Positions 1-64,000 of a DNA stretch of 64,000 nucleotides are shown here, piece by piece. The translations under genes were made by a program, and so were the position numbers. The notes beneath the pieces are model-generated. The model saw nothing but the letters and a program-made list of their open reading frames with translations, was not told the origin of the DNA and made no database searches. The DNA is from Methanosalsum zhilinae DSM 4017 (lineage in GTDB: Archaea > Halobacteriota > Methanosarcinia > Methanosarcinales > Methanosarcinaceae), in the NCBI RefSeq assembly GCF_000217995.1, contig NC_015676.1, positions 412,103 through 476,102 of the forward strand, in the 5' to 3' direction. Each line of letters begins with the position of its first letter. Within the stretch, counting starts at the first letter, position 1.

Positions 1-1
1 A

Positions 2-700
2 TTAAATGATGTCAGGGGGCAGTATGATGTGATTATCTGCTGTAATGGTCCAGAGATAGTATTGCCTTCTATAGAAGGAATGGATAATATCAGGTACATG
101 GAGGCCAGGGAATTTTTAGGTCAGGACATGCTTCTTCCTGATGATGTAAAAAATGTGCTTGTTGTAGGCGGAGGAGTTGTAGGATGTGAAATCGGTTACA
201 CACTTGCTCATGATGCGGAGGTTAAAGTAACAGTCGCTGGTAAAAACAACGACCTCATGCCCGATACGGTTATGGCAAACAGGAACCATATGCTCTGGAT
301 GATGATGGGACTTGGCTCTACGACAGGGAATCCACAGGATTCACTAAAAGAACCTGTCAGGGTCTATAATGCATCAAAAATTATCAGATTCACAGATGGA
401 AAGGCACATATCCTGGCAAATAAGGGCCGTAGAGACCCCTTCACTCCATGGAAAGCATTGATTCCTGAGAATGTAAAAAACCCTTTCGAAAAGAAACTTA
501 AGCCTGAAAATGTGGAACATATAATTATAGATACTGATTTTGTTATTTTTGCAATGGGAAGCAGATCAGACGACACTCTGTATTTTAATCTCTTAAAAGA
601 AAGAGCAGCACGAGAGATTTTTATTGCTGGTGACTCAAAAGAACCTGGCCGTGTCTGGGAAGCTGTAACGGCAGCAAATGAGATTGCTCGAAGCATATAA
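2..700 (+). CDS. FAD/NAD(P)-dependent oxidoreductase of the NADH:flavin oxidoreductase (enoate reductase-like) family, C-terminal part
   Basis: The reading frame is open from base 2, so the gene is cut by the window edge and only about 232 residues of its C-terminal half are present. A Rossmann dinucleotide-binding loop (VVGGGVVGCE) lies around residue 57, and the last 30 residues (FIAGDSKEPGRVWEA) resemble the second FAD/NADH domain of 2,4-dienoyl-CoA reductase/enoate reductase-type old-yellow-enzyme fusions. The N-terminal flavin barrel would lie outside the window. The gene is followed on the same strand by a membrane protein, an aldehyde dehydrogenase and a short-chain dehydrogenase, suggesting redox chemistry on a lipid or carbonyl substrate. 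The substrate is unknown. Confidence 0.7.
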   Translation, partial: LNDVRGQYDVIICCNGPEIVLPSIEGMDNIRYMEAREFLGQDMLLPDDVKNVLVVGGGVVGCEIGYTLAHDAEVKVTVAGKNNDLMPDTVMANRNHMLWMMMGLGSTTGNPQDSLKEPVRVYNASKIIRFTDGKAHILANKGRRDPFTPWKALIPENVKNPFEKKLKPENVEHIIIDTDFVIFAMGSRSDDTLYFNLLKERAAREIFIAGDSKEPGRVWEAVTAANEIARSI

Positions 701-837
701 TGGTATATTTAATTTTTGTATGACGGATGTGTGAATCTTCATTTTTTGTTTCCATGATAAGAACATATTTCAAAAATTATGATCAGTGCATGCAGATATC
801 GATAAACTATAAAAGGATAAGAATTTATAGGTAATCC

Positions 838-1644
838 ATGAGTCAGTCAGGAAGAATTTTTCCATCCACGGGCAGCTTCATAGAAGATAAGAGCAGAATA
901 CTTCTCAATAATTTCCTATATTTCTTCTTTTTCATGCTTGTTGTGATATTTGGAACTCTGATATTTTATATTCAGACCCAGATTGAGATCGTGCCATTTA
1001 TTGTTCTTTCCCTTTTATGGATTCTTTTCTGGAAAAACAGTGAGTTAAAGGGCAGGATATTCCTTGTAACGGCATCTGTTTTTGGTTATGTTCATGAACT
1101 CATCGGTGTACATTTTGAATATTTCACATACCTTGGAGGCATCATAGGAGGCGTACCCCTGTGGATACTTCCAGGATATGGTGCTATATTCTGGTCTTCA
1201 CATAACCTCTGGAAGATATTTGAGGAAAACTATTCTACAAAGGATTGGTTTGAAAAGGTCAATTATTTTTTTGCAGCAAGCTTTGTGTTACTTCTGGCAG
1301 CAGATTATGCTCTTTTTGACCTTTCACTCAATCCACTGGCCATTATGATTAAATTTTTACTGGCTATCATGCTATTTAAAACAATTACAGGATTGCGACT
1401 TGCCTGGTTTGTGGGCTTTTTCACAGTACTCACTGAATTCTCAGGGGAGACACTTGGAACATGGGCACACCCTGATTTTTCCTTCTTTTCCTTAATGGCA
1501 GGTTACATATTCCTTTTATGGATATGTCTTACAATAAACGATCTTATTAAAAAGGAAAAGACATGGGGTCGTGTGGAGGCAGTTGCTGCAATACTCCTTA
1601 CCATATACTATATTTTTTCCATGACAGGGATGATAGTGGTATGA
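838..1644 (+). CDS. Polytopic membrane protein of unknown function
   Basis: A 268-residue protein with roughly seven or eight hydrophobic segments. The start ATG is preceded by an AGGTAAT Shine-Dalgarno-like stretch. Conserved-looking polar patches lie between helices (HELIGVHFEYFTYLGG, GTWAHPDFSFF). This layout loosely recalls CruF-type carotenoid hydratases or related integral membrane isoprenoid enzymes, but I do not recognise the family and assign no function. It is 137 bases after the flavin oxidoreductase and 85 bases before the aldehyde dehydrogenase start, so the three may be co-transcribed. Confidence 0.75.
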   Translation: MSQSGRIFPSTGSFIEDKSRILLNNFLYFFFFMLVVIFGTLIFYIQTQIEIVPFIVLSLLWILFWKNSELKGRIFLVTASVFGYVHELIGVHFEYFTYLGGIIGGVPLWILPGYGAIFWSSHNLWKIFEENYSTKDWFEKVNYFFAASFVLLLAADYALFDLSLNPLAIMIKFLLAIMLFKTITGLRLAWFVGFFTVLTEFSGETLGTWAHPDFSFFSLMAGYIFLLWICLTINDLIKKEKTWGRVEAVAAILLTIYYIFSMTGMIVV

Positions 1645-1729
1645 CATTTACAGGATATATTATGTCTGCCTGGTGGATACTGCTCCAGAGATATATGCAG
1701 CATGGATGTATGAACTTAGATCGATAAAC

Positions 1730-3142
1730 ATGACACAGGATATTCAGCGTTTATTTGAATTACAGAAAAAACAGGGATTTCACTGTGAACCCCGGAGTGC
1801 AGGGGAGAGAATTGAACGTCTCAATCGTATTGATAATTATCTTAATGAGAGAGATAACCTGACTCGATTATGTGAGGCTATGCATAATGATCTTAAAAAA
1901 TGCGAAGCTGAGGTAATGGCGACAGAAACCGGAGTTGTTCATTCACATATAGGTCATGTGAAACGAAGTTTGGGTAAATGGATGAAACCGCGCAAGGTTC
2001 CCCGCCCACTTTACATGATCGGGACCAGATCCTATATTCACTATGAGCCAAAGGGAGCAGTACTGATCATATCTCCATGGAATTATCCACTGAACCTGTC
2101 CATTGTACCATTGATATATGCAATTTCTGCAGGCAATTCTGTAATTCTCAAGCCCAGTGAGGTTTCTGAATGCACTTCAGAGTATATTCGAGAAATGATA
2201 GATGAACTGTTTGATGAAAGTGAAGTGGCTGTTGTTGAAGGAGATGCGTCGGTTGCCCAGGAACTTTTAAAAAGACCTTTCAATCATATCTTTTTCACCG
2301 GGAGCCCGGCTATTGGAAAGATCATAATGGGCGAAGCAGCTAAAAATCTTTCGAGTATTACTCTTGAACTGGGAGGAAAATCCCCCTCAATAATTGATGA
2401 AAGTGCTGATATAGAGCAGATTGCCAGAAGGTGTGCCTGGGCAAAGTTCATCAATGGAGGGCAGTCATGTATAGCACCTGATTACCTTGTCCTGCATTGT
2501 TCTGTACATGATCTGTTTGTGGATACATTTAAAAGAAGTATCACACGTTTATACGATCCTGATGGGAGGGGAATTCAGAATTCTTCAGACTATTGCCGAA
2601 TAATAAACAATGATCATTTTAAGCGCTTACAATCACTATACCAGGATGCAATTGATAAAGGGGCCAGTGCAGTGATTGGTGGTGATTTTGATGAGTCTGA
2701 CCTTTACATATCTCCTACTCTGCTTGTCAATGTATCAGAGGACATGAGAATCATGCATGAGGAAATATTTGGACCATTGCTGCCTGTTGTCAATTATCAG
2801 CAACTGAATGAGGCATGTGATATAGTACTGAGCCGCCCCAGTCCTCTGACATTCTATATTGCCAGCAAGAACCAGGATAATATTGATTATCTCATTAACA
2901 AAACAACCGCTGGCGGTACTGTTATCAATGATTATATGCTTGGATACAGCAACCCAAACCTGCCTTTTGGAGGGATCAATGAAAGTGGTATAGGTCAATC
3001 ACTTGGATACCATGGCTTCATGACATTTTCTAATCCACGAAGTGTTATACATCGCAGATGGGGAACAATGTCCCCCATCTACCCACCCTACACCGATTTT
3101 AAAACCAGACTGATAAAAACATTATACAGATGGTTTTTCTGA
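1730..3142 (+). CDS. NAD(P)-dependent aldehyde dehydrogenase (class 3/fatty aldehyde type)
   Basis: A 470-residue protein oxidising an aldehyde to the acid. Diagnostic ALDH motifs are present: the oxyanion Asn motif PWNYPL, the nucleotide-binding FTGSPAIGK, the general-base Glu in TLELGGKSP, and the catalytic Cys in GGQSCIAP, followed by EEIFGPLLPV. The length and the absence of a long N-terminal extension fit the class 3 fatty/aromatic aldehyde dehydrogenases. The C terminus is hydrophobic (LYRWFF), which could favour membrane association. The frame extends upstream to base 1673, but ATG at 1730 gives the usual family N terminus. It sits in a redox cluster with a flavin oxidoreductase and an SDR; the substrate is unknown. 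Confidence 0.9.
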   Translation: MTQDIQRLFELQKKQGFHCEPRSAGERIERLNRIDNYLNERDNLTRLCEAMHNDLKKCEAEVMATETGVVHSHIGHVKRSLGKWMKPRKVPRPLYMIGTRSYIHYEPKGAVLIISPWNYPLNLSIVPLIYAISAGNSVILKPSEVSECTSEYIREMIDELFDESEVAVVEGDASVAQELLKRPFNHIFFTGSPAIGKIIMGEAAKNLSSITLELGGKSPSIIDESADIEQIARRCAWAKFINGGQSCIAPDYLVLHCSVHDLFVDTFKRSITRLYDPDGRGIQNSSDYCRIINNDHFKRLQSLYQDAIDKGASAVIGGDFDESDLYISPTLLVNVSEDMRIMHEEIFGPLLPVVNYQQLNEACDIVLSRPSPLTFYIASKNQDNIDYLINKTTAGGTVINDYMLGYSNPNLPFGGINESGIGQSLGYHGFMTFSNPRSVIHRRWGTMSPIYPPYTDFKTRLIKTLYRWFF

Positions 3143-3177
3143 TAACCGGATATTTAAGATCAACAAGGAGATATCAT

Positions 3178-3985
3178 ATGGATCAACCGGATAAAAAAAC
3201 AGCACTTATCACCGGTGGCTCAGGGGGGGATAGGTCTTGCACTTGCAAAGCTATTCCTTTCTGACAACTATAGACTGGTTCTTGTAGCCAACCCTGAAGA
3301 TGAACTGATCAGGGCAAAAGCGGTTTTACAGGAAATTGATCCTGATGCTGAGATATTTATTCTGGCAAAGGACCTTACAGAGTCCAGGGCAGCTCTGGAT
3401 GTATATCAGTTTACTGTAGAGAATGACCTGCAGGTCGATGTACTGGTTAACTGTGCAGGTTTTGGGACATATGGTTTTGTGGGTGAGATCGATATTGGCA
3501 GGGAAATGGATATGTTAAAGTTACATATATGCACATTCTATTATCTCACACGGCTTTATTTGAATGAAATGATCAGGCGTGATCAGGGCCAGATAATCAA
3601 CCTGTCATCCATAACAGCTTTTCAACCCAATCCGTTTATGGCAACGTATGGTGCCACCAAGAGTTTCATACTGCAGTTTAGCCGTGCTCTCAGGTTCGAA
3701 CTTAAAGAACGTGGTTCACAGGTGCAGGTCCTGGCAGTATGTCCAACAGCTGTAAAAGATACAGGATTTCAGTCAAATGCATGTATGGAAAACACCGGCA
3801 CTTTCAGTTGCTGGCTGTCCACAAACGCTGATACCGTAGCCAGAGATACCTATAATGCTATGAGAAGAGGCCAGGAAGTAGTTATCCCCGGCAAAAGGTT
3901 TAGCATTTTGCATTCTCTTGTGGGACTTCTGCCTGCATACTTGCTGATGAAGATTTCCAGAGCTCATCTGAAGGAAAAGCATTGA
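3178..3985 (+). pseudogene. Short-chain dehydrogenase/reductase, frameshifted near its N terminus
   Basis: Classical SDR features are spread over two frames. ATG 3178 (after the SD AAGGAG) begins MDQPDKKTALITGGSGG, the start of a Rossmann fold; at a run of seven G (3223-3229) the frame is lost, and the other frame continues with GIGLALAKLF, then the NCAG motif, the catalytic Ser in INLSSIT and the YxxxK motif YGATK. Removing one G restores TGGSGGIG, the family glycine motif. The downstream frame could start at GTG 3215, but that would lack the first beta strand. So this is a real pseudogene, a phase-variable gene, or a sequencing error in a homopolymer. It follows the aldehyde dehydrogenase and probably belongs to the same pathway. 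Confidence 0.8.
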
Positions 3986-4031
3986 ACATTGCATTATAAA
4001 AAAGAGATAAATAAAAACAAGTTAGGCTGTA

Positions 4032-4340
4032 TCACCATTCATCTTCTGTTTTTTCTGATTTCTCCAGAGCTTCTATCCTTAATTCAAGCCTTTTTATATC
4101 ATCTTTTGTGGCAAGATCGGTTTGATTTATTATCTCATGAACTCTTTCATTTATCTTTTTCTCAATCTCTTCTTTCTGGCTTTTTCGTTCAGCGATTATA
4201 TCCTGAACCACCTGCTTGCCTTCGTCCCTTGTCATTTCTCCCTTCTCAACAAGTTCCTTTACAAGCTCATTGATCTTCTCTTCTGTAAGCGCCCATGCAC
4301 CTATTCCAATGAGTCCTAATTTTCGGAATGTTTCTCTCAT
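4032..4340 (-). CDS. Phasin-like coiled-coil protein
   Basis: A 102-residue, highly charged protein. After a short hydrophobic N terminus (FRKLGLIGIGAWALT) there is an EELVEKGE-like helix followed by long Lys/Glu-rich helices with heptad character, ending in KRLELRIEALEK. This layout matches small polyhydroxyalkanoate granule regulator (phasin/PhaF-like) proteins found in archaea, though no PHA synthase is visible here. The frame extends to a GTG at 4358, but ATG at 4340 has a GGGAG ribosome site 8 bases upstream and is preferred. It converges with the frameshifted SDR gene. Confidence 0.7.
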   Translation of the reverse strand: MRETFRKLGLIGIGAWALTEEKINELVKELVEKGEMTRDEGKQVVQDIIAERKSQKEEIEKKINERVHEIINQTDLATKDDIKRLELRIEALEKSEKTEDEW

Positions 4341-4460
4341 ATAATAACTCCCATACACTTGAATGAACTCTCAGAAATAAATACTTTCCTCTGAGATACC
4401 CCTTTCTAACAGGGAATATATGTTCTGGAATCGAGGTATGATGATCATTTATCTATGTAA

Positions 4461-4607
4461 ATGACAGATTCGGCCCACAAAATGGGCATCTCAAGAAAAG
4501 CCTTCTGGAAAGATCTTCAAAATGCCAGAAAAAAAATCGCATCCGCCCTTACAACTGGAAAGGCGATTGAAATAACCGGAGGCCACTATATCAAACATGA
4601 AAAATGA
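4461..4607 (+). pseudogene. UPF0251 (DUF134) C-terminal remnant
   Basis: A 48-codon frame whose product ([19 protein letters not shown], then [17 protein letters not shown]) matches the C-terminal sigma-like helix-turn-helix of UPF0251/DUF134 DNA-binding proteins, which normally end with a similar helix and a GKALxIxGGxY tail. The usual Cys-containing N-terminal half is absent, and an in-frame stop (TAA 4458-4460) directly precedes the ATG. It is therefore a 5'-truncated remnant, or less likely a functional mini-protein. It lies between the phasin-like gene and atwA, with its end 13 bases from the atwA stop. It is too short to be called by most gene finders. Confidence 0.65.
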
Positions 4608-4619
4608 ACTAAAATGCTC

Positions 4620-6344
4620 TTATGCATCTTCCAGCAGTTTTTCCAGGTTGTACTCAAGATAGGTTGCATTGCTCAGTCTGATCAGTTCCTGACAGACCAT
4701 GTCTGGATCTCCGTCTTTTATTGTTTTTCCATCAACTATGAGAACAGCACGATGTGCTGCTTCTTTTACAAAGTCCATGTGATGGCTGACAAAAAGAATG
4801 GTAGTTCCAAAATCCCTATTAATATTTTTTAATGAATTTGTAACATCTCTTAAGGTAACCGGATCAAGATCACCAAAGGGTTCATCCAGCATCAGGATAT
4901 CAGGATATGTTGCCAGTGCAGTGGCTATGTAAGCTCTGACATGCTCTCCTCCACTTATCTGGTAAGGCTTTTTATCAAGTATTTCCAGTGGAAGATTCAA
5001 TGCTTCAAAGACCGGAATTGCATAATTTTCAAGGTCTGTGTTTGTAACATGGGGAAAAAGTCTGGAGTAGATGGAAGGATCAATTCTCATTTCCTGCATG
5101 ACCTTTGTCCTTTCATTTTCAGACATATCAGGAAGTTTATAGATAGTATCCAGGATCTCATCAGATATATTAAGTTCCCGTGCCTTCTCTCTGGCATATT
5201 CGATAGATCCTCTTTTTTTCATGCTGAGTTTAAATGCGATCTGTTCCCTGATAGTAGAATGCGGGGATAGAGTGAATTCCTGGTGCATAATACTGATTTT
5301 CTGTCTTAGTTCCATTCTTTTTTTGTTAAAGTGGGTAATATCAATCCATTCTTCATCGAACCTATAGTGAACTTCTCCTGAATTTGGTTCAGTTAATCCC
5401 TCAATAATCTTCATGAGAGTAGTTTTTCCGGCGCCTGATGGTCCTATGAATGCTATTATTTCACCTTTATTCACATCCAGTGAAAAATTCTGGATATTAA
5501 GGACTTCTCCGACTCTGAGAAGCACCATCCTTCTGGATATGTTTTTGATTCTGATACATACTTCATTACCGGGAACCTCGGCCAGGTTTACCTGGGGTTT
5601 TAGGCCCTTTAGATAATTTTTCAATACGTATTCTGGAGCTCCCTGGTCAACAATTTTTCCATTTTCAATAAATAGCAGACGATCAGTAAGGTACATATGA
5701 ACTTCCGGAAGATGTGATACTACAATGATTGGAATATTGAGCCTGTCTTTAAGTTCTTTTATCACATCAAGTATTTCCTGCTTTGTATCAGGGCCTGTCA
5801 TGGTAACAGGTTCATCAAGAAGCAGTAGAGAAGGATTGGCTGCAAGCTGGCGGGCCATTATAAGTCTCTGTTTTTCCCCACCACTAAGAGCACCTGATGA
5901 GTGGAGTGCTTTATGATCGAGTTTGACCATTTTCAGATAATCAAGGGCCTGATTGTATAACTGGTCATAGTTAGGGGAATCAGTTTCAGGAAGCGATTCA
6001 TTCCCGGTGTTCAGGTATGTCAGCTTTCGAATGACGTTTTCTATTGCAGGTCCTCTCCAGAGGCCAAAACTCCTCTGAAGATGTATTGCAGTGTTTTTTA
6101 TCAAATACCTGGAACCCTCTTTTCCAGATTCAGGTGTTATGGTCTCTGTGCCAAGCTCAATAGAGCCGCCATCGAAAGGTTCAATTCCGCGAAGAACTTT
6201 TAAGAGGCTGCTTTTTCCACTTCCACTTTTCCCGGTGATGCCAAGGATCTCTCCATTTTTCACGCTGAAACCGATATTATCAAGAACTTTGACCTTTTTT
6301 GCATTAATTCTGTAGTATTTGGTTATACCGGATACTGTTAGCAT
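4620..6344 (-). CDS. atwA: Methyl-coenzyme M reductase system component A2 (ATP-binding activator)
   Basis: A 574-residue protein with two complete ABC ATPase domains in tandem and no membrane segments. The first has Walker A GKSGSGKSS, signature LSGGEKQR and Walker B LLLLDEPVTM; the second has Walker A GPSGAGKT, signature ISGGEHVR and Walker B DILMLDEPFGD. This matches AtwA (component A2), which supplies the ATP-dependent step in reductive activation of the Ni(I) F430 cofactor of methyl-coenzyme M reductase, and is a methanogen/ANME hallmark. The frame reaches an ATG at 6356, but the bases GAGGGTGG between the two ATGs look like the ribosome site for ATG 6344. No mcr genes are in the window. 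Confidence 0.88.
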   Translation of the reverse strand: MLTVSGITKYYRINAKKVKVLDNIGFSVKNGEILGITGKSGSGKSSLLKVLRGIEPFDGGSIELGTETITPESGKEGSRYLIKNTAIHLQRSFGLWRGPAIENVIRKLTYLNTGNESLPETDSPNYDQLYNQALDYLKMVKLDHKALHSSGALSGGEKQRLIMARQLAANPSLLLLDEPVTMTGPDTKQEILDVIKELKDRLNIPIIVVSHLPEVHMYLTDRLLFIENGKIVDQGAPEYVLKNYLKGLKPQVNLAEVPGNEVCIRIKNISRRMVLLRVGEVLNIQNFSLDVNKGEIIAFIGPSGAGKTTLMKIIEGLTEPNSGEVHYRFDEEWIDITHFNKKRMELRQKISIMHQEFTLSPHSTIREQIAFKLSMKKRGSIEYAREKARELNISDEILDTIYKLPDMSENERTKVMQEMRIDPSIYSRLFPHVTNTDLENYAIPVFEALNLPLEILDKKPYQISGGEHVRAYIATALATYPDILMLDEPFGDLDPVTLRDVTNSLKNINRDFGTTILFVSHHMDFVKEAAHRAVLIVDGKTIKDGDPDMVCQELIRLSNATYLEYNLEKLLEDA

Positions 6345-6423
6345 ATCCACCCTCATTGAATGATATAGACTATTAATGTCACATTGATTGTGACCATGAA
6401 CAGTGACTCAAATTTAAGGATTA

Positions 6424-7170
6424 TTATTCCCTTATAGCAGTTATCAGTTCTTCAACCTTTGTCCTTACATCTCCGGTTTCTTCTACAACAGTTCCTGTAA
6501 CTATCATGTCTGCTCCGGCCCTGGCACATTCCCTTGCATCCTCAACTGTACGTATACCGCCACCTACAATCAGTTTATTGTGATCTCCCAGGGCATGTTT
6601 TGTAGCACCGATCATTTCAGGAGTTATAGGTCTATCTGCACCGGATCCGGCTTCAAGATATGTATAGTGCATTCCCATGTATTTTCCTGCCAGCGAGTAT
6701 GCTACTGCAAGCTCGGGTTTGTTCTTTGGAATTAACCTTGCATCCCCTACCCATCCTACAGTTCCTCCAGGTTCCACTATCAGATATGCCATTGAGATGG
6801 TTTCGATATTGTACTTGTATACAATAGGAGCACCTATCATCTGACTGGTGGTGATAAAATTAACATCACGTGAATTGAGCAGGCTCATGAAGAAGATTGC
6901 ATCTGCATGGGGACTGATGCCATCTACATTGGCAGGAAACAGAATGACAGGTATTGAGGTTCTTTTTTTGATCTCCACAATTGTCCTGTCAAGGACTGTA
7001 CCTCCGGCTCCGGTGGACCCTCCGACCATTATTGCATCTGTGCCGCCGCAGGCAGCCTCATATGCTATATCGCCGCCTTCTTCAGGTGACTGGGAAGCAG
7101 GATCAATAAGAGTAAGATGAACAGTACCTTTTTCATCGGCTATTTTGTTAAGGTACTCTTCCACCTTCAT
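6424..7170 (-). CDS. Geranylgeranylglyceryl phosphate synthase
   Basis: A 248-residue TIM-barrel prenyltransferase joining geranylgeranyl diphosphate to sn-glycerol-1-phosphate, the first committed step of archaeal ether lipids. Family motifs are present: HLTLIDP near the N terminus, MVGGSTGAGG (phosphate loop), PVILFPANVDGIS, YLEAGSGA, and the C-terminal phosphate-binding IVGGGIRT and ADMIVTGTVVEE. It is the group II GGGPS type seen in Methanosarcinales. ATG at 7170 follows a GAGAGGT site that lies inside the end of the rpl40e gene, so the two are probably translated from one mRNA. The next step, DGGGP synthase, is encoded at 23.8-24.7 kb. Confidence 0.9.
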   Translation of the reverse strand: MKVEEYLNKIADEKGTVHLTLIDPASQSPEEGGDIAYEAACGGTDAIMVGGSTGAGGTVLDRTIVEIKKRTSIPVILFPANVDGISPHADAIFFMSLLNSRDVNFITTSQMIGAPIVYKYNIETISMAYLIVEPGGTVGWVGDARLIPKNKPELAVAYSLAGKYMGMHYTYLEAGSGADRPITPEMIGATKHALGDHNKLIVGGGIRTVEDARECARAGADMIVTGTVVEETGDVRTKVEELITAIRE

Positions 7171-7178
7171 CTTCAGAA

Positions 7179-7325
7179 TCAACCTCTCATTTCCTTGGAT
7201 TTTGGACGTAGTTGTTTATACCCGCATTTTCTGCATCGCTGTGCGCGTGTGGCATTTCTTGCATTACATCTCATGCAGATCTTCTTATTAAGAATTCTAT
7301 TCTCAGCTTCTGGAAATCGCGCCAT
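7179..7325 (-). CDS. rpl40e: Large ribosomal subunit protein L40e
   Basis: A 48-residue protein beginning [17 protein letters not shown] and containing a C-x2-C...C-x2-C zinc ribbon (CMRCNARN and CRKCGY), then the basic tail [10 protein letters not shown]. Length, start and zinc ribbon are typical of archaeal L40e, which has no ubiquitin fusion. It ends 8 bases before the GGGP synthase start. Most gene finders would find it only with a small-ORF setting. Confidence 0.92.
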
Positions 7326-7435
7326 TGTTTCACCTTTGATTATTTAGATAGTTATACTGCTGACTCTAAAATTATTGGGTTAAATATTTTGAGTGGCTAC
7401 ATACATTTTAAACCATATAATTGTTTTGATATTTC

Positions 7436-7462
7436 TGGCATGGACTAGAAAAATCCATGCCA
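7436..7462 (-). terminator. 9-bp perfect hairpin downstream of gatB
   Basis: TGGCATGGA (7436-7444) and TCCATGCCA (7454-7462) are perfect inverted repeats with a 9-base loop. The hairpin lies 25 bases past the gatB stop, between gatB and rpl40e on the minus strand. It could end or pause gatCAB transcription, or be a 3'-end processing or stability element. No long T-run follows it directly. Confidence 0.4.
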
Positions 7463-7487
7463 TACAGTAGATAATTCTTGTAAAGAC

Positions 7488-8906
7488 TTATTTTATTCTT
7501 GAGGTGATCATTTCTCTGACAGTTTGAGGGTCTGCCCTTCCCCGGGTCTTTTTCATTACCTGGCCTACAAGGAAGTTCATTGATTGCTCTTTTCCCTGCA
7601 TGTAATCTTCAATGGCCTCTGCGTTTTCTTTAATGGCCTCATCAACTGCACTGCTGACAACATTGTCCTCAGCTTTCATAAGGCCTTTCTGCTGGACAAT
7701 ATCTATGGGACTACCTCCGGAATCAAGCATTGTACGTATGACTTCTACCCCGCTGCGATCTGTGATCCTGTCATCTATGATCATCTGTATGATCTGCACC
7801 ATATCCTCAACATTAAATGATTTCACTGTGAGGTCACGGTAGTTCAGCTCTCCTTTAAGAACATCTGCAACCCACGCAGCTGCAGCCTTTGGATCAACCT
7901 TTTCTGCAACCATTTCATAGAAATCAGCAACCTTTATGTCAGATGTTAGAGCCTTTGCATGCATTTCTGACAAACCGTACTGGGAAACAAACCGGTCCCT
8001 TCTTGAGTCAGGCAGCTCAGGTAATGTATCCAGGAGCTGGGCTGTTCTGTCCTTCACCCTCAACGGGACAAGATCGGGCTCCGGGAAATACCTATAGTCA
8101 TGCTCCTCCTCTTTGGTACGCATGGAAGTGGTAACACCACGTGCTTCGTCAAAATGCCTTGTTTCCATTGTAACAACCCCTCCCCTTCTGAGAAGGTTTT
8201 TCTGACGCATTATTTCATAAAGTAGTGCCCTTTCAGCTCCTTTGTGTGATGAAATATTCTTAACTTCCGTTCTTGAACCACCACCAATTGAAATATTTGC
8301 ATCCACTCTCATTGATCCTTCAAGGTTGCTGTCAAATACATCAAGATATTCAAGGATATTTCGGAGTTTGTCCAAAAACCTTCTTGCTTCTTTTGGACTT
8401 CTCAGGTCAGGTTCGGTAACAATCTCCAGAAGGGCCATTCCTGAACGGTTGTAATCTATCAGTGTTCCTCTGGATTTATCAATGGATCCCATGTGTACCA
8501 ATTTTCCAGGATCTTCTTCCATATGGGCTCTTCTGATCCTTATAACAAGTTCTCCGTCCTCGCCTTCAATGACCACCTTTCCGTTACTTACGATAGGATA
8601 GTCATACTGGCTGACCTGATATCCTTTTGGAAGATCTGGATAATAATAATTTTTCCTGTGAAACTGTGTCTGGGCAGTAACCTCACAGTTGAGTGCAAGT
8701 CCTACCTTCATAGCAGCTTCGACAGCCCCCTCATTTATCACTGGTAGTGCACCAGGCAAGCCCATACATACCGGACACACATGAGTATTTGGCTGTGAAT
8801 TATGATACTGTGTTGAGCATCCGCAGAACATTTTTGTCTTCAGACGGTTAAGCTGGACATGTATCTCCAGTCCTATCATAACTCCATCTGGATTGCTGTA
8901 AGCCAT
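7488..8906 (-). CDS. gatB: Asp-tRNA(Asn)/Glu-tRNA(Gln) amidotransferase subunit B
   Basis: A 472-residue GatB. The N terminus GVMIGLEIHVQLN, the Cys-rich zinc site (CGCSTQYHNSQPNTHVCPVC), the catalytic-cradle motif RKNYYYPDLPKGYQ, and the C-terminal YqeY-like domain ending in GRADPQTVREMI are all present. GatB phosphorylates the side chain of mis-charged Asp-tRNA(Asn) and transfers ammonia from GatA. In archaea GatCAB mainly makes Asn-tRNA(Asn), while GatDE makes Gln-tRNA. Its ATG directly abuts the gatA stop (0-base gap), so translation is coupled in gatC-gatA-gatB. Confidence 0.95.
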   Translation of the reverse strand: MAYSNPDGVMIGLEIHVQLNRLKTKMFCGCSTQYHNSQPNTHVCPVCMGLPGALPVINEGAVEAAMKVGLALNCEVTAQTQFHRKNYYYPDLPKGYQVSQYDYPIVSNGKVVIEGEDGELVIRIRRAHMEEDPGKLVHMGSIDKSRGTLIDYNRSGMALLEIVTEPDLRSPKEARRFLDKLRNILEYLDVFDSNLEGSMRVDANISIGGGSRTEVKNISSHKGAERALLYEIMRQKNLLRRGGVVTMETRHFDEARGVTTSMRTKEEEHDYRYFPEPDLVPLRVKDRTAQLLDTLPELPDSRRDRFVSQYGLSEMHAKALTSDIKVADFYEMVAEKVDPKAAAAWVADVLKGELNYRDLTVKSFNVEDMVQIIQMIIDDRITDRSGVEVIRTMLDSGGSPIDIVQQKGLMKAEDNVVSSAVDEAIKENAEAIEDYMQGKEQSMNFLVGQVMKKTRGRADPQTVREMITSRIK

Positions 8907-10334
8907 TTATTTCACTCCATCTGGTCTTTTTTTATGGTGATCAGTATTCTGTTCAAAGGTATATGCAGTTCTCAGGATGGATGCTTCATCAAAGTGCCTT
9001 CCTATTATCTGAAGACCCACTGGCATCTTGTTTGCAAAACCACAGGGTACCGAGATAGAGGGAACTCCTGCGAGATTTACCGGGACAGTATTTACATCTG
9101 TAAGATAGAGAGAAAGTGGATCCTGGATTTTTTCTCCGAGCTTGAATGCGATATCAGGCATTGTTGGTCCCATCAGAACATCTACCTCCGATAATGCCCG
9201 ATCAAAATCTTCCTTTACAAGTGTCCTGACCTTCAGTGCCTTGAGGTAATATTTATCATGATACCCGGCAGAGAGTGCATAGGTTCCAAGCAGAATCCTT
9301 CTTTTAACCTCATCCCCAAAACCCTCAGCTCTGGTTCTTGACGCCATAACGTGCCAGTTTTCACCTTCCGCACGAAGTCCGTAGCGTGTTCCATCAAAAC
9401 GTGCAAGATTAGATGAGGCTTCACTCATGGCTATGATATAGTATGATGAAAGGGCGTATTTTGTATGGGGTAATGAAACACTTTTCCATGTAGCGCCCAG
9501 GTCTTCCATTTTATGTATTGCGTCCCAGACACATTTATTCACCTGGGGATTGATCCCATCTGAAAGATACTCTTCCGGAATCCCTATCTTCATGCCATTG
9601 ACATCGTTTTCTATGGTTTTTGAATATTCTATGTCCCTTTTGATCGATGTGCTATCACGTGGGTCGTGACCTGCTATGACATCCATAACAGTTGCCACAT
9701 CCTTTACACATGTCCCCATGGGTCCGATCTGTTCAAGGGAATTGGCATAGGCGATAAGGCCATATCTTGAAACAGTACCATAGGTTGGCTTGAGTGCGAC
9801 GATCCCACAAAAAGAAGCTGGCGACCGCACTGATCCTCCTGTATCTGATCCCAGTGCTACAGGAGTTTCACCTGAAGCTACTGCTGCAGCGCTACCACCA
9901 GATGATCCTCCGGGTACTCTTTCTGTATCCCAGGGGTTGAGTGCCGGGCCTCCACAGCATGTTTCAGTAGAGCTTCCCATTGCAAATTCATCCATTTTTG
10001 TTTTTCCAAGAATCACGGCACCAGCATCAACAAGTCTTTCTATAACATGAGCATTGTATGGCGGAATATATCCTTCCAGTATCTTTGAAGAACATGTGGT
10101 GGGTATACCCAGAGTTGAAATGTTATCCTTGATAGCTATGGGAACCCCGGCAAGTGGTAAATCGGTCTTTCCGGAATCTATTTCTTTTGCATGCTCTGCT
10201 GCCCTTTCATTTATTGCTGAAAATCCATATGTCCTGCTATTTCCGATTTTCTCTATATAGGATAGGGTAACTTCTTCTGCCGATGTGTCAGTGACTTTTT
10301 CTTTGATCCCGGAGATGTTTATCCATTCTGGCAT
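8907..10334 (-). CDS. gatA: Asp-tRNA(Asn)/Glu-tRNA(Gln) amidotransferase subunit A
   Basis: A 475-residue amidase-signature protein that releases ammonia from glutamine or asparagine for the GatCAB complex. The catalytic triad is visible: Lys in GVPIAIKDNIST, the cis-Ser and nucleophile Ser in the Gly/Ser-rich loop (PGGSSGGSAAAVASG, GSDTGGSVRSPA). The C terminus IGRHFDEASILRTAYTFEQ is typical of GatA. It lies between gatC (10-base gap) and gatB (abutting) in a compact minus-strand operon. Confidence 0.95.
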   Translation of the reverse strand: MPEWINISGIKEKVTDTSAEEVTLSYIEKIGNSRTYGFSAINERAAEHAKEIDSGKTDLPLAGVPIAIKDNISTLGIPTTCSSKILEGYIPPYNAHVIERLVDAGAVILGKTKMDEFAMGSSTETCCGGPALNPWDTERVPGGSSGGSAAAVASGETPVALGSDTGGSVRSPASFCGIVALKPTYGTVSRYGLIAYANSLEQIGPMGTCVKDVATVMDVIAGHDPRDSTSIKRDIEYSKTIENDVNGMKIGIPEEYLSDGINPQVNKCVWDAIHKMEDLGATWKSVSLPHTKYALSSYYIIAMSEASSNLARFDGTRYGLRAEGENWHVMASRTRAEGFGDEVKRRILLGTYALSAGYHDKYYLKALKVRTLVKEDFDRALSEVDVLMGPTMPDIAFKLGEKIQDPLSLYLTDVNTVPVNLAGVPSISVPCGFANKMPVGLQIIGRHFDEASILRTAYTFEQNTDHHKKRPDGVK

Positions 10335-10344
10335 TCTTTTTACC

Positions 10345-10626
10345 TCACATTATACCTGGAGCCCTGAAATACCCGTCCTTCTTATGCTCTGTGTTCTGGA
10401 GGGCCTCCTCCTGGGTTAAGGATTCGACAACAGTGTCTGGCCTCAATACATTCACCAGATCTTCTATATGATATGTAGGCTCTACATCTTCTGTATCAAC
10501 TTCATCAAGCTGCTTGAAATAATCCAGCACTGAATTTAGCTGTTCTGCATATTCTTTACTCTTTGAGCGGTCAACTTCAATACGCGCAAGCCACCCGACG
10601 TGTTCAACCTCTTCTTCTGTAATCAT
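10345..10626 (-). CDS. gatC: Asp-tRNA(Asn)/Glu-tRNA(Gln) amidotransferase subunit C
   Basis: A 93-residue GatC, the small strap subunit that wraps GatA and GatB. It begins MITEEEVEHVGWLARIEVD, has the helical segment QLNSVLDYFKQLDEVDTEDVEPT and ends with a GYFRAPGIM tail, all family hallmarks. It is the first gene of gatCAB. The 256-base gap upstream, shared with the divergent radical SAM gene, must hold both promoters. Confidence 0.93.
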   Translation of the reverse strand: MITEEEVEHVGWLARIEVDRSKSKEYAEQLNSVLDYFKQLDEVDTEDVEPTYHIEDLVNVLRPDTVVESLTQEEALQNTEHKKDGYFRAPGIM

Positions 10627-10882
10627 TTCAGGTTCCTCAGATAAATGGACTTATTTACTTCTCTTGATCTTATGAATACAACAATAAACACTTAATATTA
10701 ATATGTTGGCGTAATATTGTTGTACCTATCATCAGGTAGATCATTGCTTTTTTGTGACCGAAGGGATTATATGCGTCCTGACATTGCCTAATCCAAAACA
10801 TCAAAGTATATCCATGTAAAATACATTTGTATAGAAATCAACACATAAACTATTTAATCAAATTGAAGGAACTCGCAACAAG

Positions 10883-11860
10883 ATGAAATCTGAAGTGAAA
10901 GCAGAACTAATATCCATAGGGTCTGTTGATATTGATGAATCGGCCCTTGGTGATATATCTATACCAACAGCTGGACCAGGTGCCGGAAAGAAGGCATTTT
11001 TTTTCAGATCAGGAAACCGCAGAGTACGTCTTTCTGTAAACCATGATTCTCCTCTAAAAGCCGTGGCCATAGGTGAAGGGATCACAATTTACCGAAATGA
11101 TAGGGAGATTGCCAGAGGCCATCTTGAACACGAACTTGTACACTGCCCCCGGCAGGCGTATATTACTGTAAGCGAAAAATGTATCTTCGACTGTAAATTC
11201 TGTCCTGTGCCAAAGCTTGGGGGACGTGTAAAGACATTTGAAGAGGTAATGAGCATTCTGGAAATGGCATACTCCACAGGGAATCTGGATTCAATATCCA
11301 TTACTTCAGGGATCTATGATAGCCCCGAAGGGGAGGTTGAAAGAGTTGCCAGGATAGTACGTGAATCAAGAAAGTATGAAGTTCCAATAGGAGTATCTGT
11401 CTACCCAACAGAGGAGTCTTCGCGCATTCTGAAGCAGGCAGGTGCGAGTGAGATAAAGTACAATGTGGAAACAATGGACTGTGATCTCTATTCAGAGGTA
11501 TGTCCTGACCAGGACCTTGATTATACACTGAATAAACTGGAAGAGGCCGTCGAACTCTTTGGAAAGAACAGAGTTTTCTCAAACTTTATTATAGGTCTGG
11601 GAGAATCTGACGACTCGGTTATTTCCGGGATACGTAAACTTGCTTCCCTTGGCGTGATACCAATATTGAGAGTTGCAGGATTGCATCCACTAAGAGCTGG
11701 TGAAGTTTATGTGGATCGTCCGGACAGTAAAAGAATCCTGTTCCTTACCCGCAAATTGCGGGAAATACTTGATTATCATGGTCTGCGTGCGGATATTTCC
11801 CGAACAATGTGCCTTCCATGTACAGGCTGTGACATGAATCCGCATATTGACCTTGATTGA
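10883..11860 (+). CDS. Uncharacterised radical SAM enzyme with a C-terminal Cys cluster
   Basis: A 325-residue protein. The radical SAM [4Fe-4S] motif CX3CX2C is at C100, C104 and C107 (KCIFDCKFC), preceded by a domain of about 90 residues with a Gly/Pro-rich patch. Barrel motifs follow: SITSGIYDSP, PIGVSVYP, IKYNVETMD and NFIIGLGE, similar to the BioB/LipA-like branch. The C terminus carries a second cluster-like motif, C310-x2-C313-x2-C316 (CLPCTGCDMNPH), suggesting an auxiliary Fe-S centre. I do not recognise a characterised family; it may be one of the methanogen-associated radical SAM proteins. It is transcribed alone, divergent from gatC. Confidence 0.75.
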   Translation: MKSEVKAELISIGSVDIDESALGDISIPTAGPGAGKKAFFFRSGNRRVRLSVNHDSPLKAVAIGEGITIYRNDREIARGHLEHELVHCPRQAYITVSEKCIFDCKFCPVPKLGGRVKTFEEVMSILEMAYSTGNLDSISITSGIYDSPEGEVERVARIVRESRKYEVPIGVSVYPTEESSRILKQAGASEIKYNVETMDCDLYSEVCPDQDLDYTLNKLEEAVELFGKNRVFSNFIIGLGESDDSVISGIRKLASLGVIPILRVAGLHPLRAGEVYVDRPDSKRILFLTRKLREILDYHGLRADISRTMCLPCTGCDMNPHIDLD

Positions 11861-11903
11861 TTCTCTGGTTAAAGCCGATATTATATTTGATATTATATTG
11901 CAT

Positions 11904-12929
11904 TCAGAATGAGCTCACGGTTTCTCTGATGATTTGATGCCATTGATGTGGATTATTGGTCTTTAATGTATGTCTTTCAATTCCATTTGATGATTCGGAA
12001 ACTACCAGTCTTTTTTTTCTGAACAGGCCCCTGGATTCTATCTGGGATCCTACGATATTTTTTATTTTAATCTCTTTTCTGTTCTGACCGGAAAAGTTGA
12101 TCAAAACTAATCTTCTATTTGTCATAATAAGATATCTGTCATCCAGTTTTTCAAATTTGAGCAGATGCTCTCCTCTGCTATGACTGGTATCCAGGCTCTT
12201 TATTGTATCTGCAATGCGGGAGGAATTTCTGGATTTGAGGCAAATTACTTCTATTCTGTCAGAACCTATAACTATGAATACGTTTCTTAAATTATGGTAT
12301 ATTCCAATGACATCCTTTATACATATATGACTGGAAAGTTGCGTTCTTTTTGAGAAAATTCCGCCGGAATGATGCCTGATAAAGATATTTTTATTGGTGA
12401 GGGTTATCGTATATCTCTGTCCATCTATTATCACATGTTCGGCAAGTATTTTCTTTTCGTTGCTTTTGAGTATAGTCTCAGTGGACTTGCTGTGTGTTTC
12501 AGTAAGTGCTGCTGCATTTTCTGATATTTCAGGTTCTGGTTTTACATCTGATAGATAATGGTCGAGCATTTTTATCAGTAACCCACCGTCAATAAGCTTA
12601 ACACTATGTTTTGATGCTTCAGTCTGTGCATCCTTTGTAAATGCAGAGGTAGTGACAATGATGACTCCATCAGTATTATCCCGGTATCTAAGGCTTGAAT
12701 ATTCTCTGATCTCCTTTACGCCTACAGGCTCTCTGTATCTTTTTGCCTGAACTGCCCATTGATGGGATATGCCATATTTTTCGATGCTCAGCCCAATATC
12801 AATACCTCTATCCCGGGAACTCTGGGTAACCTCTGCCCTGTATCCTGCCTGAGAGAACATAGAGGCAACCAGATGCTCAAATTCAATAGGATCCATGTTC
12901 AGCAATCTATCAATTTTCCATGTAGTCAT
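11904..12929 (-). CDS. Mrr-like restriction endonuclease-fold protein with a C-terminal PH-like domain
   Basis: A 341-residue protein. Residues 8-115 form a Mrr_cat/PD-(D/E)XK nuclease domain: FEHLVASMFSQAGY, then the active-site Asp in DRGIDIG and the QAK motif in WAVQAKRY, then GVIIVTTSAFTKDA and KLIDGGLLIKML. The C-terminal half holds two repeats resembling bacterial PH-like domains (HVIIDGQRYTITLTNKNIFI and YLIMTNRRLVLIN). Such proteins cleave or bind modified DNA, or act at DNA ends. No methyltransferase lies nearby, so a classical restriction pair is unlikely; a modification-dependent or housekeeping nuclease is more plausible. Confidence 0.75.
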   Translation of the reverse strand: MTTWKIDRLLNMDPIEFEHLVASMFSQAGYRAEVTQSSRDRGIDIGLSIEKYGISHQWAVQAKRYREPVGVKEIREYSSLRYRDNTDGVIIVTTSAFTKDAQTEASKHSVKLIDGGLLIKMLDHYLSDVKPEPEISENAAALTETHSKSTETILKSNEKKILAEHVIIDGQRYTITLTNKNIFIRHHSGGIFSKRTQLSSHICIKDVIGIYHNLRNVFIVIGSDRIEVICLKSRNSSRIADTIKSLDTSHSRGEHLLKFEKLDDRYLIMTNRRLVLINFSGQNRKEIKIKNIVGSQIESRGLFRKKRLVVSESSNGIERHTLKTNNPHQWHQIIRETVSSF

Positions 12930-13132
12930 AATTATGCATCCGGAAACAAAATGGTGGATATTTTATCAGATGGCCTTTATCCAAAGATATATTAAAGCAC
13001 ATGTATGAAGATTTTGTTCCCCAATTGATTAAATAGGTAAAGTAATAAATGAATTGGAATAAGTGAGCTTTAAGTAGTGGTAGATGTAGAAATATGATCT
13101 CTATTTGATCGTATGCTGATCAGGTGATTTGT

Positions 13133-13528
13133 GTGGATGAACTGGAAAAAATCAGGAATGAAAAACTTGAGAAGCTCAAGAAATCTCTGCAACAGGAAGA
13201 CCCCGGGCCTGGACCCGTAAATGTTACTGATTCAGATATAGATGACTTTATTATGAACAACAGAATCGCTGTTGTGGATTGCTGGGCTCAGTGGTGTGGT
13301 CCCTGTAAGGTATTATCTCCCGTGATTGACAGACTTGCAGAAAAATACATGGGAAGAGTAGCATTTTCAAAGCTTAATACTGACCATAACAGATCAACAT
13401 CAATTAAGTTCGGGATTACAAGTATTCCCACTCTTCTTGTATTCCGGGAGGGGGAACTTGTTGACCGAATTGTAGGTGCGGTACCAGAAAGGACTATTAT
13501 AAACAGACTTGAGCCTCTGATACAATGA
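13133..13528 (+). CDS. trxA: Thioredoxin
   Basis: A 131-residue thioredoxin with the active site WCGPCK, the cis-Pro motif ITSIPTLLVF and the buried VVDCWAQ strand. About 35 charged residues (MDELEKIRNEKLEKLKKSLQ) precede the fold, forming an N-terminal helix. GTG at 13133 is chosen because AGGTGAT (13122-13128) lies 4 bases upstream; the frame also offers GTG 13124, which would overlap that site. It reduces protein disulfides in the cytoplasm. It is 10 bases upstream of the marker-14 ATPase gene, so the two are probably co-transcribed. Confidence 0.92.
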   Translation: MDELEKIRNEKLEKLKKSLQQEDPGPGPVNVTDSDIDDFIMNNRIAVVDCWAQWCGPCKVLSPVIDRLAEKYMGRVAFSKLNTDHNRSTSIKFGITSIPTLLVFREGELVDRIVGAVPERTIINRLEPLIQ

Positions 13529-13538
13529 GGAAGTAAGA

Positions 13539-14969
13539 ATGTCACACAAACCTCGCATAGTAAAAAGTCCCAGAATAGGACTGCTTGAGATCAAGTCAAA
13601 ACCGTATTACATAGTTGCCTCAGTTGAGGTGGGAAATACAACTACCAAATGCATACTGACAGCTACAAATATGGAAACCGGTAAGACATATATTGTAACC
13701 CGCTGTATAAGGATGACAAGAGATGTAAGGAATCCCCTTCCAGGAGAAAGGGTTTTTGGAAAGACTCTGACAGGAGTTGAACTTACCCGGCAGTCTATAG
13801 CAGAACTTGTAAGGGATACCCTGCTGGGAGCCGTTAACAGGGCTAATATGGATATAAGAACCGATATACATTTTGTGGTTCGTTCAACAGGTGTTGTTGC
13901 GGGGTTTGATATGCCTGAAGAGGTTGGTGAATTTATAAAGGCACTGGCAGACGGGTGTTTAATGGCAGGGATCCCACCTTCAAGAATGACTCCTGCAATG
14001 TCTGTTAATAATCTTCCTGCCAGGTTCAGGGAGCATAGCAAAATGGAGAAGGTGGTTTTTGATGGAGCTGTAGCAAGTGTTATACCACCTGTTGGATCGA
14101 CAGGTGTAGAAATTGTTGCTAATGAAATGGAAGGCGAACTGGCGACTGCAGGAATCAAAGAGGGAGCTAAGTGGACAGATGTTGATTTCAGAAATCCATG
14201 CATTTCAATGGACTTTGGTACAACTCTGGACGGAAGGATTACGAACTCAGATCATCCCTACGCAAAGACAGTTGGGAACTACTGTGGACTTGCAGGTGCC
14301 ATACCAGATGCCTTGATCAAAGGTACAGGCCTGGTTGATGTATATCTGGGTACCGTTCTTGATGTGTTCAACGGCAAGACTGCGGGATGGCTGAAAATGA
14401 AACTCAAAAAAGGTACTATAAAGGAATACTCAGCCCGTATTATGGAGCAAATTTCAATTGAAGTAGTTCCTGAAACTGTAAACAGATATGGAACTGTACC
14501 TGTGAATCCTGCAGCTGCAGAGGAAATGGGAGTTTTGCTTATTGGATGTGATGTGGGAGAAAATGGATCTGGAATTGATAAACTATCTGAGATTGGATCT
14601 GAGATATATAGCAATGAAAGTATGGAAATATTATTTGCTGTAATTGATGATGTAATGGCCAGGATCGCATGTAAACTGGTTCAGGTAGCAATGGATAATG
14701 GTCTTGTACCCGAGAACATATCTATTGGCATAACAGGAAGGGCTGCAATAACCGGCAACAAGCCTTCAATTATGCTCCAGTATCTGGAGAATCTGAACAT
14801 CCGGTCTGATATTGATCAGCATGTTGTATTTGTGGATGATGGCCTTGCAAGAGGAGCTGCGGTAATGGCCCGATGCATGAACTCACTTGGCACTCCCTTC
14901 AATCCCCTTGGAGGTTTGAGTGGAGGTAAATGCATAATGGGTGAACGCATGAAACTCCAGAGTCGCTGA
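13539..14969 (+). CDS. Methanogenesis marker protein 14-like ASKHA-fold ATPase
   Basis: A 476-residue protein. An actin/ASKHA phosphate-1 motif (VEVGNTTTKCILTA) is near residue 29, phosphate-2-like DFGTTLDGRI is near residue 227, and an adenosine-type ITGRAAITGNKPSI segment is in the C-terminal third. The sequence agrees with what I recall of methanogenesis marker 14, a protein restricted to methanogens and related archaea and of unproven function; related ASKHA ATPases reactivate corrinoid or flavin enzymes. It is co-directional with and 10 bases after thioredoxin, hinting at an electron-donor link (inference). Confidence 0.7.
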   Translation: MSHKPRIVKSPRIGLLEIKSKPYYIVASVEVGNTTTKCILTATNMETGKTYIVTRCIRMTRDVRNPLPGERVFGKTLTGVELTRQSIAELVRDTLLGAVNRANMDIRTDIHFVVRSTGVVAGFDMPEEVGEFIKALADGCLMAGIPPSRMTPAMSVNNLPARFREHSKMEKVVFDGAVASVIPPVGSTGVEIVANEMEGELATAGIKEGAKWTDVDFRNPCISMDFGTTLDGRITNSDHPYAKTVGNYCGLAGAIPDALIKGTGLVDVYLGTVLDVFNGKTAGWLKMKLKKGTIKEYSARIMEQISIEVVPETVNRYGTVPVNPAAAEEMGVLLIGCDVGENGSGIDKLSEIGSEIYSNESMEILFAVIDDVMARIACKLVQVAMDNGLVPENISIGITGRAAITGNKPSIMLQYLENLNIRSDIDQHVVFVDDGLARGAAVMARCMNSLGTPFNPLGGLSGGKCIMGERMKLQSR

Positions 14970-14998
14970 AGTATTGATACTGCACCTAAGTACTGGTT

Positions 14999-15700
14999 TC
15001 ATTCATTGTTGACATTTTCCTGAAAATCTTTCTGTAGATTGCATTCGTCAAGAAGGGCCATTTCAACAGCTCTTTTATGGACTTCTGCAGATTCATGTAT
15101 TCCACCATGTGTTCCTCTTACTGCCCTGCATGGGTACTGCTGAACCAGAAGTCCTGCCATCGAAGGTGCTTCCTTCACATTGACTCCTTTCAGCTTATCT
15201 GCCATGTACCATGTGCTTCCACATGGAGCACCTCTTATCACCTGTACCCGGGATACTTTATCCTCGCATATGCTGATTTTAAGTTCAGGGGTTCCAAGCT
15301 TTGAGGTAAAATCAGAGGTAAAAGCATTTTCTTTGAGTGTACAGCATATTTCATCATTCTCAATATAAATTCCTGATTCTCTGGATATCTTCTGAAGTTC
15401 CTGCACAGGTGCCTGTGATCTTCCGCCTGGGATTATAAGGGCTTTGACTCCATTTTTTGCAGCCAGATTTGCTATTGCTGAGGTGAGGTCCGGATGAAGC
15501 GAGTAGGTGATTATAATATCTGCGTCAAAGACTTCATAATCAAATCCTGCCTTTTCAAGAAACTGAAGTGGCTCGTCTATTAACTGAGGGGCATTTTCAG
15601 GTAACTGAGCTACGATTGACTTCAGGTCGGTTTTCGATCTTAGAGTTTTTACAAGGCGTTTGCCGTATTTTCCACGTGTAATGATTCCGATAACTGTCAT
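14999..15700 (-). CDS. DUF166 family protein (thymidylate synthase-like of methanogens)
   Basis: A 233-residue protein with the DUF166 pattern: N-terminal TVIGIITRGKYGKRL, a YSLHPDLT segment, IIPGGRSQAPVQ, and Cys-containing APCGSTWYMADKL and QQYPCRAVRG near the C terminus. DUF166 was linked to thymidylate synthase activity in methanogens, and its position divergent from thymidylate kinase (tmk, 110 bases away) supports a dTMP role. Biochemical proof for this family member is lacking. Confidence 0.7.
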   Translation of the reverse strand: MTVIGIITRGKYGKRLVKTLRSKTDLKSIVAQLPENAPQLIDEPLQFLEKAGFDYEVFDADIIITYSLHPDLTSAIANLAAKNGVKALIIPGGRSQAPVQELQKISRESGIYIENDEICCTLKENAFTSDFTSKLGTPELKISICEDKVSRVQVIRGAPCGSTWYMADKLKGVNVKEAPSMAGLLVQQYPCRAVRGTHGGIHESAEVHKRAVEMALLDECNLQKDFQENVNNE

Positions 15701-15809
15701 TATGCACTAAAGATATAGATATACGAACTTATATATTATACGCGGATTCAGGTAATAATAACAGAGAAAGATTATTGAAATCTGAATTGTTTTACCCGGA
15801 AGTATTTTT

Positions 15810-16415
15810 ATGAGAGGAAAACTGATCACGTTCGAGGGTATTGATGGTGCAGGCAAATCTACCATTGTTTCATTGCTCAGGTCATCTGGGGTTATGGAAG
15901 ATGTAGTTTTTACAAGGGAGCCTACTGATAGCTGGCTTGGTAGAACCGTTGAGACTGCTATTCATTCAGATACGGATCATCTTGCAGAGCTGTTTCTCTT
16001 TACTGCAGATCATGCACAGCACATATCAAAGGTCATACGTCCAGCAGTAAACAATGGTATATGTGTAATATCTGACAGATATTCTGACAGTACCTACGCA
16101 TACCAGGGAATGACACTTGCAGGAATGTTTGATGATCCTGTAAAATGGGCTCAGGATCTTCGAAAAGATTGGACCATTATACCCGATCTTACAATTCTTT
16201 TGGATATTGATCCTGCAATTGCTGTCAAAAGATGTGGTGACAGAGGTGAACAGACAAAGTTCGAGAAACTTGAATTTCTCCAGGGCGTGCGTTCGAATTA
16301 TTTAAGGCTTGCAGAACAGGATCCTGATAGATTTATTGTAGTGGATAGTTCAGGTTCTGCAAGAGAGGTTGCAGAAAAAATATCTCTGATAATAAGCCCT
16401 TTACTGCAAAAATAA
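15810..16415 (+). CDS. tmk: dTMP kinase (thymidylate kinase)
   Basis: A 201-residue P-loop kinase converting dTMP to dTDP. Walker A (FEGIDGAGKST), the TREPTDSWLGR substrate loop, the DRY motif (ISDRYSDSTYAYQG) and LTILLDIDPAIAVKR are all in place. The LID region (GDRGEQTKFEKLEFLQ) carries the expected arginines. It faces DUF166 across a shared promoter region, so the two steps from dUMP to dTDP may be encoded together. Confidence 0.92.
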   Translation: MRGKLITFEGIDGAGKSTIVSLLRSSGVMEDVVFTREPTDSWLGRTVETAIHSDTDHLAELFLFTADHAQHISKVIRPAVNNGICVISDRYSDSTYAYQGMTLAGMFDDPVKWAQDLRKDWTIIPDLTILLDIDPAIAVKRCGDRGEQTKFEKLEFLQGVRSNYLRLAEQDPDRFIVVDSSGSAREVAEKISLIISPLLQK

Positions 16416-16422
16416 TGCCAAT

Positions 16423-16647
16423 TTACAACTTATTCTTATCTGCAAACCTGATGAGTTCCTCTCCAAGCTCTCTTACATATTTTGGATTGAGATTAAAACG
16501 ACTGCGTTTCTGTCCTCCTCTTTCCTTTGCAATCTCAACGTATTCTTTTTCATATCTCTCACTTGAGGTAAGGCTTATGGTCAAAAACCAGCCGGCACCC
16601 ATTTTGATTTCTGCATATTTTGTGTCATTTTTATCATCATTTTCCAT
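16423..16647 (-). CDS. Small conserved-looking protein of unknown function
   Basis: A 74-residue charged protein with a central YAEIKMGAGWFLTISLTSSERYEKEYVEIAKE and a basic RGGQKRSRFNLNPKYVRELGEELIRFADKNKL tail, so a beta-rich core with a C-terminal helix. The frame runs to 16806, but ATG 16647 has GGTGAT 5 bases upstream and avoids overlapping the HisA-like gene. It is 31 bases after that gene and probably in the same operon. The family is not recognised; small basic domains like this often bind nucleic acid, but nothing here proves it. Confidence 0.65.
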   Translation of the reverse strand: MENDDKNDTKYAEIKMGAGWFLTISLTSSERYEKEYVEIAKERGGQKRSRFNLNPKYVRELGEELIRFADKNKL

Positions 16648-16678
16648 ATTTATCACCATTTGCAGTCCTGATCTATCC

Positions 16679-17395
16679 TCACCTATTCTGATACAGAACA
16701 GATAGGGGTATTGATCCGCTGTGTATAGCCGTTGATACCAGTGCTCCAGAAAATCCTGCTTCAGATATGTTCTTAATATCTTCACAGTTCCTGACTCCAC
16801 CTCCATGCAGCATCTTATGACTGGAGAGAGATGCCATTTTACCTATAAGTTCAGTATCCACACCGGATGAAGTACCTACCCGATCAAGATCCAGGAATAT
16901 TATATCACGGATATCCAGATCATTAAGTTCTTTTATAATATCCAGTGGGTTTTGGGATATACCGGAATCACGCTTGAGTACTTTTCCATTTATCATGTCA
17001 ATACTTACACTTATCTGTTTCGGAAATTCTGATGCAGCTTCCACAATTGTCTTAAAGGTGGCAGTTTCTGTACCAAGGACCGCAGTATCTGCCAGTTTCA
17101 TTGCATCTGCAACTTCATCCATAGACGTGATTGCATAATCAAGTAATGTATCTGCTTTTTGGGATATTTCTTTGATAGCGGCTGAATTTGCATCTTGCCT
17201 GCCTTTATTCTGTAACCTGTTAAGATCTGCAATATATACTTCATCAGGCATGAGGTGTTCAACGATTTCTACAGGGTCTGATGTGGTGCATACACTGCTG
17301 AAGTTACTGATAGGCATATATTTGTCCCGCTGACCCCTGACTGCGTGGACTACACAATTATTAAATATATCCAGTACAAGTAAAACTCGAAACAT
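16679..17395 (-). CDS. HisA-related TIM-barrel protein (COG1411-like)
   Basis: A 238-residue protein of the HisA/HisF superfamily: N-terminal LLVLDIFNNCVVHAVRGQ (the HisA catalytic Asp region), DEVYIADLNRL, central DIIFLDLDRVGTSSG (second Asp/Thr), and the phosphate-binding LHGGGVRN and GALVSTAIHSG. It is a paralogue of ProFAR isomerase, not HisA itself, and its true substrate is unknown. ATG 17395 is chosen over ATG 17410 because a TATA-like TTTATATA (17420-17427, minus strand) would place the transcription start only a few bases upstream, giving an almost leaderless mRNA. It is divergent from mfnB, 47 bases away. Confidence 0.75.
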   Translation of the reverse strand: MFRVLLVLDIFNNCVVHAVRGQRDKYMPISNFSSVCTTSDPVEIVEHLMPDEVYIADLNRLQNKGRQDANSAAIKEISQKADTLLDYAITSMDEVADAMKLADTAVLGTETATFKTIVEAASEFPKQISVSIDMINGKVLKRDSGISQNPLDIIKELNDLDIRDIIFLDLDRVGTSSGVDTELIGKMASLSSHKMLHGGGVRNCEDIKNISEAGFSGALVSTAIHSGSIPLSVLYQNR

Positions 17396-17442
17396 ATTTA
17401 ATGGATACATTATTTCATGATATATAAAAAGAGGGTAGCCCG

Positions 17443-18181
<739 letters not shown>

Positions 18182-18373
18182 CGGCTTCTGAGATTTTTAT
18201 GCACCCTATCCAATTTTATCTCTACTTTTTCTAATTTTTATAGACCGGATATCAAAGTACATGGTATGACACTTTTTACCGGAGTACTTTATATTTTTAA
18301 AGGGCATATAATTGTATCTGTGGGTTGTAGCATTTAAATAAGCGTTATATTTAAATAAGTTTAATACTAACTT

Positions 18374-18402
18374 ATGGTTAGTAACCATGAGATAATATGG
18401 TT
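18374..18402. promoter_or_regulatory. Palindromic operator candidate before the ArsR-type regulator and cdc48
   Basis: ATGGTTAGTAACCAT (18374-18388) is a perfect 15-base palindrome around one central G. A further ATGGTT copy at 18397-18402 makes a second inverted repeat with the AACCAT at 18383-18388. An AT-rich TATA-like stretch (TTATATTTAAATAAG, 18345-18359) lies directly upstream, so the palindrome would sit at or just before the transcription start, a typical archaeal repressor site. The regulator encoded 62 bases downstream is the natural candidate to bind it. Confidence 0.55.
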
Positions 18403-18464
18403 CTCAATGGTGAAAGGTAAACAATTTGATGCAGAGCAATGATTGTATTTGACGGGGGGCTTTG

Positions 18465-19142
18465 ATGGATGCATCTATCATTCTGGATATACTTGGCAAT
18501 GAAAATAGAAGAAAGATACTTCAGATCCTTTCAAACCGTCCATATTATGTGAGTGAAATCTCTAAAAAGCTGGAAGTTGGTCCAAAGGCAATAATCAGCC
18601 ATCTGAGCATGCTGGAGGATGCTGGATTGGTCCGGTGCCATATCGATTCCAATAGACGCAAATATTTCAGTATCAGCAATAATGTATATCTGGATATCTC
18701 CCTGTCTCCCAATTCATATGTTGCATCAATACAGACCTTCTCCATTTCACAGGCAAACGATCCCAGAGGCCATGTTCACGCTAAACATGAAAGAGCAAAT
18801 GATTTCGTTTCTGACATTCTGGAGATGAATGAGAAGATCCAGGATATAAAAGGAGAAATACGAGATATTGTGGCCAGACAGCATGAACTTAGAGCAGAGA
18901 TCAATAGAATAATGGATGCCTGTGATGAAATTATTGAACATAATACTAAAGATCCCCTTGAGGCCAGAATTTTGCATGAACTGCTGGCAGATGACTGTGA
19001 TCTTGCATCGCTTTCATACAACCTGGGGATAGATCCGGCCATTGTTAACGCATATCTGTCTTCTCTTCACAGGAGGAGACTCATTGAATTTACAATCGTT
19101 AATGGTCACAAATACTGGACAATAAATAAGCAAAAGAGGTGA
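18465..19142 (+). CDS. ArsR-type winged-helix transcriptional regulator
   Basis: A 225-residue protein. Residues 5-70 form a winged-helix domain (LGNENRRKILQILSNRPYYVSEIS...AIISHLSMLEDAGLV). A middle segment (about residues 105-155) is predicted coiled coil (ILEMNEKIQDIKGEIRDIV), and the C terminus has a second HTH-like unit (DCDLASLSYNLGIDPAIVNAYLSSL). ATG 18465 follows a GGGGGGC tract; the frame also has TTG 18462. The stop overlaps the ribosome site of cdc48, so the two are one operon. It may regulate itself through the palindrome at 18374-18402, and protein quality control genes may be its targets (inference). Confidence 0.85.
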   Translation: MDASIILDILGNENRRKILQILSNRPYYVSEISKKLEVGPKAIISHLSMLEDAGLVRCHIDSNRRKYFSISNNVYLDISLSPNSYVASIQTFSISQANDPRGHVHAKHERANDFVSDILEMNEKIQDIKGEIRDIVARQHELRAEINRIMDACDEIIEHNTKDPLEARILHELLADDCDLASLSYNLGIDPAIVNAYLSSLHRRRLIEFTIVNGHKYWTINKQKR

Positions 19143-21383
<2,241 letters not shown>

Positions 21384-21429
21384 ACTGTATATATATTTTA
21401 AGCAGGATGATACGCAACTATTGCAGAAT

Positions 21430-21477
21430 GATGCAGGTTCATTATTCTGTGAATAGAATTTTCCTGCATCTTTTTTT
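21430..21477 (+). terminator. Hairpin with T-run after cdc48
   Basis: GATGCAGG (21430-21437) and CCTGCATC (21463-21470) pair perfectly over 8 bp, the intervening sequence contains a smaller ATTC/GAAT hairpin, and seven T follow (21471-21477). This is a bacterial-like intrinsic terminator layout 46 bases after the cdc48 stop. Archaea mainly need the T-run, and both elements are here. Confidence 0.7.
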
Positions 21478-21649
21478 ACTTATCTGAGTTCTGATAAATA
21501 GCTGAGCATGCTTCCGATAGAGAGACTTTTAAAACTTGAGGGGCAAAAATGTTTTATTGTAATATGCAGATACATCATGTTCTGAAATTGCAATTGTCTC
21601 ATTCAGGGAAAATTCAGGCAGTTATTTATTTTGGAAACACATTAAATAT

Positions 21650-22405
21650 ATGTCAACAGAAAGTGATTATTCCATGCTAAGACAGCGTTTTGTTCTGGAT
21701 ACTACGGCACTGACAGATCAGCAGGTAAGGGAATCAATTGGTCATTCTCAGCTTTGCGAGGGAATTAAGGGTATACTTGATCTTGTAGCCGAGTCCAGGC
21801 TGCAGCTTGGAATCAGCTGCTATATCCCTTTTCCATCGGTATATGATGAATTACAGGAATTTGCCCGAAATAATGGCTGTGACCTGGATGTGACTGCAAA
21901 GATCGATACATGGCTTGTAAAAAAAACTCCTGACAGATATGAAGTTAAGATTCCTGCGAGGGTATTCCATGAATATGTGGCATTTATGCGGGCCAGGATC
22001 AATAAAGGCATGGGTGTGGCAGAGGATGCTATATGGGAGGCTGCAACAGAATGTCTGTTTCTGACATCTTCTGCAAATAGCAAGAAAGACATTGAGGATA
22101 ATATAGAAAGGGAAGTTATCGGCAAAACAGTCGGTAAATTCAGGAACAAATACCGTGCAGCTTTAAGATATGGTATTCTTGACAGTGCTCCGGATATCGA
22201 TGTACTTCTTCTTGCCAAGGAAATTGATGCTGCAGTAGTTGCAAATGATTTTGGAATACAGAAATGGGCTGAAGAGTTAGGGGTGCGCTTTGTCCCGGCT
22301 AAAACATTTCCGATGATGTTAAAAGAATATTTAAAGCAAACATCCTCTCTTGCCTACAGGGGTGAGGGAGACATATTTGATCAGATAACAAAATCCAGGG
22401 ATTGA
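21650..22405 (+). CDS. RNA-free ribonuclease P (HARP; UPF0278, once called RNA ligase partner protein)
   Basis: A 251-residue PIN-domain (PRORP-like) nuclease. The N-terminal catalytic Asp is in [10 protein letters not shown] (D17), and the C-terminal acidic cluster is in [18 protein letters not shown] (D178, D182, D184) and [11 protein letters not shown] (D200). An inserted helical domain occupies the middle. Homologues (HARP) cleave tRNA 5' leaders without RNA, although archaea like Methanosarcina also have the RNA-based enzyme, so the cellular role here may be backup or a different RNA target. No RNA ligase gene is adjacent. It is flanked upstream by the cdc48 terminator. Confidence 0.85.
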
Positions 22406-22525
22406 TCCATATTCTTTCATTGTCTTTCTATCAATATGGATATTGAAAAAATTAATGAATATACAGTTCAATACAATGTATTGTATAAGGAACTTGTCTG
22501 TAGATAACAGATACAGATCGTTTGA

Positions 22526-22568
22526 TTGAGATTGTTGATCATCTCAACTGAAGGTTGTTGAGATTTTT
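22526..22568 (+). promoter_or_regulatory. Possible terminator/antiterminator leader before S-adenosylmethionine synthetase
   Basis: Segment A TTGAGAT (22526-22532) and segment A' GTTGAGAT (22557-22564) are both complementary to B ATCTCAAC (22541-22548). B can pair with A (7 bp, 8-base loop) or with A' (8 bp, 8-base loop); the B/A' hairpin is followed by five T (22564-22568), a terminator-like end. It lies 26 bases before the mat start codon. The alternative-pairing layout resembles attenuation, but no ligand or regulator is known, and it could instead end the upstream HARP transcript. Confidence 0.45.
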
Positions 22569-22593
22569 AATGAGTTAGTGATGGGGGATAAAT

Positions 22594-23808
22594 TTGAGAA
22601 ATATAAATGTTGAAAGTATCAGAGCTCCTCTTGTTAGTGAGCAGAATGTAGAGGTCGTGGAAAGGAAGGGTCTTGGACATCCGGATTACATATGTGATTC
22701 CATAATGAACCAGGTTTCTGTAGAACTTTGCAGGGAATATATTGATAAGTTTGGCCATATCATGCATCACAATATTGATAAGGGGATGCTTGTGGCAGGC
22801 AGTGTTTCTGGCAGACTGGGCGGTGGTGAGATAAATGATCCCATGAGGATCATATTCGGAGATCGGGCGACATTTCAGGCAGATGATACCGAAATTGATG
22901 TGGAACACATTGCAATCAGTACATCAAAGAAATGGTTTCTGGATAATCTTCGATTTGTGGATCCATCGATTATTGAATATCAGGTGGAGTTGAAGGAGGG
23001 CTCTGCTGAACTTACTGATATTTTCAGACGAGGTGCCCGAATATTGCCTGCAAATGACACCTCCGCAGCTGTTGGTTATGCTCCTCTAACTCTCACGGAA
23101 AGGATGGTGTTTGATACCGAAAGATATCTCAATTCAGAGAAATTTAAAAAAGATTATCCTGAATCTGGAGAAGATGTGAAGGTTATGGGCGTACGTCAGG
23201 GTGAAAATATTCATCTGACTGTTGCCATGCCACTGGTGGATCGATTTGTATCATCTGAATCTGAATACTTCAGGATGAAAGATGAACTTCTGGATATTAT
23301 GAATGAGTTTGTGAACAATTATGCACAGGAGAATTATCAACCTGTTACTCCTTCAGTTTCATTTAATACTCTGGATATGCCTGGTCGTGGACTTGGGGGG
23401 ATATATACAACAGTTACCGGTACTTCAGCTGAAGATGCAGACTGCGGGCAGGTTGGCCGAGGCAACAGGGTAAATGGTATTATTCCTCTGAATCGTCCAG
23501 TGAGCAGTGAAGCAGCAGCCGGTAAGAATCCTGTCAGTCATGTGGGTAAAATTTACAATGTACTAACCCATGTTGTGGCTGACAGGATATATCAGGACGT
23601 TGCGGATGTTGAGGAAGTATATGTGTGGATGCTGAGTGAGATCGGTGCTGCTGTGGATATACCTCAGATAGCTGCAGCCCAGATACGCATGAGTCAGGGA
23701 TCAGTTGATTCAGTTGGTGAAGATGTAAAAGAGATTATTGACTCAGAACTTGAGAACATAGAGACGTTTACCCAAGACCTTGCCGAAGGAAAATACCCGG
23801 TCTGCTAA
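22594..23808 (+). CDS. mat: Archaeal S-adenosylmethionine synthetase
   Basis: A 404-residue archaeal-type methionine adenosyltransferase making AdoMet from methionine and ATP. Family features: NVEVVERKGLGHPDYICDSI near the N terminus, GSVSGRLGGGEI, GYAPLTLTERMV and VTGTSAEDADCGQVGRGNR. No ATG fits; TTG 22594 with GGGGGAT upstream gives the expected start (MRNINVESIRAPLVSEQ). Length agrees with the archaeal family, which is only distantly related to bacterial MetK. It is convergent with DGGGP synthase, with just 4 bases between stops. A possible attenuator lies just upstream (22526-22568). Confidence 0.93.
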   Translation: MRNINVESIRAPLVSEQNVEVVERKGLGHPDYICDSIMNQVSVELCREYIDKFGHIMHHNIDKGMLVAGSVSGRLGGGEINDPMRIIFGDRATFQADDTEIDVEHIAISTSKKWFLDNLRFVDPSIIEYQVELKEGSAELTDIFRRGARILPANDTSAAVGYAPLTLTERMVFDTERYLNSEKFKKDYPESGEDVKVMGVRQGENIHLTVAMPLVDRFVSSESEYFRMKDELLDIMNEFVNNYAQENYQPVTPSVSFNTLDMPGRGLGGIYTTVTGTSAEDADCGQVGRGNRVNGIIPLNRPVSSEAAAGKNPVSHVGKIYNVLTHVVADRIYQDVADVEEVYVWMLSEIGAAVDIPQIAAAQIRMSQGSVDSVGEDVKEIIDSELENIETFTQDLAEGKYPVC

Positions 23809-23812
23809 CTTC

Positions 23813-24685
23813 TCATGCACCTGCAATGAAAGCAATAAGTGCAAAAACCATACCTGCTTTAAATAATCTGGATGATCTGGCTGCATTGTCTCTAAGACCA
23901 ACTTCAATGATTGCCAGAATAAATAGAAGATCTGCAATAGCCACTGCATATAAGTATCCAGTGCCAAGGATTGATATTATGTACGGCAGTGGGCTTGCAA
24001 CAAGAGCTACAGCTACTATAAATGAAGCTGTATAGACCGATCTCTTAACTCCAATTTTTATCGGGAGAGTTGAAGCTCCACTTAAACGGTCTCCTTCAAT
24101 ATCTTCTATATCTTTTACAATCTCTCTGGCCATGGTTGCAAGAGCTGCAAGCAGGAAGAGTATTGAGAGCATCATCAGTCCTTCCATACCGAATACACTT
24201 CCACCGAAGAGAAAAATAGATCCTGTGAGGTATCCGATACTTATGTTCCCAACCAGCGCCTTTCTTTTGAGTGATCTGGCATAGTATATAAGGACCAGAA
24301 CGTTAATGCCTGCAATAACAGCACATATATAATTAACACTGAAAGCTGCAACCATGCCTGCAATAAACAGGGCAGTTGAAAAATACAATGCATTTTGTTC
24401 GGTTACCTTGCCTGCCGGAATCGGGCGTGATGGACGGTTGATTGCATCAATATCCACATCAAAATAATCGTTTATGGAGTTGCCTGCACCTGTAATAAAA
24501 AAGACTGAAACAAAAGCCAGTAGTGCTTTAATAATCAATATTTCTGCTGAATAGGTGATTGATGTAGTCGGAAGTATGTTATATGCAATAAATACTCCAA
24601 TAAGAGTTCCAATGGCAGCCATAAGGCAATTTCTGTATCTTATGAGCTGAAGATATGGAAGGAGTACATTTATTGTTTTTTTCAT
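23813..24685 (-). CDS. Digeranylgeranylglyceryl phosphate synthase (UbiA family)
   Basis: A 290-residue membrane prenyltransferase with about eight or nine helices that adds the second geranylgeranyl chain to GGGP, the second ether-lipid step. The UbiA motif NSINDYFDVDIDAINRP (NxxxD...D) is in the first cytoplasmic loop, and a second motif (KDIEDIEGDRLSGASTLPI) is in the third. It pairs with the GGGP synthase at 6.4-7.2 kb. Its start directly abuts the nadA stop, so translation is coupled although the pathways differ. Confidence 0.88.
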   Translation of the reverse strand: MKKTINVLLPYLQLIRYRNCLMAAIGTLIGVFIAYNILPTTSITYSAEILIIKALLAFVSVFFITGAGNSINDYFDVDIDAINRPSRPIPAGKVTEQNALYFSTALFIAGMVAAFSVNYICAVIAGINVLVLIYYARSLKRKALVGNISIGYLTGSIFLFGGSVFGMEGLMMLSILFLLAALATMAREIVKDIEDIEGDRLSGASTLPIKIGVKRSVYTASFIVAVALVASPLPYIISILGTGYLYAVAIADLLFILAIIEVGLRDNAARSSRLFKAGMVFALIAFIAGA

Positions 24686-25618
24686 TTATTGTTCCTTGAT
24701 GTCACTGCGGCCTACTTCAAGCATTCTGTCCAGCGCCCTTTTTGCTTTAATTCGTATGTCTTCAGGAACTGTTATGACGTGCTCCATTTTTTCAAGTGAG
24801 TTCAGGACTCCCTGAAGTGTTGTCATCTTCATATTCGGACATACTGCATATTCAGAACCTGCGTAGAACCTTTTGTCAGGATTTTCTTTCTCAAGTCTGT
24901 GGAGTATTCCAGTTTCAGTAGCAACAATAAACTCTTTTGAATTGGATTTCTTCACGTATTCTGTTATACCTGTGGTACTAAGAACCTTATCTGCGACTTC
25001 CAGGACATCTGCACGGCATTCAGGGTGTGCCAGGATCTCAGCTTCAGGGTGTTCTTCTTTCATTAGAAGAAGGTCCCCTACAAGGATCTGGTGATGTGTT
25101 GGGCAGTATCCCTGCCATGGTATAATCTTTTTATCAGTATGAAATGATACATATTTTGCCAGGTTCTTGTCCGGGATGAAAAGTATTTCATCTTTTTCAA
25201 GTGAATTTACGACATCCACTGCATTAGATGATGTACAGCATATGTCACATTCAGCTTTGATTGCGGCTGATGAGTTAACATAGCACACAACGGCTGCATC
25301 TGGATATTTGGCCTTCTCCTTTCTAAGGGAATCAACATCCACCATTGCTGCCATAGGACATTCCGCTTCCATTTCGGGCAAAAGTACGGTTTTTTCAGGA
25401 CTCAGTATTGCAGCACTTTCAGCCATAAAGTCAACGCCACAAAAAACAATGACATCTGCATCCTGGTTTACAGCTTCTCTGCTAAGTCCCAGAGAATCAC
25501 CTAAAAAATCTGCAATATCCTGGATCTCCTTTCTCTGATAATTATGGGAAAGGATAACAGCATTGCGCTCTTTTTTCAGCTTATTGATCTTCTCAATAAT
25601 GGATTGCCTGTCTTGCAT
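24686..25618 (-). CDS. nadA: Quinolinate synthase
   Basis: A 310-residue protein that condenses iminoaspartate with dihydroxyacetone phosphate to quinolinate. Three pseudo-repeated domains are visible, with the cluster Cys residues in [23 protein letters not shown] and HPECRADV, which should hold the [4Fe-4S] cluster. The motif [23 protein letters not shown] is typical. It works with NadX (minus strand upstream) and NadC (plus strand), giving the complete aspartate route to NaMN in 3 kb. Confidence 0.95.
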
Positions 25619-25793
25619 ATATAATCACTGCACGGGAATATTTATAATTACTTATATATTTAGTGGATTTGATCTACCTGATATATGGTAATATTTATTA
25701 AGATATCTTATAGTAATTCATGTTAATTAGCTATTTTGTCTGGATCAGGTTGCTTTTCCTTCAATTTTTAATCAGGTTTTTACCTGAGCAGGT

Positions 25794-26609
25794 TCAGGTT
25801 CCTATTTGCAGTGGGCTTACTATTTTTTTAAGTGTTGCAATAGCAGACAGAGATGCGAGATAACTTGTTTTTGGATTTGTTGGAGACGGTATATTTTCAG
25901 TTCTAGTGATGAACTTTCCAAATTCACCCTCAACTTCAATTTCGTGTATATTTCTACTGATATGAGGATCTGCAACTATCCGGACTGTGGTTCTTTCAAA
26001 TCCGATACCTGCTATACTCAGTGTTGCAGCAACATTTACATTTGCAGGAAATGATTCAACAGCTTTTGCTGCATTTCCTTCAAAGATCAGTGTTTCAGAT
26101 TCAATACTCTCCAGATCAATTTCATTTTCTAGAATGTAGGGGGCACCGGTAAGTCCTGAAGGTGGTTTTTTTGTGGTAAGTGTAACTGAATATATTTCTC
26201 CTGACATTGCTGACTTGAGTCCGTCAATACCTGTTATTGATCCGGAGGGAAGATATATTCTGCAATTATAATTTCTGGCAAGTCCATATATGTACTCCCT
26301 GAAATCAGAATCTGCAAGGGCACCGATACTCATAATCATTACATCACATCCAGCCTTCAAAGCTGGCGGGATTATCTTACTCACAGATTTTTGAGATGCA
26401 GATTCTACTACAAGGTCTACATGTTCGACCATTTCTTCAATTGTGAGAAATTCGGGTTTCATGTGTTTTAGTTTTTCTTTGAGAGCATAGACAAAGTCTA
26501 TATTGTGATCGTAAACTGCATATATCTGTATATCATCACTATCTGCGTCGATGCTTTTGCAGATCTGAGATCCAATGGCACCACAACCTACAATACCTAT
26601 TTTCAACAT
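25794..26609 (-). CDS. nadX: L-aspartate dehydrogenase
   Basis: A 271-residue NAD(P)-dependent enzyme oxidising aspartate to iminoaspartate, the substrate of NadA. N-terminal Rossmann motif KIGIVGCGAIGSQICK, LPSGSITGIDGLKSA, LTTKKPPSGL and the C-terminal NPKTSYLASLSAIATLKK match the family. ATG 26609 is chosen; GTG 26621 would add four residues and lies inside an AGGTG ribosome site. It replaces the bacterial NadB oxidase, as usual in archaea. It is divergent from nadC across about 150 bases. Confidence 0.92.
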   Translation of the reverse strand: MLKIGIVGCGAIGSQICKSIDADSDDIQIYAVYDHNIDFVYALKEKLKHMKPEFLTIEEMVEHVDLVVESASQKSVSKIIPPALKAGCDVMIMSIGALADSDFREYIYGLARNYNCRIYLPSGSITGIDGLKSAMSGEIYSVTLTTKKPPSGLTGAPYILENEIDLESIESETLIFEGNAAKAVESFPANVNVAATLSIAGIGFERTTVRIVADPHISRNIHEIEVEGEFGKFITRTENIPSPTNPKTSYLASLSAIATLKKIVSPLQIGT

Positions 26610-26762
26610 TTTTTTGGACACCTGCTCAATAAAAATATGATTATATATTTGAAACCTTTATTGTTTAAAATTAATACCCGGATAAATGGTACAATGTTAT
26701 TTCAGTGAATATGTCATAATCTATTAATCATTTAATACATAAATGGTCTGTGGTGATTTTTA

Positions 26763-27596
26763 ATGCTTACTGGTGAAATTGAAAAATTCGTTGAAGAGGA
26801 TCAGGTATATCTTGATATAGCTTCTTCAATTGTACCTTCAAAGAAGGTTAATGCTGTCATTTTTACAAAACAGGATTGTACAATTGCAGGAGTTGAAGAA
26901 GTTAAGTCTATTTTTGATTATTTTGGTATAGAGTACAGTTCTTCTTTTACAGATGGAGATAATGTTGGCTCAGGTGAGACCATATTCAGACTGTATTCCG
27001 AAGCTGCTTCAATACTGTGTGCAGAGAGAATTATTCTGAATTTCCTTGGACACCTGAGCGGTATTGCAACAATGACCCGTAGCTGTGTATCTCGTATAGA
27101 GAACATATCATCTGCAAAGATTGCATGTACAAGAAAAACAGTCCCCGGGATTCGCAGGTTCGAAAAGGCTGCGGTTGTTGCCGGTGGTGGTGACCCGCAC
27201 AGATTCAGTTTATCAGATATGGTTATGATAAAGGATAACCACATCAAACTGATGGGTCTTGAAGAAGCTATTGTTGCTGCCAGAAAGCATTCCAGTTTTG
27301 TTCAGAAAGTAGAAGTTGAGGTTGAGTCTGAACAGGATGCCGTTACAGCTGTAGAATTGGGTGCTGATATTATTATGCTGGACAACATGGATCCGGGATT
27401 GATTATTCGTACACTGCAAACACTAAAAAGAAAAGGTCTTCGTGACAGTGTGATCATAGAAGCATCAGGTGGGATACATCAGGGAAACCTTGAAGAATAT
27501 GCAAAAACAGGGGTTGATGTTATTTCAATGGGCTCGCTTGTATACGATGCAGGATGGATTGATGTAAGTCTTGAGATTCTAACCGACACTATCTGA
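26763..27596 (+). CDS. nadC: Nicotinate-nucleotide pyrophosphorylase (quinolinate phosphoribosyltransferase)
   Basis: A 277-residue QPRTase forming NaMN from quinolinate and PRPP. Motifs: GETIFRLYSEAASIL, ILNFLGHLSGIATMT, CTRKTVPGIRRFEKAAVVAGGG, MIKDNHIKL, EVEVESEQDA, IIMLDNMDP and the PRPP loop IEASGGIHQGN. It completes the de novo NAD pathway with nadX and nadA. It is separated from nadX by a divergent, AT-rich promoter region. Confidence 0.95.
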   Translation: MLTGEIEKFVEEDQVYLDIASSIVPSKKVNAVIFTKQDCTIAGVEEVKSIFDYFGIEYSSSFTDGDNVGSGETIFRLYSEAASILCAERIILNFLGHLSGIATMTRSCVSRIENISSAKIACTRKTVPGIRRFEKAAVVAGGGDPHRFSLSDMVMIKDNHIKLMGLEEAIVAARKHSSFVQKVEVEVESEQDAVTAVELGADIIMLDNMDPGLIIRTLQTLKRKGLRDSVIIEASGGIHQGNLEEYAKTGVDVISMGSLVYDAGWIDVSLEILTDTI

Positions 27597-27684
27597 TGTC
27601 ACCATAAGCTTTATGTATTTGTGTATTTTATTTGCAATAGTTTTATAATAAAGGATAACCTGTTAATTGCTCAAATAACAGCTG

Positions 27685-28941
27685 ATGAACATGATACAGT
27701 CGCAAAAAAAATTTACCTTACTAATATCTGCAGTACTTATCATGCTGCTGCTTAATGGAATGGCTTTAGGTGCTCAAGTAGATGAAGTTACACTTGTTCA
27801 GGGAGACGCATATCAGATTAATAACTATCTGATAGATGCTCGTCTTATTACCGCATCAGGCCAAACGGCCTCATTTGATGTGTATGAACGTGAGGATAAA
27901 ATTAAAAGTTCAATGCTTTCTGTGAATGAATCATTCACCTTTGATTTTGAGGATGGCGGCGAAGTGGAAGTAGAACTGGTCAAAGTGGATTCCAGCAGTG
28001 GCCTTCTTGATCGTGCTACGATTGCTATTTCTATATCAGGTTATAGCGTACGAGATCTCCATACTACTAAAAAGGTCCCTTATGGCGATGATCCTGATTT
28101 TGTAGGCGCACCCGAGCTTGAAATAACTAAAGAGGTAGGTGCTGAGACAGTAAATGTAGGTGAATCAGTCAGGATCACAGTGAAAGCTAAAAATGTAGGT
28201 GATGATGAGGCCCTGGATGTACGCTTCTCAGATTCACCAAAGAGAAGCTTTGCACTGGGTGATACAATTCTTGATGATCGGGGCCCAATGTCTATAGGTA
28301 CCGGCGAATCCAAAACTATCATGATCTATGAACTAAAACCGACAGAACCTGGTACTTTTACACTCAACCCAACGGAAGCTACATTTTATAATAAGGCCAA
28401 TAAGAGATTTGATGCGGAATCAAATACTCCAGTTATAACCGTGGAAGGATCATTACAGGAAGCAGATGTTACCATTTCCCATTCAGCTGAAAGCAGAAAT
28501 GTTGAACGCAATTCCCGGATAAACATGGTAATCAACCTCAAGAATGAAGGAAATACTGCTGCTCAGGGTCTTCGTGTGGATATTGAACTGCCGGATGATA
28601 TAGAATTTGTCGGTGGTGATGATGAGGTAGAGGTTATCCGTGGAAATCCCAGAATATACATAGAATCCTTTGGTCAGCAGCAGGAAAAAGAAATAACATA
28701 TTCAGTCAGGCCAAAGGTGACAGGAACATATAGTATTGGAGCAAAATTGTTTTATGAATATGATGATGGTATTTCAACATCTGATACTTCTAAAGAAGCA
28801 ACAGTGGATAACATAAATGTTGTTGAGGCAAAATATGATTTTCTGCTGGAACTGCCTGTTTATGTGTACATTGTTCCTCTATTGATATTTGGTGCAGTAG
28901 GAGCATGGATAATACACAGGCAAAAACAATATAAGTTCTGA
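27685..28941 (+). CDS. COG1361-type surface protein with CARDB-like repeats and C-terminal membrane anchor
   Basis: A 418-residue exported protein. A signal sequence (FTLLISAVLIMLLLNGMALGA) is followed by a beta-rich head and two repeats of the CARDB/DUF11-like kind (residues 145-265 and 266-380), with typical NVGESVRITVKAKNVGDDEALDVRF and NSRINMVINLKNEGNTAAQGL strands. A C-terminal transmembrane helix (VYIVPLLIFGAVGAWII) with a short basic tail anchors it. It resembles S-layer-associated proteins of Methanosarcinales. The partner and role are unknown; the adjacent gene is a CetZ-like tubulin. Confidence 0.8.
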   Translation: MNMIQSQKKFTLLISAVLIMLLLNGMALGAQVDEVTLVQGDAYQINNYLIDARLITASGQTASFDVYEREDKIKSSMLSVNESFTFDFEDGGEVEVELVKVDSSSGLLDRATIAISISGYSVRDLHTTKKVPYGDDPDFVGAPELEITKEVGAETVNVGESVRITVKAKNVGDDEALDVRFSDSPKRSFALGDTILDDRGPMSIGTGESKTIMIYELKPTEPGTFTLNPTEATFYNKANKRFDAESNTPVITVEGSLQEADVTISHSAESRNVERNSRINMVINLKNEGNTAAQGLRVDIELPDDIEFVGGDDEVEVIRGNPRIYIESFGQQQEKEITYSVRPKVTGTYSIGAKLFYEYDDGISTSDTSKEATVDNINVVEAKYDFLLELPVYVYIVPLLIFGAVGAWIIHRQKQYKF

Positions 28942-29024
28942 CCTGAAAGTTAACACCAAGATTGAAAATAATCAATTTGTCTAATTATATAATTAATGAT
29001 ATTTTTTAGCTATGGAGGAATTAT

Positions 29025-30134
29025 TTGCTTAATATACTGATGATAGGAAATGGGCAGTGTGGCAATAGAATACTTGATGCAGTGAACCGGGAGTCCTTTG
29101 GCTCAAAGAGTAAATTTGCAAAGTTCTATTCCAAGCAGAAGTTCAAGAGCAATGTGGAAACAATTGCAGTAAACACTGCCATCAATGATCTAAAGGAGAT
29201 GAAATTTACAAAAGCAAAGGATAGGATTCATATTCCCCATCTCCATGGCGTAGGTGCTAATAGAAATATTGGTAAGAAGGTATTCGAAGATAATAAAGAA
29301 CAGATAATGCGAAAAGTTGAGGAAAGAGGTCGCTTTGATGTAGCTTTTGTTATAACATCAGCATCAGGGGGAACTGGTTCTTCTTTTAGTCCGTTACTTG
29401 TAAAGGAACTCAAAGAGAGGTATGATTATCCTGTATATTCGATAGTTGTACTTCCATTCAGGGAGGAAGGTACATTATACCTCCAGAATGCTGCTTTTTC
29501 TCTGCGCGAGATGCGTGAAAGCGGTACTGATGGAATAATACTTGCAGATAATCAGTTTTTAAAACAGATGGGTGGTGATGTCCAATCTGCATACGATGGA
29601 ATCAATTCAATGATCGCCAGGCGTATACTGTTCCTTATTGATTCCCTGGATAGTGAAATGATGATGGTTACAGATCTTGGTGATTTTAAAACCGTGATGA
29701 GTGGTGGTGCCGGTCTTGCAACTGTTGGCTTTTATGGCGGTGATGATGGAGATATGTCTGTTAAGACTTCTATTCAGAAAGCTCTTTCACCTCCAGGCCT
29801 TCTGTTTTCCACGGATGTTTATGAAGAAGCCAGCAGGGCAATGATCATAATTAAGGGTGACAGGAAATATCTAAACATTGATGATATTTCCCATGAGGTG
29901 GAAAAACTGTCATCTGCCATTGGCCATGTGTTCAAAGGAATAATCATAAGAGAGGGTGAATATCCACAGGTGCTTGTTGTTTTAACACTTGAATCCACCT
30001 CAGAACTTGAAAAAATGTATTCTGCTGCTGTGGAAGCTATAAACATGGAACGTGAAAAGAAATCCCGTGTGGAATCCCAGAAGGACATGGACAAAGCATT
30101 TTCTCAGATCGAAGGATACGAACCCTCCTATTAA
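29025..30134 (+). CDS. CetZ-like tubulin/FtsZ superfamily GTPase
   Basis: A 369-residue protein. The N-terminal nucleotide loop (LMIGNGQCGNRILDAV), the GTP-binding T4 loop at residues 112-120 (SASGGTGSS, where FtsZ has GGGTGTG), the VLPFREEGTLYLQNAAFSLRE region and the T7 segment (TDLGDFKTVMSGGAGLATVGFY) identify the superfamily and most resemble the archaeal CetZ branch. CetZ proteins affect cell shape rather than division. Start is TTG 29025 with GGAGGA upstream. The Ser replacement in the G-box and the charged C terminus without an obvious FtsZ tail are unusual. It follows the exported surface protein by 83 bases. Confidence 0.85.
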   Translation: MLNILMIGNGQCGNRILDAVNRESFGSKSKFAKFYSKQKFKSNVETIAVNTAINDLKEMKFTKAKDRIHIPHLHGVGANRNIGKKVFEDNKEQIMRKVEERGRFDVAFVITSASGGTGSSFSPLLVKELKERYDYPVYSIVVLPFREEGTLYLQNAAFSLREMRESGTDGIILADNQFLKQMGGDVQSAYDGINSMIARRILFLIDSLDSEMMMVTDLGDFKTVMSGGAGLATVGFYGGDDGDMSVKTSIQKALSPPGLLFSTDVYEEASRAMIIIKGDRKYLNIDDISHEVEKLSSAIGHVFKGIIIREGEYPQVLVVLTLESTSELEKMYSAAVEAINMEREKKSRVESQKDMDKAFSQIEGYEPSY

Positions 30135-30269
30135 TTTTTTTTATACTCTCAAAATTAATTAGATGATCAGCTATTATCTTTTATTTATTCCAGGTGTAAC
30201 CTGTTTGTTCTTAATCCCACCAGATTTTCAAAACTGAAATAAACCATTCTAACTATAAGATTACTTATC

Positions 30270-31571
30270 ATGTGGGAGCAGATGGGAGAGGACATCAAAC
30301 TAAAGCGTGAGCTTGGAATCCTTGAGATAACACTGATTGGTGTTGGCAGTATTCTGGGTGCAGGTATCTATGTCCTTATTGGCGCTGCTGCCGGCCTTGC
30401 AGGAAACGCAGTATGGGTTTCATTTCTGATAGCATCCATGGTTGCTGGACTTACCGGATTTAGTTATATGGAACTTTCGTCTATGTATCCATTGGCTGGA
30501 GCAGAGTATGAATATGCAAAGACAGCATTTGGAGAGAGAACAGGACTTACGGTAGGATTACTGATAGTTGTTGTTGAAATTGTTGCATGTTCTACAGTTG
30601 CACTTGGTTTTGCAGGCTACCTGACATCAATTATGGACATTTCCGGCTCCATTTCAATCGCTATAGCAGTAATGCATATCATCTTCTTTGCGTTAATACT
30701 TTTAATGGGCATCAAATATTCTGCAAGGATAGCAATTTTTCTAACTGTGATACAGATAAGTGGCCTTTTTCTTGTGATTTTTCTTGGATTGCCTCTGATA
30801 GGTTCAGTCAATTACTTCGGGATACCATCAATCGATGGTATATTTGAAGCATCCGCACTCGTTTTTTTTGCATTTCTTGGATTTGAAGAGGTAGTAAAAC
30901 TTGCACAGGAGACACGTGAACCTGTTTACAATACTCCCCGGGCTCTCATACTATCTATTGTCATTACAGTTATTTTATATATTTCAGTTGCAGTCTCTGC
31001 CGTAAGTGTCGTTGACTGGAAAACACTCTCAGAATCTTCCGCACCTCTGGCAGAAGTTGCAGCAGCGTCCCTTGGAAATGATGCCTTTATAGTTCTTTCC
31101 GTAATTGCCCTTTTTGCAACTTCGAATACAGTTTTGTTGATGCTGCTTGGTGGTTCAAGGATACTTTATGGTATGGCAGATTCCAGGTCCCTGCCAGCAA
31201 AACTGGCCTACATTCACCCAGTCAGAAGAACACCCGCGATTTCAATATTTATTATAGCAGTTATATCTATAGTGTTTGTTTTTATTGTGGACATAGAGGC
31301 TGCTGCAAAAATCTCTAATTTTATGATGTTTATAGTGTTCATAGTCATCAATGCATGTCTGATCAAACTCAGGTATACACACCCTGATTCAATAAGAAAA
31401 TTTAAAGTTCCTTTATGCATCGGCAAATTTCCGATAATTCCCTTTGCAGGAATTATCATGTGCCTCTTTTTATTATCGCATCTTGATATAACTGCTTTGA
31501 TATACGGAATTTCTATACTTTTTCTGCTGTTATTGCTGGTGTTCTACTTGAAAAGGAAAAAGGATATGTGA
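30270..31571 (+). CDS. APC-superfamily amino acid permease
   Basis: A 433-residue transporter with about twelve membrane helices. The first helix has GVGSILGAGIYVLIG (the APC GxGxxxGxGIF-like substrate motif), the second GLTGFSYMELSSMYPLAGAEYEYAK, the sixth FFAFLGFEEVVKLAQETREP. This matches amino acid/polyamine/organocation permeases. The substrate cannot be deduced. It converges with the UPF0182 gene, with 3 bases between their ends. Confidence 0.88.
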   Translation: MWEQMGEDIKLKRELGILEITLIGVGSILGAGIYVLIGAAAGLAGNAVWVSFLIASMVAGLTGFSYMELSSMYPLAGAEYEYAKTAFGERTGLTVGLLIVVVEIVACSTVALGFAGYLTSIMDISGSISIAIAVMHIIFFALILLMGIKYSARIAIFLTVIQISGLFLVIFLGLPLIGSVNYFGIPSIDGIFEASALVFFAFLGFEEVVKLAQETREPVYNTPRALILSIVITVILYISVAVSAVSVVDWKTLSESSAPLAEVAAASLGNDAFIVLSVIALFATSNTVLLMLLGGSRILYGMADSRSLPAKLAYIHPVRRTPAISIFIIAVISIVFVFIVDIEAAAKISNFMMFIVFIVINACLIKLRYTHPDSIRKFKVPLCIGKFPIIPFAGIIMCLFLLSHLDITALIYGISILFLLLLLVFYLKRKKDM

Positions 31572-31574
31572 CCT

Positions 31575-34289
31575 TCACTGTTCTTCAACCTCCATCATGA
31601 TATGTGAGATCTGCTCAATAAGGTCACGTACCTGTTCCATTTCCTGTCCGTATCCAGCCCAGTTTCCTTCTCTTAAATGGTCCTGGGCAGCGTTGTAATG
31701 TTCAAGTGCCTGGTTTGCCAGTTCTCTTGCATCTCCTGGTAAGGGAACTGGTTCTCCATCAATGACTTCATCACCCAGCAGAACCTGCAATGATGTCATC
31801 AGGTCAAGGCCCATGTAAACTGTTTCTCCAGAGGATACTATTATTCTTCTAAGTTCAGGAATCTCTCCTTCATCTGCACTTATGAACACCGGTTCAATGT
31901 AAAGGATTGAGCTGTCAAGTGGAACTACCAGAAGGTTTCCTCGAATGACACTGGATCCCTGCTGTCCCCATAGTGTGAATAACTGGGATATTTCAGGGTC
32001 CTGATCTATTCTGGATTCTATCTGATTTGGTCCATATATCAATCTGTCTTTTGGGAATTCGTAGTGTATAAGCTGTCCATAATTTGGTTCATCACATCTT
32101 GCAGCTATCCATGAGATCATATTCTGACGATTTCTTGGTGTAAATGGCTGCATGAGTATATATTCAATACCTTCTCCATTTGGAAGCCTGGTCATTATGT
32201 AATAAGGTTCCATCTGGATTGTACTTCCACGGTAATATTCCCTTGGGACCTGCCATGCATCTTCCTTATTGTAGAACGTTTCAGTATCGGTCATATGATA
32301 ATTTCGATAAATATCCATCTGGACACTGAAGTATTCTTTTGGATATCTTATGTGGTTCTTCAGATTTTCCGGCATATCTTCATATGGTTTGAACATATCA
32401 GGGAAAATCTGTGAATATGTATCAATCATGGGTTCATTTTCCATTACATAATAGTCTACATTTCCTTCATAGGCATCTATTACTACTTTTACGGAATTGC
32501 GAATATAATTGATATCTCCGGCTCCTGTTCTGTAGCGTTCAGAGTAAGGGAATTTATCAGAGATGGTGTATGCATCTATTATCCAGAATATTTTACCATC
32601 ATGGATAACAGGGTATGGATCGCTTTCATAGGCCAGGAAGGGAGCAATTTTGGCAGCTCTCTGGTTTATCTGGTGATCATACATCACCCGGCTTTCTTCA
32701 GTTATATACTGGCTGAGAATGAAATTTATATCTCCAAAGCGCAGCATGTATGCCAACCTTTTAAACATGGAATCAAGCTGCACTCCACCAGTTCCATCAT
32801 AATGGGTGAATACATTCCCCTCTGCCTGTGGATAGTCAAGCTCTGGCTGACCACTGTTTACTATCTTATAGTCCCGGGTCATTTCCCCGTAGTAGATCCT
32901 GGGGTTTGTGAGATCAAAATCTCCCTGAGGAGGTATGTCCCGAAGTACAAGCTCAGGCCTTCCATCATCCGTTTTTTCACTTACACTATTCATGACTGCT
33001 CCATATCCATGGGTGTATACAAGTCGCTCATTCACCCAGGTTCTGGCTGAAGGGTCAAGGTTTGTTATATCCATTTCTCTGACAGATATCATAAACTGCC
33101 TGTATTCTCCATTTACATAGTACCTGTCAGTATCTACATCATTGAATTCATAATATGTTCGAATCTGCTGGGTTTGCCTGTATGTATTTTGAAGTGCTCT
33201 CTGATCCCATATTTTAATGTTTGATAACACGTCTTCATTATTTTCAATTGCAGAACGGGTGATCTCTGGATTGTAATCAAAAGGCTTTACCTCAATATCT
33301 GAAAGTCCATATCCCATTCTTGTATAGTCAATATTGTGTCTTAGATATGGCTCTTCCAGCTGAAGTTCAGTAGGCTCTACCTTGATCTGCTGATAGGCTG
33401 CAGGGGCAAAGGAGGTAAGCAGGATCATGATCACAATTATACTAACACCCAGCAATGGAATTTTGATATTTTTCAGTTTGACATTAGCTATTAGTGCAGC
33501 ACCTACCAAAGAACATATAACAGCTGTTACTGTCAGCAGTGGCAGTCTGATGTTTATATCTGTATATCCGGCACCTGCTACGACACCCATCTGTGAAAAT
33601 AGAATCTCAAATCTGCTAAGATAAAATCCAAACCCTATTATTAAAAAAAGCAGACCCATAAGGACTGAAATATGCATAAGGACCTTTGATGGTATTCTGT
33701 TTAAAAATTCTACTATATCACTGTCCGGTGTTATATATTCTGTAGCCTCTGTGCTGTATTGAGGGTTTAGTACACTTTCCAGTTTATACAGATACAGGAT
33801 CCCTGTAAATATCAGAACAAAAATTGTCATTGAAAGCAATATGTTTCTGATCATTTCCATAAATGGAAGCTGGAACAGGTAAAAAGAAACATCCCTGGAA
33901 AATATAGGGTCTTCTATACCGGCTGGCACCATATTCAGGTAGAGTAGTATAGTCTCCCACTGACTGCTTATGGATAGGCCAAATATCAGTGACAGTACTA
34001 TTGCGCCAGGTACAATCAACCCGTCAATTTCAGTATGCTTTTCTTCACCATCACCAAGTATAGCTTTGACTGTTTTTTTTGCTATTCCAATATTCAGATA
34101 GATAAAGGCAAATACAATAAGAAAACCTACCAGGAATAGTAAAGCTCTCCAGCTCAGGATAGTTAAAAACACCGATAAATACCCTGTCATATCATACCAG
34201 AGATATTCGGTGTAATAACCCATTGCAGGACCAATCCCAAATATAACTGCTATCAGTGCAATAAGAATGTATATAGGTTTTGAAATCAT
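31575..34289 (-). CDS. UPF0182 family large membrane protein
   Basis: A 904-residue protein. The first about 300 residues contain seven hydrophobic helices; the remaining 600 form a long extracytoplasmic domain with conserved-looking segments (WDQRALQNTYRQTQQIRTYYEFNDVD, YVNERLVYTHGYGAVM, FPKDRLIYGPNQIESRIDQDPEIS, LLVVPLDSSILYIEPVF). It matches UPF0182, widespread in Actinobacteria and some archaea and of unknown function. The C-terminal helix (NQALEHYNAAQDHLREGNW) is typical. No operon partner. Confidence 0.88.
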   Translation of the reverse strand: MISKPIYILIALIAVIFGIGPAMGYYTEYLWYDMTGYLSVFLTILSWRALLFLVGFLIVFAFIYLNIGIAKKTVKAILGDGEEKHTEIDGLIVPGAIVLSLIFGLSISSQWETILLYLNMVPAGIEDPIFSRDVSFYLFQLPFMEMIRNILLSMTIFVLIFTGILYLYKLESVLNPQYSTEATEYITPDSDIVEFLNRIPSKVLMHISVLMGLLFLIIGFGFYLSRFEILFSQMGVVAGAGYTDINIRLPLLTVTAVICSLVGAALIANVKLKNIKIPLLGVSIIVIMILLTSFAPAAYQQIKVEPTELQLEEPYLRHNIDYTRMGYGLSDIEVKPFDYNPEITRSAIENNEDVLSNIKIWDQRALQNTYRQTQQIRTYYEFNDVDTDRYYVNGEYRQFMISVREMDITNLDPSARTWVNERLVYTHGYGAVMNSVSEKTDDGRPELVLRDIPPQGDFDLTNPRIYYGEMTRDYKIVNSGQPELDYPQAEGNVFTHYDGTGGVQLDSMFKRLAYMLRFGDINFILSQYITEESRVMYDHQINQRAAKIAPFLAYESDPYPVIHDGKIFWIIDAYTISDKFPYSERYRTGAGDINYIRNSVKVVIDAYEGNVDYYVMENEPMIDTYSQIFPDMFKPYEDMPENLKNHIRYPKEYFSVQMDIYRNYHMTDTETFYNKEDAWQVPREYYRGSTIQMEPYYIMTRLPNGEGIEYILMQPFTPRNRQNMISWIAARCDEPNYGQLIHYEFPKDRLIYGPNQIESRIDQDPEISQLFTLWGQQGSSVIRGNLLVVPLDSSILYIEPVFISADEGEIPELRRIIVSSGETVYMGLDLMTSLQVLLGDEVIDGEPVPLPGDARELANQALEHYNAAQDHLREGNWAGYGQEMEQVRDLIEQISHIMMEVEEQ

Positions 34290-34440
34290 CAGTTTACCAC
34301 GCTATATTAATAATTGTTAAATCATTTGTATAGGGAATAATATTCCTTCTAGGTAGAGGGAAGCATATCCTCTAAAACCTTTCCCTTATGAATAACCATA
34401 ACTGACCTATTATATATGGTTAAAATATCGAGGTATATTT

Positions 34441-34881
34441 ATGAAATATTCTAAAGCAACACAGGGACGCATTTTTATTGTCCGTATGGATCATGGAGAC
34501 GATATTATTGAACAGCTTAAAGGTCTGGCACTTGAAGAAAATATCAGGTCTGCTTTTTTCATAATACTGGGTGCAGCCGAACAATCTACACTTGTTACTG
34601 GTCCAAAGGAACCTTTGGTGCCTCCTGAGACCGTGCAGACCATGTTTAATGATGTAGGTGAAATTATTGGTGGTGGCAATATCATGATGCAAAATAATGA
34701 ACCACTAATTCACCTGCACACTGCTATAGGTAACTCCAGGGATGTTAAAGTTGGATGTATGCGTGATACTTCCAGGACATTCATGACAGCTGAAATATTT
34801 ATCATGGAACTGGATGATATCACTGTATCAAGAAAATATGATAATCAGAGGGGTTTTTCTCCAATAGAGTTCAATAGTTAA
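34441..34881 (+). CDS. PPC domain (DUF296) protein
   Basis: A 146-residue single-domain protein. Motifs RIFIVRMDHGDDIIEQL, SAFFIILGAAEQSTLVTG and the metal-site HLHTAIGNS match the plant/prokaryote conserved (PPC, DUF296) domain, which forms trimers and in some proteins binds DNA. The role in archaea is unknown. The gene is isolated, downstream of the UPF0182 promoter region and convergent with a histidine kinase. Confidence 0.85.
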   Translation: MKYSKATQGRIFIVRMDHGDDIIEQLKGLALEENIRSAFFIILGAAEQSTLVTGPKEPLVPPETVQTMFNDVGEIIGGGNIMMQNNEPLIHLHTAIGNSRDVKVGCMRDTSRTFMTAEIFIMELDDITVSRKYDNQRGFSPIEFNS

Positions 34882-34931
34882 GACTTATTCTGGTAAAAAA
34901 ATATCATTGTCGTTTGAATTCAGGTTTTTAT

Positions 34932-36305
34932 CTAGAACCTTATCACATAATCTGTACCATTGGAATTAGTCATCTCTATGCTTGCGTGTAGCTGCTGTAC
35001 CAGCATGTTGACTATTTTGAGGCCCAGTGATTTTGAAGTCTCAACATCAAACTCATCAGAAATTCCAATACCATCATCGCTTATATTTAATAGATACCCG
35101 TCATCAAGAGTTTTAAATTTAATTGAAATAGTTCCTTCACTTCTGTTCGGGAAAGCATGTTTGAAGGAATTGGTCATCAGTTCAGTCAGGATCAGGCCAA
35201 GAGGGATAGTTTTGTCAATATCAAGATATGCAGTATCAAGATCGTTGATCAGATATATTTTAGTTTTATATGTATCATGTGTTTGTACTATGAAATTTTC
35301 CAGGCTTTTAATATAATCTGACAATTCAATGTTTGCCAGTTTTTCTGAGCCGTACAATTTTTCATGAGCCAGTGACATTGATCTTATTCTGTTTTGACTA
35401 TCTCTGAATGCATCTTTTATTTTATCATCGTCAAAATTACGGGATTGCATATTGAGTAAACTTGCTATTACCTGAAGATTGTTTTTGACCCTATGATGTA
35501 TTTCTTTTAGCAGGAGTTCTTTTTTCTTCAACTCTTCCAGATGTTTGTGTTCTGTGATATCGATCATAAAACCCCGAAGTTTTACCGGGACTTTGTTTAT
35601 CGTATCAACATTCAAAACATCACGTATCCATGCAATGCTATTGTCTTTTCTGAAAAATCTATACTCGAAACGGCGTGCAGTTCCACATTCCATACATTCA
35701 CTGAAATATTTTACAGCATTTTCTTTATCTTCCGGATGTATGCGATCCATCCAGAACTGCATATCATTCCATTTTTCAGGAGGATAGCCCAGAATATCTG
35801 TAACCTGTGGAGCAACATAGGTCCACCTATCCTGCAAAAGATCATATTCCCACAATATAGCATCAGTTGACTCTGCCAGCTTCTTGTACTTTTCCTCACT
35901 GGCTTTAAGTTTTTCTTCTGCTATTTTGCGATCAGTTATGTTTTCATGATAGATAACGACAAGGTCCTGACCAATACATTTTCTGGCATGCATTATGAAC
36001 CAACGTTTTTCATTCGGAGAATGGCAGGGGTATTCAAGGTCAAATTCATTACATTGACCCTTGATTATACTCATTATCCCATCGAAAGCTTTTTCAGCGA
36101 ACTTATCTCCTTCAAGCATTGCTTTCTTTGTAACTTCAAGATAATTTGATCCTATATCACTATTTTTAAGGGAAGGATTATTGTTATTTTTTGCAAATTT
36201 CTCCCATTGTTTATTGTAGGAAACGACCATTCCATCAGGATCCAGAAGAACCACATTCAGGCCAAGGGTGTCTAGTACGTTTTTGTTGAAATTATTTGAG
36301 TGCAT
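34932..36305 (-). CDS. PAS-domain sensor histidine kinase (HisKA_2/HWE-like)
   Basis: A 457-residue cytoplasmic kinase with two PAS domains (about residues 15-125 and 140-260, including LREFMIDITEH-like PAC), a HisKA_2 phosphoacceptor (EIHHRVKNNLQVIASLLNMQ) and a C-terminal HATPase domain (LILTELMTNSFKHAF and DDGIGI). The frame runs to 36386, but ATG 36305 follows an AAGGGGAAG ribosome site. No response regulator or membrane helix is nearby, so it is an orphan cytoplasmic sensor. A 9-bp inverted repeat (36397-36422) sits upstream. Confidence 0.9.
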   Translation of the reverse strand: MHSNNFNKNVLDTLGLNVVLLDPDGMVVSYNKQWEKFAKNNNNPSLKNSDIGSNYLEVTKKAMLEGDKFAEKAFDGIMSIIKGQCNEFDLEYPCHSPNEKRWFIMHARKCIGQDLVVIYHENITDRKIAEEKLKASEEKYKKLAESTDAILWEYDLLQDRWTYVAPQVTDILGYPPEKWNDMQFWMDRIHPEDKENAVKYFSECMECGTARRFEYRFFRKDNSIAWIRDVLNVDTINKVPVKLRGFMIDITEHKHLEELKKKELLLKEIHHRVKNNLQVIASLLNMQSRNFDDDKIKDAFRDSQNRIRSMSLAHEKLYGSEKLANIELSDYIKSLENFIVQTHDTYKTKIYLINDLDTAYLDIDKTIPLGLILTELMTNSFKHAFPNRSEGTISIKFKTLDDGYLLNISDDGIGISDEFDVETSKSLGLKIVNMLVQQLHASIEMTNSNGTDYVIRF

Positions 36306-36396
36306 ATACTTCCCCTTTGTATGTAGAATTATGTTTTTATAATCAGAGAAATATTGTTGGGTAGTATTTTTCATCATCATTATCATAATTTTAGAT

Positions 36397-36422
36397 AATG
36401 TTGAACAGTGGTCTTCAACATT
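36397..36422. promoter_or_regulatory. 9-bp inverted repeat upstream of the histidine kinase
   Basis: AATGTTGAA (36397-36405) and TTCAACATT (36414-36422) are exact inverted repeats with an 8-base spacer. The element lies about 92 bases before the kinase start, in an AT-rich intergenic region between the kinase and the wHTH regulator gene, both transcribed leftward. It may be an operator or the terminator of the upstream regulator gene; no T-run follows. Confidence 0.4.
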
Positions 36423-36578
36423 TTAGAATGTTTCGAAATTAATTTAATAAAAATTTATTTAAAATGTAGGTGAGAATACAAAATAAACGACCTGAAACCC
36501 AATCTAATTTTTTAAAAAGATCGTTTATCAATAAAACAACAATTGGTCGGTACAAATTGCAATTATAGGAGATCAGTT

Positions 36579-36956
36579 TTATATTTTTATTTCTTTCAAC
36601 TGGTTTATGGTGGCAATCATTTCTTCCTTCTTTTCAAAATATTCGGTTTCAAAGGTCTCGACTATTGATCTCATTGGCACCGTCAGCATATAATATTTAA
36701 GTGGTCTTCCTTTATTGTTTGTTTTCTTTTCATCCCGCTCTTCGATCCATCCTCTCCTACGAAGAGTACGCATTGCAACACTGACCTCTGGCTGTCTAAG
36801 ACCGGTAGCCCTTTCGATTGTTTGTGAGGTCAGTTCCCTGCAGGACACAAGGCATGCAATAGTAATTGCCTGTGTTCTTGGGACATTAAGACTCTGGAGA
36901 AGATCAATGATCTCAAAATCCTGATCAGCTAGGTTTAATGGTGTTTTATCCTCCAT
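36579..36956 (-). CDS. Winged-helix transcriptional regulator
   Basis: A 125-residue protein with a central winged helix (TQAITIACLVSCRELTSQTIERATGLRQPEVSVAMRTLRRRGWI) and a C-terminal helix (YFEKKEEMIATINQLKE) likely for dimerisation. It resembles TrmB/MarR-like predicted regulators of Methanosarcinales. ATG 36956 is chosen; the frame extends to 36977. Its gene lies upstream of the orphan histidine kinase, separated by about 270 bases, and divergent from the permease gene at 37215. Confidence 0.82.
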   Translation of the reverse strand: MEDKTPLNLADQDFEIIDLLQSLNVPRTQAITIACLVSCRELTSQTIERATGLRQPEVSVAMRTLRRRGWIEERDEKKTNNKGRPLKYYMLTVPMRSIVETFETEYFEKKEEMIATINQLKEIKI

Positions 36957-37214
36957 GTATATGACCATAATATTCAAAAGTTTATATAATTTATGTACCT
37001 GTATCGATTGTTAACAGCATTAATATTCATCTTCTATATTTCAAATAGCTCATCTATTATATTCAGTGCTAATTCTCACATTCACGGTCGCGTATTGTAG
37101 AATGTTTCTTACAAAAAAGTTAAAGCAGATATTAGCTAATAATAATTTTAAAGGATTGCAGGTACAATAGTTTATTTCTGGTTCTTATTTCATTCTTTAA
37201 ATGAGACGGATCTG

Positions 37215-38381
37215 ATGTACGAGCACATAATCGCATTTCGTCATATAGGCGCAAGAAAAAGGCATACTTTCTTTTCAATATTAGCTGTAGCACTGGCAGT
37301 AGCGGTCATAGTGGTAATGATGTCCATGTTATCCGGATTTCAGAATCAGCTTGTTCAATCCACTGTTGAACAATCTCCACATATAACTGTTAATCCTTCT
37401 GAAAATGAAGACAATTTATATCTTTACAGGCATTTCGCTGATCAGATTACTGGGATGGAGGGGGTTGCAGCAGTATCTTCTGTTATACTTGAACCCGGTG
37501 CAATGGAGTACAGGAACAACAGGGCTGGAGTGTCAATTGAAGGTATCTACCCGGAAGCAGAGCATGCAACTATGCGTTCAGGTGAGAATATAATTGAAGG
37601 TAGTTTTGATGCACTGTCCTTTGTATACCATGGTGTGGTTATTGGGAACAGGCTGGCAGAAGAGATGGAACTGTCTATAGGAGACAGGGCCAGTTTGGTG
37701 GCTCCTGATGGCAGAAGTACAACTGTGGAAGTAGTGGGTATCATACATACAGGAACTCCACGAGATGAAAATATTGTTTATGCAAGAATTGATAGAATAC
37801 AGGATTTTTTTGATAAGAAGGGTGCTGTTTCACTGCTCAGGGTAAGGGTTGTGGATATTAATGAAGCTGATGATATAGCCGCTTTAATTGAAATGAACAC
37901 AGACCTTGATGCTGTAAGTTGGATTGAGGAAAATCGTGAACTTTTCCAGCTACTTAATACACAGAGAACACTTATGTGGATATTCTATCTGTTGATCTAT
38001 ACAATAGCTGGCTTTGGAATTGCAAATACACTTGTGACGGTTGTTATGGAAAAGAAAAGGGAGATTGGGATGTTGATGACAATGGGTGCTTCAAGAAAAA
38101 GTATAACCTCTATTTTTGTAATAGAAGCAGCTATACTGGGAATAATTGGCGTTTTGATTGGCTGTACCCTTGGATATTTAGCAGCAGTATTGATTGGTCT
38201 TTATCGTATTGAACTTCCACAGGAGGTGTATTTTGGTATTGCTGAAATTCCAATGGATGTACAGCTATCCAATTTCATTATAGCTGCAGCTTTTGCAATA
38301 GTTGTCAATATGATCGCAGGGGTATTTCCAGCAAAGCAGGCTTCACAGCTTGATCCGGTTGAAGCCATTGAAGGAGAGTAA
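37215..38381 (+). CDS. ABC transporter permease, FtsX/LolC/MacB type
   Basis: A 388-residue membrane protein with one N-terminal helix (FSILAVALAVAVIVVMMSML), a long extracytoplasmic MacB-like domain (about residues 45-260) and three C-terminal helices with IAGFGIANTLVTVVMEKKREIGMLMTMGASRKSI, the FtsX-family loop. The ending AKQASQLDPVEAIEGE is the usual coupling tail. No ATPase gene is adjacent. A paralogue lies convergently 53 bases downstream. Confidence 0.9.
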   Translation: MYEHIIAFRHIGARKRHTFFSILAVALAVAVIVVMMSMLSGFQNQLVQSTVEQSPHITVNPSENEDNLYLYRHFADQITGMEGVAAVSSVILEPGAMEYRNNRAGVSIEGIYPEAEHATMRSGENIIEGSFDALSFVYHGVVIGNRLAEEMELSIGDRASLVAPDGRSTTVEVVGIIHTGTPRDENIVYARIDRIQDFFDKKGAVSLLRVRVVDINEADDIAALIEMNTDLDAVSWIEENRELFQLLNTQRTLMWIFYLLIYTIAGFGIANTLVTVVMEKKREIGMLMTMGASRKSITSIFVIEAAILGIIGVLIGCTLGYLAAVLIGLYRIELPQEVYFGIAEIPMDVQLSNFIIAAAFAIVVNMIAGVFPAKQASQLDPVEAIEGE

Positions 38382-38434
38382 AGTGATTTTAGAAGCTACC
38401 AGCATTTTAAAGATACTGATCAAAATTTCTCATG

Positions 38435-39601
38435 TTATCTGCTGGAAATTGCTTCTACAGGGTCAAATGCTGCTGCTTTCTGTGCAGGGTATATTCCTGA
38501 AATAAGATTTAACAGTGATATCCCTGTAATGATCACCACTATATCTATTGCTCTTATTACCACCGGGATGGTGGTCATTCCAAAAATAGCGGTTTCTTCT
38601 GCAGGAATATCATATCCTCCAATTGCAAGGGCAGCTAAAATGCCCGCAACAGCACCAATGATAGCTCCCATAAACCCGAGTATCGTACTCTGTATGATAA
38701 AGATTTTCCTTATGCTATTCTTTGATGCTCCCATGGCCATAAGTATCCCTATTTCCCGGATCTTACCTAAAACAATCATATTCAGTGTACTTACTACCCC
38801 AAAGGACGCAATCAGTGCAATAAGGCTTAACATGATATTGTTTGATATTCTCTCAATTGCCAGTGTCTGCAGTATTTCAGGATTTGCTTCACTCCATCCT
38901 GTAGCATCATATCCCATCATGTTTATTTCCTGGGCAATTTCAAGGTCATTATGTATATTTTCAATACGAACAGATATTCCGTTAATTACATCAGGTGTTC
39001 TGTAAAAATACTGTGCTGTATGGATGGAAGTGTATACCAGATTCACGTCATCTGGTGTATTAGTTTCAAAAATACCTACTATTTTAAGTGAAGTTGGTCT
39101 TGCTTCCGGAAAGAATGCCTGGATAGAATCTCCCATTTCGACATCAAGCCTTTCTGCAAGTTCTTTACCTATAATAGCAGTGTTTGATGAACGGACAAGT
39201 TCATCAAAATCACCTTCAATAATATGTTCCCCTGTTCTGAACACTTCATGCTCTCTCTCAGGTACTATTCCTTTTATCAATACATTTCGACTTTTATCTT
39301 TATATGTTATAGAAGCTTCACCTGCAAGATAGGGAGATGTGGCTATTACCTGGTCAATTGTTTCTATATCATCAAGGACACTTCTGTAGAGGTAAATATA
39401 TTCCCTGTCGTCTTCAGGTGAAATCGTAACATGGGACATTCTATCAACAGTGGTTCCAAACAGTTCCTGTGTAAAACCTGCCATAAATGCCTGTGAAACT
39501 ACCAGTATCATGACTGCAAGGCCTATTGCTGCAACAGCTAAAAGTGTCTGGCGCCTTTTTGATCTAATATATCTGAGTGCAATGAATAGTTCGTAGCTCA
39601 A
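38435..39601 (-). CDS. ABC transporter permease, FtsX/LolC/MacB type (paralogue)
   Basis: A 388-residue protein of the same length and layout as its convergent neighbour: one N-terminal helix (AIGLAVMILVVSQAFMAGF), a MacB-like periplasmic-type domain with YIYLYRSVLDDI, and three C-terminal helices with SFGVVSTLNMIVLGKIREIGILMAMGASKNSI and the tail AQKAAAFDPVEAI. The two likely arose by duplication and inversion. The missing ATPase must be encoded elsewhere. Confidence 0.9.
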   Translation of the reverse strand: MSYELFIALRYIRSKRRQTLLAVAAIGLAVMILVVSQAFMAGFTQELFGTTVDRMSHVTISPEDDREYIYLYRSVLDDIETIDQVIATSPYLAGEASITYKDKSRNVLIKGIVPEREHEVFRTGEHIIEGDFDELVRSSNTAIIGKELAERLDVEMGDSIQAFFPEARPTSLKIVGIFETNTPDDVNLVYTSIHTAQYFYRTPDVINGISVRIENIHNDLEIAQEINMMGYDATGWSEANPEILQTLAIERISNNIMLSLIALIASFGVVSTLNMIVLGKIREIGILMAMGASKNSIRKIFIIQSTILGFMGAIIGAVAGILAALAIGGYDIPAEETAIFGMTTIPVVIRAIDIVVIITGISLLNLISGIYPAQKAAAFDPVEAISSR

Positions 39602-39910
39602 AACAGGACCTCATAAATATTATGCAACGAAAAAATAAAAATATTGATCACTTATAAGCAGTATGATTATTTACCTGATTTCCTCCCAGTATTCTATCAT
39701 AACATCTATTATCGAAGCTTTAAATATCATTCGTCCCTTATCTTTCTTATATGTCAAATTCTTATATAAGAGAATGTTTTTGTAGAAATTTGTTCTTTTA
39801 TGAATTTAACAATTAATTTATTATAAATGTTATACCAGATTGACCTGCGGTAACAATATATACGTTTGCAACACTGTATTACATTACCGGTCTTTAAATG
39901 GTGGAATGCA

Positions 39911-41203
39911 ATGTCATATGTAGGTAAAGAAAACAAATATCAGATAGAAAAAGTATATGCACGAGAGATTTTGGACTCAAGGGGTTATCCCACAGTTGAG
40001 GTGGATGTGTATACAGGTGACGGATATGGATCGTTTTCTGGATTTGGTAGGGCAAGTGTTCCTTCCGGAGCATCAACTGGTACCAATGAGGCACTGGAAC
40101 TTAGAGACGGTGATGAACGCTATGGCGGGAAAGGAGTTCTTGATGCAGTCAATAATATAAATACCCTTATTGAGGCGGACCTTGTTGGAATGGATGTGAG
40201 GGATCAGAGAGAAATTGATGAAATGATGATTGCAATGGACGGCACTGAGAGTAAAATGAACCTCGGTGCAAATGCGATACTTGGTGTATCCCTGGCAGTT
40301 GCAAGGGCAGCGGCTGACGCACTTAATATACCACTGTATCGCTATCTTGGGGGTACCAATTCTTTTACATTACCAGTTCCTACTATGAATGTTCTCAATG
40401 GAGGCAAACATGCCGGCAATGACCTTGCAATCCAGGAATTTATGATTCAGCCAAAAGGTGCAGAAAATTACGCTGAAGCACTCCGAATGGGTGTTGAAAC
40501 CTACCATGAACTTGAACGGGTACTGGTTGATAAATATGGTCCATCGTCAACGAATGTGGGATATGAAGGCGGTTTTGCTCCGCCGATCAGCCTCACCATA
40601 GATGCACTGGATGCATTATTGATTGCAGTTGAAAATGCTGGATATTCCCAATCAGATGTCACGATTGGATTAGATGCTGCAGCTTCAGAATTCTATGATG
40701 GAAGACACTATCTTATCGACGGGAAAAAAATGAGTTCAGGCGAACTGGTAGATTATTATCTTGAACTGATCAACACCTATCCTATCATCCTGATAGAAGA
40801 TCCTTTCCATGAAGAATCATTTGAAGATTTTGCAACACTTACCTCAGAAGCATGGGAGACTCTGATTGTGGGCGATGATCTGTTTGTAACAAATGTGGAT
40901 AGGTTATCCCGTGGAATAGAGCTAGGGGCTGCAAACGCTTTACTGCTTAAGGTTAATCAGATAGGTACCCTTTCTGAGGCATTTGATGCATCTCTGCTTG
41001 CCCAGAGAAGCGGGTACAGTGTTGTGGTAAGTCATCGTTCCGCAGAGACTGAAGACTCTACAATTGCAGATCTATCTGTGGCATTGGGCGCCGATCTGAT
41101 CAAGACAGGTGCTCCTGCACGCAGTGAAAGAACTGCAAAATATAATCAGCTTCTAAGGATCGAAGAGGACCTTGGAGAAGCTGCACAGTATGTGCAGCTA
41201 TAA
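39911..41203 (+). CDS. eno: Enolase (phosphopyruvate hydratase)
   Basis: A 430-residue enolase interconverting 2-phosphoglycerate and phosphoenolpyruvate. Catalytic and metal motifs: GASTGTNEALELRDGD, MNVLNGGKHAGNDLAIQEFMI, GLDAAASEFY (metal Asp), LIEDPFHEES (metal Glu), GDDLFVTN (metal Asp), LLLKVNQIG (catalytic Lys) and SHRSAETEDST. The frame extends to 39866, but ATG 39911 has GGTGG 7 bases upstream and gives the family start. The 300-base upstream gap contains the palindromic TATA-like CTTATATAAG (39761-39770). Confidence 0.96.
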   Translation: MSYVGKENKYQIEKVYAREILDSRGYPTVEVDVYTGDGYGSFSGFGRASVPSGASTGTNEALELRDGDERYGGKGVLDAVNNINTLIEADLVGMDVRDQREIDEMMIAMDGTESKMNLGANAILGVSLAVARAAADALNIPLYRYLGGTNSFTLPVPTMNVLNGGKHAGNDLAIQEFMIQPKGAENYAEALRMGVETYHELERVLVDKYGPSSTNVGYEGGFAPPISLTIDALDALLIAVENAGYSQSDVTIGLDAAASEFYDGRHYLIDGKKMSSGELVDYYLELINTYPIILIEDPFHEESFEDFATLTSEAWETLIVGDDLFVTNVDRLSRGIELGAANALLLKVNQIGTLSEAFDASLLAQRSGYSVVVSHRSAETEDSTIADLSVALGADLIKTGAPARSERTAKYNQLLRIEEDLGEAAQYVQL

Positions 41204-41308
41204 TTTTTCATTTTTAATGATACAGAGTGGATTGAAAGATTTTAGCTCATCCATATTTCATTCGAGTAAAAGAGGTTTAATATATTATGCCCGGCTCTAT
41301 GAAACACT

Positions 41309-42256
41309 ATGGCAATGCTAATGGTGCTTCTTTTTATTTTGAGCATAATCATTATTTCAAAGGGTGCTGACTGGTTTATAGATTCTTCTGTATCCGTATC
41401 TGTCAAGTGTGGCATTCCTAAAGTTATTATTGGTGCTACAATAGTAAGCTTTGCTACCGTTGCACCGGAGTTCTTAGTTTCTATAATTGCAGCATTCATG
41501 GGGCACACCGAACTTGCTGTAGGGAATGCAGTTGGATCTGTTATCTGCAACATAGGGCTTGTACTGGGATTTGTAGTTGCTGTTAGAACCATACCCATTT
41601 CAGATAACCACATTCTTAAAAAATGCATTTTCATGCTGGTATCTGCACTGGCTTTAATTATCCTTACTCTAAATGGTACCCTCACAGCAATAAACGGTCT
41701 ATTTTTGCTTTTGATATTTGCCGGGTTTATTTATTATAATTACAGGCTCCAGAACTCAATATGGAACATGGATAATTCACGGTCCAGAAAAGAAATGATG
41801 AGTGACATCAAAGGTGATATTCTGTATTTCATTACTGGTGCGTTAGCTGTGATTATTGGAAGCAGGTTGCTTGTGTACAGCGGTGTTGAACTTGCACATG
41901 CTATTGGGATTCCTGAATTAATTATAGGGCTTACACTTGTCTCATTTGGCACATCTGTTCCTGAATTGATCACAGCTATCAGTGCACTGATTAAAAAGCA
42001 CCAGGACCTTTCAGTTGGAAACATCATTGGAGCAAATACCATGGATATTGCGCTGATACTGGGAGTTGCACCATTTGTCAGAGAAATTCCAATATTGCCA
42101 CAGTCAATAAGTTATGACTTCCCGGTAATGCTGTTGATAATGATAGTTTTGATCATACCTGCATTTATCCAGAAAAAATTGAATCGATGGCTGGGTTTTG
42201 TTCTTCTGGGATTATATGCATTTTATATTGCCGGTCTCTTTATATGGTATATGTAA
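41309..42256 (+). CDS. Ca2+/cation antiporter (CaCA family)
   Basis: A 315-residue protein with about ten membrane helices and two alpha-repeats in inverted relationship: GATIVSFATVAPEFLVSI in the first half and GLTLVSFGTSVPELITAIS in the second, both with the ion-binding Glu. This is the YrbG/NCX_Mj-type layout, so it exchanges Na+ (or H+) for Ca2+. A Na+-driven antiporter fits an organism using a Na+-translocating Rnf complex (inference). Confidence 0.9.
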   Translation: MAMLMVLLFILSIIIISKGADWFIDSSVSVSVKCGIPKVIIGATIVSFATVAPEFLVSIIAAFMGHTELAVGNAVGSVICNIGLVLGFVVAVRTIPISDNHILKKCIFMLVSALALIILTLNGTLTAINGLFLLLIFAGFIYYNYRLQNSIWNMDNSRSRKEMMSDIKGDILYFITGALAVIIGSRLLVYSGVELAHAIGIPELIIGLTLVSFGTSVPELITAISALIKKHQDLSVGNIIGANTMDIALILGVAPFVREIPILPQSISYDFPVMLLIMIVLIIPAFIQKKLNRWLGFVLLGLYAFYIAGLFIWYM

Positions 42257-42320
42257 GGTGATTTGCAGATATATGTTTTCTCAAGAACAAATGATGCAGA
42301 GAAACTTTTATTTCACAAAT

Positions 42321-42575
42321 TCAATCAAGGTTATTTTTTATAATCTCAAATTCTTCTTTGCTGATCTCTCCATTTTCATATCTAATCCTGGCTATTTCAA
42401 CAGGTGACAGATTGTCAGAACTATCGTCTTCTAAAGATCTATTACTGTTAAATCCAATTTTTCTTAGCAACCAGAAGAAAAAAAGTATTATTCCAATAAT
42501 GATCATTAACCAGAAAAAAATCCCTACCAATATGATGCCGGGGCCAAAAGCGGGAAATTCTGTCATTCCAAACAT
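42321..42575 (-). CDS. SHOCT-domain small membrane protein
   Basis: An 84-residue protein: one long hydrophobic segment (residues 13-38, IILVGIFFWLMIIIGIILFFFW), a basic linker, then a C-terminal SHOCT motif (SPVEIARIRYENGEISKEEFEIIKNNL). SHOCT domains are common at the ends of small membrane proteins and are thought to mediate oligomerisation. No clear ribosome site; possibly leaderless. Confidence 0.8.
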   Translation of the reverse strand: MFGMTEFPAFGPGIILVGIFFWLMIIIGIILFFFWLLRKIGFNSNRSLEDDSSDNLSPVEIARIRYENGEISKEEFEIIKNNLD

Positions 42576-42928
42576 ATTGTTGTGTCCATGAGTTGTGAAG
42601 CATTTAACACGATTCTATAATGTAATAGTAAGCTTTGATCTGATAAATGATTGATCCTATTATATCCCGTATCCATCTGGATAATTACTGTTACTGGACC
42701 TGAAAGGTATTTTTGTGAAATCTATTCATAAATTTCTCAGTCCAGTTCATTTTAATTTCATTTCATGGCAGACTTTGCATATCGCATTCTATGATTTGAT
42801 CCCATTAAATATTTTGATGGAATCATAAAAGTAACAGTCGTTTATGTTATATCCATGAATTATTAAGTAGTAATCCTAAAAAAATATACTATGTTACACA
42901 TAACCGGAATATGAGTGAGGAGAACTAA
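42576..42928. other. Intergenic region, 353 bases, no gene
   Basis: I see no coding frame with family or ribosome-site support. It contains an interrupted hairpin, TATGATT (42790-42796) with AATCATA (42821-42827) and an inner CCAT/ATGG pair, about 100 bases before the zinc mini-protein, which may be promoter-related. Confidence 0.5.
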
Positions 42929-43054
42929 ATGTCTGTAAATAATAACAGATTCTGTGACAATTGTGGATTGCACCTTAAGAAAGAAGTATTTTACAGGAAT
43001 GTTCTATATTTTTGCATAAACTGTGGATATCTTATGTGCGCCAGCTGTATATGA
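42929..43054 (+). CDS. 41-residue triple-CxxC zinc-binding mini-protein
   Basis: ATG 42929 is preceded by an AGGAG ribosome site 7 bases upstream. The product has C9-x2-C12, C29-x2-C32 and C37-x2-C40 (FCDNCG, FCINCG, MCASC), so it should fold around zinc, with room for one site plus a spare CxxC. It is shorter than usual calling cut-offs. Function unknown; similar mini zinc ribbons in methanogens are uncharacterised. A T-rich stretch (43103-43115) follows as a possible terminator. Confidence 0.65.
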   Translation: MSVNNNRFCDNCGLHLKKEVFYRNVLYFCINCGYLMCASCI

Positions 43055-43342
43055 GATTCGGGGTAATTCTCCAATTATTATTACTAATTTACATAAACTA
43101 TTTTTTTATTTCTATATTATCCAATTACCTTCAGATAGTATGGTTTCGAAGTTCGTATAGATCATATTTTTCAGATGATAAATAGTCTGATAGTTTAATC
43201 TCATTCTTAGGTTAGGATTACCTTTAAATCACGATATGTCTATATAGTATTGCCAGATCTGTAAACATAATTTGTAATAGTGTAATAGATATCATGTTTA
43301 AGATCATGGTTTGCTCTCAAGTTTAGGAGATAGGATCATATC

Positions 43343-44344
43343 ATGATGGGTATACTCGGGATAATTTCGGTAATTTTAGGTATCGTTTTTATTGTACTGT
43401 CAGTAATGATCTGGAAAAATAAGAATTATACAGTTTTTAAAAAATCGATATTGAATCTTATACTGCTAATCGTCCTTATTGCTCTTGTTTATGGTTCATT
43501 TGCTGTGGTCCTGATTACCTCTGATCATGCATCATATTATTCAACCGGTGGGCAAAATCTGGGTGACATTGAATATGATGAAATTCTTCTAAGTGCAGAG
43601 AATGCAGGTTACCTGGTTGAAGGACCCTATTTTGTAAATGTGAAGGTCCAGGATGCAACAGGATTGTATTCTCCTGAAATTTTGGAGGCTAAAGAACAAT
43701 TTGGAGATGAATATCTTCTAAATTACGTGACACATTATTATACCCAAGATTCACTTATGGAAATCATGTTTTTTGATGAAGATGAGACCTCAGTAGTTTT
43801 TTTCAACTACAGTCGTCCAGATCCTTATTTTTCCCTATTTAGAGAAGAACACCTGCCAGATAACAGCTGGATTGTTGATAGATTTATGCATACCTATGAA
43901 ATAGACAGTCAGATCGCTGGAAATTATTTGGAACTTCTAAAAGATAACATTCAGGATGAAAATGAGCCAAAGATAAGCATAAATATACCTGTATATCCCC
44001 AGTCAATATATAATGATCTAAGCGAAAGAAGTACTACCTCAAATATTTCTCCAACACATGGCGAGGGATTTGCAACACAATCCTTTTACTTAAATAATGA
44101 AATGATAGGCAAAATGAACTTTATAGTTCCCAATCACGAGATTAATTACAGGGTAGATGGTGCCAGATACACTGTTAAGCTGGATAAACTGGGTGGTATG
44201 GACCTGAGTATAAGAGCTGGTACCGGAGAAAGAATTCCGGAAGAAGAATATCGTGAAGTTTTCAGAGAAATGCTCACTAACATGGGTCTACCTCCTGAGT
44301 CATTAGATGAGTTTGAATTTAATTATTCTCCTTCAATGTGGTAA
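43343..44344 (+). CDS. Membrane-anchored protein of unknown function
   Basis: A 333-residue protein with two N-terminal membrane helices (residues 4-23 and 37-58), placing the rest outside the cell if the loop between them is cytoplasmic. The outer domain is acidic and beta-rich (YFVNVKVQDATGLYSPEI; RVDGARYTVKLDKLGGMDLSIRAG) and ends in a short helix (EEYREVFREMLTNMGLPPESL). GGAGATAG precedes the start. No family recognised. It stands alone in an AT-rich neighbourhood of small orphan genes. Confidence 0.7.
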   Translation: MMGILGIISVILGIVFIVLSVMIWKNKNYTVFKKSILNLILLIVLIALVYGSFAVVLITSDHASYYSTGGQNLGDIEYDEILLSAENAGYLVEGPYFVNVKVQDATGLYSPEILEAKEQFGDEYLLNYVTHYYTQDSLMEIMFFDEDETSVVFFNYSRPDPYFSLFREEHLPDNSWIVDRFMHTYEIDSQIAGNYLELLKDNIQDENEPKISINIPVYPQSIYNDLSERSTTSNISPTHGEGFATQSFYLNNEMIGKMNFIVPNHEINYRVDGARYTVKLDKLGGMDLSIRAGTGERIPEEEYREVFREMLTNMGLPPESLDEFEFNYSPSMW

Positions 44345-44522
44345 AAAAATATCTCTACAATGTCTTTTGTATAATAAATGTATAGAATCTTTGCGCTAAG
44401 CCTGCAGTAATAAGGGGATAAATGATCAAAAGTAATATCTATGGTCGATAATTATATATATGAGTGTTTCAGTGATTTGTTGTGTATATGCATCATATAA
44501 AAGGTACAGGTTTGGAAGAATA

Positions 44523-44681
44523 ATGGCAGAAATGTTACAGGCACAGAAAACAGTAGAAATGGATGAAAGTATAAACATAAAAATGGAAGTTCTTACAGAA
44601 GAAGATGTAATTAATTTAAAAGAAAGGGAAGAAGAAGGCTTCTATTCTTGCGGTGGCCAGGCATTTATACGTTTGAGGTGA
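44523..44681 (+). CDS. Small acidic protein of unknown function
   Basis: A 52-residue frame (MAEMLQAQKTVEMDESIN...GGQAFIRLR). GGAAG lies 5 bases before ATG 44523, and a TATA-like AATTATATATA at 44450-44460 would put the transcript start near 44480, which excludes the longer frame starting at 44460. No family is recognised, so coding status is moderate. Confidence 0.45.
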   Translation: MAEMLQAQKTVEMDESINIKMEVLTEEDVINLKEREEEGFYSCGGQAFIRLR

Positions 44682-44723
44682 ATTGTAGTCCTGTCAGGCC
44701 ATGATAAATCTACATTAATTTTT

Positions 44724-45152
44724 TTATTTTGATATCAGTACTGGAATATTTGAATTCTTTATTATCTTTTCTGCTGTACTTCCAATAAGTACCTTTAATA
44801 CCTTGCTTTTACCCATTGTACCTATAACAATCAGGTCTACATTTTTTTTATCTGCGAATGCAAGTATTTCTTTGCATGGATCTCCTTCCAGTAGAACAGT
44901 TTCTACATTCAGATTCTTGTCATGGGCCATTTTTCTTACATTCAATGTTGCCTCTTTTCCTACTTCTTTCAGGACATCGTATGGTGGAACCCACTCCCTT
45001 CCTTCAGAAATGGTGGCAAGCCTGGATGTGTGGATCACATAGACAGCATAGACTTTTGCTCCAGTTGAGCTGGCAATTTTGATTCCGTTGATTGCTGCCT
45101 GCTGTGAACAGGTGGACCCATCAGTTGCGATTAATATTTTTTTAAATACCAT
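44724..45152 (-). CDS. Universal stress protein (UspA family)
   Basis: A 142-residue single-domain Usp. It starts KKILIATDGSTCSQQA and ends with the ATP-binding motif GTMGKSKVLKVLIGST (G-x2-G-x9-G-S), so it is probably of the ATP-binding class. ATG 45152 follows an AGGGGG ribosome site; the frame upstream to 45215 is not used. It is 34 bases downstream of the AroK-like kinase gene on the same strand. Confidence 0.92.
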   Translation of the reverse strand: MVFKKILIATDGSTCSQQAAINGIKIASSTGAKVYAVYVIHTSRLATISEGREWVPPYDVLKEVGKEATLNVRKMAHDKNLNVETVLLEGDPCKEILAFADKKNVDLIVIGTMGKSKVLKVLIGSTAEKIIKNSNIPVLISK

Positions 45153-45186
45153 AAAAAAACCCCCTTTTGAAATTAAAGATAAATAA

Positions 45187-45699
45187 TTATGTTTTATCTT
45201 CTTTGCTTGTTTCATTTAAGATCTTGTTCACGATCTCATTTATACGACTTGCCTTATCGATTTTTACAGTTATATCTGCATATTTTTGATAAAGTTTATA
45301 TCTCTGTTCAAATATTTCATTTATTGTATATTTTTTCAACCCAATTACCCCCCTTCCTGAAGGATTTCGCATTCTCTCTTCGATAATTTTGAATGGTGAA
45401 TCCAGAAATACGATTGTTGTTTTTTCCTTAAGATATTTCATGGCTTTTTCTGAATACACAACACTTCCTCCTGGTGAAATTACACAATCGTTATCAATAT
45501 TTAGGGATATTACCGCCTTTTCCTCAATCTCAATGAGTGCATTGTCTCCATATCTGTCAATCAGTTCCTGCAATTTCATCCCCTTATCTGCTATAATGAG
45601 ACGATCGACATCGATGAATTGACACCCTATTCTTCTGGCAAGTGCTTTACCAATAGTACTTTTACCCACTCCGGCCATTCCAATGAGTGAAATTCGCAT
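45187..45699 (-). CDS. AroK-like P-loop kinase
   Basis: A 170-residue nucleoside-monophosphate-kinase-fold protein similar to bacterial shikimate kinase: Walker A GMAGVGKST, DVDRLI, SPGGSVVYSEKA, a LID-like RNPSGRGVIG, and QRYKLYQKYADITV. The usual third Gly of the GGG shikimate loop is Ser and the shikimate-binding Arg before the IEEKAV helix is missing, and archaea normally use a GHMP-type shikimate kinase. So it may phosphorylate another small molecule. ATG 45699 gives the family start; longer starts exist. Upstream of uspA in a probable two-gene operon. Confidence 0.75.
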   Translation of the reverse strand: MRISLIGMAGVGKSTIGKALARRIGCQFIDVDRLIIADKGMKLQELIDRYGDNALIEIEEKAVISLNIDNDCVISPGGSVVYSEKAMKYLKEKTTIVFLDSPFKIIEERMRNPSGRGVIGLKKYTINEIFEQRYKLYQKYADITVKIDKASRINEIVNKILNETSKEDKT

Positions 45700-45944
45700 A
45701 TCTGTTATTTGGTGCTCAAACAACATTAGCTTTATTGCTGTAGATAGAAAATTAAATGTCATCTGGAAAATAGAGTAAGGTTTTCACTGAAATTTTTATA
45801 TACAGCTCAGGTCAATAAACCAGAGGATCAGATAACTACAACAAACCAGTTTAATCAACAATTATATTATGATTGATAATGCTTATCTATATCTGCTAGA
45901 TGAATCTGAAGATTATATAATGAAATTTAATATGAGGAAACTTC

Positions 45945-46160
45945 ATGAGCTATCAACAAAAGATGGAAGAAAAAAAAGAATTTTTAAAAAATGCAAGATG
46001 TTGCGACTGCTTTTTTGTTGAAAGAAGAAGAAACCGTGCATATTGTACAAGATATCCAGAGCCGATAGAAAGATACTATGTTGGTAGAAAATCAATTGAA
46101 CTGGTTCCTTTAAAGGATAAAGATAAAGTATTTTGGTGCGGTGAATTTATTCCAAAGTAA
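45945..46160 (+). CDS. Cys-rich 71-residue protein of unknown function
   Basis: Starts at ATG 45945 with GAGGAAAC upstream. The N-terminal helix is charged (MSYQQKMEEKKEFLKNARC), followed by C19, C20, C22 (CCDC), C34 and C65 (FWCGEF). The spacing suggests a metal site. I do not recognise a family beyond small Cys-containing archaeal proteins. It stands alone. Confidence 0.7.
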   Translation: MSYQQKMEEKKEFLKNARCCDCFFVERRRNRAYCTRYPEPIERYYVGRKSIELVPLKDKDKVFWCGEFIPK

Positions 46161-46296
46161 AGGGATGTATTCAGATATTTGACAAAGCTGTGCCAGATCA
46201 TTTTAAAAGGTAGTTTTGCATAACCATTATTACCGTGGAAACCTATATTTTAAATACCAGTTGTTGTTGGCGTGAACTACACCTAATACAAAACAC

Positions 46297-46374
46297 TCAG
46301 ATGGTTCCCGCTTCATTCCCTGAACCAATGTTCACAGGTCCACAGGCTTTTCCCCTCGTTTCGAAGGTGTCAAA
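46297..46374 (-). pseudogene. IS200/IS605-type TnpB (OrfB) C-terminal remnant
   Basis: On the minus strand a 25-codon frame reads DTFETRGKACGPVN, then a segment ending NEAGTI and a stop, resembling the C-terminal tails of archaeal IS605 TnpB proteins (a conserved ACG then EAGTI ending). An in-frame stop lies just upstream and no further TnpB sequence (RuvC or zinc ribbon) is found. So it is at most a decayed insertion-sequence end. The call rests on a short motif and could be wrong. Confidence 0.4.
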
Positions 46375-46661
46375 TTCCAATTAGATTTTGTTTATCAAGT
46401 ACAAATTTTTGATGATGATAGCTGCATCTTTGGTGGTTGATGCTTTCATGGCGTTTTGCTAATGATAATTTTGCCTTTTCTCACTGTTCTTTGAACCCTA
46501 ATTAAAATGAGGTACAGAAGAGTTCACAGCAAAATAGTGACACAACCGTGATGAATGAAGTTTAGAGAATTCCCTGATGGACTATGGAATTATAATTTTT
46601 AGAGAAAAGTATAAGTGTACAAAAATAGATTATTGAATAGGGTTTATGGGGGTAGATATAG
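46375..46661. other. Non-coding stretch between the TnpB-like remnant and the DUF420-like gene
   Basis: No gene is visible. The stretch has stops in all frames, slightly higher GC than nearby intergenic DNA between 46261 and 46380, and may be further IS decay. The promoter of the DUF420-like gene should lie near 46600-46650 (an AAAAATAGATTATTGAATAG stretch is present). Confidence 0.4.
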
Positions 46662-47087
46662 ATGACAATACCTGAGTCGATTATGCTTGCAGATGTTTCG
46701 CTTATTTTACAGATCCTGGCCTTGATAATTTTAGTATATTCCATCCTAAAATTTAAAAGAAGCAATAGGAAAAAAGAAGATATTGACACTCATGGAAAAA
46801 TTGCATCCATAGCTTTTGCTCTGGTTCTGATTACAGTTGTATACATGGCATATTCTGCATATAATCTTTTCCAGCTATGGATTTCAGTAGGAGTTTCTTT
46901 GACAACTCCAATCGTGATGCTTGTATCTCTGCATGGTCTTCTTGGTGTTATTACTCTAATCTTTGCAGCTCTGTTTGTGGCTAACAGATGGAAATGGAAA
47001 AAAGTAGGATACATGCGATCTATAGCAGCTACCTGGACAATTACGTTTTTGGGTGGAATAATAATCTATAGCTATATGTACCTGTGA
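46662..47087 (+). CDS. DUF420-like four-helix membrane protein
   Basis: A 141-residue protein with four hydrophobic helices; two histidines (in EDIDTHGKIASIAF and LVSLHGLLGVI) sit at helix starts, the spacing seen in DUF420 proteins related to cytochrome-associated membrane proteins, so heme or redox association is possible but unproven. Its RNA end is 34 bases from the tRNA-Ser gene on the opposite strand. Confidence 0.7.
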   Translation: MTIPESIMLADVSLILQILALIILVYSILKFKRSNRKKEDIDTHGKIASIAFALVLITVVYMAYSAYNLFQLWISVGVSLTTPIVMLVSLHGLLGVITLIFAALFVANRWKWKKVGYMRSIAATWTITFLGGIIIYSYMYL

Positions 47088-47121
47088 TTTTCAGATACAT
47101 GAGTGGTTACTGTTTTTAGGA

Positions 47122-47243
47122 CGCCGGGGTTGGGATTCGAACCCAAGCACCCCAGAAGGGGAAACAGGTCTCGAGCCTGCCGCGTATAGACTCCGAAGCA
47201 TTTGTTTGTGTGCCGTTGGATTAGTCCGCTCTGCCACCCCGGC
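47122..47243 (-). tRNA. tRNA-Ser(CGA) with a 34-36 base insertion in the D-arm
   Basis: Acceptor strands GCCGGGG and CCCCGGC with discriminator G, T-arm TTGGG-TTCGAAT-CCCAA, long variable arm TCCCC-TTCT-GGGGT and anticodon stem/loop GCAGG-CTCGAGA-CCTGT (anticodon CGA at 47171-47173) give tRNA-Ser reading UCG. The CCA tail is not encoded. The D-arm is interrupted (47187-47220) by sequence that makes the gene 122 bases instead of about 88. Bases GACT (exon) can pair with AGTC in the insert and leave 3-base bulges (AAT and TAT), resembling a bulge-helix-bulge splice site, so this is most likely an archaeal intron at a non-canonical D-arm position. Confidence 0.88.
47187..47220 (-). other. Putative tRNA-Ser intron (non-canonical position)
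   Basis: A 34-base stretch between D-loop and anticodon stem. With the bulge-helix-bulge pairing GACT/AGTC and cuts inside the 3-base bulges, exon 1 ends CTAA and exon 2 begins TACGCGG. An alternative cut (exon 1 ...CTAAT, exon 2 GCGG...) gives a perfect GCA/TGC D-stem and a 36-base intron. I cannot decide between the two. Confidence 0.5.
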
Positions 47244-47291
47244 ATTGCCGATATGAGAGTTCCTCTGGATTTATATAGTTATCGAAAAGAT

Positions 47292-48515
47292 TCAGTAATC
47301 AAACAGTCTGGACTGATTGCTGCTTTCTGTATTCTGTGCCTTTACTTGTTTTTCTTTTTCCGGCAGTTCTATCCATCCATATTTTCCTCCACCACCGGCG
47401 TGTATGATCAGTTTTCCATCTCTGAAAGCTGAAATAGCGTTTACAATCTTTTCATCAACAACTTTAAGCCTTTCAATGTCTGTGTCCAGCAAGACCGCAA
47501 CTTCACTACCAAAATCAGTAATTAGTTTATTCCATGCCTGTTGAACTCCCTTTGTATGGATACTTGAATGACCCAATGCCATCATTATAATTTCAGAGAG
47601 AGGAATAAGATGTATATAATCCGGACGATGGCTGGGGTGCATAGGAGCATCAAAATCGGCAAGTTCATTTATTCGGTCATATACTCCTTTTTTTATCTGT
47701 CCCCTGTCTTCAGGACATCTCCAGTTATTTTCTTTTGCAGATTCCAATGTAAAATGCTGGAAGCAACGGGTACAGGCAGTTTGATTATATTTACCTTCCT
47801 CAGGATAGAATCCTACATTTAATGTTGGACCGTACTTGTTTTTCCTGAGGATTGCAGATTTTATTCCATCAAAACTTATTTCAGGTACACTGAACTGTGT
47901 AAACTCTCTGGCAAGTTTATTTGGCCATGGCGAATGGGCATCAGAGTTTGTCAGGAAGGTCAGCTCGTGAAGTTCCTTTATCCTATCTGCATAATCTGTA
48001 TCAGCACTTAGGCCAAGCTCAAGGAATGATATATAGCCTGTCATATCTTTATAGCAGTTCTGAAGAGAATCATGTGCTGCATAGATGGCAGTCCATGGTG
48101 TGAATGCATGTGAGGGACCGATCAGCGCTTCTACATCTTTTCCGATTTCAGCTATTTCGCATCCATCCATCTTAACAGAAGGACGCCCGTCTGAGGTTAA
48201 ATTTCCCTGCTTTCCAATTCGTTCTGCAAGCTCTTCAGCCTTGGAAATAGAAGGAAGTATTAGGAGGTGATGTACCCTATTTATGTCTTCTACTTCAGTT
48301 GTGAGAACAAAATGGGTATTTTCGATTTTTATGGTTGAATCATCAGTGGATGCGTTTTTGATCTCTTCAAGCCACATTGGATGGAGGCAGTCACCGGTTC
48401 CTACCACATCGATTCCTTTTTTTGATGCTTCAGTTCCAATAGTATTCAGGTCCATACTTTTTGAAGTTGCCATAGAATACTTTGAATGGATATGAAGATC
48501 TGCATTTATTATCAT
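47292..48515 (-). CDS. PHP-domain phosphoesterase with zinc ribbon (TIGR00375-like)
   Basis: A 407-residue protein. The PHP metal site begins NADLHIHSKYSMATS and continues with DVVGTGDCLHPMW, IGPSHAFTPWTAIYA and FLTNSDAHSPWP. A zinc-ribbon-like segment (CTRCFQHFTLESAKENNWRC) lies about residues 253-273, and the C terminus ends NQSRLFDY, resembling a short PCNA-interacting motif. TIGR00375 proteins have unknown activity; PHP domains hydrolyse phosphoesters and some accompany polymerases. Follows the tRNA-Ser gene and belongs to the minus-strand block with PAC2. Confidence 0.8.
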   Translation of the reverse strand: MIINADLHIHSKYSMATSKSMDLNTIGTEASKKGIDVVGTGDCLHPMWLEEIKNASTDDSTIKIENTHFVLTTEVEDINRVHHLLILPSISKAEELAERIGKQGNLTSDGRPSVKMDGCEIAEIGKDVEALIGPSHAFTPWTAIYAAHDSLQNCYKDMTGYISFLELGLSADTDYADRIKELHELTFLTNSDAHSPWPNKLAREFTQFSVPEISFDGIKSAILRKNKYGPTLNVGFYPEEGKYNQTACTRCFQHFTLESAKENNWRCPEDRGQIKKGVYDRINELADFDAPMHPSHRPDYIHLIPLSEIIMMALGHSSIHTKGVQQAWNKLITDFGSEVAVLLDTDIERLKVVDEKIVNAISAFRDGKLIIHAGGGGKYGWIELPEKEKQVKAQNTESSNQSRLFDY

Positions 48516-48521
48516 ATGACC

Positions 48522-49277
48522 TTATCCGATATATCTGAGGTCTTCTTCCTGTATCATTTTTTGCTGCTCTTTTTCCATTAATTTGGCAACAATCTTCTCC
48601 ATTTCTTTAGCTCTTTCTTCAAGAGGTCCGGCATCCACTTCAAAGTCAAATATATTGCAAAGAACCTTTAACAGTGACTGTGAACTTTTCGGGTCTACAA
48701 TGTATCCCGATGTCATGCCCATAAGGCAGGCAGCTTCTATATTCCTGAATTTACTAAGACCAAGAATCAGACCGGAAGCACCTACAATTCCGCCACCAGG
48801 TTCCCCTTTTTTGAAGGTGACTCCAGCATCTTTCAATTCTTCGATCATAGAAGGATTGTTCACAGCGCATATTACTTCATCTTTATGCGTTAACTGGCCT
48901 GTAGGAAAGCCTCCAAGAGTGTATATTCTTTCAACTCCAAATTCTTCAGCTATGTCCAGATATACATCACACAATTCATAATGTCCTTCTGTTGTGGTAC
49001 TCTGATGGTCGCCTACCAGTATGAGGATATCTCTCTGATCTGATCGGCAGACATGTATCTCATTGTTTACAAGTCGAATTGTGTTATCATCATCGACAAT
49101 GACCTGGGGAGGGAAATGAGGAGAATAAAGTTCTATCAGTTTTTCGGAGTCTATTTCTTCAATTAGGTGTTCTGCAACAAGCTTGCCTACATGACCAACT
49201 CCTGGAAGGCCAACTATTAATACCGGATTATTAAGTTCAATGTCCTCCACCAGTTTGACAACTTTTGTCTCATTCAT
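48522..49277 (-). CDS. PAC2 family proteasome assembly chaperone-like protein
   Basis: A 251-residue protein with the N-terminal NPVLIVGLPGVGHVGKLVAEHL motif, the LGGFPTGQLTHKDEV segment and GEPGGGIVGASGLILGL typical of the PAC2/PbaB family; the C-terminal 30 residues form a charged coiled coil (RAKEMEKIVAKLMEKEQQKMI). Archaeal PbaB helps 20S proteasome assembly. Its ATG overlaps the nop10 stop (ATGA), so translation is coupled. Confidence 0.88.
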   Translation of the reverse strand: MNETKVVKLVEDIELNNPVLIVGLPGVGHVGKLVAEHLIEEIDSEKLIELYSPHFPPQVIVDDDNTIRLVNNEIHVCRSDQRDILILVGDHQSTTTEGHYELCDVYLDIAEEFGVERIYTLGGFPTGQLTHKDEVICAVNNPSMIEELKDAGVTFKKGEPGGGIVGASGLILGLSKFRNIEAACLMGMTSGYIVDPKSSQSLLKVLCNIFDFEVDAGPLEERAKEMEKIVAKLMEKEQQKMIQEEDLRYIG

Positions 49278-49444
49278 AAATACTTTCTCTCCTGTATCTT
49301 ACCCTTTCTTCGATATTTACCATATGGATCAAGTGGTGAAAATTTAGCCGGGCCTGGTATGACTGTTTTTTTGCCGCAAACCGGGCATTGGCTGTTCAGG
49401 GTATATCTACTGCATTCCCTGCACCTGAGAATTTTATGACCCAC
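49274..49444 (-). CDS. nop10: H/ACA ribonucleoprotein subunit Nop10
   Basis: A 56-residue protein: GHKILRCRECSRYTL, CPVCG (zinc ribbon C-x2-C...C-x2-C), KTVIPGPAKFSPLDPYGKYRRKGK. It is a textbook archaeal Nop10, part of the pseudouridine synthase complex with Cbf5, L7Ae and Gar1. Start is GTG 49442-49444, 6 bases after the aIF2-alpha stop, whose end (GTGATGA) may serve as ribosome site. The stop overlaps the PAC2 start. Confidence 0.93.
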   Translation of the reverse strand: MGHKILRCRECSRYTLNSQCPVCGKKTVIPGPAKFSPLDPYGKYRRKGKIQERKYL

Positions 49445-49450
49445 AGTTCA

Positions 49451-50251
49451 TCACGCTTTTGCTGCTGTGTCGATGTGCCGGTGGAATACACCCTTACCAC
49501 CAGCATTATTTATACTATCAATTGCAATCTGTGATGCTTTTTTGAGCACAGATTCCGCAGTTTTATAATCCGGAGCAATTACTTTTATTCGGTATCTCGG
49601 AGCTCCGATATAACTGATATCGATTTTAACATCTTCCTGCTTGATCTGAGCTGCGGCACTTAATGATTCTTTTATACTGTCAATTCCGCTGGGATGAGAT
49701 GTTGTGAGATCCACATATCCAGTAATGTTTACAAAGGGGAGCTTGATATTCTCCTGGGCAATTTTTATAATACTATCTTTCAGCTTTTTGTTTATATCGA
49801 TCTCTCTGAATGCCTCAGGTCCATTGATCGCAGCCTCCTCAAAGGCAGAATATGCACTTCCGAAATAATCATAAAACTGGTTTAGGAGGGAATCAATAGC
49901 TGCTTTGTCTGTATTTGTTTCCTCAGCAGCAAACTGCAGCCACTTGGCAGCTTTTTGCTCGTTTTTCCATTCCTGGATCTTCTCGCGCCTTTGATGCTCG
50001 TTTACATCCTTAAGAGAGAGATCTATGTGTCGTCTTGTGGGATCTACATTGAGAACCTTACATACAATCTTTTGACCTTCTCTGACATGATCCCTTACAT
50101 ACTTGACCCAACCGGCCTTGATCTCAGATATGTGTATAAATCCTTCTTTCTGGTCATATTCCTCTAATGTGGTATATGCACCAAAATCTGTCACATTTTT
50201 TACAGTGCATACTACCAGTTCACCGCTTTCTGGCCATCTGTTTTGATCCAT
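49451..50251 (-). CDS. Translation initiation factor aIF2 alpha subunit
   Basis: A 266-residue protein. An S1 domain (ESGELVVCTVKNVTDFGAYTTLEEYDQKEGFIHISEI) is followed by a helical domain and a C-terminal alpha-beta domain (RYRIKVIAPDYKTAESVLKKA). It forms the aIF2 trimer that brings Met-tRNAi to the ribosome. It lies in the conserved block rpl44e-rps27e-aIF2alpha-nop10. Confidence 0.95.
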   Translation of the reverse strand: MDQNRWPESGELVVCTVKNVTDFGAYTTLEEYDQKEGFIHISEIKAGWVKYVRDHVREGQKIVCKVLNVDPTRRHIDLSLKDVNEHQRREKIQEWKNEQKAAKWLQFAAEETNTDKAAIDSLLNQFYDYFGSAYSAFEEAAINGPEAFREIDINKKLKDSIIKIAQENIKLPFVNITGYVDLTTSHPSGIDSIKESLSAAAQIKQEDVKIDISYIGAPRYRIKVIAPDYKTAESVLKKASQIAIDSINNAGGKGVFHRHIDTAAKA

Positions 50252-50269
50252 TAATAATCACTTCATTGC

Positions 50270-50733
<464 letters not shown>

Positions 50734-50757
50734 GACCTACACCTGTACATTATTGGG

Positions 50758-51486
50758 TTAGCTTTTCTTTCTGTTATCAGGAATTAACTTTGCAGCACCC
50801 CTTTTAACAAGGGCTTTTGCATTCAATGATGGCAGACTTGCAATATCTTCTGCTTTTAGTTGATAAGTACGATTGTCAACTGCCAGAAATTTTGGTATAT
50901 CCTTCAGTATTCGGACAACATCGTATTCTTTGTTTATATTACTTTTGCTTATATCCTTTTCAGTATCACTGGTTATTGGCGTCTTATCTTCAATCGGGTG
51001 GACAGGTTCAGATTTTCCGGATCTCTCATTCTGTTCATCATTAATGGATACTGCTTCAGTTGTGTCTTTTTTACTGCAATCTTCTGGGTCTACGAACTCG
51101 AAAGAATCAGGATTCAGGATTGGTTCCAGAAGTTCGTTTCTTGTACTGTTTATAGCTTTGAGGGTTTCATTATATACATGCTGTTCCAGGGGGAGCAGCT
51201 TATCAAGGTCCTGTTTTGATGAAGAGTTTGAAAACGCATGTGATGTTGCACGTGTAGTAATTTTACGCATACGTCTTATGAATATGTATTCAATATCCGT
51301 GATTGCACTCTGAAGTTCGTCTTCCAGCATCTTTGATTCGACTGACCTGGGGTTGTTTATTTTTCTTATTTCTTCTTCCAGTTCTCTGACATATTCGGCA
51401 GCTTTTGAGTAGAAATCAGATGGGATTGCTTTCAGGGTTGAGTTGCGTTCTTCACGAAATATTTTCCTTAGTTCATCAAGATCCAT
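50758..51486 (-). CDS. Gins51-type replication factor (GINS subunit)
   Basis: A 242-residue protein. The A domain is the N-terminal half (LRKIFREERNSTLKAIPSDFYSKAAEYVRELEEEI); a disordered, charged linker follows (about residues 125-190); the C-terminal B domain contains VRILKDIPKFLAVDNRTYQLKAEDIASLPSLNAKALVKRGAAKLI. This order (A then B) defines archaeal Gins51/GINS15. It overlaps priS by 11 bases, linking primase and the helicase cofactor. Confidence 0.85.
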   Translation of the reverse strand: MDLDELRKIFREERNSTLKAIPSDFYSKAAEYVRELEEEIRKINNPRSVESKMLEDELQSAITDIEYIFIRRMRKITTRATSHAFSNSSSKQDLDKLLPLEQHVYNETLKAINSTRNELLEPILNPDSFEFVDPEDCSKKDTTEAVSINDEQNERSGKSEPVHPIEDKTPITSDTEKDISKSNINKEYDVVRILKDIPKFLAVDNRTYQLKAEDIASLPSLNAKALVKRGAAKLIPDNRKKS

Positions 51487-52654
51487 ATTCTGCCACTCCT
51501 CTGCAGATCAGATGTATTGCAGCATATTCCGGGAGATTATATATTCCTTCCTCCACACAGAACTCTTTTCCTTTCATGTTTAATGAATACGGTCTCTTTA
51601 CATTTATTTCTACACTTTCATTTCCAAAGACCACGGCATCAGTAAGCGGGTCAAATGTATCCAGCTCAGATGAAGAAAGAACTGTTACTTTCATGCCTGA
51701 ACCTCCATGCAAAGATCCTGGAAGACGTATGAGTCTTTTTATATCTGAGGTTACCGGTTCGTCGACGTTTGCAATCATTTCATTTATGCCGGCATATGCA
51801 ATTTGTTTAATGAATCCGACAGGCATTTTAGAAAGATTTCCGATCTTTCCGTTTCTTAGAAGGTCTATTTCATCTTCGTTGTTAATGATATCTATAAGTG
51901 TTTTTGCTCTTTTCTTGCCAATACCATTGTAGGAACTCAACAGATCAACTGCATTATCTTTTTTTATAATTCTCTGTAGATATGAAATGATAAAATTATT
52001 TATTCTTTTTTCCCATCCTCCACTGTTTTCACCGGGAAAAGATGATATTTTTGCATTTTCCTGACCTGCATCACCTGAAACCTGTTTTTTACTGAACATA
52101 CTGTCAATACTCAGTCCAGTTGAACTTATATAATCAACAATTTCGCGCCTCTGGCTACTGTCAAGGTCATGTACGCATGGATCATTTATGTGCAGATGAT
52201 ATCCACGCCCCCCTGAGAACACAATTTGAATATCATCCTCTGAAAACCCGAAGTCATCCTCTAAAAAATCGTATAATTTGAATGTTTCCGTTTTAACATG
52301 CTCCAGCATCTCAGAATATGAAGTTGGTGCACCAGGTAGATGATCTGCATCAAGGTCAAATATTAAGTCTGCTCCCAGCCAGTCCTTTTCTTTCATTGTG
52401 GATGCAGCAGGGTATCTGTAATAAGCTACAGAGTAATAGCAATGGGATGGGACCATACCCTCCAGGTACTCATTTACCTCTCCTGCTGAACCAAACGATT
52501 TGTGCCTTCGCATCACTATCTGCGGCATTTCATCAAAAAGTATGAATCCCCATTCCCTGGATGGATAATCCACTGGAGGATTCACAGAGTTATTTTTATA
52601 ATAATTTTGAAACCTTTCCTTAAGGTATTGTTTTGTTATGAGATTCATTCTCAT
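51476..52654 (-). CDS. priS: DNA primase small (catalytic) subunit
   Basis: A 392-residue archaeal-eukaryotic primase. The catalytic aspartates are in ADLIFDLDADH, the nucleotide motif is SGGRGYHLH, and RLIRLPGSLHGGSG carries the third-site residues. The N terminus REWGFILF is typical. It makes primers with PriL, which is not in the window. Followed by the overlapping gins51 gene. Confidence 0.95.
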   Translation of the reverse strand: MRMNLITKQYLKERFQNYYKNNSVNPPVDYPSREWGFILFDEMPQIVMRRHKSFGSAGEVNEYLEGMVPSHCYYSVAYYRYPAASTMKEKDWLGADLIFDLDADHLPGAPTSYSEMLEHVKTETFKLYDFLEDDFGFSEDDIQIVFSGGRGYHLHINDPCVHDLDSSQRREIVDYISSTGLSIDSMFSKKQVSGDAGQENAKISSFPGENSGGWEKRINNFIISYLQRIIKKDNAVDLLSSYNGIGKKRAKTLIDIINNEDEIDLLRNGKIGNLSKMPVGFIKQIAYAGINEMIANVDEPVTSDIKRLIRLPGSLHGGSGMKVTVLSSSELDTFDPLTDAVVFGNESVEINVKRPYSLNMKGKEFCVEEGIYNLPEYAAIHLICRGVAEYGS

Positions 52655-52843
52655 TCATTCCTGAGTGATAAACAAATTGATTCGTTTATGTATCCAGTGA
52701 TTGTATCTGATTCTATTTTACTATATTCATGGACCCAATTGCAGAGTCTATACGTAACTTGAAGATTCAGATGTCTGTACAATTATGCATATGTGAATCA
52801 TGGATAAATCTAATATAGTCCACTAAAACATTATACGCAGTAT

Positions 52844-54826
52844 ATGAAAGATGAAATGTCAAGTGCTGATGTGTCTGCTCTGGTGTATGAGCTTGTGCAT
52901 GGCCCCTATAATCTTATCGATGCAAAGATAGGAAAGATATATCAACCTTTTTCTGATGAGATCCGAATTAATCTTTTTATCCATGGAAAGGGACGAGATA
53001 ATCTGATTCTGGAAGCTGGAAAAAGGGCCCACATAAGCAAAAACCTGCCTCCCAATCCAAAACTACCTCCCTCGTTTCCAATGCTTCTAAGGAAACATCT
53101 CTCAGGGGGCAGGATTCTGGATATCAGCCAGTATGATTTTGACCGGATTATTGAGATCAGGATTGTGCGAGGTGGTGTTGAAACCGTGCTTGTAGCTGAA
53201 TTATTTGCACGGGGAAATATTGTTCTTCTGGATAGCGAAAGAAAAATAATTCTCCCAATGAAGCCTGTAACATTCCGGGGACGAAAAATCCGTAGTGGTG
53301 AAACATATGAATATCCGGAATCCAAGGTAAATCCTCTGGAAATAACAGAAGAGAAAATGAAGGACCTACTTTATACTTCAACCAGTGATCTTGTACGCAC
53401 AATTGCAACAAAAATGAATCTTGGTGGAAATCTCTCAGAAGAGATATGTTTGGTTTCGGGAATTGATAAGAACAGGTCTGCAAAAGAGATTGATGATCAG
53501 GAAATATCAATTCTCTGTGAATCTGTAAACGATGTATTGTCACCTCTTGTATCTGGTGATCTGAAGCCAAATATAGTGAAGAAGAAAAATGATGATCTTG
53601 AACCTATAAATGTAAATCCTTTTGACCTGAAGATATTTGAAAAATATGAAAAGGAATATTATGAATCCTTCAATGAAGCTCTGGATGAATATTTCGGAAA
53701 GGCTTCCCTTGAAAAGGTGGATGAAAAGGTAGAAACTGTAAAAAAAGATAAAGCAGGTGTATTTGAAAGACGTCTACAGCAGCAGAAGACCGCAATCAGC
53801 AAATTTGAAAAGCAGGCTGAAAAATATGTCCAGGCTGCAGAAAAGATATACTCCTATTATCAGGATATTGAACATATAACAGACGCTCTCAATAATGCAA
53901 GGAGCAAAGGTTATTCCTGGAGTGAAATAAAATCTATCATAAAAAGCTCAAAAGACAGTACACAAGCCGCAAAATCAATTATTAATATTGATCCTGGAAA
54001 AGGAATTATTGTGCTTGATCTTGATGGAACAAATGTTGAAATCAACATCAATAAATCAATTCCGCAGAATGCTGAAATGTATTATGAAAAGGCAAAAAAA
54101 GTTACACGAAAAAGAGATGGTGCTCTGAAAGCTCTTGAAGAAACAAAAGCTTCCATGCAGAAAAAGGAAAAGAAAGAACCCAGTAAAAGAAAGATCATAA
54201 GAAAACCTTCATGGTATGAAAGGTTCAGATGGTTTATCTCCTCAGATGGTTTTCTTGTAGTAGGTGGAAGAGACGCTGATACCAATGAAGAAATTGTGAA
54301 GAAATATATGGAAAAAAGAGATCTGTTTTTCCACACCCAGGCACCGGGTGCACCAGTAACAATTATAAAAACTGAAGGAAAAGAAGTACCCTCCACCACA
54401 ATTGAAGAGGCATCCCGGTTTGTAGTTTCCTATTCCAGTCTCTGGAAGCTGGGTCATTTTGCAGGAGATTGCTATATGGTAAAACCGGAACAGGTTTCAA
54501 AGACACCCGAATCCGGTGAATACCTGAAAAAAGGGTCCTTTGTAATACGCGGAGAACGGAATTACTTCAAAAATGTGCCTATGAGAGTTGCAGTTGGGAT
54601 TGAAAAAGATACTCCAAGAGTAATAGGTGGTCCGGTATCAGCCATTACGAAATGGGGCGAGCATATTATTGAGCTGATTCCAGGTAAGTTCAACCAGAAC
54701 GATATTGCAAAGAAGATATATCGTATATTAGTGGATAGTGTAGAAGATGTATCTCTTGTAAGGCAGATCGCTTCTCCGGACAAGATTGCCCGGATGCTTC
54801 CACCCGGTGGCTCTGATATTGTATGA
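52844..54826 (+). CDS. rqcH: Ribosome quality control protein RqcH (NEMF/Rqc2 family, NFACT)
   Basis: A 660-residue protein with NFACT-N (ALVYELVHGPYNLIDAKIGKIYQ), the DR motif D100-R101 (YDFDRIIEI) that binds the Ala-tRNA in other RqcH proteins, a helix-hairpin-helix middle, a long coiled coil (about residues 285-365) and the NFACT-R domain (WYERFRWFISSDGFLVVGGRDADTNE). It binds stalled large ribosomal subunits and adds C-terminal tails. It lies 16 bases upstream of pelota, which splits stalled ribosomes. Confidence 0.9.
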   Translation: MKDEMSSADVSALVYELVHGPYNLIDAKIGKIYQPFSDEIRINLFIHGKGRDNLILEAGKRAHISKNLPPNPKLPPSFPMLLRKHLSGGRILDISQYDFDRIIEIRIVRGGVETVLVAELFARGNIVLLDSERKIILPMKPVTFRGRKIRSGETYEYPESKVNPLEITEEKMKDLLYTSTSDLVRTIATKMNLGGNLSEEICLVSGIDKNRSAKEIDDQEISILCESVNDVLSPLVSGDLKPNIVKKKNDDLEPINVNPFDLKIFEKYEKEYYESFNEALDEYFGKASLEKVDEKVETVKKDKAGVFERRLQQQKTAISKFEKQAEKYVQAAEKIYSYYQDIEHITDALNNARSKGYSWSEIKSIIKSSKDSTQAAKSIINIDPGKGIIVLDLDGTNVEININKSIPQNAEMYYEKAKKVTRKRDGALKALEETKASMQKKEKKEPSKRKIIRKPSWYERFRWFISSDGFLVVGGRDADTNEEIVKKYMEKRDLFFHTQAPGAPVTIIKTEGKEVPSTTIEEASRFVVSYSSLWKLGHFAGDCYMVKPEQVSKTPESGEYLKKGSFVIRGERNYFKNVPMRVAVGIEKDTPRVIGGPVSAITKWGEHIIELIPGKFNQNDIAKKIYRILVDSVEDVSLVRQIASPDKIARMLPPGGSDIV

Positions 54827-54842
54827 TCGGAGGTAGCTATTG

Positions 54843-55883
54843 ATGAGGATTGTAAAAAGAAATCTCAAAGGAAACGAAGGTGAAATTTCACTTATAATGG
54901 AGTCGCTGGATGATTTATGGCACCTGAAATATATTATAGAGAGAGGCGACCTTATATTTGCTGTAACCAAAAGAAAAGCAGAAAGTGCAACCGACAAGAT
55001 CAGGCCTGAAAAAACAGAAAAAAAAACGGTTCGTCTTGGCGTTAGAGTAGAGAATATTGAATTTCACAAATTCTCAAATCGGTTAAGGGTCACTGGGGTT
55101 ATAGAAAGTGGAATGGATTCGGGATCCTACCATACTCTCAATATTGAAGAAGATTCCCATGTGTCTATTGTTAAAAAATGGAAGAATGACCAGCTTGAGA
55201 GGATCCAGGAAGCAGAGGCTGCATCCAGGAGACCGAAAGTAATTATAGTCTGCATTGAAGAAGGAGATGCTGATATCGGCCTAGTTCGCCATTATGGTGT
55301 TGAAACCTATTCACATATTACACAGTCTTCTGGAAAAGGGGAGGGAACACTAAGAGAACTTTTCTTTGACAATATTCTGGATCAGCTTATGACCGCAGCT
55401 TCTGGATCGGAATCAATTGTGATTGCAGGCCCGGGCTTTACTAAAGATGATTTTGTCAAATATGTTAATAATAAAGAACCATCTATTGTAGAAAGGGTTG
55501 TCATGGAAGATACATCTTCGATCGGAGTTTCAGGATTTCAGGAAGTCCTTAAAAGAGGTGCTGTTGACCGGATTATGGAAGAATCCAGAATTGCAAGGGA
55601 ATCCATGTTAATAGATGAACTATTAAAGGAGATCGCAACTGATGGTAAAGCAGAGTATGGTTTTGAACAGGTTACAAATGCTCTCAATTATGGAGCTATT
55701 GAAACACTTCTGATAGCAGACGAAATGCTTAGACAGGAGCGTGAAAAGGATAATATTGATTCTTTTTTGCTTTCAGTAGAACAGGCTCAGGGAAGAGTAG
55801 TAGTATTCAGTACAGAATTTGAACCGGGTCAGAAATTAATGGCTCTTGGAGGAATTGCTGCACTGCTTAGATTTAAAATATGA
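54843..55883 (+). CDS. pelA: Pelota homologue (ribosome rescue factor)
   Basis: A 346-residue protein with three domains: RNA-binding N domain (MRIVKRNLKGNEGEISLIMESLDDLW), central eRF1-like domain (KVIIVCIEEGDADIGLVRHYGVE) and C-terminal eRF1-like domain (YGFEQVTNALNYGAIETLLIADEML). It releases stalled ribosomes with aEF1A and ABCE1. ATG 54843 is 7 bases after GGAGGTAG; a TTG at 54840 is closer to that site. Confidence 0.95.
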   Translation: MRIVKRNLKGNEGEISLIMESLDDLWHLKYIIERGDLIFAVTKRKAESATDKIRPEKTEKKTVRLGVRVENIEFHKFSNRLRVTGVIESGMDSGSYHTLNIEEDSHVSIVKKWKNDQLERIQEAEAASRRPKVIIVCIEEGDADIGLVRHYGVETYSHITQSSGKGEGTLRELFFDNILDQLMTAASGSESIVIAGPGFTKDDFVKYVNNKEPSIVERVVMEDTSSIGVSGFQEVLKRGAVDRIMEESRIARESMLIDELLKEIATDGKAEYGFEQVTNALNYGAIETLLIADEMLRQEREKDNIDSFLLSVEQAQGRVVVFSTEFEPGQKLMALGGIAALLRFKI

Positions 55884-55891
55884 TCATTCAC

Positions 55892-57247
55892 TCAAACCTC
55901 TTCAATATTGAGGGATTTAAGTTCCCGGCTTACCATAGTAAAGGTCAAAGCAAAAGCAAGTAAATCTGATATCGGAAATGCTATCCATACGCCATTGAGT
56001 TCAAAAAAGCGGGGCAATATGATAACCAACGGTATCAGAAAGAAGACCTGTCTGCTCATGGAAAGTATAAATGAAGGCCTGGCTTTTCCGATGGATTGAT
56101 AAAGTGCAGAACCTATAATCTGAAATCCTACAAATGGCAGTGCAAGTACTGATATCCTGATTGCACTAATTCCCTCTTCTATGAGTATCTTATCAGATGT
56201 GAAAATGTTCATCAGTTGCTCCGGAAACAGAAACAATAGCAGAAATCCTGCAAAAGATATTCCGGAAGCTACAGATGCTGACAGCTTAACTGATTGTATT
56301 ACTCTGTCATAGTTCTTTGCACCATAATTGAATCCTATGATTGGCTGCAATCCATGAACGATTCCCAGTACTGGCATTATTGTAAACATCAGTAACCTAC
56401 TCATAATTCCAAAAACCGCAACTGATACATCGCCGCCATATATGACAAGAACGTTATTTAGAACTATAACAACTATACTGCTGGATCCCTGTCTTACAAA
56501 TGGAGATATTCCAATTGCAGAGATCTCATTGACTATTCCGAGGTCGGGCTTGAGGTTCTTTAACCTGAACTTGATTATACTCTTTCCGCCAACATAATAG
56601 TTTATGAGGTACATTGCACATATTATTTGAGAAATAACAGTTGCATATGCTGCTCCTCTAATACCCATGCCAAATCCGAATATGAACAGAGGATCAAGAA
56701 GTATGTTTAATCCTGCAGAAATTATCATTGAGTACATGGCAATATTTGCATTTCCTTCAGCTCTCACAATGCTGTTTACTGCCAGGGCAAATGAAAAGAA
56801 GAACGTACCATAGAGGATTATCTGTAGATAGTCGTAGGAATATGGAAGTATTGCATCCGTAGCACCAAAGGCCTGAAGTATTGGGCTAAGATAAATGGTT
56901 CCAAAAACAATTATTCCAATTGATGAAATGAATACAAGTAAGATCACATTGCCAAACGTTCTTTCTGCTCTGTCAACATCATTTTTTCCAATTGAACGGG
57001 ATATTATTGAAGCGCCTCCAATTCCAATTGCAAGAGCTGTTGCCATTATTATCATCTGCACAGGAAATGCAACCGCAAGCCCCCCAATTGCATACACACC
57101 ATTTTCACCCAGTGCCCTTCCAACAAAAATAGTGTCTGTAATATTATAAGTTGCCTGAATCATCATTCCGATTATTGCAGGTACAGATAATCTTAACAAA
57201 AGATTGGATATGTTTTCTTTTTCAAGATTTTTTTTATTATCTGTCAA
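55892..57247 (-). CDS. MATE family efflux transporter
   Basis: A 451-residue protein with twelve membrane helices in two related halves (NLLLRLSVPAIIGMMIQATYNITDTIFVGRALGENG and AISPFVRQGSSSIVVIVLNN). It matches the DinF/NorM-like multidrug and toxic compound extrusion family, driven by Na+ or H+. The stop faces the pelota stop. Confidence 0.88.
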   Translation of the reverse strand: MTDNKKNLEKENISNLLLRLSVPAIIGMMIQATYNITDTIFVGRALGENGVYAIGGLAVAFPVQMIIMATALAIGIGGASIISRSIGKNDVDRAERTFGNVILLVFISSIGIIVFGTIYLSPILQAFGATDAILPYSYDYLQIILYGTFFFSFALAVNSIVRAEGNANIAMYSMIISAGLNILLDPLFIFGFGMGIRGAAYATVISQIICAMYLINYYVGGKSIIKFRLKNLKPDLGIVNEISAIGISPFVRQGSSSIVVIVLNNVLVIYGGDVSVAVFGIMSRLLMFTIMPVLGIVHGLQPIIGFNYGAKNYDRVIQSVKLSASVASGISFAGFLLLFLFPEQLMNIFTSDKILIEEGISAIRISVLALPFVGFQIIGSALYQSIGKARPSFILSMSRQVFFLIPLVIILPRFFELNGVWIAFPISDLLAFALTFTMVSRELKSLNIEEV

Positions 57248-57437
57248 GCAAAAATCCTCTGATTTTTAATTCTAAGCCCCTGGCTAAAAAATGGAATCCG
57301 AATATTAATCCCGGATACTATGCTGAATTGGTGAAAATAATTCACAGGCACTTCATAAATACATTTCGTATATGATGCCCAATCTTATATTCCAGATATA
57401 TCTAAAAAAAATGAATACTTGTTAAGTATAGTCATGA

Positions 57438-58316
57438 TCAGGACCGGTTTACTTCAATGGCCCTTTCTGATGTCTCAATAGAAAATTTCTTTTTACCATC
57501 CATATAAACACGGATCACTCCTCCTGACTCTGAGATAGTAACAGCTATTGCAACAGTGTCTCTTGTAATCGTGGCTGCCGATACGTGTCTTCCACCAAGA
57601 CCTTTATCGATAGCGATTTCTCTTGCGTCGATGTCAAGATACCTTCCTGCAGAATGTATTATTCCATCTTCTGAGACCACAAAAACACCGTCAAGCTGAG
57701 AGAATTCTTTTATTGATTCCCAGTTGTCCCGGTTGAGTATATTTCTTCTGTCTTCTGGGTGTCCATAATATGGATTTATTATTATCTGATGTGATCGCAT
57801 CATTACTTCTTCCACGTCTCCTATAATAAATGCAGTACCAACTTTTTTTCCTTCTCTTCCAAAAGTAGAAATTTCCAGAGCTATAGAAAGCACGGCCTTC
57901 AGGACATCAGTTGAAGCTCTCTCTTCACACTCTCGCATCACTTTGACCATTGGATTCTCTTTAATATTGTGAATAATTATAGATGTGGAATCAAAAGTTT
58001 CAATTACTCCAATTACTATACCATCTCTTATCTGATCCATGAAATGTTCGATAGCTGCTACTTTTTCCAGATGTTCGATTTTTCCAGAACATTCCTGTAC
58101 TAACTGAGAGCTAAGGTCTGTATCCCCTTTTGTTTTTTCCACACTTGATGAGATCAAATACTTGATAAAATCCTTAGGTTTTTTTGAAATCGAGTATATG
58201 GGGATGGAGGTCTCGTTTCCTTCAATTGGGATATCTCCAAACACAATTATTGCACAGGCATTCAGTTCTCTGGCTAAGTTTACTGCATTTTTTATAATTA
58301 TGTTTGTGTTTTTCAT
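57438..58316 (-). CDS. dacZ: Diadenylate cyclase (DacZ)
   Basis: A 292-residue protein. The N-terminal half has an archaeal regulatory domain (CAIIVFGDIPIEG); the C-terminal half is a DAC catalytic domain: LDGVFVVSEDG (D209, DGV in place of the common DGA), SAGRYLDID and the RHxxA motif GGRHVSAA (R243-H244). It makes c-di-AMP, which controls osmotic balance and is essential in Haloferax. ATG 58316 follows an AAGGGGAT ribosome site. Confidence 0.85.
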   Translation of the reverse strand: MKNTNIIIKNAVNLARELNACAIIVFGDIPIEGNETSIPIYSISKKPKDFIKYLISSSVEKTKGDTDLSSQLVQECSGKIEHLEKVAAIEHFMDQIRDGIVIGVIETFDSTSIIIHNIKENPMVKVMRECEERASTDVLKAVLSIALEISTFGREGKKVGTAFIIGDVEEVMMRSHQIIINPYYGHPEDRRNILNRDNWESIKEFSQLDGVFVVSEDGIIHSAGRYLDIDAREIAIDKGLGGRHVSAATITRDTVAIAVTISESGGVIRVYMDGKKKFSIETSERAIEVNRS

Positions 58317-58459
58317 CAAATCCCCTTGATATACCATTTTGGTTCTATTTTTCTGTGTAATTAAAGTATGTTAGTTATAGATAAAAAGAGTTAGGTTATT
58401 ATTCAAAAACAACGTTAATGATTTAAGTGAATATAGCATAGTTTCTATGGGTGGTATGT

Positions 58460-59011
58460 TTGGTCAGAGTTTTTATTTCAGTGGATATTCCACAGAACAT
58501 GGCAGATAAAATTTCTCAGGTACAGTCTTATTTCTCTGATTTTAATTTCAAATTTGTGGATCCTTTGCAGGTTCACCTAACTCTTAAATTTCTGGGTGAC
58601 GTCGATGATAAACTTATACCCGATATTGCAGAGGCTCTTGATAATATCAATTATGAACCCTTTGAAGCCCGAATTACCGGTCTTGGAGTATTTCCAAAAC
58701 CCTCCTATGCAAAGGTTATCTGGATTGGGGCAGAAGGTGGTTTTGAAGGACTACATCGGGAAGTTGAGTCATGTTTGAAGGATTTAAATTTCAAGAGAGA
58801 CAAAAAAGAATTTACTGCTCATCTGACTATTGCAAGGGTTAAATTCATGCCAAAATCAAAAAAAGAAAATTTTTTGAAGCTGTTCAATGAACTAAAAGAT
58901 GTAGATATAGGGACAATGAGTGTTAACAGCGTTTACCTTAAGAAAAGTACATTAACTCCAGATGGACCGGTGTATGAAACACTTCATGAAGTCCATCTGG
59001 GAGATATGTAA
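58460..59011 (+). CDS. thpR: RNA 2',3'-cyclic phosphodiesterase (2'-5' RNA ligase family)
   Basis: A 183-residue two-lobed protein with two HxTx motifs, HLTLKFLG and HLTIARV, the catalytic residues of the family. It hydrolyses 2',3'-cyclic phosphates in RNA or tRNA ends. TTG 58460 is likely because GGGTGGT (58449-58455) lies just upstream; a GTG at 58451 inside that site adds three residues. Confidence 0.9.
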   Translation: MVRVFISVDIPQNMADKISQVQSYFSDFNFKFVDPLQVHLTLKFLGDVDDKLIPDIAEALDNINYEPFEARITGLGVFPKPSYAKVIWIGAEGGFEGLHREVESCLKDLNFKRDKKEFTAHLTIARVKFMPKSKKENFLKLFNELKDVDIGTMSVNSVYLKKSTLTPDGPVYETLHEVHLGDM

Positions 59012-59020
59012 TGTAAAATA

Positions 59021-60037
59021 TCAGGAGGCTTCATAGTTACTAAAGCCACTTGATCGGACTATTTGTTTATCATCTGTAATAATAAGACATTCTGTTTTTT
59101 CAAGCTGCTCTATCATTTTCAGGCCATCTTCTTTGCCCATTACAAACACTGCAATGGCAAGTGAATCAGCACTGATTGCATCTTCTGCAATTACAGTTGC
59201 ACTTATCAGTTCTTCTGATGGATATCCTGTTCTGGGGTCTGCAATATGTGATACTCTTGCATCATCACTGAAGTATCTCTCATAGTTCCCACTGGTTGCA
59301 ACTGACATGTCATGTATATTGATTATTGTAATGAACTCCTGCTCCCTGTCAGGATTCTGAAGTCCTACTTTCCATGGAGACTGTCTACTGTTTAGGCCAA
59401 TATATTTCCCGTCTCCACCTGCGTTGACAAATGCATTCTCTATTCCATCATTTTTCAATGATTCAATTGCCATGTCGACTGCATAGCCCTTTGCAATTCC
59501 TCCCAGAACAATGCTCATAGCAGGATTTATCTTTATAGAATTACCCTCTATTTCTATACTGGAATAATCAACCAGTTCTAAGGTGTTGTTGATTTCTTCT
59601 GGTGTGGGTGGTTCAAATGTACCTCCTGGTTTGAACTTGCTCTCCCACAGATCAAGTACTGGCTTGATAGTTATATCAAATGCGCCATCGCTTAACTCGG
59701 AATAGTGTATGGAAGTTTCAATAACATACACTAGCTCAGGGTCTGCGTCATGGATGACACCTTCCTGATTTAACCTGCTCACTTCACTATTATTTTTGAA
59801 GTGGCTCATTGTGGTTTCTATATTTTCTATTTTATCGAATGCACGCTCAATAGATTCGTATGCATATGTTTCATCAGTATGGATCACAGTTATTGTAATC
59901 GGTGTATTCATCAGGTTTCTAGTTACTTTGAATTCCTGCTCTTCCTGTATATCTTCTGTACCAGAATATACAATAATTGATGCAGCAATTGCTAACAGCA
60001 TAAAAAAGCCCAATATTATAACTGGTTTATTTTTCAT
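59021..60037 (-). CDS. apbE: FAD:protein FMN transferase (ApbE family)
   Basis: A 338-residue protein with an N-terminal signal anchor (VIILGFFMLLAIAASIIVYSG), then the ApbE fold (MSHFKNNSEVSRLNQEG, VLGGIAKGYAVDMAIESLK, VNAGGDGKYIG, SHIADPRTGYPS, DAISADSLAIAVFVMGK). It attaches FMN to threonines of exported or membrane flavoproteins, RnfD and RnfG being the usual targets. It is divergent from the rnf operon by 100 bases. Earlier frame starts to 60220 are shadows. Confidence 0.9.
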   Translation of the reverse strand: MKNKPVIILGFFMLLAIAASIIVYSGTEDIQEEQEFKVTRNLMNTPITITVIHTDETYAYESIERAFDKIENIETTMSHFKNNSEVSRLNQEGVIHDADPELVYVIETSIHYSELSDGAFDITIKPVLDLWESKFKPGGTFEPPTPEEINNTLELVDYSSIEIEGNSIKINPAMSIVLGGIAKGYAVDMAIESLKNDGIENAFVNAGGDGKYIGLNSRQSPWKVGLQNPDREQEFITIINIHDMSVATSGNYERYFSDDARVSHIADPRTGYPSEELISATVIAEDAISADSLAIAVFVMGKEDGLKMIEQLEKTECLIITDDKQIVRSSGFSNYEAS

Positions 60038-60060
60038 CACCGAGGATAGGAAAACATCTG

Positions 60061-60090
60061 GTTTAAATTTAATTCGAAACCTATAAGTAC
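60061..60090. promoter_or_regulatory. Divergent promoter between apbE and the mmcA-rnf operon
   Basis: Rightward: CTATAAGTA (60081-60089) preceded by a BRE-like CGAAAC (60075-60080), 49 bases before ATG 60138. Leftward: the AT box TTTAAATTT (60062-60070) lies about 25 bases before ATG 60037, so apbE mRNA would be nearly leaderless. Both read-outs are predictions from motif position only. Confidence 0.5.
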
Positions 60091-60137
60091 CGGCAACATA
60101 ATTGAATGCGATAATAGCTGAGAACTGGGTATTTATT

Positions 60138-60551
60138 ATGACTGACGAGAAGATTGCAGGCGAAACTCCGAAGAAGGCAGGTAAGGATAAATATCTCATG
60201 GTTGCAATCCACCATATCATTGAAGGATATGGCTGGACTGCTGTAGAAAACCATTTTGCTGAGAATTATTTTAATTTTATTTATAGAAAACCTGGTTCAT
60301 CACTGGAAAAAATTGAGATTAAAGCATATTATGTAGGAAATCATCTGGATATGAGTTTTATTGGATATACCGGCAAAAAAAGTCTGATGTCCAAGATATT
60401 TGATTTTAATGTTCTTGAAACAACCAAGAGATTTGATCTTAACAAATATGTATCTGATGACATGAAAGTACTAAATGAAGATCGACTGAGGAATGTTATC
60501 AGCGTAGTTATCAAAGAACTTGAAAACGCTTCAAAGAAAGAAGATAATTGA
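60138..60551 (+). CDS. Unknown small protein, first gene of the mmcA-rnf operon
   Basis: A 137-residue soluble protein, beta-rich with a C-terminal helix (MSKIFDFNVLETTKRFDLNKYV, RLRNVISVVIKELENASKKE). Central YAYYVGNHLDMSFIGYTG-like strands. No signal sequence or membrane helix. No family recognised. It ends 8 bases before mmcA, and the predicted promoter at 60061-60090 precedes it, so it should be co-transcribed with mmcA and rnf. It could be an assembly or regulatory factor of the complex (inference). Confidence 0.75.
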   Translation: MTDEKIAGETPKKAGKDKYLMVAIHHIIEGYGWTAVENHFAENYFNFIYRKPGSSLEKIEIKAYYVGNHLDMSFIGYTGKKSLMSKIFDFNVLETTKRFDLNKYVSDDMKVLNEDRLRNVISVVIKELENASKKEDN

Positions 60552-60559
60552 GGATTATT

Positions 60560-62122
60560 ATGAGTAAGCTGGACATTATTTTGGTGGCAGTTACCGTTTG
60601 CGTGTTTGCTATTGCAGGTGTAAATGCCTATATGGGCTATGCAGGTTTTGATTCACATTCCCAGCATTATATGACAGATGGTGAATGGTCAGAACGAACA
60701 TGTGGCGGATGCCATATGAATGTGTATAGTGATGCTCAGCAGTCATATCATGTCCAGACAGATATTGAAAAATGGTCCCCACTTACAAACATCAATATTG
60801 AAGCCGATGGAATGAATCGTTGGGCCGAAGAAGTAGGAATATACCACCCTGGAGGCGGTCCTCTTGAAGAATATGGTGTTGATATAGATTGTTTAATCTG
60901 CCACGATCAGACCGATAGATATGATTTTGATAAAAGGGTTGAAGCCATGCAGAGAGGAGAATTCCAAAAAGCAAACTTCAGGGCATTTGAGGATGCAAGT
61001 CTGGAACTGCAACAGTCACCCTATTATATTGCAAACTATATGCTTGATGTTTTAACTCCTCTTCCTGTTGTAATAGCCATACATGATCCTATATATGGCG
61101 GACCATCAAACCAGGCCTGTGCACAATCCTGTCATCTTCAGGAAGTTGAAACAACTGCTGTTACATGGGCTGAAGATATACACTCAGAATATGACGTTCA
61201 TGCAAATCTAAAATGTATAGATTGTCATGTTACAACGGATCATCAGATTGGAAGCAGCACACTAACCACCACACCACCGGAACATGGGGAACTGACAAAT
61301 GTAATGCCGTCATGTGAAGCCAGTGGATGTCATGAAGGTATATCTCATGGACCGATTGCTGATGCACATCTTGATTTCATGACCTGTCAGACATGTCATA
61401 TTCCAAAACTTGCGGGAGCAGATCGGATGGAACGTGCATCTCCCCTTGATAAGTTCAGCTGGAAGGACGGATATCGATCTGATGAAATAAGAAGTGAAGA
61501 TTTCACTCCACTGATTGGTTGGTACGGTCATTCCAGTAATGGGCTTCCAGCATCTGCAGATATGGATGATCCAGATGTGAAAATGACACCATTTAATGTC
61601 ATCACCGGAAGCTGGTGGGATGCAGGCATAGATGAAGATGTGGTGCAGAACCCTAACACAAGTACATCTATAGGCAACCCTATACCGGTATCCCATGTAA
61701 AGGCTGCAGATATGGATGGCGATGGAGTAGTAACTCTGGATGAGATACGCTCTGTTGATATTACAGGAGATGGAGAACCAGACTATCCTGATGCAATATT
61801 GAGAACAGTTGATCTATTTTATCCTGTCAATCATAATATAGCAGGTTCCATGAAAGGACTGTCAGAACCATTATCATGTGATGGCTGTCATGGAGTTTCA
61901 GCAACCGATTTCTTGCAGCAGGCACACTTCCCTGGTCCTGGTGAAGAGCCAGCTGACTGTTTGCAGTGTCATGAAGTAAGACCTCCTATGGATTGGGCAT
62001 TCCTTGGCTATGATAGAGATCCTGCTGAAACCGATCCGCCTACGAACTGGTCAGATATGGATGTAACAGTCACTTACCCAAGACAACCACCAGGTCAGAT
62101 TGAAAGAGAACCAGCTTTTTAA
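60560..62122 (+). CDS. mmcA: Multiheme c-type cytochrome MmcA of the Rnf complex
   Basis: A 520-residue exported protein with an N-terminal signal/anchor (IILVAVTVCVFAIAGVNAYMG). Six CX2CH heme motifs (C48, C111, C219, C276, C440, C467), one CX3CH (C187, CAQSCH) and one CX4CH (C252, CEASGCH) give up to eight hemes. Residues 384-395 (DMDGDGVVTLDE) form a perfect EF-hand-type calcium loop. In Methanosarcina acetivorans the homologue accepts electrons at the Rnf complex and supports extracellular electron transfer. Start ATG 60560 follows TTGAGGATT. Confidence 0.9.
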   Translation: MSKLDIILVAVTVCVFAIAGVNAYMGYAGFDSHSQHYMTDGEWSERTCGGCHMNVYSDAQQSYHVQTDIEKWSPLTNINIEADGMNRWAEEVGIYHPGGGPLEEYGVDIDCLICHDQTDRYDFDKRVEAMQRGEFQKANFRAFEDASLELQQSPYYIANYMLDVLTPLPVVIAIHDPIYGGPSNQACAQSCHLQEVETTAVTWAEDIHSEYDVHANLKCIDCHVTTDHQIGSSTLTTTPPEHGELTNVMPSCEASGCHEGISHGPIADAHLDFMTCQTCHIPKLAGADRMERASPLDKFSWKDGYRSDEIRSEDFTPLIGWYGHSSNGLPASADMDDPDVKMTPFNVITGSWWDAGIDEDVVQNPNTSTSIGNPIPVSHVKAADMDGDGVVTLDEIRSVDITGDGEPDYPDAILRTVDLFYPVNHNIAGSMKGLSEPLSCDGCHGVSATDFLQQAHFPGPGEEPADCLQCHEVRPPMDWAFLGYDRDPAETDPPTNWSDMDVTVTYPRQPPGQIEREPAF

Positions 62123-62135
62123 GGAGTGTTATTCA

Positions 62136-63488
62136 TTGAACGAAATTGAGGTATTGGATAAAATACTGGAAAAAGTAATTATTCCACTAAAACAGCACGA
62201 CGGTGTAATATGTGATCCAGTGGTTAGTGCTGGTGATAGAGTGCTCGTGGGTCAGAAAATAGGAGAATGCTCTGCAAATTATTGTTCCTGCGTTCATTCC
62301 AGTGTTTCTGGTGAGGTTACATCTATAGCTAAAGTACCCCATCCAGGTGGTAACCGTGTGGAAAGTGTTATCATCAAGCCGGACGAAAATCAGGAATCTG
62401 TAGATTTTGTGCCTGCTGGTGCTTTATCACCACAGGGGATCATTTCGGCTATAAAGGAAGCAGGAATAGTTGAACATTTTGGAACCCCTACACACATCCT
62501 GCTCAATACCAAAAAAGAAATTGATACTGTAGTCATAAATGCTACATCTTCTGAATGGATTCAGGGTAAATATGATACTCCTGCAGACTATGCATCCCAG
62601 ATAATCAGTGGGTTGAAGCTTCTTATGAGTGCAGCTGAAGCACCACGTGGGGCTATTGTTGTACGCAAGGATGACCCTGAAACAATTGAAGCTTTTGAAA
62701 GTGCAACCCTTGATGGTAATCCAGTCCATGTAGCTCCTTTGATTGGTAAGAGGAGAATTGATTATTACTATGAGGATCTTGGAACCGATATTGTAGTAGT
62801 TTCACAGGATCCTATGTATGGTAAAAGTCTGCTTAACCTTTTTACATACAATATAACTGGCAGAAAAGTTCCAATCAGCTGTGATCCTTCTGAGGTTGGA
62901 GTTGCTGTATGCAGCGTGAAAACTTCCAAAGCTGTGTATGATGCAGTACACGATGGAATCCCTGTTTATGAAACTGTTGTTACCGTTTCAGGTGCAGTAA
63001 AATCCCCAAAGAAAATACAGGTCAAAATTGGCACTCCTCTAAAAGATGTAATAGAAGCATGCGGAGGGTATAGTGGGGAACCTGGTAAATTGATAGTCAA
63101 TGGTATGATTACCGGAATTGCTCAGTACACTGACGAAGTGCCAGTAACTAAGACTACAATCAGTATATATGCACAGCGCAAAGAAGAAATGGTGATTGAT
63201 GAAGCGCGCTCATGTCTACATTGTGCCAGATGTGTTGATGCCTGCCCTGTAGATCTGGTTCCTTCAAGGATTGCCATACTTGCAGACAGGGGAAGATTTG
63301 ATGAGTGCATGGATCTTTATGTAATGAATTGTATTGAATGTGGTAGATGTGCAGCAACATGTCCATCAAAACTTCATATACTTCAGCTTATAAGATATGC
63401 TAAAGCATCGCTTAAGAAGGTATATCCTGAAACTATTCAGGAATCTGAAAATATGCACTCGGGTTGTCTGCTAAATGGAGGTCAGTAA
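62136..63488 (+). CDS. rnfC: Rnf complex subunit RnfC
   Basis: A 450-residue electron-transfer subunit. Two ferredoxin clusters are present: C360-x2-C363-x2-C366-x3-C370 (CLHCARCVDACP) and C399-x2-C402-x2-C405-x3-C409 (CIECGRCAATCP). The N-terminal barrel-sandwich (PVVSAGDRVLVGQKIGE) and the SLBB-like domain (AVKSPKKIQVKIGTPLKDVIEACGGYSG) are as in bacterial RnfC. Start TTG 62136 after AAGGAGTG. It links ferredoxin oxidation to MmcA and Na+ export. Confidence 0.92.
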   Translation: MNEIEVLDKILEKVIIPLKQHDGVICDPVVSAGDRVLVGQKIGECSANYCSCVHSSVSGEVTSIAKVPHPGGNRVESVIIKPDENQESVDFVPAGALSPQGIISAIKEAGIVEHFGTPTHILLNTKKEIDTVVINATSSEWIQGKYDTPADYASQIISGLKLLMSAAEAPRGAIVVRKDDPETIEAFESATLDGNPVHVAPLIGKRRIDYYYEDLGTDIVVVSQDPMYGKSLLNLFTYNITGRKVPISCDPSEVGVAVCSVKTSKAVYDAVHDGIPVYETVVTVSGAVKSPKKIQVKIGTPLKDVIEACGGYSGEPGKLIVNGMITGIAQYTDEVPVTKTTISIYAQRKEEMVIDEARSCLHCARCVDACPVDLVPSRIAILADRGRFDECMDLYVMNCIECGRCAATCPSKLHILQLIRYAKASLKKVYPETIQESENMHSGCLLNGGQ

Positions 63489-63490
63489 TT

Positions 63491-64000
63491 ATGAGTTACA
63501 CCATCTCAGCCCCGCCTCACAAAAAAATGGACATAAATGTTGATAAAATAATGTGGGCTAAAATATTTGTTCTTGTTCCGGTAAGCATTATATCAATCTA
63601 TTTCTTTGGTATTCCTGCGTTATGGATCATTATTGCAAGTGTGCTGACAGCAGTTATTGCGGAAGCTTCCATCCAGAAGATATTTGACAAAAAATCAACA
63701 ATAAAAGATGGAAACGCAGTTCTAATAGGCTTAATGCTTGCATTATTGATACCACCTGAAGCTCCTATATGGATTCCCATTGTTGGAGCAGCTTTTGCTA
63801 TTATAATTGGAAAGCATGCATTTGGTGGGCTTGGATCTTATCTTTTCAATCCGGTTCTGGCATCATGGATATTCCTGATGATCGCGTGGACTGCGCATAT
63901 GACTCCACTGTCATTTCCATATACAGAACAGTTTTCTGACCTGCTCCTGGAAACGGGTGCAGGATTTCTTGTAGACGTATCACCAATTGCACTGATTGGC
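63491..64000 (+). CDS. rnfD: Rnf complex subunit RnfD (N-terminal part)
   Basis: The first 170 residues of an integral membrane subunit cut by the window end. It starts 2 bases after the rnfC stop with GGAGGTCAG as ribosome site. Helices include AKIFVLVPVSIISIYFF, NAVLIGLMLALLIPPEAP and GGLGSYLFNPVLASWIFLMI (FNPVL is typical). The FMN-bearing Thr motif, target of ApbE, would be downstream. Confidence 0.9.
   Translation, partial: MSYTISAPPHKKMDINVDKIMWAKIFVLVPVSIISIYFFGIPALWIIIASVLTAVIAEASIQKIFDKKSTIKDGNAVLIGLMLALLIPPEAPIWIPIVGAAFAIIIGKHAFGGLGSYLFNPVLASWIFLMIAWTAHMTPLSFPYTEQFSDLLLETGAGFLVDVSPIALIG

Follow-up and report, generated by a model that had tools for sequence, protein, structure and literature searches.

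On the minus strand of the window, a stretch of 64,000 nucleotides of the Methanosalsum zhilinae DSM 4017 genome (a single contig of 2,138,444 bases), lies a tRNA-Ser(CGA) gene that starts with GCCGGGGUGGCAGAGCGGACUA and ends with ACCCCGGCG. Its acceptor, anticodon (CGA), variable and T arms are all intact, as the original prediction had it, and the coordinates (47122-47243) and anticodon given there are also correct. The proposed interruption of the D-arm by 34-36 extra bases is borne out as 36 extra bases in the D-loop, a length that follows from splice sites fixed by comparison with relatives. The insert sits away from 37/38, at 21/22, and ARAGORN, run on the spliced form, recognises the remainder as a complete tRNA. 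The mature D-stem contains an A12.C23 mismatch that is common to the intron-less orthologs. The locus is laid out as follows:

47122..47243, minus strand: tRNA-Ser(CGA) gene, 122 nt with the intron and 86 nt in the predicted mature form, with G1 at 47243 and G73 at 47122, called as Ser(CGA) by ARAGORN on the in-silico spliced sequence
47222..47243, minus strand: 5′ exon, 22 nt, tRNA positions 1-21, GCCGGGGUGGCAGAGCGGACUA, its end set by a join identical to the intron-less orthologs
47186..47221, minus strand: predicted D-loop intron, 36 nt, at position 21/22, AUCCAACGGCACACAAACAAAUGCUUCGGAGUCUAU
47122..47185, minus strand: 3′ exon, 64 nt, tRNA positions 22-73, containing the anticodon CGA
47270..47277, minus strand: TATA-box-like sequence TATATAAA, 27-34 bases upstream of G1, of putative function, called from sequence

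A TATA-like element at -50..-24 is likewise present in 70 of 101 distinct upstream regions of relatives.

The D-loop intron explains how such a tRNA gene can escape annotation, this one being overlooked both by ARAGORN and by the Rfam tRNA model at threshold. ARAGORN found no tRNA in the window, and Rfam gave no match there at its thresholds; runs on the unspliced gene at gathering and permissive settings were not useful. The Rfam tRNA model, with a gathering score of 29, assigns 15.4 bits to the unspliced gene, compared with 46-48 bits for the intron-less orthologs. Presented with the unspliced gene, ARAGORN reports a false tRNA-Asn, and once the 36-base insert is taken out it reports tRNA-Ser(CGA) with all arms.

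Covariance-model and pattern searches of the genome recovered this one Ser(CGA) gene and no second, which disposes of the reservation, raised with the original prediction, that another copy might exist. UCG, the codon at which the tRNA would be used, makes up 49 of the 1176 serine codons in 44 long open reading frames of the window. The locus could also be read as a pseudogene or an assembly error, with UCG decoded by tRNA-Ser(UGA): a Ser(UGA) gene (L051) is present and might read UCG by wobble, and the Ser(CGA) gene may be missing in some genera (g9, g10). Yet 75 distinct intron-bearing versions from several families all retain a complete set of arms and the CGA anticodon, whereas a decaying gene would differ. 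This intact tRNA body rules out the pseudogene that the original prediction had allowed for, and leaves decay or misassembly an exceedingly improbable account of the gene.

Bulge-helix-bulge motif and predicted splice sites

The exon-intron junctions carry a bulge-helix-bulge (BHB) motif, in which two three-nucleotide bulges (UAA and AUA) flank a four-base-pair helix (GGAC:GUCY) across 75 distinct introns. Its elements in the window are:

47224..47227, minus strand: 5′ strand of the central BHB helix, exon GGAC (G18 G19 A20 C20a), invariant in 75/75 and paired with GUCY in 75/75
47188..47191, minus strand: 3′ strand of the central BHB helix, intron GUCU, which varies as GUCU/GUCC/GUUY over the 75 introns with pairing always kept
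47221..47223, minus strand: 5′ bulge UA^A, predicted cut between 47222 and 47221, exon-side A21 invariant in 75/75 and intron-side base A, U or G
47185..47187, minus strand: 3′ bulge AU^A, predicted cut between 47186 and 47185, exon-side A22 invariant in 75/75 and intron-side bases variable
47218..47220, minus strand: 5′ strand of the inner helix, UCC, with compensatory changes (UA/CG, CG/UA, CG/GC) with its partner
47192..47194, minus strand: 3′ strand of the inner helix, GGA, with compensatory changes with the UCC strand

Taking the central helix together with the inner helix (UCC:GGA), pairing holds in 524 of 525 cells over the 75 introns. The controls, in which shuffling ignores the relatedness of the sequences, reach at most 517 when partners are shuffled among sequences (1000 trials) and at most 304 when the partner is slid along. 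Since the shuffles are uncorrected for relatedness, the strength of the case lies in the agreement of pairing, boundary conservation and intron-less orthologs. Within the inner helix, U-A is replaced by C-G, and C-G by both U-A and G-C.

The invariance of A21 and A22, set against the variability of the intron-side bulge bases, indicates cuts at UA^A and AU^A. In BHB motifs the cut falls between the second and third bulge base, and both sites obey this rule. Cutting there joins GGACUA to ACGC and yields the D-loop GGACUAACGC, identical to the intron-less orthologs of families f3 and f5. The original prediction had placed a BHB site here, and its proposal of a non-canonical BHB intron is supported by the comparative data; the helix it gave, GACT/AGTC, is one base off, the pairing being GGAC:GUCU instead. 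In the earlier register the same intron would have a central helix GACU:AGUC, bulges AAU and UAU, and cuts AA^U and UA^U. The window sequence permits this arrangement at a similar folding energy, but its fourth pair (U:A) fails in 19 of the 75 introns, no better than in shuffles, and its cuts would leave GGACUAAUACGC, two bases more than in all intron-less orthologs, so that we regard it as very unlikely.

Very probably, then, this tRNA-Ser(CGA) gene is functional and carries a non-canonical BHB intron of the archaeal kind at 21/22 that would be spliced by an α′2-type EndA, as judged from sequence comparison. After transcription, one helix would form between exon GGAC and intron GUCU and another, within the intron, between UCC and GGA, placing two three-nucleotide bulges around a four-base-pair helix in a strict 3-4-3 bulge-helix-bulge. 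The homodimeric α′2 EndA would cut each bulge between its second and third base (UA^A and AU^A), and the tRNA ligase, which in archaea is RtcB, would join the exons into an 86-nt tRNA with the D-loop GGACUAACGC.

Thermodynamic folding was excluded from the evidence, because the energy of the enforced BHB is unfavourable and the fold of the whole gene is undiagnostic (z -0.66). The outer helix is weak, consisting only of GC:GC with C23 unpaired opposite C16, and the motif is therefore not a perfect hBHBh′. On the isolated fold, RNAfold prefers an open central helix with an outer GCG:CGC, and the enforced BHB is less favourable by about 1 kcal/mol or more. In free-energy models a four-base helix between bulges is marginal, and we take the unfavourable folding energy of the BHB as uninformative rather than as counter-evidence.

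Distribution among archaeal relatives

Relatives were gathered by DNA search, by a covariance model of the 3′ exon (R1) and by patterns; many unrelated bacteria also turned up as chance matches to the genome-wide pattern, and only archaeal tRNA matches were kept. Matches to the anticodon-to-T-arm pattern in G011 (L111) and a second one in G007 (L123) are likewise due to chance and are not tRNA genes.

The D-loop intron is found in most genera of the Methanosarcinaceae (f1), comprising Methanosalsum (including a same-genus genome, G002), Methanohalophilus, Methanolobus, Methanococcoides, Methanomethylovorans, Methanohalobium and ANME-3 type genomes, and it also occurs in the ANME-2 cluster (f2) and in Ca. 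Argoarchaeum (f4). Across all the relatives that carry it the site is the same, the length ranges over 16-47 nt and the tRNA body is kept, with little intron sequence conserved beyond the BHB. In genus g17 of Ca. Argoarchaeum (L018, L024) the intron is only 17 nt long (AUCCAACGGGAGUCUUA) and barely exceeds the BHB. Outside the class, a D-loop intron is present in two families, f8 and f33. In the f8 genes (L317, L326) the D-loop intron measures 16-17 nt, and the variable arm holds another insert, roughly 30 nt long, which is possibly a second non-canonical intron.

The original prediction had proposed looking in relatives for the intron-less gene, and the exact joined sequence exists: the sister families f3 and f5 carry the same gene without the insert (GGCAGAGCGGACTAACGCGGCAGG), and its D-loop reads GGACTAACGCGG, the predicted join. 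In genus g23 of f5 the intron-less gene is more diverged, and its anticodon loop is UUCGAAA. In Methanosarcina-type genera (g2, g7, g11; L105-L110, L170-L173), the Ser(CGA) gene is a different, unrelated and intron-less one (GCCCAGGTAGTCTAGCGGTAGGGCGACGGTCTCGAAAACC), which suggests that the intron-bearing gene was replaced there.

These comparisons bear on whether the insert might be kept in the mature molecule, either as an expanded D-arm of the tRNA or as part of a non-translational tRNA-like RNA. According to RNAfold the insert can form its own hairpin and leave the other arms undisturbed. However, a retained insert sits poorly with lengths of 16-47 nt and little conservation beyond a BHB that nonetheless covaries, with the existence of intron-less orthologs, and with a genome that has no other Ser(CGA) gene; retention is accordingly a very unlikely reading, and removal of the insert by splicing is strongly preferred.

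In Methanotrichaceae (f7, Methanothrix-type), the D-loop intron is accompanied by a second insert in the T-loop. This second non-canonical intron, at 59/60, is 30-44 nt long (L283-L288, L290, L292, L293, L297-L302) and follows the scheme GGG-UUCA-AA^N ... UGAA/GGAA-AA^U-CCC; its 12 distinct variants mostly pair as expected, and the mature loop would be UUCAAAU. In f6, f18 and f29 (L289, L291, L316, L322), the Ser(CGA) gene has an insert at the anticodon loop, the canonical position, and no D-loop intron. The intron site thus differs within the same tRNA among related lineages, these three families being set against the D-loop carriers.

Splicing endonuclease and known intron systems

The genome has one EndA gene, encoding a protein of 351 aa with two PF01974 domains, of the α′2 type. 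The protein scores above the NCBIfam cut-off for NF006795, and its nearest PDB relatives are the α′2 enzyme of Archaeoglobus fulgidus (1r0v/2gjw). It contains the motifs FRxY, PHSEY and VRKR, which presumably supply the catalytic Y, H and K. The Crenarchaea-specific loop is absent from this EndA, which reads FYG-KPLDED-RLQLS where a loop is inserted in the A. fulgidus variant 3p1y, by its insert taken to be an engineered protein carrying that loop. A heterotetrameric (αβ)2 EndA with the Crenarchaea-specific loop was not encountered in the genome, the single gene being of the α′2 type. Among 31 genomes tested, EndA was found in 30, and both PF01974 domains lie in one reading frame in 29; in G285 the contig is cut.

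Enzymes of the α2 and α′2 types cut canonical BHB motifs (PMC4033280; PMC6379350; PMC12397907). The strict 3-4-3 geometry of the D-loop intron is compatible with this specificity, and the intron is unusual only in its tRNA position. Canonical BHB introns at 37/38 have the same motif and presumably the same enzyme; here, by contrast, the intron lies in the D-loop, so that excision must come before the D-arm can adopt its mature fold.

The closest parallels are the D-arm introns of Crenarchaeota/Thermoproteales (for example at 20/21, 22/23 and 25/26; PMC4090602), which are likewise small and have the central BHB helix formed on exon bases. The present introns differ from them in belonging to Euryarchaeota with an α′2 endonuclease, in lying at 21/22 of one tRNA species, and in keeping a strict 3-4-3 geometry, whereas relaxed forms are common in the crenarchaeal group. 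Reviews link non-canonical tRNA introns to Crenarchaeota and a broad-specificity endonuclease, and treat the tRNA introns of Euryarchaeota as canonical. In the passages of PMC3218864 drawn on here, such introns are almost exclusively crenarchaeal and three thermophilic euryarchaeal methanogens are mentioned; apart from ARMAN, multi-intron euryarchaeal tRNAs are listed for Methanopyrus kandleri and Methanothermobacter thermautotrophicus alone (PMC4033280). The multi-intron or non-canonical tRNA genes of these two species are also unusual introns of euryarchaeal methanogens, but the euryarchaeal cases in the relevant passages of PMC4033280 and PMC3218864 are from thermophiles only, in contrast to the many mesophilic and halophilic Methanosarcinaceae, ANME-2 and Argoarchaeum genomes considered here. 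The rarity in Euryarchaeota asserted by the original prediction therefore agrees with the reviews (PMC4090602; PMC3218864; PMC4033280) but does not extend to the clade surveyed, in which a non-canonical intron is common in one gene.

The element is thus of a known kind, while a conserved euryarchaeal set is not described in the parts of the reviews used here. A count of 673 non-canonical introns over 217 archaeal genomes comes from tRNAscan-SE 2.0, whose model drew part of its training from Euryarchaeota (PMC8450103), and the supplementary table of that report might list some of those described here. What is notable is the conservation in Euryarchaeota with an α′2 enzyme, together with the two-intron genes of Methanotrichaceae. 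A conserved set alongside α′2 enzymes suggests that the motif, rather than the tRNA position, decides cutting by the narrow enzyme. The group offers a tractable euryarchaeal system with dozens of natural variants for testing motif against position, including introns of 16-17 nt and intron-less sister genes.

A tentative history can be put forward, in which the D-loop intron arose before the split of Methanotrichaceae, the ANME-2/Argoarchaeum lineages and Methanosarcinaceae, and was kept in a single-copy gene by endonucleases of the α′2 rather than the crenarchaeal type. Under this scheme precise removal would have occurred in at least two families (f3 and f5), and gene replacement would have eliminated the intron in Methanosarcina, with the second intron at 59/60 added in Methanotrichaceae. 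The deep branches of the EndA tree are poorly resolved, and the tree does not separate one origin with losses from several gains. Were the early origin correct, narrow-specificity α′2 enzymes would routinely process D-loop and T-loop introns given a strict 3-4-3 motif.

The remaining tRNA genes of the genome were assessed with RF00005, a T-arm pattern and ARAGORN on genome pieces. By these three means only tRNA-Gly(CCC) was not found in the whole genome; its gene may be missing, or an intron may mask it. An ARAGORN call of tRNA-Sec(UCA) with an intron (L070, G000:C1:493151-493254) was rejected, the locus matching a tRNA-Arg(UCG) that carries a canonical intron instead. Canonical anticodon-loop introns occur elsewhere in the genome in the genes for Ala(GGC), Met, Tyr, Trp (119 nt), Pro(CGG) and Arg(UCG).
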